Shown: positions 1-64,000 of the stretch, in pieces
Numbering within the stretch: position 1 is the first letter of the stretch
Layout of the letters: every line of letters begins with the position of its first letter
Assembly: GCA_022538095.1 (NCBI GenBank)
Contig: JAKYXN010000031.1
Location: forward strand, 1-64,000
Reading direction: 5' to 3'
Origin: Puniceicoccaceae bacterium K14
GTDB lineage: Bacteria; Verrucomicrobiota; Verrucomicrobiia; Opitutales; Opitutaceae
DNA length: 64,000 nucleotides
Made by a program: the position numbers and the translations under genes
Notes under the pieces: generated by a model
Databases searched by the model: none
Seen by the model: only the letters and a program-made list of their open reading frames with translations
What the model was told of the DNA's origin: nothing

Positions 1-180
1 CAATGCTTTCTCGTCTATTTGCGTTCGCAATTAATCCCGTCGTTGAATCCTGGCGACGTCGTTATTTGCGACAATCTCTCCAGCCATAAAATAGCAGAAG
101 CAAGAGAGCTCTTAGAATCAAAGGGCATGGAACTGGTCTACCTGCCGGCTTACAGTCCGGATCTCAACCCGATCGAGCTA
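1..180 (+). pseudogene. IS630 transposase, outer copy, 5' segment (broken)
   Basis: Reading in frame from base 1, the segment encodes the second catalytic block of an IS630 DDE transposase. It contains the VVICDNLSSHK motif (second Asp) and YLPAYSPDLNPIE (third acidic residue). The frame is cut after codon CTA by the inner element. Joining 180 to 1183 restores ...NPIELVFSKLKTLMRKA..., the normal continuation of the family, so the disruption is purely insertional in the visible part. The N-terminal half lies outside the window. Confidence 0.9.
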
Positions 181-198
181 GAGCATTTTTCTTTTATT
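181..198 (+). repeat. Left terminal inverted repeat of inner IS630
   Basis: The sequence GAGCATTTTTCTTTTATT directly follows the TA at 179-180. It pairs with the reverse complement of 1163-1180, with a single mismatch at position 12. Confidence 0.9.
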
Positions 199-251
199 TA
201 GCTTCATTTTTTTAGCGCTTTTTCTAAAAAAGCGTTTATAATACCGCGTCC

Positions 252-1164
252 ATGAAAGATCTGAGCATGGATTTAAAAACCGAGCAATCGCCTTGTTCAA
301 GCAAGGCGTCAGCTCATCGAAAGTCGCGCAGCGATTGCTGATCAGCAAGAGCAGCGCTGATCGCATTCGCAAATACTGGAGAGAACATGGCGAGGCTCCC
401 GTATCCAAAAGAAAAGGCAAGACTGCTACCTTGCTCGTTGGCTGCGAGGACTCCTTGAAAGAATGGATACGACAGCGTCCGGAAATCACACTCGAAGAAC
501 TCGGCGAAAAACTTCTCGAGCAATGCAACGTCAAGGCCAGCGATTCCTCCATTTGGAGAAAGCTTCAAAGCATGGGCCTTCGCCATAAAAAAAACGGCTT
601 TCGCGGCGGAGCAAGACCGAGCTGACGTCGCCCTGCGACGCGAGAACTGGAAAGCGGAGCAAGCAAGTTGGGACGCTTCGCGCTTGGTCTTCATAGACGA
701 GACCGGATTGAATACGAAAATGGCTTCCCTCTACGGATGGGCCGACAGTTCCAGCCGCTGCGTGGCGAAGACTCCTCATGGGCACTGGAAAAGCTCCACC
801 TTCGTGGGCGCCTTGGCTACTCAATGCGGCAATGAATGGAGAGAGCTTCCTTACTTACGTTAAGACTCAACTGCTCCCGACTCTTAAAGCGGGAGACATC
901 GTAATTTGCGACAATCTTGCAAGCCACAAGGTAAAAGGAGTAGCCGAAGCGATAGAGTCAGCGGGAGCTAAGCTGGCATTCCTGCCACCCTACAGCCCCG
1001 ATCTCAATCCGATAGAAATGGCGTTTTCAAAAATGAAGACGCTCCTTAGAAAAGCGGCAGCGAGAACCTTTCAAGCCCTCCTCGAAGCGGTCGCAAAACC
1101 CCTGCCGGAAATCACGAAAAGCGACTGCTCGGCATTTTTCAGGCATGCTGGTTATGAGTCCTAA
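252..1164 (+). pseudogene. IS630 transposase, inner copy, multiply frameshifted
   Basis: The gene encodes an N-terminal helix-turn-helix (around KQGVSSSKVAQRLL) and a DDE domain with LVFIDETGLNT (first Asp), IVICDNLASHK (second) and YSPDLNPIE (third). Family-like reading from the ATG at 252 needs three corrections. There is one base too few in the A run near 272-276. There is one base too many in the A8 run at 587-594. Around 809-816 the frame changes between TFVGAL and PWLLNAAMNGE, and a stretch of residues seems missing. The two sides of that junction share GCCTTG, which fits a microhomology deletion. A programmed frameshift could explain the A8 run, but not all three lesions. Confidence 0.85.
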
Positions 1165-1180
1165 TAAATGAAAAATGCTC
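1163..1180 (-). repeat. Right terminal inverted repeat of inner IS630
   Basis: The reverse complement reads GAGCATTTTTCATTTATT and matches the left end at 181-198 in 17 of 18 positions. The TA target duplicate follows at 1181-1182. Confidence 0.9.
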
Positions 1181-1182
1181 TA

Positions 1183-1329
1183 GTGTTTTCCAAACTCAAA
1201 ACTCTGATGAGAAAGGCAGCCACCCGCACTTTCGAAACCTTGGTCGAAGCTCTGGCCAATGCATTGCGTTCCATTACAAAACAAGATTGCGAAGCATTCT
1301 TTAAACATGCCAATTATGCGACTGAATAA
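1183..1329 (+). pseudogene. IS630 transposase, outer copy, 3' segment (broken)
   Basis: This is the C-terminal tail of the outer transposase. It reads VFSKLKTLMRKAATRTFE and ends ...CEAFFKHANYATE before TAA at 1327-1329. It parallels the inner copy's FSKMKTLLRKAAARTFQ ... CSAFFRHAGYES. Together with the segment ending at base 180 it forms the end of one transposase gene. It has no start of its own and is presumably not translated. Confidence 0.88.
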
Positions 1330-1360
1330 ATGAAAGATGCTCTAGGTGGAGAACGAATAG

Positions 1361-2638
1361 TTAGATTGCTTTGAGCGCTGCTGTCATCACATCGCAGGCT
1401 TGGTCGATGGCTCCTTGTTCGTGGGCGGTGGAGATAAAATTGGCTTCGTATTTTGATGGAGGAAGATAGACGCCGTTTTCGAGGCAGGTATGGAAGAATT
1501 TGTTGAAGCGGTCCGTGTTGGTCGAGACTGCATCATCGAGAGACTCTACTGGCTTTTCGCTAAAGTATGGACAGAACATGGAGGCGACTTGTGGAACTTG
1601 TAATGGAATGCCAGCCGCTTTTGCGGTCGATACTAAAGCATCTTGAACTTGCTGGCCCATTTTTTCTAAGCGAGTATAAGCGTCAGTTTCTAGCAATAGC
1701 TTCAAGCTAGCGATTCCAGCTGCCATTGCGAGTGGATTACCGCTTAGGGTTCCGGCTTGATAGACAGGGCCTAGTGGGGCGAGGCAGTCCATTATTTCCG
1801 TTTTGCCTCCAAAGGCTCCAACGGGTAGACCACCTCCGATGATTTTTCCTAGGGCTGTAAGGTCTGGCGTGATACCGACTTTTTCTTGAACTCCACCTGC
1901 TGTAACACGAAAGCCTGTCATGACCTCGTCGAAGATTAGAACAGTTTCGTTTTGTGTGCAGAGGTCGCGCAGGTTTTGCAGGTACCCGTCTTTGGGGAAA
2001 ATGAGACCAATGTTGGCTGGGAAGGGTTCTAATATTACGGCAGCGATATCATGTCCAAATTTTGAGAACGCGTCTTTGAGGGCTTCGGAATCGTTGTAGG
2101 CTAGGACGATTGTTTCTTGGGCAAAGCTCTCTGGTATGCCTGCCGAGTCTGGGTTTCCGAGTGTGAGCGCTCCAGAGCCTGCCTTGATGAGGAGGGAGTC
2201 TACATGGCCGTGGTAGCAGCCGGCAAATTTGATTATTTTGTTTCGCTTCGTGTAGCCACGTGCGAGTCGAATGGCAGTCATGGTGGCTTCGGTACCGCTG
2301 TTGACCATGCGTACCTTTTCAACACTTGGTACCATCTTGACAATGAGCTCAGCCATTTCCACTTCGTAGGGATTAGAGGTCCCAAAGGATGTTCCTTTTT
2401 CCAAGGCCTTGGAGATAGCTTCTTTGATGATAGGGTTGTTGTGGCCATGGATGGCGGGGCCCCAAGTGCAAACGAAGTCTATAAGCTCTTTGTCGTCAGC
2501 GGTTGTAAGAGTAGCCCCGTCGGCACGTTTAACAAAGAAAGGAGCTCCACCTACGGAACGGAATGCTCGGACAGGTGAATTGACTCCACCGGGAATCAGT
2601 TGTTTTGCACGTTCGAATAGATCTTGGGAATTGGTCAT
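1361..2638 (-). CDS. hemL: Glutamate-1-semialdehyde 2,1-aminomutase
   Basis: HemL is a PLP enzyme that converts glutamate-1-semialdehyde to 5-aminolevulinate, the last step of the C5 route to tetrapyrroles. The 425-residue length is normal for the family. The N-terminus carries the typical [16 protein letters not shown] motif, followed by the substrate-binding [13 protein letters not shown] region. The PLP lysine lies in [17 protein letters not shown] at about residue 265, and the aspartate in [11 protein letters not shown] is preserved. The ATG at 2638 is the natural start. The gene stands alone, with an IS remnant 18 bp beyond its stop. It supplies heme precursors for the cytochromes encoded in the window. 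Confidence 0.96.
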
Positions 2639-2674
2639 GGTTAATTGAGGAAAGTGTGTTTAGGCTTTTGGACT

Positions 2675-4204
2675 CTATAGGTTGTCGAGGATCAATGTGT
2701 AGGTTTGGTGTAGGGTTACATCGAATACGCCAAATTCTTGAACGTTAGAATTATCTGGTTCTGTTTCGATATATTCGTGCCTATTTTTTAAAGCGATTGG
2801 GTAAGTTGGATTGAATGAATTTTCTTCAATTGCAATGGCTTGGTGGTTTTCTGGAGCGTTAGCCTTGAGATCGTTTTTGGGAAGGTAAATCCTCGTGGCT
2901 GGCTTCTTATGAAGTTGGAGGGGAATTCCGGTCATCGTCTCAGTCGGAGAGTAGGGAGTCACTTCTAAGATGTTTGTGTGGACAGAGGGAGTAGGCTTTT
3001 CATCCTTTGGTTTTGGCTCATATTTTTCTGTGTTACAGAGAATACTCACGATTTCTTTTTCCTGGAGCGTGTGCCCTTCGGCGTTCGCTAGGTTACCTCG
3101 ATACTCCAGGGAGTATTCTTTGAAGCTAAGTTCCACTTTTGAATTCGAGTTGTCATTTACAGGGATGAAGAAGCTGTCTTTTTCTGCGATATTTGGTGTG
3201 CGAGTATTTATCTCAGCTAAATGCTTAAACATCCTTTTCGCCTCTTGACTGGCAACAAACCCAAAGATTGAGGAATCGGATAAGACGTCCATATCATCTC
3301 CGTTTTGTAGCACCCATATCCTATCTTGTGGAATTCCGTGAATCGCAATTTTGCGAGTATCCTCGAAATCCTGACTGTCGTACAAGTCCTTAGCCCTCTT
3401 GTAGATTTGACCACGATCGATACTGACTTGTTCTGGGTCGATTGGTGAAGGCTTAGTGGTGGGCCTTGATGGAATTTCAGGTAGGTTTATTGATGCGAGA
3501 ATAATAGGAATCAATACAGATAGAGTCCCAGTCGTAATTGAGCTGGGAAGATGGCGCCTGAGGTACTGGTTCGCTGTTGCGGATAGTAATCCTATAAGGC
3601 TTGCGAAAATTAGTATCGGTTTCCAAAGACCTTTGGGAGATAGGTCAATATTGAGGTGCAGCACTGAATCGAATATGAATAGCGTGGAAGTCGAAGCAAT
3701 CAAGAGGAAGGCGACGATTGCAATCAGGCGGCTAAGTGATTTTGTAATAGATGCAATGAATACAATTGGGACGTAGACTAACAATGATAACTCAATGGTC
3801 GGGATTATTCCTATCAAAGCTCCAGATTCAAATCCTTGCAATAGTATCAGTGCAGCATCAGAAAGAACCGGAATCGCGACGCAGACTAATATGATGCCTA
3901 CGACCTTTGAAAGGAGCATCGTGAAAGAACTAATCGGGCGAGATAGCCAGAATGCTTCCCTGTCGCAAAGGGAATCTTGGTGGACGAATGTAGCAGCAAC
4001 TAAACTACCTACCAAATATTGAATGAAGGTAAGGAACTCAAATTGGTCGTTAATTTTATACCATTCAAAGGGAGCGGTCTTTTCGGGGGAAAGGGTATAA
4101 CTTGCTAGGAGTGCAAATTTCAACAGGACCACCGCGACAAAAGCGAGCATCAGCAGCCGAAGCCTGGAAAGATCGTGTTTGATTTGGTTAAAGAGTAGAG
4201 ACAT
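2675..4204 (-). CDS. ABC transporter permease, ABC-2-like, with large soluble C-terminal half
   Basis: The first ~240 residues hold about six hydrophobic segments, after a short cytoplasmic start (MSLLFNQIKHDLSRLR). The remaining ~260 residues, from about PSRPTTKPSPIDPEQ, are hydrophilic and contain no obvious membrane segment. That architecture is unusual for an ABC-2 permease. The gene begins 21 bp after the ATPase gene 4226-5167, so the two are one transcription unit and probably one exporter. The substrate is not predictable. The soluble half may be extracytoplasmic and bind a ligand or partner; this is inference. Confidence 0.75.
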   Translation of the reverse strand: MSLLFNQIKHDLSRLRLLMLAFVAVVLLKFALLASYTLSPEKTAPFEWYKINDQFEFLTFIQYLVGSLVAATFVHQDSLCDREAFWLSRPISSFTMLLSKVVGIILVCVAIPVLSDAALILLQGFESGALIGIIPTIELSLLVYVPIVFIASITKSLSRLIAIVAFLLIASTSTLFIFDSVLHLNIDLSPKGLWKPILIFASLIGLLSATANQYLRRHLPSSITTGTLSVLIPIILASINLPEIPSRPTTKPSPIDPEQVSIDRGQIYKRAKDLYDSQDFEDTRKIAIHGIPQDRIWVLQNGDDMDVLSDSSIFGFVASQEAKRMFKHLAEINTRTPNIAEKDSFFIPVNDNSNSKVELSFKEYSLEYRGNLANAEGHTLQEKEIVSILCNTEKYEPKPKDEKPTPSVHTNILEVTPYSPTETMTGIPLQLHKKPATRIYLPKNDLKANAPENHQAIAIEENSFNPTYPIALKNRHEYIETEPDNSNVQEFGVFDVTLHQTYTLILDNL

Positions 4205-4225
4205 TGGATCTTTTTGGGTCGTTAG

Positions 4226-5167
4226 CTAAGCAGCGGCTGTGGCGTAGTTACGTTTACGGAGAACGCTGGCGTAGTGAACGTAGATTTCTTTGAGCCGCAT
4301 ATCTTCGACCGTAAACGAGGACATGTTAGCATGGATCGAGCGTGCAAGGCTTTCTGTTGATTCAGAATTGTATTGGGTATCTATGTACGTGAGCGTAGAT
4401 TCGTTTTTATTTACCAGGGTCCAGTGCTCAGGAAGCTCTGCATTTGGAGGAGTTATTTCACTACGTTCTATTATTAGGCGTTTATGAGTTTGTTGGAGAT
4501 CTTCGGTATTGGCCTCCATGAAGAGCTTTCCTTTGTGTAGAATTCCGATTCGATCTATCACGGGAGCGATGTCTTCGATATCATGGGAAGAAACGAGTAG
4601 AGTGCCTTCGGTAGATTCGCTCCAATCTTGGATTGCTTTCAGACAATCTTCGCGAACGAGTGGGTCCAGGCCAGACATTGGTTCGTCCATCATCAATACT
4701 TTAGGATGTGCGGGGAGAACGCTGAGGAGTTTCGCTTTTAACTTCATTCCTCGTGAAAAACCGCGAATGCGTTTATGAGTCGGGATCTCAAGTGTATCGA
4801 TTAGCTGTGAGGTGAGAGCTTCATCCCAGTAGCGATACATTGGTCGGATATACTTCAGGAGATTGTTGACTGTCATCCATTCTGGTAATTTTTGCGATTC
4901 TGAAACAAAGCCTATTCGCTCGATCAGGTCTCGTTTCATTTTTGAGGTTTCGACGCCGAGTAGGCGGGCTTCACCCTCAGTTGGACGGAGAATGTTGGTG
5001 AGAATCTTTAATGTGGTCGTTTTACCGGCGCCGTTGCAGCCCAAGAGTGCATAGCGTATCCCAGGCTCTATATTCAATTCGAGCCCTTGGAGAGCGACTT
5101 CGAGCCCGTATTGCTTGACGAGCTTAGTAGTCGAAATCGCGTAGGTGTATGGATAGTATGCGCTCAT
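4226..5167 (-). CDS. ABC transporter ATP-binding protein
   Basis: A 313-residue nucleotide-binding subunit. Walker A is GCNGAGKTTTLKIL near residue 45. The signature loop is the degenerate FSRGMKLKAKLL, as in many ABC-2 type ATPases. Walker B is VLMMDEPMSGLDP, and the switch histidine lies in VSSHDIEDI. The last ~90 residues form the variable C-terminal region often found on CcmA/DrrA/NatA-like exporters. It is the first gene of a two-gene operon with the permease downstream. The 279 bp upstream is shared with the divergent cbb3 locus. Confidence 0.9.
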   Translation of the reverse strand: MSAYYPYTYAISTTKLVKQYGLEVALQGLELNIEPGIRYALLGCNGAGKTTTLKILTNILRPTEGEARLLGVETSKMKRDLIERIGFVSESQKLPEWMTVNNLLKYIRPMYRYWDEALTSQLIDTLEIPTHKRIRGFSRGMKLKAKLLSVLPAHPKVLMMDEPMSGLDPLVREDCLKAIQDWSESTEGTLLVSSHDIEDIAPVIDRIGILHKGKLFMEANTEDLQQTHKRLIIERSEITPPNAELPEHWTLVNKNESTLTYIDTQYNSESTESLARSIHANMSSFTVEDMRLKEIYVHYASVLRKRNYATAAA

Positions 5168-5374
5168 AAAATTCTGTGTGTGATCAAGAATTGGTGGACG
5201 ACTGAAGAAAGCAGTCTTTGTTCCTGATGTCCGTCAAAGAAAAACTTATGTCGTGAAGTTTTTGGAGGTCAACTTTGAGAAGTTAACCCGCCATTCAAGA
5301 AGGACTAGCCATAACTAATGTTACTCAGTCGAGATACCCAAGATGAGAAAAATTAATGAGGGTCAAATTTTTAA

Positions 5375-5404
5375 TTGCAAATAAAGAATAAGTTGTATTT
5401 ATAT
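5375..5404 (+). promoter_or_regulatory. Candidate sigma70-type promoter of the cbb3 locus
   Basis: TTGCAA (5375-5380) and TTATAT (5399-5404) are separated by 18 bp and lie about 42 bp before the ccoS start, in an AT-rich stretch. The spacing and sequence fit a housekeeping promoter. No TTGAT-N4-ATCAA FNR/Anr box was found nearby, although such boxes often control cbb3 operons. Not proven. Confidence 0.4.
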
Positions 5405-5446
5405 AACTTTATTAGTTTTTATTCAAACGCTTACTAATCACCACAC

Positions 5447-5611
5447 ATGAACGTAATCCTTCTGACTATTTTTGTCGGCCTGATCCTGGTTGGGCTTGCC
5501 ATCAGTTTTTTCTTTTACACTCGAAGTTCTGCCCAGGGGAGTAGTCCCGAAAGGGATAGTTTGTTGCCTCTGGAAGACGAGGAAGTCGTTGAGCACAGGC
5601 CAAAGTGCTAA
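5447..5611 (+). CDS. ccoS: cbb3 oxidase maturation protein CcoS (small)
   Basis: A 54-residue protein starting MNVILLTIFVGLILVGLAIS, with one transmembrane helix. This is followed by FFFYTRSSAQG and an acidic tail (LPLEDEEVVEHRP). The length, the single N-terminal helix and the position at the head of a cco cluster fit CcoS/FixS, which is needed for heme and copper insertion into CcoN. In many bacteria ccoS follows ccoI at the other end of the cluster, so its place before ccoN is a rearrangement. The identification rests on architecture and context, because CcoS has few strict motifs. ccoNO begins 52 bp downstream. Confidence 0.72.
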   Translation: MNVILLTIFVGLILVGLAISFFFYTRSSAQGSSPERDSLLPLEDEEVVEHRPKC

Positions 5612-5663
5612 GCTACGTGCTGTTAACCCGCTGACTTAAAGGATTTTAAAAGGAAATCTCACT

Positions 5664-7982
5664 ATGACCATTAAAAAACGAACTATTGAATACAACGACC
5701 AGATCGTTCGTCAGTTCATGCTCGCCTCCATTGTTTGGGGAATCGTGGGTATGCTGGTGGGGGTGCTCGTCGCCGCTCAGTTGAACTTCAAATTTTTGAA
5801 CTTCAACACGGAATATCTGAGTTTTGGGCGTTTGCGTCCATTGCACACGAACGCGGTAATTTTCGCATTTGTGGGCAATATGATGTTTGCCGGTGTCTAT
5901 CACTCGACTCAGCGACTGGTTAAAGCGCGACTGGCTTCTGACTTTTTGAGCAAATTTCATTTTTGGGCGTGGCAGTTAATCATCGCATCTGCCGCCATCA
6001 CTTTACCGCTGGGGCTGACGCGCGGCAAAGAGTATGCCGAATTGATTTGGCCAATTAATATAGCAGTTGCTTTGGTTTGGGTTATTTTCGCCATAAACTT
6101 TTTTTGGACTCTAGGGATTCGCCGCGAGCGTTCGCTCTACGTTGCGATTTGGTTCTATATCGCAACCATTATTACTGTGGCGATGCTGTACATCGTTAAC
6201 CACCTTTCGATTCCAACGAGTTTGACCCATTCGTATCCGATATTTGGAGGCGTCCAAGACGCATTAGTTCAGTGGTGGTATGGTCATAACGCAGTGGCTT
6301 TCTTCCTAACAACACCAATTCTTGGTATTATGTACTACTATTTGCCGAAAGCTGCAAATCGTCCTGTCTATTCGTATCGATTGTCGGTGGTTCATTTTTG
6401 GTCATTGGTCTTTATCTACATCTGGGCAGGACCTCACCATCTATTGAATACGGCTCTTCCTGGTTGGTTGCAGAGCTTGGGAATGATTTTTAGTTTGATG
6501 CTGTGGGCTCCGTCATGGGGTGGTATGCTCAATGGACTCTTAACTCTTCGTGGGGCCTGGGATAAGTTGCGTAAAGATCCCGTCCTTAAGTTTTTTGCTG
6601 CAGGGGTTACATTCTATGGGATGGCAACTTTTGAAGGCCCGTTGCTTTCGATTCGCTCAGTGAGTGCATTGGCTCACTATACAGATTGGATCATCGGTCA
6701 CGTGCACGCCGGAACATTAGGTTGGAATGGATTTATGGCGGCGGGGATGTTCTATTTCTTGGCTCCAAAATTATGGAAAACTAAGTTGTACTCCACACCG
6801 CTAGCAAACCTCCATTTTTGGCTCGGGCTTGTGGGCATACTCTTGTACGTCGCCGCGATGTGGATATCAGGAATCACCCAAGGGCTTATGTTGAACGGGG
6901 CGGACTCTAAGGGTATTTTAAACTATCCTAACTTTTTGGAGACGTTGCAATCGATTCGTCCACTTATGGGCTTCCGCGTAATAGGAGGTGGCCTTTATCT
7001 TATTGGCTTCCTATTGATGGCATACAATATTTGCATGACGATTAAGTCAGGTAAGCCCGTAAATGGTAGTTTCGAAGTAGAAGAAGAGGAACCAACGGCG
7101 GAGAGGCTGACTTTGATTAAGACTTTGGTAAGCCCAGCCTTCCTTTATTCTGCTGGTTTGACCGTTTTCTCATGTATGTGGTTAATGGGTGCTGGAGCGT
7201 TTAGCATTGCGGGCTTGGTTCTCGTTTTCATGACGGCTCTTCTTGCCTATGCTCATTACCAAAAGAGCGGAGCTAATTTTGGAAAATGGTATGACAAATT
7301 GTTAGAGAATTCATTCCCGTTCACGGTTTTGACCTTGCTTGCAGTGCTTGTTGGCGGGGTTGTGCAAATTGTGCCTTTAGTAACCGTCGACCGCGATTCA
7401 ATTGTGGAAGATCGCATGCAAGTGCCATATACGCCTTTGGAGCTCGCTGGTCGCGATTTGTATGTATCAGAAGGTTGTTACAACTGTCATTCGCAAATGA
7501 TTCGACCATTCGTTTCCGAGGTAAAACGATATGGAGACTATAGCAGGTTGGGCGAATCGGTTTACGATCATCCGTATCAATGGGGATCTCGTCGAATTGG
7601 CCCTGATCTAGCACGAGTGGGCGGCAAATACAATGACTCCTGGCACTATGACCACATGCTAAAGCCTGAGCAAATATCTCCGGGCTCGAATATGCCAAGC
7701 TATCCTTGGCTATTTAAAAAAGACATCGATTATTCGGCACTTCCATCCAAAATTTCAGTACAACAGACTCTCGGAGTACCGTTTGAAAATTGGACCGATC
7801 AGGAAGTTATTGAATCGGCTCAATCCCAGGCTCAAGAAATCGCAGATCGACTATCGGAGCAGGGGAAGGAAATTGAGAGGGATCGTGAGATTATCGCTTT
7901 AATTGCCTACCTCCAGCAGCTCGGCAAGTCGGAAGACTTGAGAGTGGATATGGCGAAAGCGAAAACCACTAACAATCTGTAA
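5664..7982 (+). CDS. ccoNO: cbb3-type cytochrome c oxidase, fused subunits I and II (CcoN-CcoO)
   Basis: The first ~480 residues are CcoN, the heme-copper catalytic subunit. They have about 12 or more membrane helices and metal-ligand histidines in LHTNAVIFAF (about 61), WWYGHNAVAF (about 208), GPHHLL (about 258) and IGHVHAGTLGWNG (about 345). A linker with EVEEEEPTAE follows. The C-terminal ~250 residues are CcoO: a membrane anchor and a cytochrome c domain with the CYNCHSQMIRPF heme motif at 605-609, and a likely Met ligand in GSNMPSYPW. The two subunits are usually separate genes. The reading frame is continuous here, so the fusion is real in this sequence. AAGGAAAT precedes the ATG at 5664. 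Oxygen reduction at low O2 in the inner membrane is the known role. Confidence 0.97.
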   Translation: MTIKKRTIEYNDQIVRQFMLASIVWGIVGMLVGVLVAAQLNFKFLNFNTEYLSFGRLRPLHTNAVIFAFVGNMMFAGVYHSTQRLVKARLASDFLSKFHFWAWQLIIASAAITLPLGLTRGKEYAELIWPINIAVALVWVIFAINFFWTLGIRRERSLYVAIWFYIATIITVAMLYIVNHLSIPTSLTHSYPIFGGVQDALVQWWYGHNAVAFFLTTPILGIMYYYLPKAANRPVYSYRLSVVHFWSLVFIYIWAGPHHLLNTALPGWLQSLGMIFSLMLWAPSWGGMLNGLLTLRGAWDKLRKDPVLKFFAAGVTFYGMATFEGPLLSIRSVSALAHYTDWIIGHVHAGTLGWNGFMAAGMFYFLAPKLWKTKLYSTPLANLHFWLGLVGILLYVAAMWISGITQGLMLNGADSKGILNYPNFLETLQSIRPLMGFRVIGGGLYLIGFLLMAYNICMTIKSGKPVNGSFEVEEEEPTAERLTLIKTLVSPAFLYSAGLTVFSCMWLMGAGAFSIAGLVLVFMTALLAYAHYQKSGANFGKWYDKLLENSFPFTVLTLLAVLVGGVVQIVPLVTVDRDSIVEDRMQVPYTPLELAGRDLYVSEGCYNCHSQMIRPFVSEVKRYGDYSRLGESVYDHPYQWGSRRIGPDLARVGGKYNDSWHYDHMLKPEQISPGSNMPSYPWLFKKDIDYSALPSKISVQQTLGVPFENWTDQEVIESAQSQAQEIADRLSEQGKEIERDREIIALIAYLQQLGKSEDLRVDMAKAKTTNNL

Positions 7983-7987
7983 AGACT

Positions 7988-8146
7988 ATGTGGGGACGAA
8001 TAGACTATTCTGAATGGCAGACCCTTTTCCCAAAAATCGGTTTTGCTCTCTTCGCCCTAGCGTTTGCTGCTATCGTGTGGCGGGCGCTTCGAATGAAAAC
8101 GTCCGAAGCGGAGAAATCGAGAAATCTTCCTTTGCAGGATGATTGA
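7988..8146 (+). CDS. ccoQ: CcoQ-like small membrane protein of the cbb3 oxidase
   Basis: A 52-residue protein, MWGRIDYSEWQTLFPKIGFA..., with one hydrophobic segment (about residues 17-34). A basic and polar tail follows (WRALRMKTSEAEKSRN). It starts 5 bp after the ccoNO stop and ends 28 bp before the ccoP start. That is the place of CcoQ/FixQ, a single-helix subunit that stabilises the complex. The sequence is poorly conserved across bacteria, so the call comes from size, topology and position. Confidence 0.72.
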   Translation: MWGRIDYSEWQTLFPKIGFALFALAFAAIVWRALRMKTSEAEKSRNLPLQDD

Positions 8147-8174
8147 TCAGAAAATGTAATTTGAGAGATTGACC

Positions 8175-8711
8175 ATGAAAGAAAAGAATATCAGTGAAGA
8201 GCCCATTAGACATCACTCCTATGATGGTATTCAGGAGTTTGATAAAAACCTTCCGCGGTGGTGGCTAATGACTCTCTATGGCACCGTTGTATTTGCGGTT
8301 GCTTATTGGATTTACTACCAACAGACAGGCATTGGTCTGACGCAGGGCGAAGAGCTTGAGCTAGCTTTGGCTACGATTGAAGATGCGAAGGCTGAAGCAT
8401 TAGCCAGTGCCGATGAAGTTACCGACGAATCGCTTTGGGCGATGAGTTTGAATACGGTAATCGTTGAAGCAGGTAAACAAGTATATACAACGACTTGCGC
8501 GGCCTGCCACGGGCCAAACTTGGAAGGTGGTATCGGAGTTAGTTTGGCGGATGCTGAGTGGGTGCATGGCGGAAATCCGCTTGATATACGAAAAACTGTT
8601 TATGATGGGTCTCTTGCCAAGGGCATGCCGGCATGGGGTCCGGTTCTTGGCGACGAGCGTGTCGACGAGGTTGTCGCTTATGTTTTGAGTCACCACAGTG
8701 CAGTGAATTAA
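8175..8711 (+). CDS. ccoP: cbb3 oxidase subunit III, mono-heme CcoP
   Basis: A 178-residue membrane-anchored cytochrome c. The N-terminal CcoP domain has HHSYDGIQEFDKNLPRWW, a diagnostic motif, before a single transmembrane helix (MTLYGTVVFAVAYWIYY). The periplasmic part has a single heme site, CAACHGPNLEGG, at residues 108-112, and the Met ligand is likely in GMPAWGP. Classical CcoP proteins have two CXXCH hemes and about 300 residues; only one is present here. I chose the ATG at 8175 over the upstream TTG at 8169. The gene passes electrons to the heme of CcoO. Confidence 0.94.
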   Translation: MKEKNISEEPIRHHSYDGIQEFDKNLPRWWLMTLYGTVVFAVAYWIYYQQTGIGLTQGEELELALATIEDAKAEALASADEVTDESLWAMSLNTVIVEAGKQVYTTTCAACHGPNLEGGIGVSLADAEWVHGGNPLDIRKTVYDGSLAKGMPAWGPVLGDERVDEVVAYVLSHHSAVN

Positions 8712-8766
8712 AACCCCAGTAGGCCTAAGATTGTCCAGTGGAAGTTTGTGTAGGGCGACCTAAGCG

Positions 8767-10179
8767 ATGAACAAGATAAAGCAGCACCAACCCAATCGGG
8801 ACGAATTGACATCTGTAAACGGTGATGGTTCACGCTACGCGATCCATCCCTCCGATGTTAAAGGAACGTTCACTTCTTGGCGGAAGATATCTGCGTATCT
8901 GCTTATTGTAATCTATGCATCCTTACCTTGGATTCATGTGAATGGATATCCAGCTGTATTTTTGGATACAGACGCGATGCGTTTCCATTTCTTGGGACTC
9001 ACATTTGTCTCTCAAGACTTGTGGTTAGCCTTCTTTTTAATCAGTGGCTTGGGGTTCGGTTTATTTTATGCCACCGCATTGGCTGGGCGTCTTTGGTGCG
9101 GTTGGGCTTGTCCGCAGACGATATTTCTCGAACATGTATTCAGACGAATTGAACGACTAATCGAAGGAGATGCTTTAAAGCGTCGTAAGCTAGATGATGC
9201 CCCTATTGGTGGGGAGAAGATTGTGAAGCGAACGCTAAAGTTTACTTTGTTCTATGGCATCGCTTTTGTAATTGCTCACATGGGAATGGCTTATTTTCTA
9301 TCGGTTCCCAAGTTATGGTCGATGATGACGAGTAGCCCCAGCGAGCATTGGGGATCGTTTCTCTTTGTTGTGATATTCTCCAGTGCGCTGTTCTTTAATT
9401 TTAGTTTTTTCCGAGAACAACTTTGCATAATTATTTGTCCATACGGCCGTTTGCAATCCGCACTAATTGATGATCATTCCATGGTCATTGGCTATGATGA
9501 GAAACGCGGTGAGCCCAGAGGGAAAGTCAGTTCTGTGGATGCTGGGGATTGTATCAATTGCAATCGTTGCGTTCAAGTGTGCCCAACGGGAATAGATATT
9601 AGACAGGGCCTACAATTGGAGTGTATCGGATGTGCTGCATGTATCGATGCATGCGATACCGTTATGGATAAATTGAAGCGTCCGAGAGGGTTAGTTCGAT
9701 ACGACTCTATGGAAGGCTTGAACGGAAGGAGGACCAATATCGTAAGACCTCGTATTGTCATGTACACTATTTTGCTGCTTATTGGGGCCATTGTTTTGAC
9801 GCTTTCAATAAGATCTTTGAGCGAAGCGACAATGACTACTTGGCGTGTTCAGGGGCCTCCGTATCATATGGATGGAGAGTTTGTCCGTAATCAGTTTATG
9901 GTGCGGGTTACAAATAAGAAAAACGAGGGAAGCTTCTACAACTTAGACGTGAGCGCTGACCATCCCGATGCGATCGTCAAAGGTGTCGGAGACGCATTCT
10001 TCGTGGAAGACAATGGGGAGGCGGTTAAAATGATTATAGTCTTAATGCCGCGGGCCGCGTATACGGGACGTTTCGACATGGAGATCGTTACAGTCACTGA
10101 AAAAGACGAGGTCTTAGCAAGTAGAACAGCTAGCTTTGTTGGGCCGGATGTGAAAACGATTAGGAGTAATGGAAATTAA
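8767..10179 (+). CDS. ccoG: cbb3 oxidase accessory protein CcoG (polyferredoxin-like)
   Basis: A 470-residue membrane protein with five to six helices and two [4Fe-4S] ferredoxin motifs: CINCNRCVQVCPTGIDIRQG and CIGCAACIDACDTVM, around residues 262-300. The membrane motif CGWACPQTIFLEHVFRRIE is typical of CcoG/RdxA/FixG. The C-terminal ~110 residues form a periplasmic Ig-like FixG_C domain. CcoG is reported to act as a cupric reductase feeding copper into cbb3 assembly. It follows ccoP by 55 bp and overlaps the next small gene by 11 bp. Confidence 0.96.
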   Translation: MNKIKQHQPNRDELTSVNGDGSRYAIHPSDVKGTFTSWRKISAYLLIVIYASLPWIHVNGYPAVFLDTDAMRFHFLGLTFVSQDLWLAFFLISGLGFGLFYATALAGRLWCGWACPQTIFLEHVFRRIERLIEGDALKRRKLDDAPIGGEKIVKRTLKFTLFYGIAFVIAHMGMAYFLSVPKLWSMMTSSPSEHWGSFLFVVIFSSALFFNFSFFREQLCIIICPYGRLQSALIDDHSMVIGYDEKRGEPRGKVSSVDAGDCINCNRCVQVCPTGIDIRQGLQLECIGCAACIDACDTVMDKLKRPRGLVRYDSMEGLNGRRTNIVRPRIVMYTILLLIGAIVLTLSIRSLSEATMTTWRVQGPPYHMDGEFVRNQFMVRVTNKKNEGSFYNLDVSADHPDAIVKGVGDAFFVEDNGEAVKMIIVLMPRAAYTGRFDMEIVTVTEKDEVLASRTASFVGPDVKTIRSNGN

Positions 10180-10318
10180 GAAGAACGGTGGCTGGAGGAT
10201 TTTGTGGGTTTGGGTTGTATTGGCTTTCATAGGGCTAACAGTTGCTTGGTACTGCTTGATTTCAATCGCGTCTAAAAATGCTCCAGAAAAGGTTCCATTA
10301 GTCGAAGTCGAGCGATGA
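10169..10318 (+). CDS. Mini FixH/CcoH-like membrane protein
   Basis: A 49-residue protein with a Trp-rich membrane helix (GGWRILWVWVVLAFIGLTVA), ending VPLVEVER. It overlaps the ccoG stop by 11 bp and shares an ATGA overlap with the next gene, so translational coupling is likely. FixH/CcoH normally sits between ccoG and ccoI and has an N-terminal helix followed by a ~100-residue periplasmic domain. Here only the helix remains. It may be a minimal FixH that still contacts the oxidase; the identification is by position and topology only. Confidence 0.6.
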   Translation: MEIKKNGGWRILWVWVVLAFIGLTVAWYCLISIASKNAPEKVPLVEVER

Positions 10319-11034
10319 TTGAGGGAAATATATACGGTCTGCTAAATCCGTTTGCAGCTTTGTTTGCTGGAGTTGTGGCTAGCTTGCATTGTGTGGGGAT
10401 GTGTGGACCTATAGCCTGCACATTTATTGGAGGTAAATCGGGGAAGAAAATTCGTACCGTTGATCTATTGGTATATCAGTTTGCTCGATTAGTTGCGTAT
10501 TCGGTTTTAGGAGCATTGGCTGGTCTGTTTGGCGCACAGTTTGTTACATGGACGGGAGGATTTCCGAGCCTATTGATGCCGCTTGCTTTGATTATGTTTT
10601 TTCTCGCTGTTGTTTTTGGATTTGAAGACTTAGCAAAGAACATACCGGCTTTAAGAGCTGTAAGCCATAAAGCCATGCGTCATTGTTTTTCCCTGCAAGG
10701 AAAAACACGCTGTTTGGCGATGGGATTTGCCACTCCATTGCTTCCATGTGGCCCCTTGTATTTGGCATTTTGGGTGGCTTGTATGTCGGGCTCGTATGGG
10801 CAGGGAATGGTTATGCTTTTTTGCTTTGGCTTAGGAACTGTGCCGGCGCTTTTCGCTTCCCAGCTGGGGTGGAATTTACTTTTGAAACAGGCGGGACCCG
10901 CTAAGTTGGCTCAATTGAGAAAGGGGTTAGCTGCTTTCGCTGTTGTCGTCTTATTTGCTCGGGTAATGATTGATCTTGATTTCGCAAGTGTCTCGTCGAT
11001 GGACGGACTGTGTTTTTGGAAGGAGCAAGGGTGA
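10315..11034 (+). CDS. TauE/SafE-like (DsbD_2) membrane protein of the cbb3 locus
   Basis: A 239-residue membrane protein with about six helices. It contains VVASLHCVGMCGPIACTFIG near the start, with two cysteines inside the first helix. Other marks are YQFARLVAYSVLGALAG and a second cysteine in ATPLLPCGPLYLAFW, the hallmarks of the sulfite-exporter-like DsbD_2 family. Such proteins recur in cbb3 clusters between ccoG/ccoH and ccoI. They are thought to help metal or thiol handling during oxidase assembly, but the exact role is unknown. It overlaps the mini FixH gene by 4 bp and ends 3 bp before ccoI. Confidence 0.88.
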   Translation: MIEGNIYGLLNPFAALFAGVVASLHCVGMCGPIACTFIGGKSGKKIRTVDLLVYQFARLVAYSVLGALAGLFGAQFVTWTGGFPSLLMPLALIMFFLAVVFGFEDLAKNIPALRAVSHKAMRHCFSLQGKTRCLAMGFATPLLPCGPLYLAFWVACMSGSYGQGMVMLFCFGLGTVPALFASQLGWNLLLKQAGPAKLAQLRKGLAAFAVVVLFARVMIDLDFASVSSMDGLCFWKEQG

Positions 11035-11037
11035 GCT

Positions 11038-13407
11038 ATGAATGTAGCAAGGGACCAGAAGCTTAGCTCTAAATCGGAGTCAGACTGCTTGCACTGTGGA
11101 ACTCCCTTCAAGGTGGGAGATCAGTTGGACGATTTTTGCTGTTCCGGATGTGAGTACGTGTACCGCCTCATTCGGAATGAAGATTTAGATAGGTATTACG
11201 AATTGCGTGACAATGTGGGGCAGCCAGTCAGTTCGAGGGTGTTCTCGACACGAGATTTCAGCTGGCTAAAGGAGTGCTTCGAAGCAGTGGAAACCAGCTC
11301 GGCTAGGGAAAAAGAACTTGAGTTGTCTCTCCAGGGAATTTCGTGCGTCGGCTGTGTGTGGTTGATCGATAAACTGTTTTCCGAATACGAGGGAGGAAAA
11401 CAATGTTTGATCGATGTGCAGCATGGGACGATGACTCTGGTTTGGGCAGCGAGAGCGTTTGATTTGTTGGGATTTGTGCGGAAGTTGCGACAGTTCGGCT
11501 ACGAAGTCGGACCGATGGTCAGTAAACCTCCGAGTGAGACAAAGTCTATTGTTTGGCGGCTAGCGCTTTGTGGGGCCTTTGCTTTGAACTCGATGCTGTT
11601 TACCTTTCCACAGTATTTGGGGATGAGTGCAGATTTCGTCTTTGCCCGTCAATTTTCTTGGCTGTCCGCATTCTTTGCCACGACGAGTATTCTATTTGGT
11701 GGAGGATATTTCTTTAGTAAGGCCTACCAAGCTATTAAGCGAGGCGTTGTTCACATGGATATGCCGATTTCTATAGGTTTAGCAGCAGCGTATTTAGTAT
11801 CGTGGTATGGGTTTCATGTCGGTGACGAAACACTACAATATTTCGATTTTGTTTCGACCTTTGTTTTTCTGATGTTGGCGGGTCGTTGGGTGCATGTTTA
11901 TGCAATCGAAAGAAATCGAGGTCGTTTGGCGGATGTAGAAGTGAAGCCATCTTCCTTGGTTCGATTGAATCAGAACGGAAAAACTGAGACTATTGATATC
12001 GCTTCTCTGAAAGAAGGAGATCTTTACACTATAGGTGTGGGCGAGTGGGCTCCAGTGGAGTCAGATTTAAAATCTGAGTCGGCTGTATTGGGGATGGACT
12101 GGATCAATGGTGAATCTGAATCGAACGTACATGTAGAAGGAAGCATTGTTCCTTCAGGGGCGGTCAATCATGGGTCAAAAGGGCTTCTTCTAGCCGCACG
12201 CGAAGTGTGGTCGGATTCCTTATTGTATCGGCTTTTAGGATCAAAGGGAAGAGATCTGGAAAGTGATGCAGTTACGCAGCGTTGGATTGCTCGATATCTG
12301 TTCTCAGTAATCGTTATTTCTGTTTTGGGAGCTGGCTATTGGGCGCTTGTCGGAGGCGTGCATGATTCCCTTCGAGTCCTCATTTCGGCTCTCGTTGTCT
12401 CATGTCCGTGCTCTTTGGGAATAGCGTTACCATTGGTAGACGAACTCTCGAATTCGATGCTCAAGCTGAAGGGTGTGTTTTTGAATACGAATACGATCTG
12501 GAACCGCTTGCGGAAGGTGAAGCAAGTGGTATTTGACAAGACTGGTACTTTGACGAGCAGTTCATTAGAATGGGTAAATTCTAAGGATGTTGAATCGCTG
12601 TCGATCGAAGAGCGAAACGCCTTATGCGAGCTTGTCTCAATGAGTGGGCATCCAGTTGCGAGTAGTATTCGGGAAAGCCTACTCGCTAAGGGGCTGTATC
12701 GAAGAGAAGGAGACTGGTCGCTTGAAGAGGAAGTCGGCTTTGGTGTAATTGCTAAAGCTGGGTCTGATGTTTGGAGATTGGGACAGAGCGGTTGGGCTGC
12801 CAATGAAGAGGGCGCCTGTACGGTGTTATCGAAAAATGGGTGGAAGGTCTTGTCGCTGCAATTTTCTGATAATCCTTGGCCGGACGCAGCTGCTGAGATT
12901 GAGGCCATTGAGAAGATGGGACTAGATGTTCAAATCTTAAGCGGCGATACTCAGGAGAAAGTGGATAAAGCTTCGGAGTACTTAGGCTTAGAGAAGAGTC
13001 GAGCGCTGGGGAGTTTGTTACCGCAGGAAAAAGAGAGCTGGCTTTACGATAATGAAGGGAAGAGTAGTTTGATGGTTGGCGATGGAGTCAATGATAGTTT
13101 AGCTTTCGACGTGGCCTTGGTTGCAGGAACTCCTGCAGTTGAGAAAACAGTCCTCGCTTCAAAATCTGATTTTTATTATCTCGGTATGGGGATACGGGGA
13201 GTAAGGCATTTGCTAAAAGTAGCGAGAAATAGACGCCAAGCGATTATGTATCTACTGAGCTTTGCCCTCACTTATAACGTGATTATATTAGGCGCTGCTG
13301 TTTGTAATCTGATAACCCCAGTGTTGGCGGCAGTTTTTATGCCCCTGAGTTCGATTGTTAGCCTAGGAATTGCGTGGATAAGTGTCAAAAATGATGAGAA
13401 TCAATAA
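11038..13407 (+). CDS. ccoI: Copper-transporting P1B-type ATPase CcoI
   Basis: A 789-residue heavy-metal ATPase. The order is: an N-terminal cysteine-rich zinc-finger-like domain (CLHCGTPFKVGD, CCSGCEYVYRL), an HMA metal-binding domain with GISCVGC (Cys at about 103 and 106), and membrane helices. The metal-site motif SCPCSLGIALPL follows at about residue 456. The phosphorylation loop is FDKTGTLTS (Asp about 500), then SGHP, and then the hinge MVGDGVNDSLAF. This is the FixI/CcoI architecture, which exports Cu(I) for insertion into CcoN. It starts 3 bp after the preceding gene, so it is the last gene of the assembly operon. Confidence 0.96.
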   Translation: MNVARDQKLSSKSESDCLHCGTPFKVGDQLDDFCCSGCEYVYRLIRNEDLDRYYELRDNVGQPVSSRVFSTRDFSWLKECFEAVETSSAREKELELSLQGISCVGCVWLIDKLFSEYEGGKQCLIDVQHGTMTLVWAARAFDLLGFVRKLRQFGYEVGPMVSKPPSETKSIVWRLALCGAFALNSMLFTFPQYLGMSADFVFARQFSWLSAFFATTSILFGGGYFFSKAYQAIKRGVVHMDMPISIGLAAAYLVSWYGFHVGDETLQYFDFVSTFVFLMLAGRWVHVYAIERNRGRLADVEVKPSSLVRLNQNGKTETIDIASLKEGDLYTIGVGEWAPVESDLKSESAVLGMDWINGESESNVHVEGSIVPSGAVNHGSKGLLLAAREVWSDSLLYRLLGSKGRDLESDAVTQRWIARYLFSVIVISVLGAGYWALVGGVHDSLRVLISALVVSCPCSLGIALPLVDELSNSMLKLKGVFLNTNTIWNRLRKVKQVVFDKTGTLTSSSLEWVNSKDVESLSIEERNALCELVSMSGHPVASSIRESLLAKGLYRREGDWSLEEEVGFGVIAKAGSDVWRLGQSGWAANEEGACTVLSKNGWKVLSLQFSDNPWPDAAAEIEAIEKMGLDVQILSGDTQEKVDKASEYLGLEKSRALGSLLPQEKESWLYDNEGKSSLMVGDGVNDSLAFDVALVAGTPAVEKTVLASKSDFYYLGMGIRGVRHLLKVARNRRQAIMYLLSFALTYNVIILGAAVCNLITPVLAAVFMPLSSIVSLGIAWISVKNDENQ

Positions 13408-13482
13408 ATAAAGACAATTTAATAATTTATTGTGTTGTCATTTAAGTCTTAATGTGTACCTTCTTTTTTAAATACGAGATTA

Positions 13483-13794
13483 ATGGGAATTTACTTACAG
13501 TATAGAGTTTCGGTGCCGCTTCTAAATCTGAAGGATTGCATTGCCCATTGGGGCCAGAAATTTTTAGATACGGTTCTTTCACGAGAAAGCCATTATCCGA
13601 ATATTCAATACGAAATCGTTTCATATCGTAGGACGTATTCAAGTAAAAGGGAAATACTTGATGCAAATGTTAGGTGGGAAGTCCTCGAGGGATTGGACTC
13701 TCGAGGCTTTTCAACTGTTGATTTAATGTTGCCTCAATTCGGGTACGACCAACCGACTGCAGAGTATAGAGTAAAACTGCGTTCCTTATATTAA
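13483..13794 (+). CDS. Hypothetical small protein
   Basis: A 103-residue open frame starting at ATG 13483, with a normal residue mix and no membrane segment or signal peptide. It contains RTYSSKREILDANVRWEVLE and ends LPQFGYDQPTAEYRVKLRSLY. I do not recognise it. It lies 75 bp after ccoI and before the Rrf2 regulator. No strong ribosome-binding site precedes it (ACGAGATTA only). An overlapping minus-strand frame at 13442-13666 is a competitor, so this entry could be spurious. Confidence 0.4.
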   Translation: MGIYLQYRVSVPLLNLKDCIAHWGQKFLDTVLSRESHYPNIQYEIVSYRRTYSSKREILDANVRWEVLEGLDSRGFSTVDLMLPQFGYDQPTAEYRVKLRSLY

Positions 13795-13849
13795 CTCACT
13801 GGTCTCGTAGATAGTAGTAAGAATTTTGGTGTAAAAAGCGTTGTTCACC

Positions 13850-13886
13850 GCGCCTGCGGAAGAGAGTTTTTCTTTTCTGCAGGCGC
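13850..13886. other. Strong GC-rich hairpin between cco locus and Rrf2 gene
   Basis: GCGCCTGC (13850-13857) and GCAGGCGC (13879-13886) form a perfect 8-bp stem around a 21-nt loop that can partly pair again. No T run follows on the plus strand. On the minus strand a short T run appears after about 12 bp. It may terminate transcription from either side or act as an RNA element. Confidence 0.5.
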
Positions 13887-13948
13887 CCAATCGTTACACG
13901 AAGTGACCGGAAGCCCTAGAAAAGCGATAAAAAATGCAAAAAGGTCTT

Positions 13949-13964
13949 TAATTTACCAATTAAG
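13949..13964. promoter_or_regulatory. Candidate operator upstream of the Rrf2 gene
   Basis: TTAATT-TACC-AATTAA is a perfect inverted repeat with 6-bp arms, 40 bp before the Rrf2-type regulator start. Dyads of this kind are typical of autoregulating Rrf2 proteins. An AAAGGT...ACCTTT pair (13941-13946 and 13975-13980) flanks it on a different centre. The function is inferred. Confidence 0.4.
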
Positions 13965-14003
13965 GTGTGATAAACCTTTGCTGAAATTTTATTAGTTACG
14001 CTT

Positions 14004-14456
14004 ATGTTTGGATATGGCAAAATGGCATCTTACGCGATTGCGAGTTTAAGCTACTTGGCAGCGAATTACGAAGAAGAAGGCTTCAAGGCGAATTCAGCTA
14101 CAATAGCGAAAGCTAGATGTCTGTCTAAGCCTCTGGTGGGAAAACTCATGTCGCAAATGTCGACAGCCGGTTTGGTAAACGGAACTCCAGGTCCAGGTGG
14201 AGGCTTTTTCTTAGCAAAGGACCCAGCGGAAATCTCCTTGATGGATATTGTGAAGTTATTCGAGAAGGTGGAAGACGCTTTAACGTGTCCCTTTGGTCCG
14301 GGGTGGTGTGGCAATGGCGATCCATGTCCGATCCACTATGACTTGGCGGAAAAGAACGAAGAAATGATTGAGTGGTTGACTGGCACGCGATTGGATGTGT
14401 TTGCCAAGCACGACGTGAAGCCGAATCGTTCTGATTGCCCAGGAATGAAAAAATAG
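14004..14456 (+). CDS. Rrf2-family transcriptional regulator with IscR-like Fe-S ligands
   Basis: A 150-residue regulator. The N-terminus MFGYGKMASYAIASLSYLA is the standard Rrf2 start, and the winged helix covers about residues 5-70 (GPGGGFFLAKDPAEISLMDI). A ligand set follows: Cys95, Cys102, Cys108 and His111 (TCPFGPGWC...DPCPIH). The Cys-X2-His end matches the C104/H107 spacing of IscR, so a [2Fe-2S] or [4Fe-4S] cluster is likely. A further Cys is near the C-terminus (DCPGMKK). Position directly after the cbb3 locus suggests that it senses oxygen, NO or Fe-S status and controls the oxidase; that role is inference. Confidence 0.87.
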   Translation: MFGYGKMASYAIASLSYLAANYEEEGFKANSATIAKARCLSKPLVGKLMSQMSTAGLVNGTPGPGGGFFLAKDPAEISLMDIVKLFEKVEDALTCPFGPGWCGNGDPCPIHYDLAEKNEEMIEWLTGTRLDVFAKHDVKPNRSDCPGMKK

Positions 14457-14516
14457 TACCGGCCTTTGCCTTCTAGTCGGTTTTCGTTTTCGACTAGAGT
14501 CATATTGGCATTTCAA

Positions 14517-15458
14517 TTACATGTACGGTGTGTAGAAGCTTTGTACGCTACCATCATCGTAAAGATCTACCAACACATACGCCGGTGGGAATTCTTGATA
14601 ATTGCCTTCCCACCATCCGCCGCTAACGGCGCCATTACAGAGGTATTTGATGCCTAGGTATTGAACTTCGTCTTGCAAGTGAATGTGGCCACTTAGGCAG
14701 GTCTTGATGTTGTCATGCATCGAGAAAAGGTCTTTGATCCTCCGAGCATCTATGTGCATCCATGGCCCGGGGACTTCCCAGTTTCCATTCTTTTCATTGT
14801 CGCCATCAAAGAATGGGCAGAAACTTATGATTGGAATGTGCGAAAGGATACAGATTGGTGTTTCACTATTGATCGATTGTAACTCACTGGTAAGCCATTC
14901 GAATTGTTTTTCGTCTAATTTGGCCGTATATCCTTTTGCATTGGAGGGGGCGAAGTAGGTGCTATCGAGGACTATGAAGCACCATCCTGCTTGCTTGAAG
15001 CTATAATAACGTTTCTCTAGCGATAGTTCCTCCATAGCCCATTTTTTCCCATAATCTTCATTGGAGAGACGATCAGGGTTGGCCCAGCCCCAAACGTCGT
15101 GGTTGCCGATCGCACTATGCATAGGGAGGTCGAGTTCGTTTTTAAGGACGCCTCGCCATTCTGTCCATTGAGCTTGAGTCTCGTCTTTGCTTCGTTTGAG
15201 GGCGTCCATGATGCAGTCGCCTCCGTTGAAGATGAAATCAGGTTTGTCCGCTAGGCTTTGCGCATGCTGGAAAGCTTTGGCCATTCCTGCTTGAGAATTG
15301 CGACCTGGCATAACATGAATGTCGGTCAGGTGTGCGATACGTATAATACGCTTGGGAGCGATTGTGGAGGCCTCGGCATTGAGTTTGCCAGTTACTAAAC
15401 TGGTAGAAGCGAGTGCACTGGAAGCTACAAGGAAATTACGGCGGCTTAATGTCTTCAT
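14517..15458 (-). CDS. Tat-exported calcineurin-like metallophosphoesterase
   Basis: A 313-residue protein. The Tat-type signal peptide MKTLSRRNFLVASSALAS has the twin arginine at 6-7. The dinuclear-metal phosphoesterase motifs are in order: LTDIHVMPG (D-X-H), FNGGDCIMD (G-D), IGNHDVWG (G-N-H-D), ILSHIPI and CLSGHIHLQD (G-H-X-H). It begins 3 bp after the PhoD-like gene stops, so the two are co-transcribed. Export and family suggest hydrolysis of phosphomonoesters, diesters or nucleotides outside the cytoplasm. The substrate is not deducible. Confidence 0.93.
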   Translation of the reverse strand: MKTLSRRNFLVASSALASTSLVTGKLNAEASTIAPKRIIRIAHLTDIHVMPGRNSQAGMAKAFQHAQSLADKPDFIFNGGDCIMDALKRSKDETQAQWTEWRGVLKNELDLPMHSAIGNHDVWGWANPDRLSNEDYGKKWAMEELSLEKRYYSFKQAGWCFIVLDSTYFAPSNAKGYTAKLDEKQFEWLTSELQSINSETPICILSHIPIISFCPFFDGDNEKNGNWEVPGPWMHIDARRIKDLFSMHDNIKTCLSGHIHLQDEVQYLGIKYLCNGAVSGGWWEGNYQEFPPAYVLVDLYDDGSVQSFYTPYM

Positions 15459-15461
15459 TTG

Positions 15462-16514
15462 CTAATTGCAGAATTTGAGATCGGAAATTCGAATCGTATT
15501 TTGAAATTGGATGTTTCCATCTGAATTTTTAATGGATAGTGTTACGCTAGGAGAGATCGCTTCCCAATCGATTTCGATGAGCCCGTAGTTGGCATTGTGT
15601 GTGTACTCTCCGAGACGGTGTTTATTGGGGCTGACTTGCTTCCATTCTTCGGTGAGGCCACTAGATGTAAGTTCCCAGAGTGGGTAATAGTCCTTGAAGT
15701 CAACGCGGCTAAATTCGGCCCAATGCGTGTCGCCGCTTATAAATAGCACTCCATTCGCATTCTTTATGGTATCGAACATGCGCTGACGCTCATGAGGAAA
15801 ATTGGCCCAACTCTCCCAACCGGAAAATTCCGGCAGCAATTGAATGCTTGATGCGATGATTCGTAAATCAGCTGGTTTTCTAAGCTGGTCTTCTAGCCAT
15901 TCCCATTGCTCATCGCCGATCATACGACGGCGAGTGTCTTGCGTGGGCTTGTAGGGGCCCAAGTTATTCGGGGCTCGTTCACTAAAGTATTCTTTTTCTG
16001 TCACTGCGTCTAGGTCGTCGCGCTGCCAGCGAGTGTCTAAAAGAATAAATTGCACCGTGTGGTCTTGCGAATCCCATTCGTACGCGGTGTAGATCCCGTC
16101 TTCTTGAGTCCAACGGGGTGAATCTTTTGGTTCTTCAAAGAATTCAAGAAAGGCTCTGCGCGAGGCTTCTTTTGTCGGGTAAGCTTTTCCTATGTCGTTT
16201 TGACCGTAATCGTGGTCGTCCCATGTTGCGACAATTTGGGTGTTCTTGCGGATCTTTTTAAATCCGGGTTTTTCTGCTAGGGATTTGTATTTCGTTTTTA
16301 TGACTTCGGCATCATCTGTATCCGCGTATATATTATCGCCCAGCATGGCAAAAACATCGGGTCTATCCTCGATTATTGCTTCCCAAATCGCTTGCTTCTT
16401 GCTTTCCTTGGCACAGGAGCCGAAGGCTATACGGGTTATGTCTTTAGCAGAAAGTTGTGTGACCTGCATTTGCATAAGCAGGCATACTATCGAAAGTAAG
16501 GTTTTTGTCGTCAT
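15462..16514 (-). CDS. PhoD-like alkaline phosphatase
   Basis: A secreted PhoD-type metallophosphatase of 350 residues from the ATG at 16514. A signal peptide (TKTLLSIVCLLMQMQVTQLSA) is followed by IAFGSCAKESKKQAIWEAI. Further motifs are FAMLGDNIYADTDD, ATWDDHDYGQND and FISGDTHWAEFSRVD, all family metal sites. In-frame upstream ATGs at 16529 and 16547 exist. The one at 16547 lies inside a stable hairpin, so I reject it. Compact PhoD-like enzymes of this size are typical of marine bacteria. It is the middle gene of the TonB receptor-phosphatase operon. Confidence 0.9.
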   Translation of the reverse strand: MTTKTLLSIVCLLMQMQVTQLSAKDITRIAFGSCAKESKKQAIWEAIIEDRPDVFAMLGDNIYADTDDAEVIKTKYKSLAEKPGFKKIRKNTQIVATWDDHDYGQNDIGKAYPTKEASRRAFLEFFEEPKDSPRWTQEDGIYTAYEWDSQDHTVQFILLDTRWQRDDLDAVTEKEYFSERAPNNLGPYKPTQDTRRRMIGDEQWEWLEDQLRKPADLRIIASSIQLLPEFSGWESWANFPHERQRMFDTIKNANGVLFISGDTHWAEFSRVDFKDYYPLWELTSSGLTEEWKQVSPNKHRLGEYTHNANYGLIEIDWEAISPSVTLSIKNSDGNIQFQNTIRISDLKFCN

Positions 16515-16538
16515 AATTTGATGAGCCATACTTTGAAG

Positions 16539-16567
16539 AAGCGACAAGCTTTATGGGCTTGTCGCTT
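16539..16567 (-). terminator. Hairpin between TonB receptor and phosphatase genes
   Basis: AAGCGACAAGC (16539-16549) and GCTTGTCGCTT (16557-16567) form a perfect 11-bp stem with a 7-nt loop. On the minus strand it follows the receptor stop and precedes the PhoD-like gene, with only a weak T-rich tail. It could be a leaky terminator or an RNA processing/stabilising element that sets receptor over phosphatase expression. Opposite-strand termination is also possible (CGCTTTTG). Confidence 0.6.
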
Positions 16568-16594
16568 TTGTAACTGTCTTTGGTTTAGTCTAAA

Positions 16595-18925
16595 TCAGAA
16601 CTCGAGTCCAAATGTCATGCTAACTGTACGAGGCGCTCCAATGAAGTAGCGTCCACTTGTTTGAGCCGCATCTCCGTCCGGAGTCGCAAGGTAGCTCTTA
16701 TCGAAAAGATTGTGTACTTTAATCTCTGCAGTAAAAGCCTTAGCGAAATCGCTGTCTATTTCCCTCTGGAATCCTATTGCAAGGTTTGCGTGTATGTACG
16801 CATCCATTTGTTCGCTATTGTCCAATGTCCCTTGACGATCGCCTGTGTACTTGGCCGTGAAATTGGAGTAGAAGCCATTTTCGTTTTTGTAGAAGAAACC
16901 AAGCACGAAGATTTCACTTGCAGCTCCCACAACTTCGTTGCCCTTGACGACCCCATTTTCTGGAATATCTTCGACATATTCAGAATTGTTCAGTGAAAAA
17001 GAAGCATTTGCAGAGAAGGCATCGTTGAATCGGTAGTTTGCTGCCACTTCCAAGCCTTGGGATTCTATACCACCCACATTTACGTAGCCTCCCTCTATTC
17101 CGATATCGTAGTTGATTTCTGTTACATCGTCGCCTTCTGGGTCAACGAATGAAATTCGGTTGTCGAATTCGATAGAGTAAATGCTCGCTGTCCAGGAGAG
17201 GTTGCCTGCATTGTGGCGATAGCCAAGGTCAATGCTGTCTGATTGCTCTGGTTCTAGTGATGGGCTTGCATCGAGTTGAATGACTGTGTCATTCATTGCA
17301 GCGAAATTCTGTGTATAGTTGAAAAATAATTGACCTTGATTATCGAATACTTTGTAGATCGCTCCTATGCTGGGTAGAATGTCGGAGTCGCTATTGCGTG
17401 ACTCTAGAGCCGTATTAGTAATGTTGTCGTTTCCGCTTATTTCTACGTAGTATTGTTTGAGACCAACTTGAGCGACAAAATTTTCCATAGTAAATGTGTC
17501 TTGGATGTAGAGCATCGTTGTATCGGTGTCCAATGTTTGGTCAAAGTCAGTCCAGTAGGGAATATGGTTGTACTCCATGTTTACCAATGGGTTGAAGATC
17601 TTGTGCCAATCGCGAGCGTTTTCCCGTTCTTGTTGCTCATACCATAAGCCTCCAACAATACGGTGATCTGCGACTGTGTGCTCTAAGTTGATACGGGTAC
17701 CGAAGCGCGAATTTCCGTAATGAGACGTTCTGAAGCTAGATGCAGGAACGGCACTTGCTTTAGTCGCGTTATCCACAGGGTATTGATCAATGTCGAATGG
17801 GTTAGTAATTGATTCATCTGGTAGTATGTCATTACCCGAAGCATCTACGAAGAAAACACGGTATTCAGTATCTGCCAATTGAGCTTCGCTTACCTGGTTG
17901 CTACTGGCGTCGAGTCCCCGACGTTGATAAGGAGGGATCCAGTGGCCCTCGCCGGTTTGGTTGTGAAAGTAGGGTTGAGCTTCGATGACTGTGGAGTCCC
18001 CAATCGGAAGTGTAAGTTTAACGCCTGTTAACACGTTTTCACGAACCGTAGACCATCCCTCAACAAAATTTTGATCGACAATTGGAGAACCAGTCCAAGT
18101 ACCCGTGAGATAATCCCAATCTGGATTTTGTTCGAATTGATCGATGGATACGCCGTTGTAGTTGTCTTCGTGGATGTCATCGTACGAAAGGCGGAAATCG
18201 AGTTGAGCATTTCCTAGGCTTGTAATGATGCGGGAGTCCATGTGCTGGCGATCAGAACGCCCGCTGTTACCTGTTTCCGTCCAGCGATTGTGATGAGAAT
18301 CTGAAAGACTTACAAAACCACGAGTGGACTCGCCGATGAGGCCGCTGTTTACTCTAACGAAATAACGTTGTGCATTGAAGTCGCCCGTTGTGTAGGAAAC
18401 ATTTGTTGAGCGATCGAAGGTTGGAGTAACCATATTGTACTGAATGGTTCCACCGAGGGCGGTTGTGGATGCAGATGCTATGTCACCAGCTCCTTGAGAG
18501 ACGATGACTTCACCTATATTTTCGGAATCAATGAAACGATTTGGTTTAGCGCCTCCTCCGTAGTTGGTATTACCATTTGGAAGACCGTCTATAGTGTAGC
18601 CGAGTTGACTGGAGTTACGGGTGGTTTGGAACCCGCGGATGCTGACGCTGGTTGACCAGTCGTCACCTCCGAAAGCATCGCCTTCTTGAACGATAACACC
18701 TGGCAAAGTATTGATATGGTCCAGCGCGCTTGTGAGCGAAGATGCGATCTCAACCTGTTCAGGTCTGAGCACCAAATTTGCGTGAGCGGTCTCTTTTGAA
18801 TCCACAGAGAAGTCTTCGAGTTGGAACGTGTCAGTTAGAAGTTCCTCGGTATCGACTTCTGCGATCGCCGAAAGCGGGGCAAGGGTTCCTAGCGCTAGCT
18901 TAGCGTAAATTGTCAAGTGCTTCAT
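16595..18925 (-). CDS. TonB-dependent outer-membrane receptor
   Basis: A 776-residue receptor. The signal peptide is MKHLTIYAKLALGTLAPLSAIA. A plug domain follows (LDHINTLPGVIVQEGDAF, SVSIRGFQTTRNSSQLG, IGEVIVSQGAGD, STTALGGTIQYN). The beta-barrel ends VSMTFGLEF with the usual terminal aromatic residue. I chose the ATG at 18925 because the 23 residues upstream lack signal features. It heads a minus-strand cluster with two secreted phosphatases. The context suggests uptake of phosphorylated organics or their products, whereas similarity alone would suggest an iron siderophore receptor. Confidence 0.93.
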   Translation of the reverse strand: MKHLTIYAKLALGTLAPLSAIAEVDTEELLTDTFQLEDFSVDSKETAHANLVLRPEQVEIASSLTSALDHINTLPGVIVQEGDAFGGDDWSTSVSIRGFQTTRNSSQLGYTIDGLPNGNTNYGGGAKPNRFIDSENIGEVIVSQGAGDIASASTTALGGTIQYNMVTPTFDRSTNVSYTTGDFNAQRYFVRVNSGLIGESTRGFVSLSDSHHNRWTETGNSGRSDRQHMDSRIITSLGNAQLDFRLSYDDIHEDNYNGVSIDQFEQNPDWDYLTGTWTGSPIVDQNFVEGWSTVRENVLTGVKLTLPIGDSTVIEAQPYFHNQTGEGHWIPPYQRRGLDASSNQVSEAQLADTEYRVFFVDASGNDILPDESITNPFDIDQYPVDNATKASAVPASSFRTSHYGNSRFGTRINLEHTVADHRIVGGLWYEQQERENARDWHKIFNPLVNMEYNHIPYWTDFDQTLDTDTTMLYIQDTFTMENFVAQVGLKQYYVEISGNDNITNTALESRNSDSDILPSIGAIYKVFDNQGQLFFNYTQNFAAMNDTVIQLDASPSLEPEQSDSIDLGYRHNAGNLSWTASIYSIEFDNRISFVDPEGDDVTEINYDIGIEGGYVNVGGIESQGLEVAANYRFNDAFSANASFSLNNSEYVEDIPENGVVKGNEVVGAASEIFVLGFFYKNENGFYSNFTAKYTGDRQGTLDNSEQMDAYIHANLAIGFQREIDSDFAKAFTAEIKVHNLFDKSYLATPDGDAAQTSGRYFIGAPRTVSMTFGLEF

Positions 18926-19044
18926 TTTTAGTAAATGGTCTTTTAAGTGTAAATGTAGTAGTGATATTTTTTTGAAAGCGCCTGGGGATGGCACAGATCA
19001 TTTGAGTGCAAACTTAGGATTGTGAATACAATGTAATTTGTTTG

Positions 19045-19073
19045 CTGTTACACTATCTTTGCATCTCTGTAAC
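19045..19073. promoter_or_regulatory. Candidate Pho-box-like repeat or dyad upstream of the TonB receptor
   Basis: CTGTTAC (19045-19051) and CTGTAAC (19067-19073) are 22 bp apart, two 11-bp units, as in PhoB boxes, with a weaker TCTTTGC unit between. The same bases also form a GTTACA...TGTAAC dyad. The site lies between divergent genes 18925 and 19254. Regulation by phosphate would suit the phosphatase operon, but the half-site match to CTGTCAT is only partial. Confidence 0.3.
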
Positions 19074-19164
19074 CCGCTTGTTGAACGATGCAGTGTGGCG
19101 CAAAATTGACACTCTTTATGCGGGAAAAATATTCCTGCGTTTTGGCTAACCAAAAGGGCTTCTT

Positions 19165-19193
19165 TTGACTTACTTTGAGGGAGTCGATGAAAT
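19165..19193 (+). promoter_or_regulatory. Candidate promoter of the ThuA-like gene
   Basis: TTGACT (19165-19170) and TGAAAT (19188-19193) are separated by 17 bp and lie about 60 bp before the chosen start at 19254. The -35 element is good, while the -10 matches TATAAT at four of six positions. Weak evidence. Confidence 0.25.
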
Positions 19194-19253
19194 GTCTTTT
19201 TGAACTCAAAAAGAAAGGTTGTAAAATTGGACTATTTCCAGAGGGATAAGGGG

Positions 19254-19940
19254 ATGAAAATGGAATTAAATGATACCAAGGGTGAGGATCTCCTTAAGGT
19301 GGCCATTGTGACCGGAGATCATCCGTATGAGGTCGTTGCCTTTCATCGCTTGATACGATCTTTGGCCGGGATGGATGTATACATCCAAAATATTGATAAT
19401 TTTGCTCACGACTTTGAGCATGGGAAATTGGATTTCTACGATGTCTTTGTCTTTTTCAATTATCATCAAGATGGGCCGACCGACGAAGACCTAAAGTGGT
19501 TCAAAGGAAAGCCTAAGTCAGCCCTAGAGTTTGCTTTGGATAGCAAGAAGGGCGTTGTTATGTGGCATCATGGGATGTTGGCATTTCCGCAGTGGGATCG
19601 TCGGAAAGAAATGACTGGGTTGAATGTACAGAAAATGACGGTGTCATTTAACGAGACCATTCCAGTCGAAGTTTTAAATAGTAGGCATCCTATAACGGAG
19701 GGATTGAGTGATTGGGCGATGGTTGACGAAACCTATAATATGGACGGGCCAAGTCCTGACTGTGACGTTCTGTTAAGGACCACCCATCCAGAGTGCGTCA
19801 AAGAATTGGCTTGGACTCGCGTGGTTAGAGGGAAGCGATCCTTTGTGTTTCAGTCGGGCCATGACGGACAGACTTGGAGCAATGAGAATTTTCAACGCGT
19901 CCTGCATCGAGGTATCCAATGGGCGTCTGGTCGAATCTAA
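19254..19940 (+). CDS. ThuA-like domain protein
   Basis: A cytoplasmic protein of ~228 residues with the ThuA/type-1 glutamine-amidotransferase-like fold. Motifs are VAIVTGDHPYEVVAFHRLI, YDVFVFFNYHQDG, GVVMWHHGMLAFPQW and SGHDGQTWSNENFQRVLHRG. ThuA-like proteins act in sugar utilisation or are found in carbohydrate gene sets, but their reaction is poorly known. AGAGGGATAAGGGG lies before ATG codons at 19254 and 19260, and either may be used. The longer frame from TTG 19200 lacks a ribosome-binding site. The next gene starts 47 bp downstream. Confidence 0.8.
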   Translation: MKMELNDTKGEDLLKVAIVTGDHPYEVVAFHRLIRSLAGMDVYIQNIDNFAHDFEHGKLDFYDVFVFFNYHQDGPTDEDLKWFKGKPKSALEFALDSKKGVVMWHHGMLAFPQWDRRKEMTGLNVQKMTVSFNETIPVEVLNSRHPITEGLSDWAMVDETYNMDGPSPDCDVLLRTTHPECVKELAWTRVVRGKRSFVFQSGHDGQTWSNENFQRVLHRGIQWASGRI

Positions 19941-19987
19941 TTTTGTGAAGGTTCCTTGGGCTTCTTTTCTAAGAGTTACTTAATCGC

Positions 19988-21040
19988 ATGAATATATCTC
20001 GGTTATATTTTTTTGCTGTATTGCTGGTGTCGTTGTATTTTGGATTCAAACCGTTTAATTTCTTTTCCCCTAATGATGTTCTGCTCAGGGAAGACGGGAC
20101 GCTCGAGTTCAATGCAAGTAGTAACTCAATAGCAAAAGGAGATTCGCGCGGTTTTATCCGTTCCAAAGAAAATTTTGAGCTAGCCGATGGTTCTGGCTTA
20201 TCTGTCTATTTCGATTTAACTCCACTAGCAAAAGTGGCCGGTTTAGGACCGATGCTTGTTCTTCACGACGGAGAACTGCAACCACAACTTATAATCGGTC
20301 AATGGCGCCAGCACTTAGCAATCCGTAGTCGCCGAATGGATAAACTTCCTGAAAAGCAGTATTCCGAAATCGGAGTTCGTTATTGCTTGAATGTTGGTTC
20401 AGAGGTGGAGCTATTGCTTAGCTCTGATAAAGATGGAACGACTATTTATTTAAATAGTGAAAAAATTCGCTTCGAGAAAGGATTCGAGTTGGTCGAATCA
20501 GCAATAAGCAGCCAATTGGTGGTTGGGTCAGATGGATTCGGAGGCAAATCTTGGAAAGGACTTGTTCGCAGGCTGGCGATTTATGATAAAGCGATTACTC
20601 CCGGTGTGTCGGAAGTTCCAGTTTTGGACTACCGGTTTGAAGGAGCGAATGCGCTGAAAAACCTACCAAGTATAGGGAGCAATGACCTTTTGTTATACGC
20701 TCCAAAGCGATTCAGTCCAGTTTCTATTGATTATTTGGCGTTCCCCAATAAGCGAAGGCAAAACGCCGCTGGGTTTAAGCAAGATGTAATATTGAATACA
20801 ATAGGTCTAATCCCTTTAGGCATGGCGTTTTTCTTTTGGCTTCGATCTTTTGCGAAGTCATCTTCAGCTCATTTTGTTGCTTGTTTAGCAATGATGTTTG
20901 GCTTCAGTCTCCTTATTGAGACTTTGCAAATTTTTCTACCGACCCGTAATTCCAGTTCATTGGATTTGCTTTTAAATACCGTCAGTGGGATCCTTGCCTA
21001 CTTACTCTGTTTTACTTATTTAAAATTATTGAAAAAGTAG
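19988..21040 (+). CDS. LamG-like and VanZ-family membrane protein
   Basis: A 350-residue protein with an N-terminal helix (ISRLYFFAVLLVSLYFGF). A concanavalin/LamG-like beta domain covers about residues 30-220 (SIAKGDSRGFIRSKENF, DGSGLSVYFDLTPLA, SQLVVGSDGFGGKSWKGLV). C-terminal VanZ-type membrane helices follow (NTIGLIPLGMAFFFWLR, FGFSLLIETLQIFLPTR, SLDLLLNTVSGILAYLLC). The LamG part probably faces outside and binds carbohydrate. The VanZ part is a small membrane module of unknown function. The fusion fits glycan handling but no reaction can be assigned. Confidence 0.8.
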   Translation: MNISRLYFFAVLLVSLYFGFKPFNFFSPNDVLLREDGTLEFNASSNSIAKGDSRGFIRSKENFELADGSGLSVYFDLTPLAKVAGLGPMLVLHDGELQPQLIIGQWRQHLAIRSRRMDKLPEKQYSEIGVRYCLNVGSEVELLLSSDKDGTTIYLNSEKIRFEKGFELVESAISSQLVVGSDGFGGKSWKGLVRRLAIYDKAITPGVSEVPVLDYRFEGANALKNLPSIGSNDLLLYAPKRFSPVSIDYLAFPNKRRQNAAGFKQDVILNTIGLIPLGMAFFFWLRSFAKSSSAHFVACLAMMFGFSLLIETLQIFLPTRNSSSLDLLLNTVSGILAYLLCFTYLKLLKK

Positions 21041-21197
21041 ATACGAATTGAGGGTAAAATTGGTTTGCCTCATAAGTTTTTCGAGGCGAATAAAAATTGT
21101 TATGACATGAATTTCGAGGAATAAGCTGGGGTAGCGTGTATTATTGGTTGTAGAAGCAAGCAAATATACTTTGCTTATTTTTTTACCCACTCACCCC

Positions 21198-22970
21198 ATG
21201 GATGTTAATAGAAGTAAACTGACTAAAAATTGGATAGCGCATTTACTGCGTTGGAATATTGCCTCTTTTTTTTTGTGGGGCACGTATGCTTTCGCTGACG
21301 ATGTCTATCGTGAAGATGCCAAATCGATTTCGAGAGGAAATGAGCTATTTCAAACGAATTGTTCGGCTTGCCACGATTTTAGCAGAGATGGTAGCATTGG
21401 TCCTGGTTTAGGTCGGGTGACCGGAGTTGCTTTTAAATCATGGATAGAGGATTTTATCAGAAATTCTCAGGCGATGGTTGAGGCGGAGGATCTTCGTGCG
21501 TTGAAACTGTTTGATGAATACAAAACTGTAATGCCATCGTATGATTTCTCGGAAGAGGATATGGAGTCGCTACTAGCTTATATCTATTCTGAAAAGCGTG
21601 AGAGGAAGCGCCGACGTTCTCAAGTAGTTCGGCAGGGTGTTATAAGCGATCCAGTAGTAGAATCCGTAGAGCCTTCAGGACTAGGTTTAGTACTTGAGCC
21701 TTTTGTCTGTGTACCTCGAAGCAATCGATTTGCTCCACAGGCGAAGATCAATAAGATGGCTGGAGTAATTGATGGGGAGAAGCATCGCCTTTTTGTTAAT
21801 GATATTCGAGGGTTTTTATATGAAATCGTCGATGGTGAGGCAGTTGCTTTTTTGGACGTCGCTAAGCGTTTTCCAAATTTTATTAGTAAGCCTGGGTTTG
21901 CGACGGGAATGACTAGTTTTGCATTTAGCCCAGCTTTCGAGAAAGATGGGTTGTTGTATACGCATCATGCAGAGACTCCTGCGGGAAAACTCTCAGATTT
22001 TGTTTTGCCGAACAATACGGAGCCAATGTTTCAATACGTTTTAGTTGAGTGGAAGACTGACGAAACTCGAAGCCGTATTCTTGAAGGGCAAGGCCGTGAA
22101 ATAATGCGTATAGATATGTTCGGCACAGCACACGGGGTCCAGGAAATTGCGTTTAACCCCAGTGTGAAAAAAGGCGATGAAGACTACGGAAATATGTATG
22201 TAGGTATTGGAGACGGTTCAGCAAGTTACAAAAAGCGGATGGATCTTTTTGATGGTTTAGGCTTAGTTTGGGGAAAGGTGCTGCGCATCGATCCGAAAGG
22301 GAATAACTCTAAGAACGGGAAATATGGAATACCGCCTAATAACCCTTTTGTTGTTGGTACTCAATTAGAGGCATCGGAGAGTGAATCCTTTAAGCCCCTT
22401 GAAGAAATTTTCGCTTCTGGCGTACGTAATCCAAATACCTTGAGCTGGACGCCAGATGGCAAGCTATTGGTTACGGATATAGGTCACCACCATATTGAAG
22501 AACTTAACTGGGTTGAGAGTGGGAAAGATTACGGTTGGCCCACCTTTGAAGGAGAATTCGAAATCGATTTGCTTAATGATAGGCAGAGGAGTTTGTTCAC
22601 TCGAAAGTCTAATAGCAGGAACGCTGTGGATCCGGTGGTGATGCTTGATCATGATGAAATCGTGGCGATAGCAGGAGGCTTCGCGATTCCGAGTGAAGGA
22701 GAGTTCGGATTGGGTGGGAAGTACGTCTTTGGCGGCATTGCGAATGGACGTGTGTTTATGATAGACTTAGCTGATGTTAAAAAAGGAAGTAGAGCTCAGC
22801 CACGGGAACTGCAATTAATCTTCGAAGGGGAAATCGTTACGGTTTCAGATCTTGTTAAATATCGAAGAGCAGACTTGCGATTTGGCCAGGACGCAGCGGG
22901 TGGACTATATTTAATGAGCAAGACGACGGGGTGTATTTGGGAGATTGTCGGTATCCAGAAAATTGATTGA
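21198..22970 (+). CDS. Cytochrome c fused to PQQ-type sugar (glucose/sorbosone) dehydrogenase domain
   Basis: A 590-residue exported protein. The signal region is near LRWNIASFFLWGTYAFA, with cleavage likely before DDVYRED. A cytochrome c domain follows, with CSACHDFSRDGSIGPGLGR and a likely Met ligand in VMPSYDFSEED. A six-bladed beta-propeller of the glucose/sorbosone dehydrogenase family comes next (HGVQEIAFNPS, GNMYVGIGDGSASYKK, KVLRIDPKGNN, SGVRNPNTLSWTPDGKLLVTDIG, NWVESGKDYGWPTFEGE). The heme would accept electrons from the sugar-oxidising propeller and pass them to the respiratory chain. I chose the ATG at 21198 over a TTG at 21144. It likely forms one set with the two upstream genes. 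Confidence 0.88.
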   Translation: MDVNRSKLTKNWIAHLLRWNIASFFLWGTYAFADDVYREDAKSISRGNELFQTNCSACHDFSRDGSIGPGLGRVTGVAFKSWIEDFIRNSQAMVEAEDLRALKLFDEYKTVMPSYDFSEEDMESLLAYIYSEKRERKRRRSQVVRQGVISDPVVESVEPSGLGLVLEPFVCVPRSNRFAPQAKINKMAGVIDGEKHRLFVNDIRGFLYEIVDGEAVAFLDVAKRFPNFISKPGFATGMTSFAFSPAFEKDGLLYTHHAETPAGKLSDFVLPNNTEPMFQYVLVEWKTDETRSRILEGQGREIMRIDMFGTAHGVQEIAFNPSVKKGDEDYGNMYVGIGDGSASYKKRMDLFDGLGLVWGKVLRIDPKGNNSKNGKYGIPPNNPFVVGTQLEASESESFKPLEEIFASGVRNPNTLSWTPDGKLLVTDIGHHHIEELNWVESGKDYGWPTFEGEFEIDLLNDRQRSLFTRKSNSRNAVDPVVMLDHDEIVAIAGGFAIPSEGEFGLGGKYVFGGIANGRVFMIDLADVKKGSRAQPRELQLIFEGEIVTVSDLVKYRRADLRFGQDAAGGLYLMSKTTGCIWEIVGIQKID

Positions 22971-23101
22971 TTCCTTGTTCGGGTCCTCGCTGTTTAATGT
23001 AGGCGAGGTTTGCTTGAGTAATATGTGTATCCAAAAGCGTTTATTTGTAAGTGTATTTTGATTAGCTACCGAGTCTTATGTCGTTGGCAGCGCCTAGACA
23101 C

Positions 23102-23133
23102 AAAAAAGGCCGCAATTAATGCGGCCTTCTTTT
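23102..23133 (-). terminator. Rho-independent terminator of tRNA-Leu (possibly bidirectional)
   Basis: AAGGCCGC (23106-23113) pairs with GCGGCCTT (23121-23128) over a 7-nt loop. The minus strand continues into a run of T from the A6 at 23102-23107, just downstream of the tRNA. On the plus strand CTTTT follows, so it may also serve the gene ending at 22970. Confidence 0.8.
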
Positions 23134-23137
23134 GAAG

Positions 23138-23222
23138 TGGTGCTCAGAGGGGGACTCGAACCCCCACGGCTTGCGCCATACGCCCCTCAAGCGTACGTGT
23201 CTACCAATTCCACCACCTGAGC
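23138..23222 (-). tRNA. tRNA-Leu (anticodon GAG)
   Basis: The 85-nt minus-strand sequence starts GCTCAGGTGGTGGAATTGG and ends with an encoded CCA. The acceptor stem is GCTCAGG/TCTGAGC-like, with a D-loop and an anticodon stem TACGC-TTGAGGG-GCGTA giving anticodon GAG. The extended variable arm is typical of class II tRNA-Leu. The T arm is GGGGGTTCGAGTCCCCC. A terminator follows. The A-plus-T-rich 220 bp upstream (23223-23442) holds its promoter, which I could not pin down. Confidence 0.95.
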
Positions 23223-23398
23223 ATGTGGAAGAAGGCGAAACTGGAAAGTTTTGCAGATATGTAAAGCGTGATTTTAAAGAAAATGAAGATTTCTTCCTAA
23301 AAGGTTGATTATTATTTGCCTTAACGATTAAAACCTCTGCTATTCAAATAATTTTAGACGCCTTAATTCGCCTAACTAAGTAAAAACTATTACACCCA

Positions 23399-23430
23399 CA
23401 AGGAGACGAGCAGTGCACGTTTTCTTTTGA
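23399..23430 (+). promoter_or_regulatory. Strong ribosome-binding site with five-codon leader frame
   Basis: AAGGAG (23399-23404) sits 8 nt before a GTG at 23413. That GTG opens a five-codon frame (V H V F F, stop TGA at 23428-23430) in the same phase as the following gene. The real gene start, ATG 23443, is 38 bp after the AAGGAG. The leader may be translated and coupled to the gene, or it may be chance. Confidence 0.35.
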
Positions 23431-23442
23431 ACTCAGAATCCA

Positions 23443-25206
23443 ATGGAAGAATCCAGTTCACAGGAACCAAAAGACGAATCTTTATCAAACCCAGTAGATT
23501 TGTCTGCTCTTAAAAGTTTTAGTTTCGGGACCGAATGGTCTCCCGCAAGTAAGCCTTCTGGCGGTGGAAACTCATCGAGGTCTGGCAGAAGCGACTCACG
23601 AGGTCCGCGACCAGATCGTAGGCAAGGCGGACGTCCGGCGAGTAGTCGAGATCGTCGTCCTCCTGTAAAGAGGAAGTTCGAAGACGGCAATCAAGGCTCA
23701 GGTCCTGATGGGAATCGAAATGATTCTCGCCCGCCTCGCGACGGTGGACAAAGAGGCTACGGCGGACGCCGTGGAGGTGGAGGCAGGCAAATGCCGCAAC
23801 CTCCTTATGAGAGTCCGGTGTTCAATATTAGCTTTTACCCAGAGGATAACAGTTTCGCTACGATTATCAAAGCGATGCGCACGAATCGCCTCACTTACGA
23901 GTTGTTTGAGGTGTCTAAGATTTTCTTGGACAAGACAGACCGTTTTATCGCGTCGGTCACTCGGAAGCCAGAGGGCGATGAAAAGGCACCGAAAGTATTT
24001 GTATCGATTCCGGATGGAATGCCATTCGCAAGCGAAGAGGATGCTATTTCTCACGCAGTTGGGAATTCTATCGAAAGCTTTTTTGACATAGAAGAAGTTG
24101 AGGTAGAAGCTCCTTCAGGAAACTTTCAGTTTGTGAATCGTTGCTCGATCACTAAGGTGCTACTCGGCCCACCAAACTATCATATGTATGAGCAAGCATT
24201 GCGGGCTCACCATAGTGGACGTTTATCGCATCTATCTTTTGAGAAAGTTCAAAGTTCAGTTGAAACGGTTCGTGAAGAGGAAGTCATCAACGAGTGGCTC
24301 GAATCGATGAAAAAAGCTTTGATCTATAAGTCGAAGCTAGTCGCTGAGGGAGAAGAGCCGAAAGCTTTCAAAACGATTGAAGAAGCTAAGTTTTACTTAA
24401 AAGCAGAACACCGAGCTAAGGTGGTCAAAACGGTTAACTACGCTCGAATCGAAGGTAAGGACTTAGAAAAATTTAAGGATTCAGAAGCTTATAAAGCGAT
24501 GTACGGTGAGCTGTTGCGTCAGCGTAGATTTCCTTTGGATACTGCAAATGCGATTCGTGGACGCATGCGCCGGGAGAAGTTTAGTATCTATAAAAAAGGA
24601 TCTAAGGGCGTAACGTACGTTTGCGCGAGTAAACGAAATTTCAGGCAACCAGGCCAGGTTATGGCAGCTCCGCTTGATAGAATAATCCGTTTCCTCGATG
24701 ATCATCAAAAGATCAAGCAGAAGGAAATGGGTACTGTTTATTCTGAATGGTTGAAGACTGATGCGCCGACTGAGGAGTTTGATGAAAAGAAAATGCTTCG
24801 CGATTTGCATTGGTTGATAGCTGACGGATATGTGAGCCATTTTTCCGACGATACTTTAGTCGCTCAACCAGTGATGGCGAGTACGCCTTCAGCCGCTAAG
24901 AAGCCTGAATCGAGCCCGGAAAAGGTGAAATCTATAAGTGAGCAACCAGCAGAAGCCACATCTTCTGAAGCGACACCTGTTGAACCTGTTCAAGCCAAAG
25001 CCGAATCTCCAGCGGAAGCGAGTTCTGAGGAGGCCTCTGCTGAAGTGCAAGAGACTGAAGCAGTGACTACTGAAGCCGCACCTGAAGCTGATTCCAAATT
25101 AGCAGAAGAAAAGGCGGAAGTTTCGGAGCCTACTGAGGCAACCCTCGCTGAGCCAGTAGAGGTGCCAGAAAGCGAAAAGACGAAGGACGAAGAAGCGAAA
25201 GCTTAA
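23443..25206 (+). CDS. Unrecognised protein: RGG-rich N-terminus, winged-helix-like core, acidic tail
   Basis: A 587-residue protein with three parts. Residues ~1-125 are disordered and rich in Arg, Gly, Ser, Pro (RDGGQRGYGGRRGGGGRQM), resembling RGG boxes of RNA-binding proteins. Residues ~125-480 are globular. They start FNISFYPEDNSFATIIKAMR, include IARIEG-type helices, and contain a stretch (PLDRIIRFLDDHQKIKQKEM to LHWLIADGYVSHF) that looks like a winged helix. The last ~110 residues are Ala/Glu/Pro-rich and acidic. I do not recognise a family; a role with nucleic acid is inferred from composition only. It is monocistronic between tRNA-Leu and a strong terminator. Confidence 0.75.
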   Translation: MEESSSQEPKDESLSNPVDLSALKSFSFGTEWSPASKPSGGGNSSRSGRSDSRGPRPDRRQGGRPASSRDRRPPVKRKFEDGNQGSGPDGNRNDSRPPRDGGQRGYGGRRGGGGRQMPQPPYESPVFNISFYPEDNSFATIIKAMRTNRLTYELFEVSKIFLDKTDRFIASVTRKPEGDEKAPKVFVSIPDGMPFASEEDAISHAVGNSIESFFDIEEVEVEAPSGNFQFVNRCSITKVLLGPPNYHMYEQALRAHHSGRLSHLSFEKVQSSVETVREEEVINEWLESMKKALIYKSKLVAEGEEPKAFKTIEEAKFYLKAEHRAKVVKTVNYARIEGKDLEKFKDSEAYKAMYGELLRQRRFPLDTANAIRGRMRREKFSIYKKGSKGVTYVCASKRNFRQPGQVMAAPLDRIIRFLDDHQKIKQKEMGTVYSEWLKTDAPTEEFDEKKMLRDLHWLIADGYVSHFSDDTLVAQPVMASTPSAAKKPESSPEKVKSISEQPAEATSSEATPVEPVQAKAESPAEASSEEASAEVQETEAVTTEAAPEADSKLAEEKAEVSEPTEATLAEPVEVPESEKTKDEEAKA

Positions 25207-25234
25207 TTTCCGATTTCAGCGAAATTGATTTTCA

Positions 25235-25264
25235 AGCAGCCATTGATTTCGATGGCTGCTTTTT
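25235..25264 (+). terminator. Intrinsic terminator after the RGG-rich gene
   Basis: AGCAGCCAT (25235-25243) pairs with ATGGCTGCT (25252-25260) and is followed by TTTT. The preceding sequence also supports termination of the convergent tsaE operon. Confidence 0.88.
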
Positions 25265-25265
25265 G

Positions 25266-25700
25266 CTATTTTGCTTCTATCAGTCGAGAATCGTTATCCG
25301 TTATCGAGATATTGAGAGACAGAAAAACCGACCATGGAAGCTCCCCCAACTTGCTTGGCCATTCGATCGCGAGGCAGAAAGGGGATACTAGAAAATCTTC
25401 CAGCATCAGTTCATCGAAAATATCAATACTTGGCTCGAGTCGATAGGCGTCCATGTGGACGAGATTCCGATCTCCGGAGTAGGTTTGGTAGATATTATAA
25501 GTCGGGCTGGTGACGATCGCCTCAATATTCCAGGCTTTGGCAAAGCCTTTGACAAAAGTTGTTTTACCGGCACCGAGGTCACCTTCTAGGGTTATGACAG
25601 CGTCATTGGGCAACTCTTTTGCGAGTTCTGTTGCAACGGATTGTAAGTCCGCGTCGGACCTAGCGGTAACTCCCTGAGCGAGTTTATCTAAGATGTTCAT
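25266..25700 (-). CDS. tsaE: tRNA threonylcarbamoyladenosine biosynthesis ATPase TsaE
   Basis: A 144-residue P-loop protein with Walker A GDLGAGKTTFVKGFAKAW at about 40. The family motifs SPTYNIYQTY and HMDAYRLE follow, and CLAIEWPSKLGEL lies near the end. TsaE supports the TsaB-TsaD complex in making t6A at position 37 of ANN-decoding tRNAs. Its start overlaps the thiL end by 17 bp, so the genes are co-transcribed. The window also holds tsaB (38492-39160), and mtaB, which modifies t6A further. Confidence 0.95.
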   Translation of the reverse strand: MNILDKLAQGVTARSDADLQSVATELAKELPNDAVITLEGDLGAGKTTFVKGFAKAWNIEAIVTSPTYNIYQTYSGDRNLVHMDAYRLEPSIDIFDELMLEDFLVSPFCLAIEWPSKLGELPWSVFLSLNISITDNDSRLIEAK

Positions 25701-26661
25701 AACCTGCCAGTTTGACGTTCATGGGATTGTTGATGAGCGAAATGTCAGGGTCTAGTTGATTTTCTTTGGAGACTACAATGCCAATTTTTGTGAGAGGTGT
25801 CTGAAATCTGTTTTTCCACTCAGCTACTATATTCGCTTCATTCTCAGCAGGGATTGAGAATAGTAATTCGTAATCTTCTCCGTCGTTTGCAGCATGATGA
25901 GCGGGTGGATGGCCAGTTTGCTGCGAAAGCGCCTCGGCATCATCGCTAATCGGCAAAGCAGATGCATCAATTTCGATCGCGAAACCAGGGGCTGGAAGGG
26001 AGCTCGCATCCTTGCCGAGTCCATCACTTAGGTCGAGACAGGCGATCCTCGTATTCTGGGAGGAGAGGAATTGGCCTTCTTTTAGTCTCGGGTTAAACGA
26101 ATAATGCTTTCCGTACAAGCTACCGCCTAAGCTTCCGGAAACAAAGACGGGATCGCCGCTAATTGCTGTTCTCCGTAATAACGGTCTGGAGTTCTCGTCA
26201 AGCCAGCCCATTAGAGAAAGGCTGGCTGACAAATGGGAATCGTTATTGTGACTGAGATCGCCCCCTGAGATTTTAATTTGCAGGCTCGTTGCTGATTGGG
26301 CTAAACCGTGGTAAAACCGTTCTAACCAATCGACGCGGACATTTTCTGGAACGGACAGGCTCAAGAGAGCGTAATTAGGAACTCCGCCCATGGCTGCGAT
26401 GTCGCTGGCGTTTCTTTTAACTAGTTTTGCTGCCGCGTTTTCCGGAGAAACCGAGTTATCGAAGTGTTTTCCAAAGATTACCGGATCGACGGTCGCCAAT
26501 TGGCGACCAATTGCAGGAAGCGAAATGAGGGCGCAGTCGTCACCAATGCCTTCAGGGGATGTGGGGGAGCAAGGGCCTAGCCATTCCTGTATAAGCATTA
26601 TCAGTTTTGACTCTCCAATACTACCGACCGTTTCTTCCAGGTTTCCAGAAAAGGGATTCAT
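25684..26661 (-). CDS. thiL: Thiamine-monophosphate kinase
   Basis: A 325-residue AIR-synthase-fold kinase that makes thiamine pyrophosphate from thiamine monophosphate. Typical motifs are GIGDDCALI, LATVDPVIFGKHF, AAKLVKRNASDIAAMGG, ISGGDLSHNND, LDLSDGLGKDASSL and NDGEDYELLFS. It overlaps the upstream CPBP protease gene by an ATGA and the downstream tsaE by 17 bp. Grouping with tsaE probably reflects operon packing rather than function. Confidence 0.95.
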   Translation of the reverse strand: MNPFSGNLEETVGSIGESKLIMLIQEWLGPCSPTSPEGIGDDCALISLPAIGRQLATVDPVIFGKHFDNSVSPENAAAKLVKRNASDIAAMGGVPNYALLSLSVPENVRVDWLERFYHGLAQSATSLQIKISGGDLSHNNDSHLSASLSLMGWLDENSRPLLRRTAISGDPVFVSGSLGGSLYGKHYSFNPRLKEGQFLSSQNTRIACLDLSDGLGKDASSLPAPGFAIEIDASALPISDDAEALSQQTGHPPAHHAANDGEDYELLFSIPAENEANIVAEWKNRFQTPLTKIGIVVSKENQLDPDISLINNPMNVKLAGYEHLR

Positions 26662-27398
26662 TGAGGTAGTGTTTGAGCAAAGCTGATAAAAATCAAATTC
26701 GTTAAATTGAACAAACAGTGAAGTGTAATGCTAGAAAGGATATTCCCCGTTTTTCTATAAACTAGGCACATTGCGGCCCCTAGCACGAACAACGGGCCAA
26801 AACTGTAGGTATTGAAGTGGACTGCGGCAAACGCTATTGAGGAAATTCCGACCGAAGCGTACAAAGGCATTTTGCCGTTGAGGAAACGGAAGATTCCGGC
26901 ACGGAATAGGAGTTCTTCGCCTATGGGCGCAGCGACAACAATCAAGGCATACATCAATCCCATTTCAAGACGAGTACCGCCTTCCATAAGCATTTTGACG
27001 GGATCTTGCGGTTCGTAAGTGATCTGAAGAGCATCAAGGAGCCCCTTCCACAAAGGGGCTACTAGTAAGAGGCAAGCATAGCACAAGAGCATACCAACCG
27101 CTCCATTGGCGATTGCTTCCAACGGCTTGCATGGTCGGCTTGTCTTGGGCGCTTGTTGTAGGTGCGAAAAGGCGAGAAAACCTAAGATTGCTCCAAATTG
27201 GAGACCGTAACCGCTGAGGATAGAAGGGAGTAATTCACTTTCGCCTGAATAAATTTTAAGCGTGATAGACGAGAGTAAGTATATGCTAATAAAGCTGATA
27301 CTCAGGAATAAGACAAAATCGACGCCCTTAATCTTCCATGGACCGAGGCGTTGCGAGGTGAAGGGTGATGTTGTCGAACTAGATTCAGGGGTTAGCAT
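26658..27398 (-). CDS. CPBP-family intramembrane metalloprotease
   Basis: A 246-residue membrane protein with about seven to eight helices. The catalytic motifs of the Abi/CPBP (CAAX-protease-like) family are present: APIGEELLFRAGIFRF (EExxxR) and AFAAVHFNTYSF with FGPLFVLG. Family members cleave membrane-bound substrates, but the substrate here is unknown. It is the first gene of the CPBP-thiL-tsaE operon and diverges from mtaB. The 169-bp gap holds both promoters. Confidence 0.9.
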   Translation of the reverse strand: MLTPESSSTTSPFTSQRLGPWKIKGVDFVLFLSISFISIYLLSSITLKIYSGESELLPSILSGYGLQFGAILGFLAFSHLQQAPKTSRPCKPLEAIANGAVGMLLCYACLLLVAPLWKGLLDALQITYEPQDPVKMLMEGGTRLEMGLMYALIVVAAPIGEELLFRAGIFRFLNGKMPLYASVGISSIAFAAVHFNTYSFGPLFVLGAAMCLVYRKTGNILSSITLHCLFNLTNLIFISFAQTLPQ

Positions 27399-27567
27399 CA
27401 GTAACTAATTATCAAAATGTAAAACGGGAATTCTCGAAGCAGCGAGCTGAAAATGTGGATACCCTGCAATTCTTCTTATAATGTTAAGTTTACGTTTTCT
27501 TCGTGTAATCGATTCCGTTTTTTGCATGACAAATTGAAATGGGGCATTATGCGTCTTTTTCTTTCTC

Positions 27568-28890
27568 ATGGGAGTAGCCTCAAAAAAACGTGCATCACTT
27601 CATACTTTAGGCTGTCGCTTGAATCAATCGGAGACTCTGTTGATTCAGCAAAGCTTAAAGGAGAAAGGCTATGAGATTGTTCCTTTTGGAGAGAAAGCGG
27701 ATTTAGGAATTATCAACACCTGCACTGTCACCAATCTAGCAGATTCGAAATGTAGGCAGACTATTCGTCAATTTATCCGTACCAACCCGGAGGCGTACAC
27801 GGCCGTTGTCGGCTGCTATTCGCAGATGGGGGCCAAGGAAATTTCAGAAATCGGCGGCGTCGATTTGATAATTGGCAATCAACAGAAGATGGATGTGCTC
27901 GACTTCATAGGTCAGGAGAAAAACGAGAGACCATTGATTGTTCGAGAACGCATTAGCAATGAAGATTTTTCGGTTAATTTTGTAGGCGATTCTTTGGTCG
28001 GGCAAAGAGCCAACCTAAAGATTCAGGACGGCTGTAGCTTTATTTGTAGTTTTTGCATCATTCCATTTGCTCGAGGCGCTTCGCGTTCGCGGGATCTGGA
28101 AAACCTTGTTGATGAGGCGAAGGCAAAGGTTAACCAGGGAATTCGCGAGTTGGTCATCACCGGTGTAAATATTGGGACTTATCAAAGTGGTGCAGACGAC
28201 TTGTTGGTGGTGCTGGATCGTTTGAATGGGATTGAAGGGATTGATCGGATTCGAATTAGCAGTATCGAACCTACGACTATCCCGCAGGAGTTATTCGCTT
28301 TCATGAATGATCCGAATCACGCTTTGTTGCCGTTTTTCCATATTCCACTTCAATCTGGCTGCGATAAGATTTTGCGCGAAATGCGACGTCGGTACACAAT
28401 CCAGGAGTACCTAGAATTTTTGCATCTCGCTCATGCAAGTGTTCCTGATCTCTATGTTGGGTCTGATATAATGGTCGGATTTCCGGGGGAAACAGAAGAG
28501 GAATTCCTGGAGACTTGTAACGTATTTTTGGATAACCCGTTTGATTTCTGTCATGTATTTTCTTATTCAGAACGAAAGGGCACTGTAGCGGCCAGGCGAG
28601 ATGATCAGGTCCCAATTGAGGAGAGACAGCGGCGAAGCGCCTACTTGCGTCGGCTTTCATCGAAGAAACGGCACGATTTTTATAGTGAGTACCTAGGGAA
28701 GACGGTTCGCGTACTTTTTGAGAACCCAAAGCCTGATATTTGGCCAGCGTACACGGATAATTATATTCGGGTCATTGTATCCAAGGATCAAGTTGGGGAA
28801 GAGAATCTAGCGAATCGTTGCGGCTTGGTGAGACTGAACCGTTTAGCGGCCGACTTTGTCGAAGGCGAGCTCGTGGAAATGCTCGATTAG
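27568..28890 (+). CDS. mtaB: tRNA (N6-threonylcarbamoyladenosine(37)-C2)-methylthiotransferase MtaB
   Basis: A 440-residue radical-SAM enzyme that adds a methylthio group to t6A37. The N-terminal UPF0004 domain has TLGCRLNQSE, NTCTVTNLADSKCRQ and VVGCYSQMG, the three cluster cysteines. The radical-SAM loop CSFICSFCIIPFARG comes next, with RSRDLENLVDEA. A short C-terminal TRAM-like domain follows (GKTVRVLFENPKP...). TLGCRLNQ rather than MiaB's TFGCQMN marks the MtaB subgroup. The stop lies 4 bp from the convergent SLC13 gene. Confidence 0.94.
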   Translation: MGVASKKRASLHTLGCRLNQSETLLIQQSLKEKGYEIVPFGEKADLGIINTCTVTNLADSKCRQTIRQFIRTNPEAYTAVVGCYSQMGAKEISEIGGVDLIIGNQQKMDVLDFIGQEKNERPLIVRERISNEDFSVNFVGDSLVGQRANLKIQDGCSFICSFCIIPFARGASRSRDLENLVDEAKAKVNQGIRELVITGVNIGTYQSGADDLLVVLDRLNGIEGIDRIRISSIEPTTIPQELFAFMNDPNHALLPFFHIPLQSGCDKILREMRRRYTIQEYLEFLHLAHASVPDLYVGSDIMVGFPGETEEEFLETCNVFLDNPFDFCHVFSYSERKGTVAARRDDQVPIEERQRRSAYLRRLSSKKRHDFYSEYLGKTVRVLFENPKPDIWPAYTDNYIRVIVSKDQVGEENLANRCGLVRLNRLAADFVEGELVEMLD

Positions 28891-28894
28891 CTTA

Positions 28895-30691
28895 CTAGAA
28901 CTCCCAGATCATCGGAATCACGATGATGGCAATTAGAAAGCAGATGATATTGAGAGCAAATCCTGCTTTAAAAAAGTCGAAGAACCGGTAACCACCCGCA
29001 CCGTAAACGTATGTGTTCGTTTGATAGCCGATTGGTGTTGAAAAGCTTGCGGAGGCACCGACTGCGACAGCAAAAAGAAGTGGACGCAAATTGACGCCCA
29101 TCGACTCTGCGATGCCAATTGCCAAGGTTGCCATGAGTACTGCGGCAGCGTTGTTTGAGAGGATCTCAGTCAAAATATTTGTTAGGAGATAAAGGCAGGC
29201 TAACATAACATAGGGACGTATCCCTTCGGATGTTACAGCGGTTACACCGGTTATCATCTGATCTGCTAGCCAGTTAGATGCCCCAGTAACCTCCATGGCT
29301 TTGCCCATTCCGAGCATGCCGAAAATAATGAATAGGATATTCCATTGAACTGCGGCATAGCCTTCTTTGGGGCGGATGCAATTGCTTAGAAAGAGGATGA
29401 CGCAGCCAATAACCGCGGCTACTTCGATTCGTGCGACCCCAGAGGCAGCGGCAGCAATTATTGCAACAATAGTACCCACCACTGTGAGAACTTTAGCGGT
29501 TTTCCGCTTTGTTGGGATCGGCTGTCGATCCATCATTATTATGTCTTCGCTACCCCGAAGATTTTGGATGGCTTCATCTGTTCCGAGCATCAGGAGCGTA
29601 TCGCCAAACTCGAGACGAATCGTTTCCAAATGTTCTCTCAAATTGCGGCCTTTGCGGTGAACAGCGAGGACGACCATACGATAGCGTTGCCTGAAGTTTA
29701 CCTCTTCAAGGCGTCGACCGATTATTTCAGAATTGGGGCCTAGAATACCTTCCACAAGTAAACCTTCATGAGCCGCTATTTGTTCCAAACCGACTTGTTT
29801 CTCGGTATCAAAGTCTAGGCCTTGTAGGTTACGAGCCTTTGCCATTCCTGAAGCTCGACATGCCAGGACGAGCCGGTCACCAGCGAGGAGCTTTAAGGAG
29901 TACATACGCGTTTGGAGAGAGACGCCGGAGCGCACTAGATCAATTACGCGTATACCGCTTAGTTTCGTGATTCCTGATTCTTTTAGTGTTTTGCCAATTG
30001 CTTCGGATTCACTGACAACGAACGCTTCTGCGATGTATTCGCGGCGTTCTGCTTCGCTAAGAATTGATGTGAGTGTTTCACGGTCTGGCAGAACTCTGTT
30101 GCTGAAAAGCAGCATGTAGATGATGCCTGCAACGAAAATCGGGATTCCTACGAAAGCGAATTCGAACATGCCAAATGGGCTTTCTCCGGCATTTTCAGCG
30201 ACGCTGCTAACGATGATATTGGTACTTGTGCCGAGAAGGGTGCAAGTGCCTCCCATGATGGAGGCATAGGATAGAGGAATGAGTACTTTAGACCCGGATA
30301 CGCCAATCTTAGTTGCTAAAGTGAGAACGACCGGCATGAGCACAACAACAACGGGAGTGTTGTTGATAAAGGCCGATACGATGCCCGCGATGAGCATGAT
30401 GACGAATAGGAATTTTTTATACTTTAATTTGGAAAGCCCATTCATTGAGGCCGCAAGCCACTCGATGACACCACATTTATCCAGGGCAGCGCTTATGATA
30501 AACATAGCGGCGACCGTTATGGGAGCAGGGTTTGAGAAGACGGAAAAGGCCTCCTTTGAGCTGAGGATCCCAGTCGCCAATAAGATGGCAAACAGCGTCA
30601 GGGCTGTAAGATCCGGGGATAGCTTTTCCCATACAAAGCTAACCAGAGCTAGTAGTAGTAGGGCGAAGACGAAGGGGATTTCCCAGGACAT
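28895..30691 (-). CDS. SLC13-type (DASS) permease with two TrkA-C domains
   Basis: A 598-residue protein with membrane helices in two blocks. Hallmarks are AAMFIISAALDKCGVIEWLA, FINNTPVVVVLMPVV (the family SNT-like motif), GGTCTLLGTSTNIIVSS and SNNAAAVLMATLAI with ASASFSTPIGYQTNTYVYG. Between the halves lie two RCK_C/TrkA-C domains (VVSESEAIGKTLKE and EGLLVEGILGPNSEIIGRRL). This composition fits anion transporters for sulfate, citrate or dicarboxylates, and the substrate is not resolvable. It converges on mtaB. Confidence 0.92.
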   Translation of the reverse strand: MSWEIPFVFALLLLALVSFVWEKLSPDLTALTLFAILLATGILSSKEAFSVFSNPAPITVAAMFIISAALDKCGVIEWLAASMNGLSKLKYKKFLFVIMLIAGIVSAFINNTPVVVVLMPVVLTLATKIGVSGSKVLIPLSYASIMGGTCTLLGTSTNIIVSSVAENAGESPFGMFEFAFVGIPIFVAGIIYMLLFSNRVLPDRETLTSILSEAERREYIAEAFVVSESEAIGKTLKESGITKLSGIRVIDLVRSGVSLQTRMYSLKLLAGDRLVLACRASGMAKARNLQGLDFDTEKQVGLEQIAAHEGLLVEGILGPNSEIIGRRLEEVNFRQRYRMVVLAVHRKGRNLREHLETIRLEFGDTLLMLGTDEAIQNLRGSEDIIMMDRQPIPTKRKTAKVLTVVGTIVAIIAAAASGVARIEVAAVIGCVILFLSNCIRPKEGYAAVQWNILFIIFGMLGMGKAMEVTGASNWLADQMITGVTAVTSEGIRPYVMLACLYLLTNILTEILSNNAAAVLMATLAIGIAESMGVNLRPLLFAVAVGASASFSTPIGYQTNTYVYGAGGYRFFDFFKAGFALNIICFLIAIIVIPMIWEF

Positions 30692-30749
30692 TTGGTGAAG
30701 TTATGCGAAAAGTAGTTTGTCTATCAATGTATCCAATATTGCTCGAAAA

Positions 30750-31187
30750 TCACGTAGCTTGTGGGGGATACCATTGATAAAGGAACAGGTAGACTAGCAC
30801 GCCGGTGACGGAAACGTACAGCCAAATGGGAAATGTCCATTTTGCCCACGCTTTGTGTTTCTCATAAAAGCCTTTGGTGGCGAGCCAGAAGGTTCGCAAT
30901 ACGAGAGGCACGATCGCCATTGCCAGAATGATGTGGGTAAAGAGCATAATATAGTACACGTACTTTATAGCCCCCTCGCCGTTAAATTCTGTGTGTACGC
31001 CCTGAACTTTGTATTTATGATAGACGTATCCGATTAGGAATATTGCGGAAACCAAAAGGGCTGCCGTCATGGCAATGCGATGAGCAATCTGTCTCCCAGA
31101 TTTGATAAGTACAAATCCGATCAAAATTAGTACAGTTGCGATGCCGTTGAGGACGGCATTGATGGCGGGAATACTGTCTATATCCAT
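30750..31187 (-). CDS. DUF420 membrane protein (CtaM-like, oxidase assembly)
   Basis: A 145-residue protein with four helices: INAVLNGIATVLILIGFVLI, ALLVSAIFLIGYVYHKY, IMLFTHIILAMAIVPLVL and TFPIWLYVSVTGVLVYLFLY. It has conserved HR, H and HK positions around HKYKVQGVHTEF. DUF420 proteins, including Staphylococcus CtaM, are needed for aa3-type oxidase assembly. It lies just downstream of ctaB and ctaA, which suits that role. Confidence 0.88.
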   Translation of the reverse strand: MDIDSIPAINAVLNGIATVLILIGFVLIKSGRQIAHRIAMTAALLVSAIFLIGYVYHKYKVQGVHTEFNGEGAIKYVYYIMLFTHIILAMAIVPLVLRTFWLATKGFYEKHKAWAKWTFPIWLYVSVTGVLVYLFLYQWYPPQAT

Positions 31188-31215
31188 TTGTTTTTAAATG
31201 TGATGCGACTGATGC

Positions 31216-32127
31216 TTAGCTTACGAGCCAACGATCGATGACCAGGGTGAACAACACGGCTGGTAGATAGATAATCGAATTGAAGAAGAGTTTTTTCGCC
31301 ATAATATCGCGCTGATCTTCTTTCATGAATTCGTAGGCTCTCTTCAGAAGCCAAAGTCCGAATATGGTTGCTATCGACCCGTAGAGCCAACCGGAGAAGC
31401 CCATTGCGACTGGAAGCAGACTGACTATGAAAAGGGCGATTGCGTTGATCATGGACCAGCGAGCAACTTTGTTTCCTGTTTTGTCCAAAACAGATAACAT
31501 CGGAAAGCCTGCTTTCTCATAGTCGTGTCGAAAGGACCAAGCGATTGCCATAAAGTGGGGCAATTGCCAAAAAGTTAAAATGCCGAATAAGATCCAGCCA
31601 AGAGCGGAAATTCCATTTTCTGCTGCGGCCCATCCAATAAGCGGCGGAAGCGCTCCACTGATAGCGCCTAATTCAGTCGCCCAGCGTGTCATTTTTTTCA
31701 TTGGAGTATAGATGACCACGTAGCTTAGAATTGTGGCAGCGCCGAGAGCTCCAGTGAGCGTGTTTACTCCTAAGCCAAGCTGTAAAACCCCCACAATGGA
31801 AATAATGATGCCTTGCAGCAAGGCAACATGCGGCGAGACGAGCCCAGCTGGTAGTGGGCGATCTTTGGTTCGCTCCATTATGGAGTCTTCCTTTTTTTCT
31901 AGCCACTGATTGAGCGTAGCCGCACCGGCAGCGCATAATGCTGTACCGATGGAAAAATTGAATAGGATTCCAAAATCTTTGCTTGGAAGTGCTGCCAGGT
32001 AGCCAACAAGGGCGGTGATTACGGAAAGGAGGCTGAGACGAGGTTTGGTGAGCTCGTAGTGACCTGCCCAGGATATTTTGCTGCTGTTATCCGTTTTGGT
32101 CACAATGTTGGTAGATGTAGTAGACAT
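31216..32127 (-). CDS. ctaB: Protoheme IX farnesyltransferase (heme O synthase)
   Basis: A 303-residue UbiA-superfamily enzyme with about nine helices. It attaches a farnesyl group to heme B to form heme O. The N-terminal motif is ELTKPRLSLLSVITALVGYL. The two Asp-rich motifs are in NQWLEKKEDSIMERTKDRPLP and FWQLPHFMAIAWSFRHDYEKA. Length and motifs are standard. It starts 52 bp after the ctaA stop and precedes the DUF420 gene. Confidence 0.95.
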   Translation of the reverse strand: MSTTSTNIVTKTDNSSKISWAGHYELTKPRLSLLSVITALVGYLAALPSKDFGILFNFSIGTALCAAGAATLNQWLEKKEDSIMERTKDRPLPAGLVSPHVALLQGIIISIVGVLQLGLGVNTLTGALGAATILSYVVIYTPMKKMTRWATELGAISGALPPLIGWAAAENGISALGWILFGILTFWQLPHFMAIAWSFRHDYEKAGFPMLSVLDKTGNKVARWSMINAIALFIVSLLPVAMGFSGWLYGSIATIFGLWLLKRAYEFMKEDQRDIMAKKLFFNSIIYLPAVLFTLVIDRWLVS

Positions 32128-32179
32128 GGCATGCGAGCGACTCGTTTGAGGCGATTGATCAATTAGGTTGAAACAATGT

Positions 32180-33238
32180 TCAAGCCTTAGATGCCGAAGA
32201 TTGGGAAAAATCTTCGATCGAGTCGTTTTCGGGGGCTAATTCGGTCGCGGGAATAGTGTTCGGTTGTATGCGGAATTTATAACTGCGATAGGTGATCATC
32301 CAACAAATCGCGAGTGTGAACGCTCCGTTGAGCATGTGGAAGGTTGTAACATGAGGATTGCGCACGGTCCAGATTACTTGGGCGCCTAAGTATCCTTGGA
32401 TAATGAGCGCCGCCGTCAAGAAAACGGCGGATTTTCCGACCGCTTTTCTGTACAATTCGCTTTTCCAGATTTTTATGCAGAAAGCGATGATAGCGATGCT
32501 AACGATTACAGCTCCAACGCGGTGGGCAAAATGTATAGCTACTTCGAAATTAAAAGCAGGCGGAATGATTGCTCCATTCAAGTCGCTATAAGGAAATGTG
32601 GTAATTGCGAGTCCTGCGTAGTTATGACGCATAATGGCACCGATAATTAATTGAGCGACTAAGGTTAAGCAGGCGATTATTCCGAATGTACTAAGGTTTT
32701 TCGAAGGAGCTCGGTCAAAACCAGCGTTGTTTTGAACCCAAGAGCGGCTGTTACTCACAACGAAAGAGACTAGAAGACAGAGGAAAACCTGAGCTAAGGT
32801 AGCGTGGGCGACAGCGAAGGTTTGGGCGTAGAGATTGTGATCTATATCCAGATTGAGTTTGTCGAGCCGAACGCGCAAGCCGCCGAGTAAGCCCTGAACA
32901 ATAACCATTATCACGAGAAAAACGCCCATCCTTTTAACTAGCTTGGAGGTTCTGAATACAAAGGCGCCGACGCAGAGCGAAATTGAAAGGAGGCCCATTA
33001 CCATTCCTAAGAGCCGGTGGCTATGTTCTGCCATCATATCTTCGTTTTCAAGCCACCCATCTGGATTTATTGAACCATTTGAAAGAGGCCAATCAAGGAA
33101 TGCCATGCCAGCCCGGATTGTGGTTGTGAAACCTCCTGCATAAAGAAGTAGAATAATCCATATTAAGGCTGCTAAACTAGACCAAAAAAGGGCTGGCTTA
33201 TATTCTTGTGGCTGATCGCTATTTGGCTGGTTTGGCAT
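32180..33238 (-). CDS. ctaA: Heme A synthase (CtaA/COX15 family)
   Basis: A 352-residue membrane protein with eight helices and conserved histidines in EHSHRLLGMVMGLL, VAHATLAQVFLC, MRHNYAGLAITTFP, HFAHRVGAVIVSIA and TFHMLNGAFTLAI. It oxidises heme O to heme A. I prefer the ATG at 33238 to the GTG at 33250; GAGAG precedes it. With ctaB it implies a heme-A oxidase encoded elsewhere. Divergence from the SCO gene leaves only about 38 bp for two promoters. Confidence 0.94.
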   Translation of the reverse strand: MPNQPNSDQPQEYKPALFWSSLAALIWIILLLYAGGFTTTIRAGMAFLDWPLSNGSINPDGWLENEDMMAEHSHRLLGMVMGLLSISLCVGAFVFRTSKLVKRMGVFLVIMVIVQGLLGGLRVRLDKLNLDIDHNLYAQTFAVAHATLAQVFLCLLVSFVVSNSRSWVQNNAGFDRAPSKNLSTFGIIACLTLVAQLIIGAIMRHNYAGLAITTFPYSDLNGAIIPPAFNFEVAIHFAHRVGAVIVSIAIIAFCIKIWKSELYRKAVGKSAVFLTAALIIQGYLGAQVIWTVRNPHVTTFHMLNGAFTLAICWMITYRSYKFRIQPNTIPATELAPENDSIEDFSQSSASKA

Positions 33239-33276
33239 TGAAACTCTCACGGAATGTGTGTGTAGACTTATGATAG

Positions 33277-34200
33277 ATGACAGGAAGAGCGATAAAAGAA
33301 TTAGAGGCCTTTGTTAGGCTGAACAAACGAGGAATCATCATTTGGATACTTCCGATGCTAGCTTTATGCGGGCTATTGGGATGTAGCCAAAGTTCCGAAA
33401 GTCAAGCAGATGAGAGCGAAGAGGGCTACCCTGTCATTGGTGAGATCGAAGGCATCAAAACTGAGAAAACGGTTCTCACTGTGAAGCATGAGGAAATTCC
33501 TGGATTCATGCCCGCGATGACAATGGATTTTCGCGTTTCGGAGGGTGATCTTGCCAATGCAAAAGTGGGTGAGAAGATTCAAGCGCGAATGATACGCGAT
33601 GATGACGGTGGCTTTCGTCTTATCAAGATCTGGCCGCTTGATAAAAAAGGCATGGATAAGATCGAAAAGGCAAACAAAGCCTTGGAAAAGCAAATGAAGA
33701 AGATGTCTACTGGGCGTTACCTCGGCCCGGAAGATCAGTCACCAGAGATTGTGCTTTACGATCAGTTTGGAGAGATTTTCGCCTCAACCCGCCTCAAAGG
33801 AAAAGCATTTGTATTCAATTTTATCTTCACGCGTTGCAATGATGCTTCGATGTGCCCGCTTTCTACTAGCAAAATGGCGACGCTTCAGAGAATGGCAAAG
33901 GAACAGAACGTGCCTCTAGAGCTCGTTTCCATTACTTTGGATCCTAAGTACGATACACCTGGAGTGTTGCGCGAGTACGCTGATGCCTACGCGATTGACG
34001 GTGAGACGTTTCATTTTTTAACAGGACCTAAGTCTGCCGTTTACTCATTGATTCGCGCTTTAGGTGTGACGGCTTTGCCAAATGAAGACCAAATTTTGCA
34101 CAGCTTAGCGACTACGTTAGTCGGACCAAGTGGAGAAATTTTACTACGTTCTGAAAAGAAAGACTGGGACCCTGTCGCTTTCTTAGAGAAAGCGAAATAG
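33277..34200 (+). CDS. SCO-family copper lipoprotein with N-terminal CusF-like domain
   Basis: A 307-residue protein with a lipoprotein signal (ILPMLALCGLLGC, lipobox LLGC at about residue 36). A CusF/YHS-like copper-binding domain follows (YPVIGEIEGIKTEKTVLTVK, MPAMTMDFRV, two methionines as ligands). The SCO1/SenC thioredoxin-fold domain comes next, with CNDASMC (Cys187 and Cys193, an x5 spacing) and the ligand His at about 275 in HSLATTLV. It likely binds Cu(I) and metallates the CuA site of a cytochrome oxidase. It diverges from ctaA, and the fusion joins a Cu carrier to the assembly factor. Confidence 0.93.
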   Translation: MTGRAIKELEAFVRLNKRGIIIWILPMLALCGLLGCSQSSESQADESEEGYPVIGEIEGIKTEKTVLTVKHEEIPGFMPAMTMDFRVSEGDLANAKVGEKIQARMIRDDDGGFRLIKIWPLDKKGMDKIEKANKALEKQMKKMSTGRYLGPEDQSPEIVLYDQFGEIFASTRLKGKAFVFNFIFTRCNDASMCPLSTSKMATLQRMAKEQNVPLELVSITLDPKYDTPGVLREYADAYAIDGETFHFLTGPKSAVYSLIRALGVTALPNEDQILHSLATTLVGPSGEILLRSEKKDWDPVAFLEKAK

Positions 34201-34209
34201 CGGAATCGG

Positions 34210-36075
34210 TTATTTAGCTTCTACGAATTTCCCAATTGAGTAGAAACCGTTCTCGATTTCGAAGTGTTTAGTGGCAATCTTGAGTTCGACTTGTCGTAAT
34301 TTATTCCAGTCGATTTGGCTGAGAGCTTTAGAAAAGTCTGGATCTGACTCCCTTTTGTTTTCGATTTGGTTGAGAGCCACGGATGTGAGGACTTCGAACA
34401 AACTTTGAAGGTCGGTTACTTGAGTTCCACCTTCGCCATTGGGAAGCGCGGACAATGCAGCTGCTACGTCTTCTGCTTGAAATGCTCCAGGACCATTCGA
34501 GGAAAGTGTCTCAAGGGCCTTTTTAAATAAAGGCTCAGAGCCGTAGCTTAGGAGCATTTTGTTATGCGTAATTGCCAGACAATACGTCAAATCCAAATCT
34601 GATTGTGGTCCCGCGCTCCCTGCTGACATTTTGGCTAGGTCTAATTTGTAATACGAAACACCAGAGTGTTCTATTGTTTCGAGAGGGACCGAGGCGCCGC
34701 CCATCAAAATCAATTCTTCTATTTTTGATTCAAATTGTTCTGCAGCATCCAATTCTTGGACCATAACGACGCTTGAAGCAGGAATTTTTACGGTTTTTCC
34801 GTCGGTTTCAATCGTGGAGACCGAAATGTCTGAAAAGACTTGGAAGTCTTGCTTGAAGGACTGGTCGAGGAATTCTTCGACGTCCATTCCTAGGAATGCG
34901 TCTATAGTGCCTTTGTACTGTGGGTACGCGATCGCGGCGATGGGGGCGTTTTTGAGTACAAGATCTTTAATCCACAATATCATTTCGCCCAAATCAAAGC
35001 CCATCGTTCCTGCGCTATAGACGTCATTAGGTACGGTTTCAGGTTGAGTGTAACCGTCAGCGGTTAGTTTCATGAGGGACCAAAGGCCTTCTTTGGAACT
35101 AAGGGATATTCCAGATGCAAATCGTTCGTTCTGAGGCGTAAGATCTATTGCTGAATACAAGGAATCAACTGAAAGAAACCCGATATCTTCCAATACGGCA
35201 CTAAAAGAAATTCCAATTTGAGCGGCACCATTGTCTTGCATTTCTCGCTCTAATAAGTCGACCAGCGTCGGAGCGAATTCTAGCACATTGGCAAAAACGC
35301 TGGCATCGCGTTCTAGCGGAAATTCGTCTAGTTTAAGGTAGTTTTCATTGCTGGCTAGGCTTTGCTCAAATGGAAGTTCGTCACTGTTTTTGATAAAATT
35401 CTTTAGAGAAACTAGATCTGAAGATGCGAAAAACTTAGTATCAATTACGGTCCAGCAAAATTTGAAATCGGGAATGTCGAATTGAGAATTTTCTTCGGCT
35501 TCAGTTGTTTGCTCGGGTGTCTGCAGAATGTGGATTTTGTTGTTCTCCCACTCTTCGAGGACCCAGCTGACCTTGGAGCCTGTGTCCAAGCTCTGATTGA
35601 TCTTTTCGGTTAACGTATTGATTTCCTGTTCGAAGCCATTGGCTTTTCCTTGGAAGTGGGCGACGGTCACTATGCTAGGAATTGCGATTTTCGATGGATC
35701 TGAGGATTCTCGTGAGACCAATCCGACGGCAACCTGTCTATTGAAGTAAATTCCCAGTTTCAGAATTTCTTCTGCACTAATATCTGGAAGGTCGCCACTA
35801 AGACCTGTTTCGGCGTCTATTTGTGAGCCTAAGGCTGCAACCGCGCCTACTCCGATTTTTAGCAATTCTTGGTAAGTGTCGACAAGGTCGCTTGTCGCAG
35901 CTTTCACCCCCAGCTTTCTGACGTGTTTAATATCTGAATATGCGAGTGTGTCGCTAGGGAAGAGTTCCTCGAGGGCTTGTTTGTCTCCAGCGTTGAATAG
36001 GTAATAGTAGGTACCAAGTGCGAAGAGGGTAGCAATGGCAGCAATTGTAATGAGTGCGCGAGTGATTAGTTTCAT
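34210..36075 (-). CDS. Large membrane-anchored protein of unknown function (DUF3352-like)
   Basis: A 621-residue protein with one N-terminal transmembrane helix (TRALITIAAIATLFALGTYY). The rest is probably periplasmic, with repeated patterns such as LPFEQSLASNENYLKLDEF, SDISVSTIETDGKTV and LAKMSAGSAGPQSDLDLTYC. DUF3352 proteins show this layout. I cannot assign a function. It converges on the SCO gene with 9 bp between the stops and follows the low-molecular-weight phosphatase by 51 bp. Confidence 0.7.
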   Translation of the reverse strand: MKLITRALITIAAIATLFALGTYYYLFNAGDKQALEELFPSDTLAYSDIKHVRKLGVKAATSDLVDTYQELLKIGVGAVAALGSQIDAETGLSGDLPDISAEEILKLGIYFNRQVAVGLVSRESSDPSKIAIPSIVTVAHFQGKANGFEQEINTLTEKINQSLDTGSKVSWVLEEWENNKIHILQTPEQTTEAEENSQFDIPDFKFCWTVIDTKFFASSDLVSLKNFIKNSDELPFEQSLASNENYLKLDEFPLERDASVFANVLEFAPTLVDLLEREMQDNGAAQIGISFSAVLEDIGFLSVDSLYSAIDLTPQNERFASGISLSSKEGLWSLMKLTADGYTQPETVPNDVYSAGTMGFDLGEMILWIKDLVLKNAPIAAIAYPQYKGTIDAFLGMDVEEFLDQSFKQDFQVFSDISVSTIETDGKTVKIPASSVVMVQELDAAEQFESKIEELILMGGASVPLETIEHSGVSYYKLDLAKMSAGSAGPQSDLDLTYCLAITHNKMLLSYGSEPLFKKALETLSSNGPGAFQAEDVAAALSALPNGEGGTQVTDLQSLFEVLTSVALNQIENKRESDPDFSKALSQIDWNKLRQVELKIATKHFEIENGFYSIGKFVEAK

Positions 36076-36126
36076 TGATTACGAAGCTAAGAATTTATGG
36101 GCAAAATGAATGTTAAGAGGTAGGTT

Positions 36127-36630
36127 TTAAGAGCTGCTTTCCTGATCGCGATTTTCAATGAGAGCTTTGACTGCTTCCAACAAGGATGGAATTGCTTCCA
36201 CCATGCTATCGCGTGAGGCCTCGTATTGTGAGAGAGAGCCGCCAAATGGATCAGGTATTTGAGAATCACTTCCTTCGTCCATAAACTGTCTCATGAGAAA
36301 GCAATGTGGAGGCGGGTCGATTTGGTAGCTTAGCATCGCAATATGGCTATCAGTCATGCCGATGAATGCGAGAGCGTTGTCTACCATTTCTTGGGTTATT
36401 GGCTGGCTGGAATGAGCGTCTAGTTCGATTCCAACTTTCTTTAATGCCGAGATGCTGTTGGAGTTTGCTGGTTGGCCAGGATAAGCTGACACGCCAGCAG
36501 ATTTGACGACAAGCGACTTCAGCGTTTCGTCTTGGGCATCGAGTGCGTGCCGAAATAGGGCGGCCGCCATAGGACTTCGACAAGTATTCGCGGTACAGAC
36601 AAATACGATTTCATTTCTTGGACTGGCCAT
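36127..36630 (-). CDS. Low-molecular-weight protein phosphatase, arginine-phosphatase-like
   Basis: A 167-residue LMW phosphatase. The P-loop is VCTANTCRSPMAAA with Cys12 and Arg18, and the general-acid aspartate lies in IPDPFGGS. A Thr (T16) follows the Asn as in Bacillus YwlE, CTxNTCRS. In YwlE that Thr allows phospho-arginine to bind and excludes phospho-tyrosine. An arginine phosphatase is therefore the better guess, but no arginine kinase (McsB) was seen in the window. Confidence 0.86.
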   Translation of the reverse strand: MASPRNEIVFVCTANTCRSPMAAALFRHALDAQDETLKSLVVKSAGVSAYPGQPANSNSISALKKVGIELDAHSSQPITQEMVDNALAFIGMTDSHIAMLSYQIDPPPHCFLMRQFMDEGSDSQIPDPFGGSLSQYEASRDSMVEAIPSLLEAVKALIENRDQESSS

Positions 36631-36714
36631 GTGCGGGAGAATTTAGGAATTCGCCGCGACCCTACAGGATCTTGCTTCTCTGTAAATAACAGATTCCGAG
36701 ATTCTTTTGGCGGC

Positions 36715-37176
36715 TTAGTGTAAGATTGCAGGAAGCGAAAGAATCGTACCCAGGCCGTTTCGTAGCACAATGATCTGCGTTGGCTTGCTTAAATCTATTT
36801 GAGGTAGAATGTCATTCACCATTGTGTGAAACGCTTCTTCATCACGGGGAATGTGTTTTCCTCCAATGTCGACGAGATGATCTCCTTTTTTCAAACCTGC
36901 TTTGGCTGCGATCGAGTCTTCTCTAATCTCAACGATTTGAAGGCGCCTATCTAGCCCGAGCTTATTCGATGCAATTGCCTGCAAGTCTTCTTCCAAAGCG
37001 TAAATATTGCTCACTTTAAAACCGAAAGGTTCGACTACTGGATTGGAGGCTAGTTTAGCCTCAATTTTTTCGATAACAGCTTTTTCGTCAATTTTGGCCT
37101 TCTTTTGTGGCGCGGCGCTTGCACTCACGTGTAAAGCTACCAAAATACTGAACATTAATTTGATTGAATTCTTCAT
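36715..37176 (-). CDS. Secreted PDZ-domain protein
   Basis: A 153-residue protein with signal peptide KNSIKLMFSILVALHVSASA and a linker of Lys and Glu. A PDZ domain follows (RRLQIVEIREDSIAAKAGL, KKGDHLVDIGGKHI). The C-terminus ends LRNGLGTILSLPAIL. The longer frame from 37221 lacks a ribosome-binding site. The ATG at 37176 is preceded by GAGGGAGGGAG. It may be a scaffold or protease adapter in the periplasm; its partner is unknown. Confidence 0.8.
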   Translation of the reverse strand: MKNSIKLMFSILVALHVSASAAPQKKAKIDEKAVIEKIEAKLASNPVVEPFGFKVSNIYALEEDLQAIASNKLGLDRRLQIVEIREDSIAAKAGLKKGDHLVDIGGKHIPRDEEAFHTMVNDILPQIDLSKPTQIIVLRNGLGTILSLPAILH

Positions 37177-37266
37177 TGCTCCCTCCCTCAAAGCGTAGCC
37201 TCTGGTGAAATCTGAATCCATTCCAAAGATTACATTTGTGGTTAGAAAAATGAAAACTCTAATCAG

Positions 37267-37286
37267 ATTAAGAATACAATCTTAAT
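37267..37286 (-). other. AT-rich hairpin downstream of alr
   Basis: ATTAAGA (37267-37273) pairs with TCTTAAT (37280-37286) over a 6-nt loop. It lies between the alr stop at 37332 and the PDZ start at 37176, both on the minus strand. It may be a weak terminator or an operator for the PDZ gene. Confidence 0.3.
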
Positions 37287-37331
37287 ATTATTTGTTGTGC
37301 CCCTTAAGTAATGGCAGCGATCTCTTACGAA

Positions 37332-38495
37332 TTAAGAAGTCGCAAAAGAAGTTTTGTAAATTCTTGGTACTCTTTTTGTTATAGAGCAAAGAATTTCCCA
37401 AGGAATTGTATTTGCCGCCTCACTAAATTCTTCTAGTCGAATTGCTTTGTCGCCTTGTTTGCCAATGAAACAGGCTTCGTCGCCGATTTTTGCTGGATTC
37501 TTTAGGTCCGTAACATCGACGATTGTCTGGTCCATTGTTACATTGCCAAGGATGGGGCAGCGTTCTCCTTGAATCAGGGCAAAGCCACGGTTGCTTAAGC
37601 TTCTGGGAATGCCGTCGCCGTATCCTGAACAGAGGATGGCAATTTTGCTTGGGCGGTTCAATTTGTGAGTACCACCGTAGCTAATCGATACGCCTGTGGG
37701 TAAGTCTTTGATTAGTCCGATTCTCGTCTTAAATGAAAAGGTGGGTTCGACCAGTGCCCGGCCAAGCATTGATTTTGGATAAGGAGTGACGCCAAATTGC
37801 AAAAGGCCGACCCGTACTGCATTAAAAGAGTTGCCATCGGAAAAACTGTTTATGCCTGAGCTGTTGTCTGCGTGAATAAGTAAGTTTTTGCCAGCTGCAG
37901 GGCTAATGTTACCAATTGTATCCAAAAAACGATTGCGTTGGAGGTCAGTGAAGCTTAGGTCGTTTTCTGCGGACGAAAAATGGGTGTACACTCCTTGCAA
38001 ATCGAGATATTTTTCGTCTGAAATGGCGTTTATTAGACCTTGGGCTTGTTCGTGCCAGACGCCAACTCGGCCCATGCCGGTGTCGATTTTTAAGTGTATC
38101 GGTAGAGGATGGTTCCGTTTTCGGGCTGTTTCACCAAATCGTTTGATTTCGTCAAGCGACGAGATTGTTGGAATGATGTCGTAATCGAATACGAAGTCCT
38201 GCTCTTCTTCCAGGATTGGACTTAAGATCAAGATAGGCCAGCCTGAGCCAATTTCCCGAATAGTAGCGGCTTCGCTTATATTGGCGACTGCGAACATGTC
38301 GATCCCGGCGTGCATGAGTCTTGCTACCGTTTGATGGATGCCATGTCCGTAGGCGTCTGCTTTGACCACTGCGATGTATCTAATATGCGGAGGCAGTGTG
38401 TTTTTAATTGCCATTAGGTTCCGTTCGAGGGCCGCTAAGTCGATCTCAGCCCAACAACGTTCAGGCAATCTGGAATGAGCATTAGAAAATGTCAT
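37332..38495 (-). CDS. alr: Alanine racemase
   Basis: A 387-residue PLP enzyme providing D-alanine for peptidoglycan. The N-terminal barrel has IAVVKADAYGHG (PLP lysine about 44), and substrate-side motifs include THFSSAEND and YGGTHKLNRP. The C-terminal region carries ILCSGYGDGIPRSLSNRG, the VGNVTMDQT-like LGNVTMDQTIVDV and GDEACFIGKQG. It overlaps the tsaB stop by an ATGA. Confidence 0.95.
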   Translation of the reverse strand: MTFSNAHSRLPERCWAEIDLAALERNLMAIKNTLPPHIRYIAVVKADAYGHGIHQTVARLMHAGIDMFAVANISEAATIREIGSGWPILILSPILEEEQDFVFDYDIIPTISSLDEIKRFGETARKRNHPLPIHLKIDTGMGRVGVWHEQAQGLINAISDEKYLDLQGVYTHFSSAENDLSFTDLQRNRFLDTIGNISPAAGKNLLIHADNSSGINSFSDGNSFNAVRVGLLQFGVTPYPKSMLGRALVEPTFSFKTRIGLIKDLPTGVSISYGGTHKLNRPSKIAILCSGYGDGIPRSLSNRGFALIQGERCPILGNVTMDQTIVDVTDLKNPAKIGDEACFIGKQGDKAIRLEEFSEAANTIPWEILCSITKRVPRIYKTSFATS

Positions 38496-39160
38496 TTGAT
38501 TTCTTGAGGCTTAAAGCGAGGAACCCATTTTTGATAGTCCGCTTGCCGCAGAACTGCAGGTTGTGGCGTGTCGACCTCTCGTAGAACCTTCGTGAAGGCA
38601 GGCCGTGCGAAGCAACTTTCGGGTCGGTAGTCCAGTGCTTGTAAATTCGCCTCAGATTTTGTCCATCGAGGAAAGTCGTTGAGTAGGAAAAGTTGTGAGC
38701 CGATCGATTCTAAATCAGTGTTATCGATCAGGCGGGGCTGGTCGGGTTTGTCTTTGCTTAGGGCGTTCCAGCTATTTCTACGAGCGTCCGTGACGATGAT
38801 TTGTTCGATGCCTCTATTCGCTTCCACGGATGTCGTTAACCCAACCGCTAGCGAGTTAAATGCGAATATAGTGGTGTTTGATAAAATTTTTGTACTTAGC
38901 CATGAACGAATAGCCATGACCGCTATGCGGATCCCAAGGGTTGAGCCAGGCCCTTCGTTGTAGGCGATTGAAGCCACGTCGCTCAGCTTGAAATGCTGTT
39001 GAGCTTGGAGTTTTCTCAATAGTTGAAAAAGCGCTTTTGAAGGTTCGCTGCGACTATCGACCCAGTGCAACTCCGATTCCTTGCAGATTATGCCAACCCA
39101 CGTGCGCTTGGATGCTGTATCTAAAATCAACAGTGGGTATTTGGGTTTCGCTTCTGACAT
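38492..39160 (-). CDS. tsaB: tRNA threonylcarbamoyladenosine biosynthesis protein TsaB
   Basis: A 222-residue TsaB (YeaZ/M22-like inactive homologue). Markers are LLILDTASKRTWVGIICKE at the start and YNEGPGSTLGIRIAVMAIRS. It is a partner of TsaD and TsaE in t6A synthesis. It overlaps alr by 4 bp. The ATG at 39160 is clear, and the 235-bp gap upstream to tig has opposite orientations, so both promoters lie there. Confidence 0.9.
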   Translation of the reverse strand: MSEAKPKYPLLILDTASKRTWVGIICKESELHWVDSRSEPSKALFQLLRKLQAQQHFKLSDVASIAYNEGPGSTLGIRIAVMAIRSWLSTKILSNTTIFAFNSLAVGLTTSVEANRGIEQIIVTDARRNSWNALSKDKPDQPRLIDNTDLESIGSQLFLLNDFPRWTKSEANLQALDYRPESCFARPAFTKVLREVDTPQPAVLRQADYQKWVPRFKPQEIK

Positions 39161-39395
39161 TGGCTGTTACAACTGAGGAAAAAATATAGGCGTACAAGGC
39201 AAAGTTTTTAATCGTAAGCGAGAAAATGGGATTTTGGGTAATCCGTCCTTATTTAAATGAAATCAAGTCAGCTGGGGTTCGAATTGATGAGATCGATCAC
39301 TGTTCTTCATCTTAATTCATTGACCGATTCGAAAAAAGTCCTCTAGTGTGCGCGATTTTCTCCAGATTTACTAATAAAAGTATAGCTACAGAGCC

Positions 39396-40706
39396 GTGAA
39401 AATCGATCTACAAGACGTCACAGATACCAGAAAAACACTAGCGGTAACGCTAGAATCCAGCGAGATTGAAGCAGAGGAAAAGTCACTGCTTGCTCAATTC
39501 TCTAATCAGGCTAAGATTCCTGGCTTCCGCCCAGGGAAGGCTCCGTTAGCGATGGTCAAGAAGCGCTATGCGAAGGAAGTAAAGTCCGAGCTTAACAATC
39601 GTATACTTAGTAAAGCTTACCAAGAAGGTTCAAAGGAATCTAAGGTTGAACTCATTAATGTAGTAGATGTTGATCAGAAGGAAGTCACATCGGGTGAAGA
39701 TGCGACTTTCAAGTTTACGATCGACGTTAAACCTCAATTTGAGGTGCCTGAGTACAAAGGCCTGGAATTAACAGCGATCTCAGAAGAAGTTGAAGATAAG
39801 GATGTGGATGACCTCATTCAAAACATTCGCGCAGAGCGTGCAGACTTCGAGCCAGTTGAACGTGCCGCTGAAAAATCGGATTATGTTAAGTTTTCCCACG
39901 AAGGAAAAATTGATGGCAAGGAAATCAGTGAAATCGTCGCTGATAAACCGGTATACTCAAAAATGCCACAAACTTGGGAAGAAGTTGGCGGCGAGAATGG
40001 ATTAATCCCAGGCCTCTCTGCTGAGCTCGAAGGTTTGAAGGTGGGCGACAAAAAAGATATCGAAGTAGAGTTTCCAGCAGACTTTCATGTCGAAGGTTTG
40101 AGAGAGAAAAAGGCTGTTTACTCAGTTGAAGTTCTTGAAGTTCGCGAGCGTAAGTTGCCTGAGATGGACGAAGAGTTCTTCAAAGCTCAACAGGTGAAGG
40201 ATCTTGATGAGCTAAAGGAGCGCGTTTCCACTTTTATCAAAAACCGAAAAGCTCAAGAAAAGAGCGAGGATCTACGTCGCCAAGCAGGCGAGAAGCTCTT
40301 GGAGGCTGTTGATTTTCAGCTACCAGTAAGCTTAGTTGAAAACGAAACTCAGGGAGCCCTTCAGCAATTGGTACAAAACAATGCTCGTCGTGGGGTTTCC
40401 GAAGAAGATCTCGAATCACGCAAGGACGAGCTTCACGCGAATGCCGTTAAAACAGCAAACGAACGCGTTAAAATGCAGTTCATTCTTGGCGAAATCGCAG
40501 CAAAGGAAGAAATTTCCGTAGCTGATGAGGATATGAGCCGTTATATTATGGGTCTTGCTCAACAATCAGGCAAAAAACCAGATGCGATTGTTAAGGAATT
40601 GAGAAAAGATCAGAATCGCTTGCGTCAAATACAACAATCTCTCCTATTCGATAAGGCGCTTGAATTCTTAGTCGACCAGGCTAAGGTTTCGGACGCTTCG
40701 AAGTAA
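39396..40706 (+). CDS. tig: Trigger factor
   Basis: A 436-residue ribosome-associated chaperone and prolyl isomerase. The N-terminal ribosome-binding domain ends in IPGFRPGKAPLAMVKKRY, its signature helix. The FKBP-like domain follows (YVKFSHEGKIDGKEI), and the C-terminal helical domain spans about 270-436 (VSLVENETQGALQQLVQNNAR). The start is GTG at 39396. It is the first gene of a tig-clpP-clpX unit, a very common order. Confidence 0.96.
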   Translation: MKIDLQDVTDTRKTLAVTLESSEIEAEEKSLLAQFSNQAKIPGFRPGKAPLAMVKKRYAKEVKSELNNRILSKAYQEGSKESKVELINVVDVDQKEVTSGEDATFKFTIDVKPQFEVPEYKGLELTAISEEVEDKDVDDLIQNIRAERADFEPVERAAEKSDYVKFSHEGKIDGKEISEIVADKPVYSKMPQTWEEVGGENGLIPGLSAELEGLKVGDKKDIEVEFPADFHVEGLREKKAVYSVEVLEVRERKLPEMDEEFFKAQQVKDLDELKERVSTFIKNRKAQEKSEDLRRQAGEKLLEAVDFQLPVSLVENETQGALQQLVQNNARRGVSEEDLESRKDELHANAVKTANERVKMQFILGEIAAKEEISVADEDMSRYIMGLAQQSGKKPDAIVKELRKDQNRLRQIQQSLLFDKALEFLVDQAKVSDASK

Positions 40707-40754
40707 TTCTGCTTCATGGGGGATGCTTCCCTTGATTTATAATTCGAATTTATT

Positions 40755-41369
40755 GTGAGCACTTACGTACCTTATGTAATTGAGAATACCGGAAGAGGCG
40801 AGCGCAGTATGGATATATACAGCCGCCTCCTGAAGGATCGTATCATATTTATTGGCACGCCGATCGACGACAATGTAGCAAACATCGTTATCGCCCAGCT
40901 GCTATTCCTTCAAATGGAGGATCCAAAGAAGGACATTAACTTGTACATCAACTCCCCAGGTGGCGTTGTGACAGGTGGGATGGCGATCTATGACACAATT
41001 AATTTCCTTACCTGCGATGTTGCCACATATTGCATCGGTATGGCGGCGAGCATGGGAACTGTGCTTCTCGCAGCGGGTGCAAAGGGTAAGCGTCATGCAT
41101 TGCCAAACAGCCGTGTTATGATTCACCAGCCCTCGGGCGGCGCTTCTGGCCAGTCCACTGATATTTCTATTCAAGCAAAGGAAATCATTCGTTGGCGCCA
41201 AACGTTAAACGAAGTATTGGCAAAGCACACCGGCAAGGAAGTTTCTCAATTGGAGAAGGACTCTGATCGCGACTACTACATGAGTGCCGAAGAAGCTGTT
41301 GCATACGGATTGGTGGATCAAGTCACTGAGACGCGTGCCGAGTTAGCAGCTAAGAAGGAATCTAAATAA
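40755..41369 (+). CDS. clpP: ATP-dependent Clp protease proteolytic subunit
   Basis: A 204-residue serine protease that forms the ClpXP chamber. The catalytic Ser lies in [17 protein letters not shown] (about 99), the His in [10 protein letters not shown] (about 124) and the Asp in the [12 protein letters not shown] region (about 173). The start is GTG at 40755. It lies between tig and clpX. Confidence 0.97.
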
Positions 41370-41393
41370 CAAATACATTTTTACTAACCACCT

Positions 41394-42695
41394 ATGGCTA
41401 AATCGTCACGCATGACCCTTTGTTCCTTTTGCGGGAAATCGCAATCGGAGGTCAAAAAAATGATCGCTGGACCAGGCGTCTATATATGCGATGCATGCGT
41501 GTCGGTATGCAAAACGATCATTGATCGCGAGTTGGGTGGAGGTGAAGAAGAAGGCTCCGCTACCTCCGAACCGGCAAGAGGGTTTAACCTTGTAAAGCCG
41601 ACGGAAATAAAGGGCGTTCTCGATGAATACGTGATCGGTCAGGACCACGCAAAAAAGGTTCTGTCCGTTGCCGTTTACAATCACTACAAGCGACTGAATT
41701 TTGAAGAGCTTGGAGAAGGGGCCAAATTGGGCGATCACTCTGAGTTTGCCAATGTTGAGGTTGATAAGAGTAATATCCTTTTAGCGGGTCCAACTGGGAC
41801 TGGAAAAACTTTGCTAGCTCGTTCTTTAGCTAGAATATTGGACGTTCCTTTCGCCATCGCTGATGCGACTACCTTAACGGAAGCGGGTTATGTAGGAGAC
41901 GATGTAGAGAACATCGTTTTGAGGCTGCTCCAGTCAGCTAACTACGACGTTAAGCGTGCGGAATGTGGAATCATCTATGTCGACGAAATAGATAAGATCG
42001 GTCGTAAGACAGAAAACGTATCTATTACTCGTGATGTTTCCGGCGAAGGTGTTCAGCAAGCGTTGTTGAAGATTCTCGAGGGAACAACTTGTAATGTGCC
42101 GCCTCAAGGTGGACGCAAGCACCCTAATCAAGAATACATCCAAGTGGATACCTCCAAGATCCTTTTCATTTGCGGAGGGGCTTTCGTAGGACTTGATTCT
42201 ATTATTCGAAATCGTTCTGAAGGCTTAAAATTGGGCTTCGCTTCGGAGGTCGAAGAGGAAGAGCTAAGAGGTGATGAAATCATGAAACGTATTGAGCCAG
42301 GAGATCTGGTTAAGTACGGAATGATTCCAGAATTCATTGGTCGTTTGCCTGTTGTTTCTGTCTTGGACCAACTCAGCGTAGAGGATCTTGAACATATATT
42401 GTTGGATACGAAGAATTCTGTTATCAAGCAGTTCACTAAGCTATTTGCAATCGATGACGTGAAGCTTCGATTTACAAAAGATGGCATTAGTGCGATTGCG
42501 GAGAAAGCAATAGAACTCAAAACAGGGGCGCGTGCGTTACGCTCTATCATCGAAAATCTAACACTCGAAGTTATGTACGATGTGCCTTCTCGAGAGGACA
42601 TTGTCGAAGTCGTGATTGATCGTGGCGTTGTTGAGGGGCGTAAAAAGCCTCAGCTAAAGAAAGAATCGAAAGCGAAGAAGCAAGATGCTGCCTGA
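41394..42695 (+). CDS. clpX: Clp protease ATP-binding subunit ClpX
   Basis: A 433-residue AAA+ unfoldase. The N-terminal zinc-binding domain has [12 protein letters not shown] and ICDACVSVC. Walker A is [16 protein letters not shown] (about residue 132), and sensor and pore motifs follow ([37 protein letters not shown]-like [12 protein letters not shown]). A basic tail ([12 protein letters not shown]) ends the protein. It recognises tagged substrates and feeds ClpP. A short stem GTGCC/GGCAC after its stop lacks a T run. Confidence 0.97.
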
Positions 42696-42780
42696 GCGGG
42701 CATTAGCTTGCTCTTAGAATAAAAGTGATTGTGCCTTGTAGGCACCCCGCTTCGGACACATCGATCAAAAGAGAATCTTA

Positions 42781-44220
42781 TTATACAGAGCTCTTTAGCC
42801 TTTGATAGGCTTCCATTGCCCGGTTCCGAGCTGCGAAGTGGCTGACTATCGATTCAGGGTATGTTTTGCCAAGGCGGATATTTGCGGATTCGAGTGTCGT
42901 TTCTGGAGCCGAATCTGGTGCAAAGAGGTGTTTTGCTGAGAGATCCTTTAGTTCAGGGACCCAGTGTTTTGTGTAGCTGCCATCTGGATCAAATTTGACT
43001 CCTTGAAGGATTGGATTAAATATCCTGAAGTAGGGAGCGGCGTCAGCCCCGCAACCAGCACTCCACTGCCAGCCCAATGTGTTGCTGGCGAGGTCGGCAT
43101 CAACCAAAGTGTCCCAGAACCATTCAGAGCCGTGTTGCCAAGGGTGGAGGAGGTGTTTTACCAAAAAAGAAGCAACGATCATTCTCACGCGATTATGCAT
43201 CCAACCCGTTGCCCATAGCTGGCGCATGCCAGCGTCGACGATTGGGTAGCCTGTGTTGCCTGTTTGCCATGCTTTTAGAGCGGTTTGGTCTACCTTCCAT
43301 TGGAATGCTTCAAATTTTTTGTTGAGTGGAGACTCAACAGTATCCGGAAAATGATACATCAGATGATAAGAAAATTCTCTCCATCCTATCTCGGTCATGT
43401 ATCGATCATTTGGATCTGAAAGTCCTGCGGCTTTTAATGTAGAATGGATTTGGCGTGGGCTGATTTGTCCCCAGGCAAGATAAGGCGACAATTTTGACGT
43501 CCCATCGATGTCAGGGCGATCTCTGTTCATGTCGTAACCCACTATCGACTGGGCGACGAATGATTTCAGGCGAGCGTGGGCTCCCTTTTCTGTTGGATCC
43601 CAGTTATCGTAAAAGGCTGAGTCCCATGGCAGTGATGGCAAAAGGATGAGTTCATCAATTTTTAGCGTCTTTAGATCCCCATTTAATTTTGCCAATTGTT
43701 TCCCTGCTTTGGGAACTGGTTTGGCGAATGTGTGGCTTATGCAATGTCGCCAGAATGGGGTGAAGACTTTGAAGGGATTTCCCGCCTTGTTGGCGATCGT
43801 CCAAGGTTCGAGTAGCAAACTTGCATTGAAACTCAGAACTTCTAACTGCCTGGCTCGCAAAGCAGTTTTGAGCTTCTTATCTCGTTGAATGATCGCTGGT
43901 TCATATCTTCGATTCCAATAGATCGCTTCCGCCTTCGATTCCTCTATTAGATTGCCTAAGATCTTTGAGCTGTCGCCTTTGCGAATTATTAAATCTACCC
44001 CGTAATTCTGTTTGAGTGATTTTTCCAAATCGACTAAAGCATGGTGCAGCCACCAACGGCTCGCAGCGCCCGGTTTCCATTTTCCCTCTGCTTGGTCATC
44101 AAGAATGAATAAAGGAATGACGGGCCGCTTTGATCTGATCGCGGCATACAGTGCTGGGTTGTCAGCGAGGCGGAGGTCTTTGCGGAACCAAACGATTACG
44201 GGGAGGGCGAGATTGGACAT
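42781..44220 (-). CDS. phrB: Deoxyribodipyrimidine photolyase (class I CPD photolyase)
   Basis: A 479-residue blue-light DNA repair enzyme. The N-terminal antenna-binding Rossmann domain starts PVIVWFRKDLRLADNPALY. The FAD domain contains WGQISPRQI, WREFSYHLMYHFP, VDAGMRQLWATGWMHNRVRM, and WQWSAGCGADAAPYFRIFNP. The tryptophan triad and photolyase fingerprint are in place. It follows the MOSC gene by 19 bp and is likely its operon partner; photoprotection suits a sunlit habitat. Confidence 0.95.
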   Translation of the reverse strand: MSNLALPVIVWFRKDLRLADNPALYAAIRSKRPVIPLFILDDQAEGKWKPGAASRWWLHHALVDLEKSLKQNYGVDLIIRKGDSSKILGNLIEESKAEAIYWNRRYEPAIIQRDKKLKTALRARQLEVLSFNASLLLEPWTIANKAGNPFKVFTPFWRHCISHTFAKPVPKAGKQLAKLNGDLKTLKIDELILLPSLPWDSAFYDNWDPTEKGAHARLKSFVAQSIVGYDMNRDRPDIDGTSKLSPYLAWGQISPRQIHSTLKAAGLSDPNDRYMTEIGWREFSYHLMYHFPDTVESPLNKKFEAFQWKVDQTALKAWQTGNTGYPIVDAGMRQLWATGWMHNRVRMIVASFLVKHLLHPWQHGSEWFWDTLVDADLASNTLGWQWSAGCGADAAPYFRIFNPILQGVKFDPDGSYTKHWVPELKDLSAKHLFAPDSAPETTLESANIRLGKTYPESIVSHFAARNRAMEAYQRLKSSV

Positions 44221-44239
44221 ACCCCTAGAAGAAAAGCGG

Positions 44240-45037
44240 TTATTCGACCACTTGAACAGACATTCCTAGCTCGATTGAACCAGAGGTGGATTCGTTTATG
44301 TAGTTCTGTCCGAAAATTGGTTTCGAACTGATATTCTTTCGAAGCTTTGTTAACGTAGCGAGTGGCTCTTTTCCGCATCGTTCGCCTTTTGCTTGATCCA
44401 CTGTTATCATTGAGCAGCGCTTACTGTGACCGGCAGCCGAAAATATTGCTTCACCAATTTTTATTTTTTTCCAACTATCCTCGGCAAAAGCTTCGCAATC
44501 AGCGATAACGATGTTGGGGCGAAACCTATCTATGCCTACGGGGTGCTGCAAATCATCATTAAGCCGGCTTAATGAAGCTTCGGAAACAATGAGAATGGGG
44601 TAAGAATCCGCAAAGGAGACCAGACGGCTTGGTAAATTCTTAATCGGGCGGGTAAAATTCGAGCCCATCCCAACCAGGCGTGCGGGTTTCTCGAGGAACA
44701 TTTCTAACCAATTGGCTACTGTGTCTCCCAAATCCTTTCCTATGCATTCTGTCCCCCAAACTGTGGTTTGAGCATCGGGTAGACTGTCCAGGTCGAACTC
44801 AAGCTGAAGAGACTCGAAACACGAGTGGGAGAATTTTATACAATTGGGCGAGAGTACATTTACATCTAGAGTCGCCATTTTAGGCGTGTCTCGCTGGGTG
44901 ATAGGAGTTCCGTCGAGGTTTACTATAATCCATCGCCTGTCGCCTGTGGCTCCGTAGCTGTCGAGGGGCAGTTTTGTAACTTCGTGGGCACGGCAAGATT
45001 TCACTGGGTGTATGAATAGTTTGGAAACTGTCGGCAT
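44240..45037 (-). CDS. MOSC-domain protein
   Basis: A protein of 265 residues from the ATG at 45037 (a TTG at 45055 would add six). It has an MOSC_N beta-barrel (VSKLFIHPVKSCRAHEV, TPITQRDTPKMATLDV) and an MOSC domain (DRFRPNIVIADCEAFAEDSW, HSKRCSMITVDQAKGERCG). Related proteins such as mARC and YcbX bind molybdenum cofactor through a cysteine; the RCSMITVD motif includes a candidate. The absence of a ferredoxin domain distinguishes it from longer YcbX. The substrate is unknown. Confidence 0.85.
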   Translation of the reverse strand: MPTVSKLFIHPVKSCRAHEVTKLPLDSYGATGDRRWIIVNLDGTPITQRDTPKMATLDVNVLSPNCIKFSHSCFESLQLEFDLDSLPDAQTTVWGTECIGKDLGDTVANWLEMFLEKPARLVGMGSNFTRPIKNLPSRLVSFADSYPILIVSEASLSRLNDDLQHPVGIDRFRPNIVIADCEAFAEDSWKKIKIGEAIFSAAGHSKRCSMITVDQAKGERCGKEPLATLTKLRKNISSKPIFGQNYINESTSGSIELGMSVQVVE

Positions 45038-45215
45038 GCGCTTTAAAATGATCAAATTATTTATTAGGGTAAATCCTAGTTGTTAAGAAGCTGCAAATCG
45101 AACCATACTAAGCGGTCTATTTCAATGCTTTGCCTTGTTGGCCGATAGCTGGCATCATCCTTGCTAAAGAGTTTTAAAGACCAGCCTGTTTGAAATTTGA
45201 AAAAAGGATTTTGCT

Positions 45216-46415
45216 ATGAGAATTGAAACACAAAGAGAGAGTGAACGTTTAGGAGCAGTTCAGATTCATGGACTACAAAAAGTTTATGAACTAGATAGTG
45301 GTGAACATTATGGATACGATGATTCTTACAACAATTCTGTAATACAGCGAATTTCTTCCGAAGCCTTATACGAAAAGCAAAAACAAATGGCAATCGTAGT
45401 TCCAGTAAAGAACGAACGATTGAAACTTATCGAAGGTGTTTTGGTGGGGATTCCAAGTCCGTGTCAGATCATAGTTGTATCCAATAGCCCGAGAGGTCCG
45501 GTAGATCGTTTCGAGATGGAGAAAGACGCGATCGAAAACTTTTGTCGATTTACCAATAAGAGAGTGACCGTTGTTCACCAGAAGGATGTTGGGATTGCTA
45601 AGGCGATCGAACTTGCTGGATACACAGAACTTTTGGACGACAAAGGCCTCGTGAGATCAGGCAAGGCTGAAGGCATGATTATGGGCACGCTCTTGGCTAA
45701 GTGGCTTGGAAAGAAATACCTCGGTTTTGTAGACAGCGATAATTACTTTCCGGGTGCGGTACACGAATATGTTCAAGAATACGCGGCTGGCTTTGTAATG
45801 CACGATACGGACAATACGTTTGTTCGTATCTCATGGCATTCGAAACCAAAGATTATGGAAAATTCTTTATTCTTTGCAAAGTGGGGAAGAAGTTCCGTTC
45901 ATTCCAACAATGCATTGAATCGTCTGCTTGCTCATTACACAGGGTATGAGACTGAAGTCGTAAAAACAGGAAATGCTGGGGAACATGCCCTAACCGTAGA
46001 CCTCGCATTGAATATTGAATACGCAGCTGGATATGCTGTAGAAACTCATCACTTTATAAACCTTCTAGAAATGTACAGCGGAATCTTAGATGAGACCGAG
46101 CCAACTGCATTTCGCGACAAGATCACCATTTGCCAAATTGAGTCACGAAACCCTCACCTACATGAATCGAAGGGAGATGACCACGTCGAGGATATGATAG
46201 ACGCTTCATTGTCCGTAATTTATAACTCTCCACTCTGCCCCGAATTGTTAAAACGTGAGCTCGCAAGTGAGAAAGCTCGCCGACTCAAAGTCGAGGAGAC
46301 TGAGAGTTTTGATAAGGTAAAGGTTTATGGTAATTTGAATACGCTAAATATAGGCGTTTTCTTGGAAAACTGTGAAAAGGCTTTGGGAAACGCTAAAGTC
46401 GAACTCTCGGTTTAG
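45216..46415 (+). CDS. mpgS: Mannosyl-3-phosphoglycerate synthase
   Basis: A 399-residue GT55-type glycosyltransferase transferring mannose from GDP-mannose to 3-phosphoglycerate. It has IVVPVKNERLKLIEGVL near the N-terminus, NSPRGPVDRFEMEKDA, the metal-binding GFVDSDNYFPGAVHE and ETHHFINLLEMYSGI. AAAAAAGGA precedes the ATG at 45216. The next gene encodes the matching phosphatase, so the two together make mannosylglycerate, a compatible solute for salt or heat stress. Confidence 0.93.
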   Translation: MRIETQRESERLGAVQIHGLQKVYELDSGEHYGYDDSYNNSVIQRISSEALYEKQKQMAIVVPVKNERLKLIEGVLVGIPSPCQIIVVSNSPRGPVDRFEMEKDAIENFCRFTNKRVTVVHQKDVGIAKAIELAGYTELLDDKGLVRSGKAEGMIMGTLLAKWLGKKYLGFVDSDNYFPGAVHEYVQEYAAGFVMHDTDNTFVRISWHSKPKIMENSLFFAKWGRSSVHSNNALNRLLAHYTGYETEVVKTGNAGEHALTVDLALNIEYAAGYAVETHHFINLLEMYSGILDETEPTAFRDKITICQIESRNPHLHESKGDDHVEDMIDASLSVIYNSPLCPELLKRELASEKARRLKVEETESFDKVKVYGNLNTLNIGVFLENCEKALGNAKVELSV

Positions 46416-46476
46416 AACTGAACTTATCGCCAGTTTTAATCCCTACGACAAAATTTACCCCTAGATACATATTACA

Positions 46477-47304
46477 ATGAGCCTGATCGTATTTACAGAC
46501 TTAGATGGAACTCTCATCGACTTTGAAACCTATTCAACCGAGGTATCAAAACCTACCGTAAAGCGGTTGATGGAAGCGAGGGTACCGCTTGTTTTTTGCT
46601 CTTCTAAAACCTTTGATGAACAGAGAGCGTTGCAGGAGAAATACGGTTTGGAAATGCCATGTATCGTGGAAAATGGGAGCGCTATAATCGCTCCTTCGTC
46701 ATTTTGGGCTGCGGCTCCGGAAGGAGCCACCGAACACGACGGTTGGACTTGGTTGACATTGGGATTGAAAGCTTCTGAGGTTCGACGACGCGTCAGGCGG
46801 GTTGAGTCAGAGGTGGGCGAGTCGCTTTATGGTTTTAGTTCGATGGGAACTGAGGATGTAGCTCGGGTAACTAATCTCGATTTAATCTCAGCGAGGCGGG
46901 CTCAGTCGCGAGATTTCAGTGAAACGCTCGCTGCCAAGAAAAGTCCAGAGTTTTGGGATCAAATCGCCCCTGTATTTGCGAAACATGGGCTAAAGTGCCT
47001 GTGCGGTGGACGCTTCCATACGGTGATTAAGGACGACTGTAATAAAGGGCGAGCGGTTAATGAATTTACCAAGGCTTATGAATCTTTAAGTATAGAAAAT
47101 TTAGTGACGGTTGGATTGGGCGATAGTCCAAACGACTACGATATGCTAGCTGCGGTCGATTACCCGTACCAAGTAAAGAAACCAGACAACACTTGGGAAA
47201 CGATCGAGGTGGCGGATCTAATCCACATCGATGGGATCGGACCGGTCGGCTGGAACTTGGCGATAAGCCAGATTATAGATGAACTTGTGAAGGAAGCAGG
47301 CTGA
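46477..47304 (+). CDS. mpgP: Mannosyl-3-phosphoglycerate phosphatase
   Basis: A 275-residue HAD-superfamily Cof-type phosphatase with motif I VFTDLDGTLIDFET, motif II VFCSSKTFDEQ (Ser), and motifs III/IV in GRFHTVIKDDCNKGRAV and VTVGLGDSPNDYDML. The PNDYDML end is the family's metal-ligand loop. It removes phosphate from mannosyl-3-phosphoglycerate to yield mannosylglycerate. The order mpgS-mpgP, 61 bp apart, makes a two-gene operon. Confidence 0.93.
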   Translation: MSLIVFTDLDGTLIDFETYSTEVSKPTVKRLMEARVPLVFCSSKTFDEQRALQEKYGLEMPCIVENGSAIIAPSSFWAAAPEGATEHDGWTWLTLGLKASEVRRRVRRVESEVGESLYGFSSMGTEDVARVTNLDLISARRAQSRDFSETLAAKKSPEFWDQIAPVFAKHGLKCLCGGRFHTVIKDDCNKGRAVNEFTKAYESLSIENLVTVGLGDSPNDYDMLAAVDYPYQVKKPDNTWETIEVADLIHIDGIGPVGWNLAISQIIDELVKEAG

Positions 47305-47314
47305 GATCTTGCTA

Positions 47315-47797
47315 TTATTGTTTTTTGAAACGATCAACCAGAGCTTTGTTCACGTTTGCTGGAACGAAGTGGCTTACATCGGCTCCATAAGCTGAAACCT
47401 GTTTCATCAAGTTAGAGCTGGTGTAATTGTAGCCCTCTTTGGTCATCACTAATATCGTTTCGATTTCAGGGCCCAAGTGGCGATTCATGAGGGCCATTTG
47501 AAATTCGAATTCGAAGTCGGATGCTGCCCGCAAACCGCGGATGACTACATTGGCCCCTTGTTGTTTCGCAAAATCAATGAGGAGTCCTGAGAAGGAAATA
47601 GCACTCGCGTTTTCGTAATCGCCGATGTTTTCCTCAACAAGTTTAAGTCTTTCCTCGACGCTGAAAAATGGATTTTTCCCAGGATTCTCTGCAACGCCTA
47701 CTATCACGTGATCAAACATGCGACATGCCCTTTCAAAAACGTCTAGGTGGCCGTTGGTGATTGGATCGAAGGTTCCAGGGTAGATGCATGTTTTCAT
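47315..47797 (-). CDS. coaD: Phosphopantetheine adenylyltransferase
   Basis: A 160-residue nucleotidyltransferase, the penultimate step in coenzyme A synthesis. It has CIYPGTFDPITNGHLDVFERA (T/HxGH motif), VGVAENPGKNPFFSVEERL, VIRGLRAASDFEFEFQMA and the ISSS-like YNYTSSNLMKQVS. It converges on mpgP with 10 bp between stops. The 159 bp to pgsA holds divergent promoters. Confidence 0.96.
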   Translation of the reverse strand: MKTCIYPGTFDPITNGHLDVFERACRMFDHVIVGVAENPGKNPFFSVEERLKLVEENIGDYENASAISFSGLLIDFAKQQGANVVIRGLRAASDFEFEFQMALMNRHLGPEIETILVMTKEGYNYTSSNLMKQVSAYGADVSHFVPANVNKALVDRFKKQ

Positions 47798-47956
47798 AAG
47801 TAGGTTTTGGTCAACTAGATAAATGTGTCAAATTTTAGGCAAATACGTTTTTGCCTAAATGTAAGTATAAAGATCTGCTAATAGCTCTCCGCACTGGTCG
47901 AAAATTTGCGACACGGGGTCTTTACTTTCAGCGAAACAACGCTTTGAGTGCGGCCA

Positions 47957-48544
47957 ATGAATCTGCCCAATATACTTACTTTGGCTCGTATCCCGATGAT
48001 GTTCATCATCGTATATTTGATGCGTGCCGATTTTCAGTGGGCAGCTATGGCTGCGTTTTGGGCGTTCGTATTCGCAGGAATAACCGATTGGGCTGACGGG
48101 TATTTCGCTCGTAAAATGAATCTAGTCTCTAATTTTGGCATTTTAATGGATGCGTTGACCGACAAGATTTTGATGCTGGGTCTAATGATCGCTTTGGTTG
48201 AGATTGAGCGTGTTCATATCTTTTTGGTACTTTTGATTTTAGGGCGTGAATTCATGATAACTGGCATGCGACTTGTCGCCGCGACAAAGGGTGTAGTTGT
48301 TTCTGCTGAAAGCTCTGGCAAACAAAAGACTGTTACCCAAATTTTGGCTGTGGGCGCGTTTTTATTGCAAGATGTAGTGGTAAAAGACCTTTCTCGATTT
48401 GGATTTTCATTTGAGGAAACGGTAGAGCGTAGCTTATATTGGTTAGGAATGGGGCTATTCGTATTATGCGTATTCATGACTCTGTACTCAGGATATAAGT
48501 ACTTCGTTAAGTACGGCGTATTGGTGTTCTCCGAAGATAAATAG
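47957..48544 (+). CDS. pgsA: CDP-diacylglycerol-glycerol-3-phosphate 3-phosphatidyltransferase
   Basis: A 195-residue integral membrane enzyme that makes phosphatidylglycerophosphate. The start is MNLPNILTLARIPMMFI at ATG 47957; a GTG three codons earlier is less likely. The CDP-alcohol phosphatidyltransferase motif D-G-x2-A-R-x8-G-x3-D-x3-D is present as TDWADGYFARKMNLVSNFGI followed by LMDALTDKI. It precedes pgpA, the next enzyme in phosphatidylglycerol synthesis, by 11 bp. Confidence 0.95.
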   Translation: MNLPNILTLARIPMMFIIVYLMRADFQWAAMAAFWAFVFAGITDWADGYFARKMNLVSNFGILMDALTDKILMLGLMIALVEIERVHIFLVLLILGREFMITGMRLVAATKGVVVSAESSGKQKTVTQILAVGAFLLQDVVVKDLSRFGFSFEETVERSLYWLGMGLFVLCVFMTLYSGYKYFVKYGVLVFSEDK

Positions 48545-48555
48545 TATTTAATAGT

Positions 48556-49059
48556 ATGATGAAGAATCCCCGTTGGGCACGTTATTGGCCAGATAAGGTC
48601 GTTACCCGAATTGCAACCATAGGAAGCGTAGGCTACCTAAAAGCGCCAGGAACTTGGGGTTCGGCGGTGGGCGTTTTGCTCTACGTGGTTGTTTTCAATG
48701 GAATCTCTACTTTCTGGGAGATGGTTGCTCTAGCAGGTCTTTTCTATTTTTCAGTCGGGATTTGTGGAGAGGCTGAGAAGCGGTTGAAAAAGGTAGATCC
48801 CGGCGAGATAATTTTCGACGAAGTTGCAGCTATGCCGCTTTGCTACCTTGGCTTAGAGGCATACATGGGGCAATCGTATACCTGGATAATACTACTTGCA
48901 GGCTTTGCCTTGTTTCGCTTTTTCGATATCTTGAAGCCGTTAGGCATCAAAAAATTGCAACGCTACTATGGCGGATTCGGCGTGACAATAGATGATTTTG
49001 CCGCTGCCGCAGTCGTTGCAGCGATTCTCAATGTAGCAGTGCGCGTATTAACTAGTTGA
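48556..49059 (+). CDS. pgpA: Phosphatidylglycerophosphatase A
   Basis: A 167-residue PgpA-type phosphatase completing phosphatidylglycerol synthesis. Motifs are IATIGSVGYLKAPGTWGSAVG at the start, DPGEIIFDEVAAMPLC (active-site acidic residues) and FFDILKPLGIKKLQ. The IDDFAAA block near the end is also typical. It overlaps the end of the convergent lgt gene by 12 bp. Confidence 0.93.
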   Translation: MMKNPRWARYWPDKVVTRIATIGSVGYLKAPGTWGSAVGVLLYVVVFNGISTFWEMVALAGLFYFSVGICGEAEKRLKKVDPGEIIFDEVAAMPLCYLGLEAYMGQSYTWIILLAGFALFRFFDILKPLGIKKLQRYYGGFGVTIDDFAAAAVVAAILNVAVRVLTS

Positions 49060-49884
49060 GCTCTTCTTCGTCTTGCTTCGAGTCAAAGCGATCAGTAGCC
49101 CGACGATCGCCATTGCGATCGAAAGTGTAGTGCCTCGGCTCATCATTCCAAACAAGAGTTCGATGCCTTCGTCGGGCTCACGGTATTGCTCGCCGATTAT
49201 GCGCACGATGGCGTAAAGAAATAAGAATTCACCTACAAGTCTACCAGGTGCGTCTTTGAGTACGGGTGTAAACCAGATACGCCATTGAGAGTAGAGGAGC
49301 ATAAAGAATCCTTCCAGGCCTGCTTCGTAGAGTTGTGAGGGATGGCGCGGCAATCCTGTTGGATCTTTAGGGAAAATCCATGCCCACGAAACGTCGGTCA
49401 CCTTTCCCCAGAGTTCGCCATTCATGAAATTTGCCAGACGCCCGAGCAGAAGTCCTGCCGGAGACAACGAGCAAAAGAGATCTGCCACCTGCCAAAAACT
49501 GACTTTATATTTTCGAGCTGTCCACCAGGTCGCTCCGGCGACGCCGATGAACCCTCCATGGCTAGCCATGCCGCCTTCCCACACTCGGAAAAGCGCGAGA
49601 GGATCTTGGACTAGAGACGCAGATTGATAAAACAAAAAGAAGCCCAATCGCCCTCCGACGATTACACCCACCATTAATGTAAAGAAAATGTCGGTACGTT
49701 GATCAGCGTCAAACGGCGACAAACCGTTTTTGTGGTAGCGTGCGAGTAACCACAAACCACTTAAGAAACCGAGCACGTAGGAAAGTCCATAGTATCGGAT
49801 TCCGAAGCTCTCACTAAACTTTATAAGAAAGGGGCTGTACGAATGGATATTGTATTCCGTTGCTGCTGCTATGATGGGTTCCAT
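49048..49884 (-). CDS. lgt: Prolipoprotein diacylglyceryl transferase
   Basis: A 278-residue inner-membrane enzyme with seven helices that lipidates lipoproteins using phosphatidylglycerol. Family motifs are GGRLGFFLFYQ, HGGFIGVA, LLGRLANFMNGELWG and RHPSQLYEAGLEG. Its substrate is made by the convergent pgsA-pgpA pair next door, and the SCO-family protein at 33277 carries a lipobox it could process. It is preceded, on the same strand, by a CNNM-type gene. Confidence 0.95.
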   Translation of the reverse strand: MEPIIAAATEYNIHSYSPFLIKFSESFGIRYYGLSYVLGFLSGLWLLARYHKNGLSPFDADQRTDIFFTLMVGVIVGGRLGFFLFYQSASLVQDPLALFRVWEGGMASHGGFIGVAGATWWTARKYKVSFWQVADLFCSLSPAGLLLGRLANFMNGELWGKVTDVSWAWIFPKDPTGLPRHPSQLYEAGLEGFFMLLYSQWRIWFTPVLKDAPGRLVGEFLFLYAIVRIIGEQYREPDEGIELLFGMMSRGTTLSIAMAIVGLLIALTRSKTKKSSTS

Positions 49885-49911
49885 CGCGGTAGAAAAGACA
49901 GTTTATTGCTA

Positions 49912-50967
49912 TCAGGAGTTTGGGGGGCTTTGTTCTTCTGATTTTAAATTCTCCGTGCGAGCGAGCTCTCGCATATCGATCGCTACATCGTCCTTCTCGA
50001 AAATTTCGCGTCCGATGATATATTCCATGATGTCTTCCATGGTGACAACGCCGGCGAGCGAGCCGAATTCATCCACTACTACTAAGAGTTGTTGGTGAGT
50101 CTTGAGAATCGTCTCCAGCGCGGTCGCGACATTAATCGTTTCCGGCACAAATTGAACTTCACCCATGATTTCGGATACAAGCTTAGAATCGTTGTCCTCC
50201 GCTTTTTGGGTTAGCAAATCTCGTCTACGAGCGACACCTTTTATGTTGTCTAGTTCTTCATCATAGACTGGCACACGAGCGAAGGGAATATTGGGGTGTT
50301 CGTCAAAAATCTCACCGACAGTCTTACTTTGTTCAATGCACGTTATAACCACTCGTGGGGTCATTATTTCGCTAACCATTACGTCGTCTAGCTTCAACGC
50401 ATTGGTGACCATGTCAGATTCGTCGGAAGTGAGTTTGCCTTCCTTAGCCCCTTTTTCTGCTAAGAGAATGATTTCCTCTTCGTTGGACGCACCGTCTTCA
50501 TCGTCTTCCTTTTCCTTAACAAATAGCTTTAAGGACAAGCCTGTAAGGTAGGTAATGGGCCGTAGAATAAAGCAGATTGCCCGCAGCGGGGGAGTGACGA
50601 CTGGCTGAAGGCTAACGCGGTATATGACTCCTACGTTCTTCGGTATTATTTCAGAGAATACAAGTATAGCGAACGTTAAGCCCCCAGCGATGATGCCAAC
50701 AGAACTACTTCCCCAAATCTCCCTCGCAAGTCCACCGACTATGGCGGATCCTGCAGTATTGGCGATGGTGTTCAGCGTTAGAATTGCAGCGATCGTGTTT
50801 GAGAGATCGCTAATCAATTTCTCGAGATTCTTCCCTGTTTTGGGTTTCCGTTTTTTGAGATTCTCAATTTCAGCGATTGTAGTGCTGAGAATGAGAGCTT
50901 CAAGGAGGGAGCATACAAATGACACTCCGACGGTAAAAATGACTGCTCCGATGAATTGGCCTAACAT
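49912..50967 (-). CDS. CNNM/HlyC-CorC family membrane protein (DUF21 and CBS pair)
   Basis: A 351-residue protein. The N-terminal DUF21 membrane domain has about four helices (CSLLEALILSTTIAEIE, NTIANTAGSAIVGGLAREI, LVFSEIIPKN). A tandem CBS module follows (VMVSEIMTPRVVITCIE, RVPVYDEELDNIKGV, LLVVVDEFGSLAGVVTMEDI). It stops shortly after the CBS pair and lacks the C-terminal CorC_HlyC domain of longer relatives. CNNM proteins handle Mg2+ or Na+; the ion is not known here. A small Cys-rich frame overlaps its start. Confidence 0.9.
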   Translation of the reverse strand: MLGQFIGAVIFTVGVSFVCSLLEALILSTTIAEIENLKKRKPKTGKNLEKLISDLSNTIAAILTLNTIANTAGSAIVGGLAREIWGSSSVGIIAGGLTFAILVFSEIIPKNVGVIYRVSLQPVVTPPLRAICFILRPITYLTGLSLKLFVKEKEDDEDGASNEEEIILLAEKGAKEGKLTSDESDMVTNALKLDDVMVSEIMTPRVVITCIEQSKTVGEIFDEHPNIPFARVPVYDEELDNIKGVARRRDLLTQKAEDNDSKLVSEIMGEVQFVPETINVATALETILKTHQQLLVVVDEFGSLAGVVTMEDIMEYIIGREIFEKDDVAIDMRELARTENLKSEEQSPPNS

Positions 50968-51053
50968 GGGGAGCAGTCGACCGGTTCACCAGGGTCGTCA
51001 GAATCAGCCGCTTTGTGTTCGCCAGCGACTGGGCAGTTGGTTGTTGTTTCCAT
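50961..51053 (-). CDS. Possible small Cys-rich peptide upstream of the CNNM gene
   Basis: A 30-residue frame reading METTTNCPVAGEHKAADSDD to DCSPC. It has three cysteines, many acidic residues and no membrane segment. Its stop overlaps the CNNM start (the frames share CATGTTAG bases), which would allow coupling. No clear ribosome-binding site precedes it, and I know of no family. It may be a chance frame. Confidence 0.35.
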   Translation of the reverse strand: METTTNCPVAGEHKAADSDDPGEPVDCSPC

Positions 51054-51254
51054 TAAATCTTAATTAGAATAGGCGTTTTTCGGAAATTGCAAGTGCACTT
51101 ATCGACCTGAGCTCTCCAAAGCCTTAAGGAGTAATGACTCTCGTTTCGAATCTGTCCCTATACCTTTCCTGCAATTCACTAGACTCGAGAGTGTGAGCTT
51201 TCCAAGTGGCCTTGAATCCAAATTCTCTCAATCCCAAGGTTTTGTTTGGGAGGA

Positions 51255-52379
51255 TCAAAGAGCGTTCTTGAGATACCTCGCACCTTCAAACGCTTCTTCG
51301 ACTGTTTTGCCAGAAACCGTAAAATGGCCCATTTTTCTTCCTTTTTGGGGACCCGATTTTCCGTAGAGGTGGAGTTTCGCTTTAGGGTGTTCCAAAATAG
51401 CAGCGAAGTTTGGATCGCCGTTTTCCCAAGAATCTCCCAATATGTTAACCATCACTATCGGTTCGATTAGCTCTGTGCTACCGAGCGGAAGTCCACATAT
51501 GGCTCGTACGAACTGTTCGAACTGGTTGGTAGCGCAACCGTCTAGAGTGTAGTGGCCAGAGTTGTGAGGGCGGGGGGCGAGTTCATTGATCACGATTTCT
51601 CCATTTTTGAGAACGAATAATTCTACGCCGAGCAGTCCAATAATCCCGAGTTTCTGTGCCACTTCGCATGCGAGAGACTCCGCTCGAGAGCGTATTTCTT
51701 TGTCTATGCGCGCGGGAACAATCGAAAGATCGAGAATATGGTTGGTATGTATGTTTTCCGATACAGGGAATATCTTGCTTTCGCCGTTTGAACCAACGGA
51801 GACCATGACCGAAACTTCTATGTCGAATTCGATCCATCCTTCCAAAACAGCACGCTTTCCGTCGAAGGCTTTCCAAATCGCGTTTACGTCTGCATCGAGT
51901 GAATCAATTTTTTGCTGACCTTTGCCATCGTATCCAAAGCTCGCTGTTTTCAAAACGCAGGGAGCTCCAATCGTTTTTAGAGCTTTGGAAAGCGATTCGG
52001 GGTCGTTAACAATTTCGAAAGGAGCATGAGGAAAGTCGTTTTCTTTAAGAAACGCTTTTTCGCGCTCGCGGTTTTGGCAAATGTGTAGGGCTTTGGTATT
52101 TGGGTAGAGAGGCACGACTTCGGCCAATTTGTCTAGGGCATCGGTACTTACGTTTTCAAATTCGTAAGAGATGACATCCGAGGCTTTTCCAAGAGACAAG
52201 AGTGCATCGATATCCGTGTAGTCGGCGGTTATTTGTTGGTCGGCGACCTGGCTAGCTGGGCAGTTTGGCGACGGTTCGAATACGACGAAATTGTAACCGA
52301 GAGATCTTGCTGCTTGAGCGGTCATGCGACCGAGTTGGCCGCCGCCGAGCATTCCTATAGTTTTTCCGGGAAGTATCAT
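51255..52379 (-). CDS. purK: 5-(carboxyamino)imidazole ribonucleotide synthase
   Basis: A 374-residue ATP-grasp enzyme of purine synthesis that makes N5-CAIR. Motifs are [78 protein letters not shown] and [13 protein letters not shown]. It overlaps purE by an ATGA, so translation of both is coupled. Confidence 0.96.
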
Positions 52380-52867
52380 TTGAGTTCCATGGCATCGACT
52401 TTTGCTCTCTGTTGGGCACGAAAGTCTTCCAATTTTTTTGCGAGGGATTCGTCGTTGAGCGCGAGTATCGCTATGGCGTAAAGGGCCGCATTTTTTGCTC
52501 CGGCAGTACCGATAGCGAAGGTCGCTGTCGGAATCCCACCTGGCATCTGGGCGATTGAGAGTAAGGAATCCATACCTTTAAGAGCTTTAGATTCAACGGG
52601 AACACCTAGAACGGGAAGCGTTGTGAGCGCGGAAACCATTCCGGGAAGGTGAGCAGCTCCGCCGGCTCCAGCGATAATGCACTTCAAGCCGCGCTCCTTG
52701 GCTGATTGAGCGTACTCGTACATTTTTTCTGGGGTACGGTGCGCACTGACGACTTCTGCTTTGTAAGGAACGTCAAAGGAGTCGAGAATTGTCGCGGCTT
52801 CGGACATTGTGGGCCAGTCCGAATTGCTACCCATTATGATGCCAATTGGCTCGTTGTTTTGTGACAT
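52376..52867 (-). CDS. purE: 5-(carboxyamino)imidazole ribonucleotide mutase
   Basis: A 163-residue class I PurE that converts N5-CAIR to CAIR. The core motif [20 protein letters not shown] is followed by [15 protein letters not shown] and [19 protein letters not shown], the class I signature. I chose the ATG at 52867; an in-frame extension to 52972 lacks homology to the family. Its end overlaps purK by 4 bp. A promoter must lie in the 154 bp up to the divergent FKBP gene. Confidence 0.96.
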
Positions 52868-53021
52868 GATGCGTATGTGGTTTGGGTCGGCAATAATTGG
52901 AAGGCGAAAGTCGGCGGCAAGGAGAATTTTTTGATATATTGAAGACTCGGAACACTCCGGTTCCTCTGCCAAGTGTTCACATTCGCTTGCTTTCTTGGCC
53001 TGGCTCCTTCACTAAGCGGTC

Positions 53022-53528
53022 ATGTCAAGACAAGTAGTAAGCTTTTTGTACACCTTGAAGAACAAAGAAGGTGAAGTTTTAGATCAGTCCAATCCGGATA
53101 GCCCAATCACTTACCTTGAAGGTGGTGGAATGATCATCGAAGGCCTCGAGGCCGCCTTAGCAAAGATGGAAGTCGGAGAGCAAGGAAAAGTAGAAGTTCG
53201 CCCTGAACATGGGTATGGGTTTCGCGATGAGTCCCAGATTGATGTGGTTTCAAGAGAGAAGTTACCAGTGGATGAAGTGAATGTTGGTGATTACTTCCAG
53301 ACGGGCCCTGATCAGAGTGCTGCTATTGTTCGAGTTATTAAAGTGGAAGGAGATGATATCACTTTGGACGCGAATCACCCATTGGCGGGAGTAGATTTGT
53401 TTTTTGATGCTCAAGTGGTAGAAAAACGCGACGCTACAGAAGAAGAGCTATCTCACGGTCATCCACATACGGAAGCAAGTGGATGCTGTGGCGGCGGTGG
53501 CAATAGTGGCGGATGCGGATGTGCATAA
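53022..53528 (+). CDS. SlyD-like FKBP-type peptidyl-prolyl isomerase with His/Cys tail
   Basis: A 168-residue protein: an FKBP domain with FLYTLKNKEGEVLDQS and YLEGGGMIIEGLEAALAKME, an inserted IF domain (VRPEHGYGFRDESQIDVV), then NHPLAGVDLFFDAQVV. The C-terminal 30 residues hold SHGHPHTEASGCCGG and GGCGCA. Such His/Cys tails bind nickel or other metals in SlyD. It probably folds proteins and buffers metal in the cytoplasm. Confidence 0.92.
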   Translation: MSRQVVSFLYTLKNKEGEVLDQSNPDSPITYLEGGGMIIEGLEAALAKMEVGEQGKVEVRPEHGYGFRDESQIDVVSREKLPVDEVNVGDYFQTGPDQSAAIVRVIKVEGDDITLDANHPLAGVDLFFDAQVVEKRDATEEELSHGHPHTEASGCCGGGGNSGGCGCA

Positions 53529-53577
53529 AAAGACATTAAGTCTTGAAACATTTTAGAATGAAGCGAATTGCAGCAAT

Positions 53578-54339
53578 GTGATTCGCTTTTTTTGTGGAAA
53601 CGAAAATGAAAGCGAACAGTCTATTAAGGCGAACGTGAAGAGGGGGAACATCGAGTTAAAGAGAGATTCAATAAAAGAAGGCGATGTCTCTTTTCGGAAA
53701 AACTCTCGAGCTCGCCATTACCTTGTTCGAGTGGATACAACGGGTGCAATAATCCTAACGATTCCAAGCCGCGGCACTAAAAAGGAAGCGCTAGAGTTCG
53801 CGAATGAGCACGGCGAATGGCTTCGCCAAAAGCAACAGGAGACAATTGCTCAAAAGGAACAAAGCAAGCTATGCGATGGCTCCAAAGTATTGCTAGCTGG
53901 GGAGTGGGAAACTTTGAAAATCACGAAAGATCGAGGCCGTCCAGTTTTGACTCTCGGGGTTTTGAGTTCCTATATTGCAGATGAGACAAGTGACCATCGA
54001 TGGTCTTTATCGGAGTTGATGAAGAACGAAGCCAAGAGGTGGTTTCCTGACCGTGTAAAAGGGTTGGCGACGAATCATAATATCGCGTTTGAAAGAGTGG
54101 TGGTACGTGGCCAAAAGACTCGGTGGGGGTCTTGCTCAAGCTCGGGTACGATCTCTTTAAACTGGAAACTGGTGCAAGCTCCTGTCTGGGTTCGAGATTA
54201 TGTAATTGTTCATGAGCTGATGCATGTGCGCGAAATGAACCATTCTGACCGTTTTTGGAGGTTGGTTGAGAATGCTTTTCCTGCATATAAAGAGGCGGAG
54301 AAATGGCTTGATGATAATTCTCGTTGGATGAATTGGTGA
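53578..54339 (+). CDS. YgjP-like metallopeptidase (DUF45, SprT-type)
   Basis: A 253-residue protein with the zinc site IVHELMHVREMNHSDRFW, an HEXXH motif at about residue 211, and a family motif GQKTRWGSCSSSGTISLNW. The N-terminal ~90 residues are less conserved (RHYLVRVDTTGAIILTIPSR). The start at GTG 53578 is uncertain, because no ribosome-binding site is well placed. It is 12 bp from the TIGR03790 gene that follows. Confidence 0.87.
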   Translation: MIRFFCGNENESEQSIKANVKRGNIELKRDSIKEGDVSFRKNSRARHYLVRVDTTGAIILTIPSRGTKKEALEFANEHGEWLRQKQQETIAQKEQSKLCDGSKVLLAGEWETLKITKDRGRPVLTLGVLSSYIADETSDHRWSLSELMKNEAKRWFPDRVKGLATNHNIAFERVVVRGQKTRWGSCSSSGTISLNWKLVQAPVWVRDYVIVHELMHVREMNHSDRFWRLVENAFPAYKEAEKWLDDNSRWMNW

Positions 54340-54351
54340 AGAAAATCACAA

Positions 54352-55575
54352 ATGATGAATAGAATCGTATCAATTTTCAGCATGGCTTTGTTGGCTTCGG
54401 TCCTAGGAACGATTCAAGCGTATCCAGAAATAATGGATGAATCGTACTATGCGAATCTAACTAAACGAACAGTCATTGTTGCGAATTTAGCGAGTAAGGA
54501 CTCTGTGGAGCTTGCCAGTTTTTACGCAAAACAGAGAGAGATACCTCTCGCGAATATACTTTATATAAATTGTCCGGATACGGAGCGAGTGAGCTGGAAC
54601 GTTTTCGTTGAACAGATATTTAATCCGATCCGAACTGACCTTGTTTCCCGTGGGTGGATACGTGGAAAAATATTGCCAGAGTTTGACTCACATGGACGAT
54701 TAAAAATCGTAGCTAACGGCGTAAAGATTGCTTACCTCGTTACAACTTATGGGGTGCCGTTCGCGATCGAAAATGCTCCAGGCGAAATTTTGAAAGACGC
54801 AAAATTCGATGTGTTTAATTGGGAAAAAACCCATACGACGGCAGCATCAGTGGATTCCGAATTGGGATTCTTTGCGGTTCACGGCTCTCCAATTGTTTCA
54901 GTTGTGAACAATCCTTATTATGAGCGAAGGAACGCTCGCGAAGAGAGCGATTACATCGTTAAAGTGAGTCGAATTGACGGTCCGAGCTTAGCTATTTGCA
55001 AGCGAATCATTTTGGATTCGATCGAAGCGGAGCAAACGGAAACTTTGGGCCGAGGCTTTATTGATCTCGGTGGTGGGCCGACAACTTTGGGGGATGAATG
55101 GCTCGAGTCTGTTTTTGGCATTTTGGAGGACGTAGGAATACCGGTTGAGAAGGATGTGGGAAAATCACTCGCTGGGCGTGGGCCGAATTTGGACAATTTG
55201 AGTTTTTATTTCGGGTGGTACGCCGCAAATTTTTCCGGAGGGATTGCTAGCGAGGAAGCATCATTCAAACCCGGAAGTATCGCTTTTCACATCCATAGCT
55301 TTTCTGGGAAAATTCGGGATGAGGAACTGGGCTGGACCGGGCCGTTACTCGTTAAAGGTGCTGCAGTTAGCGTGGGCAATGTCAATGAGCCCTATTTAGA
55401 ATTAACCCATCGTCCGGACTTATTACTTAAGTCTTTGTCTCTCGGCTGGAATGTCGGAGATGCGATGGCTTATTCCCTCCCAATGTTGAGTTGGCAGACA
55501 ATTCATATTGGTGACCCCTTATACAGGCCGTTTTTGAGCAAACTTAAAATAATTTCTGCAATAAAGCCGGATTGA
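54352..55575 (+). CDS. TIGR03790-family protein of unknown function
   Basis: A 407-residue protein with an N-terminal signal peptide (IVSIFSMALLASVLGTIQAYP). It is followed by LTKRTVIVANLASKDSVELA, FYAKQREIPLANILYINCP, KIAYLVTTYGVPFAIENAPG and VKGAAVSVGNVNEPYLELTH. The last motif is typical of TIGR03790 proteins in Verrucomicrobiota and Planctomycetota. No activity is known for the family. It directly follows the YgjP-like gene, so they may share a transcript. Confidence 0.8.
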   Translation: MMNRIVSIFSMALLASVLGTIQAYPEIMDESYYANLTKRTVIVANLASKDSVELASFYAKQREIPLANILYINCPDTERVSWNVFVEQIFNPIRTDLVSRGWIRGKILPEFDSHGRLKIVANGVKIAYLVTTYGVPFAIENAPGEILKDAKFDVFNWEKTHTTAASVDSELGFFAVHGSPIVSVVNNPYYERRNAREESDYIVKVSRIDGPSLAICKRIILDSIEAEQTETLGRGFIDLGGGPTTLGDEWLESVFGILEDVGIPVEKDVGKSLAGRGPNLDNLSFYFGWYAANFSGGIASEEASFKPGSIAFHIHSFSGKIRDEELGWTGPLLVKGAAVSVGNVNEPYLELTHRPDLLLKSLSLGWNVGDAMAYSLPMLSWQTIHIGDPLYRPFLSKLKIISAIKPD

Positions 55576-55696
55576 AATTGCATCCGATCCATTATGCGAC
55601 TTGTTAAGATTACACTTGTATCACTAGATAATGGTTATGGGGCGAAATGCATTTTGCGAAACTTCTGTAAAGCGTTCAACATCTTAGCCGATTAGC

Positions 55697-55723
55697 TAGG
55701 CATACACACTTGTCTCATGCCTA
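55697..55723. promoter_or_regulatory. Inverted repeat upstream of ugd
   Basis: TAGGCAT (55697-55703) and ATGCCTA (55717-55723) are a perfect 7-bp dyad with a 13-nt spacer, 57 bp before the ugd start. It may be an operator for a regulator of polysaccharide genes; no protein is known to bind it. Confidence 0.35.
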
Positions 55724-55779
55724 ATTGGTTGAATACTAGGCTAAAATACATTCCAACGACGTACTAATAAATCTATATT

Positions 55780-57156
55780 ATGAAAATCTGCTGCCTTGGA
55801 GCTGGTTATGTAGGGGGACCTACAATGGCCATGATTGCGCACAAATGCGCTGATATAACAGTCACCGTGTGTGACATAAATGAGTCCAGAATTGCCGCTT
55901 GGAATTCGGACAAGCTACCGGTTTATGAGCCGGGCTTGGACGAGGTCGTTCAAGGTGCAAGAGGCAAAAACTTGTTCTTCTCTACTGACACGGCAAAGGG
56001 CATCAAAGAAGCAGATATTATTTTCGTTTCTGTTGGTACGCCAACAAAGACTTATGGAGCCAATGCGGGTAAAGCTGCCGATTTGAAATTCATCGAATTG
56101 TGTGCTCGTTCTATTGCTGAGAATGCGGAAAGCTCAAAGATCGTTGTAGAAAAATCAACTATTCCTGTCCGTACAGCTGAGTCGTTGAAAACTGTATTAG
56201 CGGCTAATTCAAAGCCAGGCCTCGAGTTTAACGTATTGTCCAATCCAGAGTTCTTGGCTGAAGGAACCGCGATTGAGGATCTCAATGATCCAGATCGTGT
56301 ATTGATCGGTGGCGAGGAGACAGAAGGAGGTCAAAAAGCTGTTGAAGCATTGGTCAGCGTTTACGCTCGCTGGATACCAAGAGATCGTATTCTTACAACT
56401 AACCTTTGGTCTTCTGAGCTGTCAAAGTTGGTGGCAAACGCTTTCCTCGCTCAGAGAATTTCAAGCATCAACTCGATTTCAGCTCTTTGTGAAGCAACGG
56501 GAGCGAATGTTGATGAAGTGGCGTTTGCTATAGGTAAGGATTCACGAATTGGGCCTAAGTTTTTGAAGTCATCTGTTGGATACGGTGGATCTTGTTTTCA
56601 AAAGGACTTATTGAATCTTGTGTACCTTTGCGGACATTTCGGTCTCCCTGAAGTTGCGGATTACTGGCAGCAAGTCGTTTCTATGAACGAATGGCAGCGT
56701 AATCGTTTCACAGCAAAGATCATCGAATCTTTGTTCAATACAGTGAACGGCAAAAAGATCACCATGTTTGGATTCGCGTTTAAAAAGGACACGAATGACA
56801 CGCGTGAATCAGCTGCGATCTACATCGGACGCTCGCTTTTGGAAGAAGAAGCCAAGCTCGCAATTCACGACCCTGAAGTGGAAGCAGAGCAAATCTTCAA
56901 GGATTTGGAAGTTCCCGCAACTGAAGAAGACGGATCTCCAAGCAAGAGTGTGACTCTCTACAAGGATCCCTATGCAGCCACAGAAAAGAGCCATGGTTTG
57001 GCGATTTTGACTGAATGGGATTCGTTCAAGGAATTGGACTATCAGCGTATTTACGACAACATGATGAAGCCAGCATTCATCTTCGATGGTCGTAATATTC
57101 TCGACCACGCAAAATTGCGAGAAATCGGATTCAAGGTATACTCAATTGGACGCTAA
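55780..57156 (+). CDS. ugd: UDP-glucose 6-dehydrogenase, animal-type
   Basis: A 458-residue enzyme oxidising UDP-glucose to UDP-glucuronate. The N-terminal NAD domain begins [20 protein letters not shown], then [29 protein letters not shown] and [20 protein letters not shown]. The catalytic Cys is in [18 protein letters not shown] (about 271). The sequence follows human UGDH almost block for block, and differs in motif details from the common bacterial Ugd/TuaD type. It is a single gene between a dyad and a strong terminator. Confidence 0.97.
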
Positions 57157-57182
57157 TCCATAGAGACGAATTTTAGAAAACA

Positions 57183-57217
57183 AAATGCGAAGCCTTTAAA
57201 AGGGTTTCGCATTTTTT
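57183..57217 (+). terminator. Bidirectional intrinsic terminator after ugd
   Basis: AAATGCGAA (57183-57191) pairs with TTCGCATTT (57206-57214), with a further GCC...GGT extension at the base of the loop, and is followed by TTT. The mirrored A run suits the convergent topoisomerase gene as well. Confidence 0.88.
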
Positions 57218-57249
57218 GTATTCGAAATTATCTAACCAAGGTATGTTTG

Positions 57250-59808
57250 TCAGCTTGAAGTTGCTGAGCTCTCAGCTTTCTTAACTGCTTTTTTAGCTAC
57301 CTTCTTGGCTGCTTTTCTCGCAGTTTTCTTCTTCGCTTTTTTAGCTACCTTTTTCTTCGGCTCTCTCGGCGGGAACTCGAATCCGGTGCGATTATTGTCC
57401 TTGAGAACCAAGTACGCATCGAACGGCCGGCGCGTTTTCTTTGACCAAAATTTATCTATGAGATCTGTCTTTCCATGTTCCAGAAGTTTAAGAACTTGAT
57501 CGCTCGGGATCTCGCGATCGAGGATCTTTCGACTCACCTTAATAGGGATTTTGAATTCTCCTTTTTCCTCAACTCGGACAAGGTAATTATTCGCGGTTTC
57601 GTAGACTTTGCCCCCAGTCCGAGGGCAATTGGCGATAGGTTGCAATTCGGAAAAATCGATATCCTCAGTGTTTTCTCCATTTCCAAAATCAAACTTAACG
57701 CGTTTGGTTTCGTCGTCTAAATAGATAAATGCACTGTATGGTTTTCCGTTTTTGGAGCGAAAATTATCGATGGGACCAATACGCTTTGTCTCAAGCAGTT
57801 GAGTTATTTCCTCTTTGGTCATCTTTCGATTTCCAATGATTTTATAAACGGCGAAGTCATTATCATCCGTGCGGTAAGCACGCATGGATTCATAGAGGGG
57901 CTTATGGTCGTCGTATGGAGACTTAAGGTCGGTCAGCTCCATGTCTTCGACAGATTCTTCGTAGTTCTTTATGCGGTCAACGATGCCCTCTGTCATGGTT
58001 ACGATTTCCTTAATGAAATCGTCCTTCTTCAATTCGCCATCTTCGATTTTGTGAAGCTTGTGTTCCCAAGCTCCGGTAAGCTCTGGTTTTGTGAGTTCAG
58101 CGGCTTCAACGATTGATAGAAACTCAAGGAGGGTCTCCGCTTTTGGCATTGGAATGAGATAACGCTGTTCTCGTTCCATGTAACGCTCAGCGATTAAGCG
58201 TTCGATAATAGCAGCTCGCGTTGCTGGAGTACCGAGACCGGTCTCTTTCATTGCTTCCGCGTGTTCGTCGTCCTCAACTAGCTTTCCAGCACCTTCCATC
58301 GCGGATAGGAGAGTGGCTTCCGAGTAGCGAGCGGGCGGGCGGGTTTCTTCAGCCTGGGAGATACAGTCGTTAGCCTTTGCCTTAGGAGGCTCTCCATCTT
58401 CAGCTGTTATTGGTGGAAGTGTTTCACCTTCTCTACCAAGGGTAAGTGGGTCTTTGCCATAGACTTCCATCCAACCGGGAACTGTTAAAACCTTACCTTC
58501 TGTTTTAAATGAAAATTCCTCAACTTTACTGATACGCGTGGTGACGTCGAACTCAGCGGACGGGTAGAAAATCGCGATAAATCGCTGAGAAATCATCTCG
58601 TAAATTTTCGCTTCGTCTTCGTTTAGCTTTTTAGGCTTTTCGCCTGTTGGGATGATGGCAAAGTGATCGGAGACTTGAGCGTTGTTGAAGATACGCTTGT
58701 TGCCTGGATTGATCCAATTGTTGTTGACTACTTTTTCCGCCAAGCTCTCTAAGCGGCCTTCGATTTTTAGTAGTGTTTCACGACATACCGGAGCGTAGTC
58801 TTCGGGGAGCGCCTTGGAGTCCGTACGTGGATACGTGATCATTTTGTGCTTCTCGTATAGCGCTTGAGCAATCTGCAAGGTGCGACGTGCCGAGTAGCCG
58901 AAACGGTTATTTCCTTCACGTTGAAGCGTAGTTAGATCGTAGAGACGTTGCGGAGCGTTGCGAGATTTCTTCTTTTCTTCGCTTACGATAGCTACCGGCG
59001 ATCGTTCCGCTGCTTCTACGACTTTGAGAGCATCTTCTTCATTCCAGATTCGATCTGCTCTGTCGTGCTCGTCATCGCCTTTCTTAAAGTCATCTTTTTG
59101 ATAGATTCCTTCGTATTGGCCGTTTTTGACGTCGAAGTTGGAAATGACACGCCAGTAGTCTCTTGGCTTAAAGTTTTCGATTTCCTTTTCGCGCTCGACA
59201 ACGATTGCGAGCGTCGGAGTTTGAACGCGTCCGACTCCGGCTACGTTGCCTGCTCGAGATCCGTAAAGGCGTTTAGTCACGCCGCGTGTGCAATTAATGC
59301 CAATTAACCAATCCGCTTGAGAGCGACACTCTGCGGCATCGGCAAGGTTTTCCATATCAACGCCTTCTCTCATGTTGACGAATGATTGCTTAATCGCCGC
59401 CGGAGTCATGGATAACATCCACAGTCGCTTAACTGGCTTCTTCGATTTGCTGAGCTTGTATATATAAGAGAATATCAGCTCACCTTCGCGACCGGCGTCA
59501 CACGCGTTGATGAGAGTTTCAACATCTTTTCGAGCAATGAGTTTTTTGATTACCTTGTACTTAGACTCGGTGCGCTCGATTGGCTTGAGCTTAAATTTTT
59601 CGGGAACGATTGGGAGGTTGGCCAATCTCCAGTAAGCGTCTCTTTTGTCATAATCTTCGGGCATACACAGCTCGACGATGTGACCGACGGCAGAGGTGAC
59701 GATATACTCGTCATTTTCAAAGTACTCATCGTGCTTTTCAAATTTTCCTAATACTTTGCAAAGATCTTTGGCTACGCTTGGTTTTTCCGCTATTACGAGA
59801 GACTTCAT
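57250..59808 (-). CDS. Type IA DNA topoisomerase (TopB/topoisomerase III-like) with Lys/Ala-rich tail
   Basis: An 852-residue enzyme from the ATG at 59808, with AGAAAGA upstream; the longer frame to 59883 has no family support. The Toprim domain has KSLVIAEKPSVAKDL and CDAGREGELIF (metal Asp/Glu). The catalytic Tyr326 lies in MITYPRTDSKALP. Strand-passage domains follow (EATLLSAMEGAGKL, GLGTPATRAAIIERLI). C-terminal repeats (RIGPIDNFRSKNGKPYSAF and LIDKFWSKKTRRPFDAYLV) match the Toprim-C-repeat type. The last ~40 residues are KKVAKKAKKKTARKAAKKVA-like and probably bind DNA as a histone H1-type tail. Confidence 0.93.
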   Translation of the reverse strand: MKSLVIAEKPSVAKDLCKVLGKFEKHDEYFENDEYIVTSAVGHIVELCMPEDYDKRDAYWRLANLPIVPEKFKLKPIERTESKYKVIKKLIARKDVETLINACDAGREGELIFSYIYKLSKSKKPVKRLWMLSMTPAAIKQSFVNMREGVDMENLADAAECRSQADWLIGINCTRGVTKRLYGSRAGNVAGVGRVQTPTLAIVVEREKEIENFKPRDYWRVISNFDVKNGQYEGIYQKDDFKKGDDEHDRADRIWNEEDALKVVEAAERSPVAIVSEEKKKSRNAPQRLYDLTTLQREGNNRFGYSARRTLQIAQALYEKHKMITYPRTDSKALPEDYAPVCRETLLKIEGRLESLAEKVVNNNWINPGNKRIFNNAQVSDHFAIIPTGEKPKKLNEDEAKIYEMISQRFIAIFYPSAEFDVTTRISKVEEFSFKTEGKVLTVPGWMEVYGKDPLTLGREGETLPPITAEDGEPPKAKANDCISQAEETRPPARYSEATLLSAMEGAGKLVEDDEHAEAMKETGLGTPATRAAIIERLIAERYMEREQRYLIPMPKAETLLEFLSIVEAAELTKPELTGAWEHKLHKIEDGELKKDDFIKEIVTMTEGIVDRIKNYEESVEDMELTDLKSPYDDHKPLYESMRAYRTDDNDFAVYKIIGNRKMTKEEITQLLETKRIGPIDNFRSKNGKPYSAFIYLDDETKRVKFDFGNGENTEDIDFSELQPIANCPRTGGKVYETANNYLVRVEEKGEFKIPIKVSRKILDREIPSDQVLKLLEHGKTDLIDKFWSKKTRRPFDAYLVLKDNNRTGFEFPPREPKKKVAKKAKKKTARKAAKKVAKKAVKKAESSATSS

Positions 59809-60232
59809 TCTTTCTTTAGTGAGTGGGGATTGGTGTGACAGTATGTTCATCACCAAAACGAGTGACTTCACGATCGGAAACATCTATTGTTTCGGATGAT
59901 AAGTGTCGTTGTTTGATGTTCGTTGAGGACATTAGAGTCTATTTGGCTCAAAAATGCTTAATTTCGCCTCGATGACGTTTGAATCGCTCGGTTGCAAGTA
60001 CAATTTTGCCGAGTGAATATTAGTTTCAACTTTTACAACATCTTTCTATCTGCGAAAAATGAAGAGAAATTTGCCTAGTGCTAGGTTGTGGCGAGCTGTA
60101 GTGGATTCTGGAGTGACAGCTTGGGCAAGCCGCTGAAAATGATGATATTAGGATTGTCTTCGGCCTATAAATCGCTCTGGTCTATGGCATAAATAACAGC
60201 ACAGCGTAGTCTTTCTGAACATCTCTTAAACT
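59809..60232. other. Intergenic region between topoisomerase and lpxK
   Basis: This 424-bp stretch contains no supported gene. It holds the promoters of two divergent genes. A cluster of short dyads lies at 60074-60130: CCTAGTGCTAGG (60074-60085), GCTGT...ACAGC (60095-60099 and 60116-60120) and GCTTGGGCAAGC (60119-60130). They could fold into an RNA leader of lpxK or bind a regulator, but I recognise no riboswitch class. Confidence 0.5.
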
Positions 60233-61459
60233 ATGGCGCTCACTGGCGTTAAAAAAAAACTGAACCAATTTGCGGAATTTGCTATCGATGTCGTGTACGA
60301 TCGACAGACGGGTAAACGCGCCTTCGTTTTTGGGACCTTTTTGAAAGCTCTGTCGTTTTTATTTAGTTTCTTGGTGCAGCTTCGCTTCTTTTTATACGAA
60401 AGCAGAATTTTGAAGAAACGCCCTTTGGGTTGTTTGGTGGTTGTCGTTGGAAATCTGACGATGGGCGGAACTGGGAAAACCCCTGTGGTGGAAAAATTAG
60501 CGCGGTCGTTGCACCAGCGTGGACGCAAAGTCGCTATCCTGAGCCGAGGTTATATGAGCAAGGAAACGGTGAAGGAGTCTTTGGGGCAAAAGCTGTGGCG
60601 GATTTACGTAACCGGGGCAGAAGTTCATCCACCGAAAATTGTGAGTGATGGCGAGAATGTGTTGCTCGACTCGGAAATTGCCGGAGATGAACCCTTCATG
60701 TTGGCCAAGAATTTGCCAGGTGTGATCGTGCTTGTTGATAAAGATCGAGTGAAAAGCGGTTTGTTCGCCATCAAAAAATTTGGATGCGATACTCTCGTTT
60801 TGGATGATGGTTTCCAGTATTTGCCCTTGAAGGGGAGGTTGAATCTATTGCTGGTTGATAAAACCAATCCGTTTGGAAACCGAAGTTTAATCCCCCGCGG
60901 CGTATTGCGTGAGCCTGTTAAGCACTTGAAGCGTGCTTCCTATGTATTTTTAACGAAGTCTGACGGAGTGCCTGATTTAGAGTTGGAAGCTTTGATTCAA
61001 AAGCATAACCCTGGAGTGGATGTCATCGAATGTACCCACAAACCGCAGTATTTGCAGGAAGTAAACGGGACGCAAAAATTGCCTTTGGGCACTCTAGAGG
61101 GCAAGCGTATTGGCGCATTCAGCGCGATTGCTATTCCGGAGAGCTTTGAGAAATTTCTAAGAGGCTTTGGTGCGAACCTCGTCTATACGAAACGATTCCT
61201 GGATCATCACCGTTTTGATGCCGAAGAACTGGAGCATATTTGCCAAGAAGCAAAGGATGCCGGCTTAGAGTTTATTGTAACTACGGAGAAAGATGCGGTG
61301 CGGATTTCGCCGGATCAGACATTCCCTGTGCCTTTGTACTACTTGCGATTGGAGATTGAAATTCTTAGAGGAGTAAAGGATTTCGACGCGGCTGTATCCA
61401 AAATCTGTTTTCCCGAAACGTATTCAATCGTAGAGGATGAGGCGTCCGATCGGACGTAA
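60233..61459 (+). CDS. lpxK: Tetraacyldisaccharide 4'-kinase (lipid A synthesis)
   Basis: A 408-residue kinase that adds the 4'-phosphate to the lipid A disaccharide. The P-loop is [19 protein letters not shown], after an N-terminal membrane helix ([18 protein letters not shown]). Further motifs are [42 protein letters not shown] and [10 protein letters not shown]-like [12 protein letters not shown]. It shows the cell has lipid A. It heads a plus-strand group with the M29 aminopeptidase and add. Confidence 0.94.
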
Positions 61460-61501
61460 AGAGTTGCTAATTTAACAAAAACGATTTCATCAATAAAAAC
61501 C

Positions 61502-62614
61502 ATGATCGACCCGAGAATTTCAAAGCTAGCCAAAAATTTAACCGCTTACTCGACGAGTCTAAAGGAAGGCGAGAAGGTCCTCATCGATGCATTCGATATT
61601 CCGGATGCAATGATCATTGAGCTCTTGCGCGCAGCGAGAGAATTGGGGGCGATTCCGTATGTAAACCTGAATCACGCTCGAATTAGCAGAGAACTAGCTC
61701 TTGAAGCGACTGAGGAGCAATACAAGACGCATTGTGCGGTTGAGCTTCAACGTATGAAAAGCATGGACGCGTACATCGCGTTGCGCGGGGCAAATAACAT
61801 TTTCGAGACCTCGGATGTGGATACAGAGCAACTCAAGTTGATTTCTTCTGCCATGAAGCCAGTTCTCGATTGGCGCGTGAACCACACAAAGTGGTGTGTT
61901 TTGCGTTGGCCGACTCCCTCGATGGCACAGCAGGCGATGATGAGTACTGAAGCCTTTGAAGATTTTTTCTTCAAGGTGTGTAACTTGGACTATTCCCGTA
62001 TGGAAACGGGGAGTACTGCGTTAGCTAAATTGATGGCGGCGACCGATAAGGTTCATATCAAAGGAAATGGAACAGATTTGAAATTTTCTATAAAAGGTAT
62101 CGATGGGATCCCATGTATTGGCGAATTCAATATTCCGGACGGAGAAGTCTTTTCTTGTCCAGTGCGTGATAGCGTAGAAGGCGTTATTCAGTATAACGCT
62201 CCTACAGTCTATCAAGGTGTTTCCTTCGACAATATTCGCCTTGAATTTTCCCAAGGTAAAATCGTTAAGGCAACTTCTAGTAACACGAAACGATTGAACG
62301 AGATTTTAGACTCTGATGAAGGAGCCCGCTATATTGGCGAGTTCGCAATCGGGTTCAATCCGCACATTCTCGAGCCAATGCGTGACATTTTATTTGATGA
62401 AAAGATTGCGGGCTCATTCCACTTCACGCCAGGGCAAGCGTACGAATCAGCGGATAATGGGAATAAATCACAAGTCCATTGGGATATGGTGTGCATTCAG
62501 CGCCCAGAGTACGGAGGCGGCGAGATTTGGTTTGATGACGAATTGATTCGAAAGGATGGTATTTTTGTCCGTGACGACTTGAAGTCTTTGAATCCTCAGA
62601 ATCTACTCGCATAG
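61502..62614 (+). CDS. M29-family aminopeptidase
   Basis: A 370-residue metallo-aminopeptidase of the thermophilic aminopeptidase T class. It contains [79 protein letters not shown] and [12 protein letters not shown], with the Glu and His metal ligands of the family. Length is normal. It lies 42 bp after lpxK and 32 bp before add, so a shared transcript is possible. The cellular role is probably peptide turnover. Confidence 0.92.
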
Positions 62615-62646
62615 ACCAGAATGAATTCCCATGGTCAGATTTTGCC

Positions 62647-63666
62647 ATGGAGAGGATCGATAAACAGACTAGAAAAGGAACGCTTGAGGAGTTCGTAAAA
62701 GCTCTCCCCAAGACAGAAACGCACCTTCATATTGAGGGAGCTCTCCCGTATGAATTGCTACGGGAAATGGATTCTGAACGCTTTCCGCGGGAGCCAGACT
62801 TTCGCCGCAAAGGGTACAAATATAAGAATTTCGTCGATTTTGAGAATATTTTGTTAGCTCACGCTGCGGTGTGGTTCACCTCTCCCGAGCGCTACCATGA
62901 GGCTTGCAAACGCATATTTGCAGGACTTCAGGCCTGTAATGTAAAGTATGTGGAAACCAGCCTGCATTTGGCTATGACCGAATTCATAGGGGCAGATGGC
63001 AAAGAACTGATCCACGCTATCAAGTCGGCGGCCCCAAAGGGAATGGAAGTGCGAGTCATAGGCGGATTTCTTCGTAATGGTTATACGGATGCAATGAAGC
63101 CAGTAATCGATAATATGCATACTTGGGACGAGCTGGATGGGATCGACCTTCATGGTCAAGAATGGCTTGAGTTAGAAGACTGGACGGCACCTGTTTGGAA
63201 GCGTTGCAAGGATGCCGGAAAAATCATCAAAGTCCACGCCGGTGAATTTGGTGGGCCAGACAAAATTGTAGAAGCGATTGATCTTTTAGGAGTTGAGCGG
63301 ATTCAGCACGGAGTGCGATCGGTAGAAAAAACAGATCTGGTAAAGCGTATTGCAGATTTGGGAATAGTCTTGGACGTTTGTCCGTTAAGCAATGAAGGCT
63401 TGCAGGTCGTTCCAAGTTTAGAAGAACACCCATTAAAAGATTTGTGCGATGCCGGAGTTATTTGTACCATTAATACGGATGATCCGCTGTGCTTTGCGAA
63501 TACCATAGAAGACGAGTATTTTGCTGTTGGAGATCGCCTCGGTTTTAGTTTTGAGGACATTGGGCAATTGGCCAAAAATGGTTTTGCTTATTCCACGATG
63601 GAGAAGTCTTTGATTAACAAATACACTAGCGAAATCGATTCGTTGGTTGATGCATATAAGTTGTGA
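62647..63666 (+). CDS. add: Adenosine deaminase family protein
   Basis: A 339-residue TIM-barrel metal enzyme with KTETHLHIEGALPYELL (two zinc-ligand His), VHAGEFGGPDKIVEA, RIQHGVRSVEKTDLVKR, and the STDDP-like INTDDPLCFANTIEDEYF. It deaminates adenosine to inosine, or less likely adenine to hypoxanthine. It ends in the first codons of the next gene, with a GTGA overlap. Confidence 0.88.
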   Translation: MERIDKQTRKGTLEEFVKALPKTETHLHIEGALPYELLREMDSERFPREPDFRRKGYKYKNFVDFENILLAHAAVWFTSPERYHEACKRIFAGLQACNVKYVETSLHLAMTEFIGADGKELIHAIKSAAPKGMEVRVIGGFLRNGYTDAMKPVIDNMHTWDELDGIDLHGQEWLELEDWTAPVWKRCKDAGKIIKVHAGEFGGPDKIVEAIDLLGVERIQHGVRSVEKTDLVKRIADLGIVLDVCPLSNEGLQVVPSLEEHPLKDLCDAGVICTINTDDPLCFANTIEDEYFAVGDRLGFSFEDIGQLAKNGFAYSTMEKSLINKYTSEIDSLVDAYKL

Positions 63667-64000
63667 GTTTGGAAGAAATAGAATATATCGTACCAGAAGG
63701 TTATCGTAAGGAACGTGCGGACAAAGTTCTCTCGGAAGCATTCGACGAGCACAGTCGCGCTGATTTTCATCGAGCGTTCGATGAGAAACTAGTGACGATG
63801 AACGGGGCTGTTATCCCAAAGAATAAACGGGTTTCAGATGGTGATGTGATCTATTTCTCAATGCCTGAGGTAAAGGTCTGTGACATGAGCCCAGTAGAAA
63901 TGCCTCTGGATATCGTCTATGAAGACGAATGTATGCTGGCTATAAATAAGCGTCCTGGTGTGGTCGTGCACCCAGGTGCAGGTGTTACAGACCCAACTTT
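63663..64000 (+). CDS. RluA/RluD-family pseudouridine synthase (5' part, runs off the window)
   Basis: The first ~112 residues of a large-subunit rRNA or tRNA pseudouridine synthase. The GTG start at 63663 overlaps the add stop. An S4 RNA-binding domain spans about residues 15-60 (YRKERADKVLSEAFDEHSRA, VTMNGAVIPKNKRVSDGDVI). The start of the catalytic domain follows (PLDIVYEDECMLAINKRPGV, VVHPGAG). The catalytic Asp motif (HRLD) is beyond the window, so the exact family is provisional. Confidence 0.9.
   Translation, partial: MSLEEIEYIVPEGYRKERADKVLSEAFDEHSRADFHRAFDEKLVTMNGAVIPKNKRVSDGDVIYFSMPEVKVCDMSPVEMPLDIVYEDECMLAINKRPGVVVHPGAGVTDPT

Follow-up and report, generated by a model that had tools for sequence, protein, structure and literature searches.

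We analysed a stretch of 64,000 nt from Puniceicoccaceae bacterium K14 (contig JAKYXN010000031.1, positions 1 to 64,000; hereafter the window) around a forward-strand ORF for a protein without a name. The features of the gene, its leader and its product are collected in Table 1. Residues are numbered from the start codon, and core positions from residue 121. The gene had been described as monocistronic in an earlier note made from the sequence alone, and judging from the arrangement of its neighbours this is probably correct: the tRNA-Leu(GAG) gene is divergent upstream and an ORF at 25266–25700, tsaE-like when named by eye, is convergent downstream. A downstream tsaE/thiL/CPBP-like trio (names again given by eye) is convergent in 13 of 20 relatives. 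The tRNA-Leu gene is divergent upstream in 26 of the 46 Opitutales loci scanned and co-directional upstream in 4 more, with some of the 46 clipped by contig ends and two, L002 and L040, representing one contig. A GAG tRNA-Leu is missing from all 20 distant loci, and by eye no operon was shared among the neighbours in these loci. Four of them (L110, L113, L115 and L117) have, by eye, one and the same transglutaminase-like protein (LEKYSSA...) as their divergent neighbour. Another ORF of the window, at 21144–22970, carries a CxxCH haem motif followed by a PQQ sugar-dehydrogenase-like domain, also assigned by eye.

Table 1. Features at the locus, in window coordinates
Feature	Position	Strand	Basis
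tRNA-Leu(GAG), divergent, frequent neighbour in Opitutales	23139..23223	-	tRNA/Rfam scan
Putative promoter TTGATT-17-TTAAAA	23305..23333	+	sequence, alignment
Predicted leader hairpin AAGGAGACG-(9 nt)-CGTTTTCTT, 9 contiguous pairs (two G-U), then TT	23400..23426	+	folding
Five-codon frame GTG CAC GTT TTC TTT TGA, start in hairpin loop, not conserved	23413..23430	+	sequence
ORF, 587 aa, unnamed Verrucomicrobiota protein family (ATG at 23443, stop ends at 25206)	23443..25206	+	ORF call, homologues
Conserved short N-terminal motif, residues 1-37, DLSALKSFSFGTEW, net charge -4	23443..23553	+	alignment, charge count
Arg/Gly/Pro-rich tail, residues 38-120, net charge +12	23554..23802	+	composition, charge
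N-terminal core, residues 121-305: beta/alpha region, C2H2 remnant, C..T.LLGPPNYH segment	23803..24357	+	alignment, model
Basic (+15) winged-helix-like segment, residues 306-402 (core 186-282)	24358..24648	+	predicted secondary structure, charge, conservation
C-terminal winged helix, residues 403-478 (core 283-358)	24649..24876	+	fold search of model
Acidic Ala/Glu-rich tail, residues 479-587, net charge -18	24877..25203	+	charge count

Homologues were found in 49 of the 57 genomes of the window's order and in 177 of 288 genomes of the phylum; among genomes of good quality the numbers are 43 of 44 and 168 of 251, the own genome being counted each time. A scan with six peptide patterns taken from the window protein recovered 17 homologous loci in named records, including Pelagicoccus. 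Since all second matches within a genome adjoin the first match in the order-level search (57 genomes), the gene is single-copy in this set. The plasmid search gave no match. No Pfam or NCBIfam family reached its cut-off for the window protein, and a search of the PDB by sequence gave a best E of 0.071 for it and no match for one distant member. Two low-scoring matches were taken as chance, an NCBIfam acyl-CoA synthetase (E 0.02–0.04, 12–13 bits against a cut-off of 701) and, for one distant member, Pfam Actin_micro (E 0.0014; 18.3 bits, cut-off 27). Nothing on this protein was found in a literature search, most subscription papers lying outside its reach. A protein carried by almost every good-quality genome of the order and nameless in both family databases is a knowledge gap for the whole phylum. 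The PVC signature protein CT421.2 is likewise described as clade-specific and uncharacterised, with a length of 53 to over 80 aa as against 587 aa here (PMC3444138); the comparison is by description.

The N-terminal motif recurs in distant members: by eye, a like motif ending in W, e.g. LDLNFVPTWARKPP, precedes the R-rich tail in 19 of the 20 distant loci, and a regular expression for the W-ending motif matched 37 of 67 members. The earlier note had called the protein RGG-rich. An Arg/Gly-rich tail is indeed present, but residues 38–120 contain only one RGG and are better described as R/G/P-rich. RG pairs at 53, 104 and 110 make up three of the four in the protein; the fourth, at 372, lies inside the core. 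The 90 residues directly before the core consist of 20% R, 22% G and 2% I+L+V+M. In the 65 of 67 examined members whose tail is 40 residues or longer (a few of the frames begin too far upstream), the mean composition of the tail ahead of the core is 22% Arg, 17% Gly and 3% Ile+Leu+Val+Met, and the number of RGGs ranges from 0 to 4 per protein among 17 members listed. Eukaryotic RGG/RG-rich RNA-binding proteins (FUS and others) have an Arg/Gly-rich low-complexity tail. The window protein has such a tail in common with them but differs in its single RGG and in that no Pfam domain was found. At the other end, the acidic Ala/Glu tail proposed earlier was recovered with 26% D+E, 19% A and a strongly negative charge. 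At least 15% D+E was found in 57 of 60 family C-tails of 30 aa or more; the distant members L101, L109, L111 and L113 are without an acidic tail.

Structure prediction returned a confident model of the core (pLDDT 85.9, pTM 0.67), which agrees with the claim of a folded core with a winged-helix-like segment. Predicted core residues 283–358 follow the H-(S)-H-H-S-S order of the winged-helix fold and match winged helices in VIA with Z from 8.5 to 6.7 among the best 50 matches. The rmsd is mostly 2–3.5 Å among the winged-helix matches listed, the best being MecI (Z 8.5, rmsd 5.8) and Cul1 (Z 8.3, rmsd 2.0). As a Z near 8 is what VIA calls common, the winged helix is assigned as a fold and not as a family. 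The likeness to winged-helix proteins such as MecI, MarR, Fur/Zur and the Cul1 WHB is thus one of fold; in contrast to these, the domain found here has no sequence family match, carries a net charge of -5 and is embedded in a larger core with tails. The preceding segment (core 186–282) is modelled as helices and a hairpin resembling a second winged helix, for which the fold search listed no match. Foldseek against the PDB gave no match at E ≤ 0.001, either for the core or for core residues 1–190 alone. A separate model of core 1–190 reached a pLDDT of 74.3, about 60 over its first 70 residues, with a zinc finger at Z 3.1 as the best VIA match. Because that model is weaker, the missing fold match for core 1–190 is no evidence of a new fold. 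In a 17-row alignment C114, T117, PPN 123–125, H127 and Y129 of the core are invariant and form a conserved patch.

At core positions of about 65–86, 8 of the 20 hand-picked distant members have an intact C-x2-C-x12-H-x4-H motif of the C2H2 type, which occurred in none of 4000 shuffled sequences. Pfam zf-C2H2 (PF00096) matched one of five proteins tested below its cut-off (E 0.021, 15.7 against 25.2 bits). The intact motif is absent from all 47 Opitutales loci, including the window, whose protein has lost the cysteines; H84 of the core, by column position the finger's first histidine, is invariant in the 17-row alignment when inspected by eye. As read from the alignments, the C2H2 finger is decayed or lost in Opitutales, where H84 appears as a remnant. 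The decay from the distant members to Opitutales offers a natural series for structure-function work.

Taken together, this architecture makes it likely that the protein binds nucleic acid. What the earlier note had proposed as an RNA- or DNA-binding protein fits the winged helix recognised by fold, the +15 segment, the C2H2 motif of some distant members and the R-rich tail that occurs phylum-wide, and to this extent the claim stands. Counting against binding is the Cul1 WHB among the VIA matches of core 283–358, since winged helices also mediate protein contacts.

The leader was analysed by folding and comparison with relatives. The window and all 10 other loci of group A, which comprises the 11 loci closest to it, share a TTGATT element about 110–140 nt ahead of the ATG; in the window a consensus promoter scan called none at its threshold. 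If this element is the promoter, the hairpin lies in the leader, as TTGATT is upstream of it. Folding of the 55 nt upstream of the ATG gave a hairpin in many family members. In the window it is predicted 16 nt upstream of the ATG with AAGGAG as its 5' arm and GTG in the loop; in group A a hairpin of other sequence (in several, GGATGCC...GGCGCC and a U-run) occupies the same place.

We compared the best stem between -45 and -3 in 39 family loci and, as controls, in 179 further genes taken from the window and from 20 relatives, stems being unselected and scored against dinucleotide shuffles. The mean z was 1.06 in the family and 0.03 in the controls (Mann-Whitney p 1e-8; p 3e-7 with 28 thinned loci). 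The stem ended 9–18 nt before the ATG in 82% of the family loci and 31% of the control genes, whose starts are crude (first ATG, ORFs of at least 180 aa, 70-nt gap) and could dilute the control signal. Family leaders therefore carry excess hairpins just before the start codon. Locus by locus, p ≤ 0.05 was reached in 11 of 39 with a median of 0.12 (8 of 39 with fewer shuffles), and the window's own hairpin, at p 0.065, is not individually significant. Among 24 pieces picked by eye for pairing from 28 loci, 91% of cells pair, as against 79% in shuffles and 37–47% when slid, and all six pairs show changes on both sides; loops are 3 to 10 nt long. Because the pieces were chosen for pairing, these values are descriptive and not proof, the comparison of 39 with 179 being the unbiased test. 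Outside the family the signal is weak (mean z 0.41 over 16 loci; highest in L072, L043, L012, L015 and L023), so the hairpin is lineage-specific whereas the protein is phylum-wide. The exact group-A pattern matched twice in 38 genomes, once at this gene and once elsewhere, and thus no regulon was seen. The match away from the gene is L118 (G005:C1:3095096-3095118).

As a whole, these results are best explained, though we hold this tentatively and short of even confidence, by a nucleic-acid-binding protein whose leader hairpin gates ribosome entry and is subject to feedback from the protein itself. The single-copy, phylum-wide protein would bind nucleic acid. Its short N-terminal motif, perhaps a docking site, and the Arg/Gly tail would be joined to a core. 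This core would consist of a C2H2 finger, which has decayed in Opitutales, then a basic winged-helix-like segment and finally the C-terminal winged helix; the acidic tail would follow. The gene would be transcribed from its own putative promoter opposite tRNA-Leu(GAG). In the window's family the leader would end in the hairpin, with a stem stopping some 6–21 nt before the ATG, the usual Shine-Dalgarno place; there it could gate the entry of ribosomes and serve as the target of negative feedback. Autogenous control by the protein is speculative and the feedback step is held at low confidence. Autogenously controlled ribosomal-protein leaders have a structured leader next to the start codon. The likeness here is that a putative RNA-binding protein also has a structured leader by its start codon; the differences are that binding is putative and that, of the Rfam families, only the tRNA and no leader attained its gathering score in the stretch. 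The anatomy of the protein and the leader hairpin raise two testable questions, namely which ligand the protein has and whether it regulates itself.

The main rival to feedback is attenuation. The hairpin may be a terminator-like attenuator, its stem and U-run ending most transcripts before the ATG unless the protein, the ribosome or another factor brings about anti-termination, a reading that we consider possible, if rather doubtful. An invariant TTT comes after the stem in group A, with 4–7 U in 12 relatives aligned, and the hairpin lies downstream of the TTGATT element common to this group; in group B, however, the U-run is 0–5 long and often broken, and a terminator scan did not call the window hairpin.

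A passive hairpin, connected with initiation independent of a Shine-Dalgarno site or with mRNA stability and unrelated to the protein's activity, is likewise conceivable but somewhat doubtful. SD-like matches of at least 4 bases are scarce anyway, occurring in 17% of the 179 controls (with their crude starts) and in 1 of 39 family loci. The same 179 genes show no excess of hairpins, however, so the hairpin is not a general trait of these genomes.

The protein might instead be a nucleoid or transcription factor that binds DNA, and one variant of this reading makes the inverted repeat its DNA operator; the reading seems unlikely to us. Winged helices and C2H2 fingers are mostly DNA-binding folds, and MecI, MarR and Zur are among the VIA matches. 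Against the operator, the sequence of the repeat changes while its pairing appears to be kept and the spacer varies over 3–10 nt, unlike a fixed DNA site; for this reason the hairpin more likely acts as RNA. The objection leaves DNA binding without this operator untouched. Quite improbable, in our view, is a phylum-wide RNA-binding organiser that in a eukaryote-like manner combines a docking motif and an Arg-rich tail with a C2H2 finger, two winged helices in tandem and an acidic tail, condenses with RNA and limits its own production by binding the start-codon hairpin, which would evolve fast in sequence but be conserved in structure; condensation by the protein is speculative.

The preferred gating hairpin overlaps the five-codon frame to which the earlier note had drawn attention. 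As it stated, the best ribosome-binding site serves this frame: AAGGAG (23400–23405) lies 7 nt upstream of GTG, while no Shine-Dalgarno site precedes the ATG at 23443. The frame stops 12 nt upstream of this ATG. It shares the reading frame of the main ORF, from which its TGA separates it. AAGGAG followed after 4–10 nt by a start occurred in 0.22% of 5000 dinucleotide shuffles of a 100-nt stretch, and any of six SD-like words with a start in 1.3% of shuffles of the same stretch. In the window alone the frame is thus unlikely to arise by chance, yet it is not conserved: the window is the only one of 39 family loci with an AAGGAG-GTG frame at that place. Locus L067 has an unrelated AGGAG...GTG at -79. 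The suggestion that the frame is a control element did not survive this check of AAGGAG-GTG conservation, and as a conserved control element the frame is rejected, with 0 of 38 other family loci sharing the place. Control of translation by the frame, with ribosomes re-initiating 12 nt further on at the ATG, has in its favour the well-spaced AAGGAG-N7-GTG, its rarity in shuffles, the ATG without its own site and a set of relatives that includes no second genome of the same genus, but is very improbable given the frame's absence from all 38 other loci and the pairing of AAGGAG inside the predicted hairpin. An RNA hairpin occupying the place of a Shine-Dalgarno site is a better interpretation of the leader than a coding leader frame.

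Two further elements were noticed in this region. A second inverted repeat at 23354–23375, terminator-like on the minus strand, lies between the tRNA-Leu and the 587-aa gene of the window. In group-B leaders, e.g. L041, L056 and L068, a CCAAGC-like stretch recurs by eye between promoter and hairpin.
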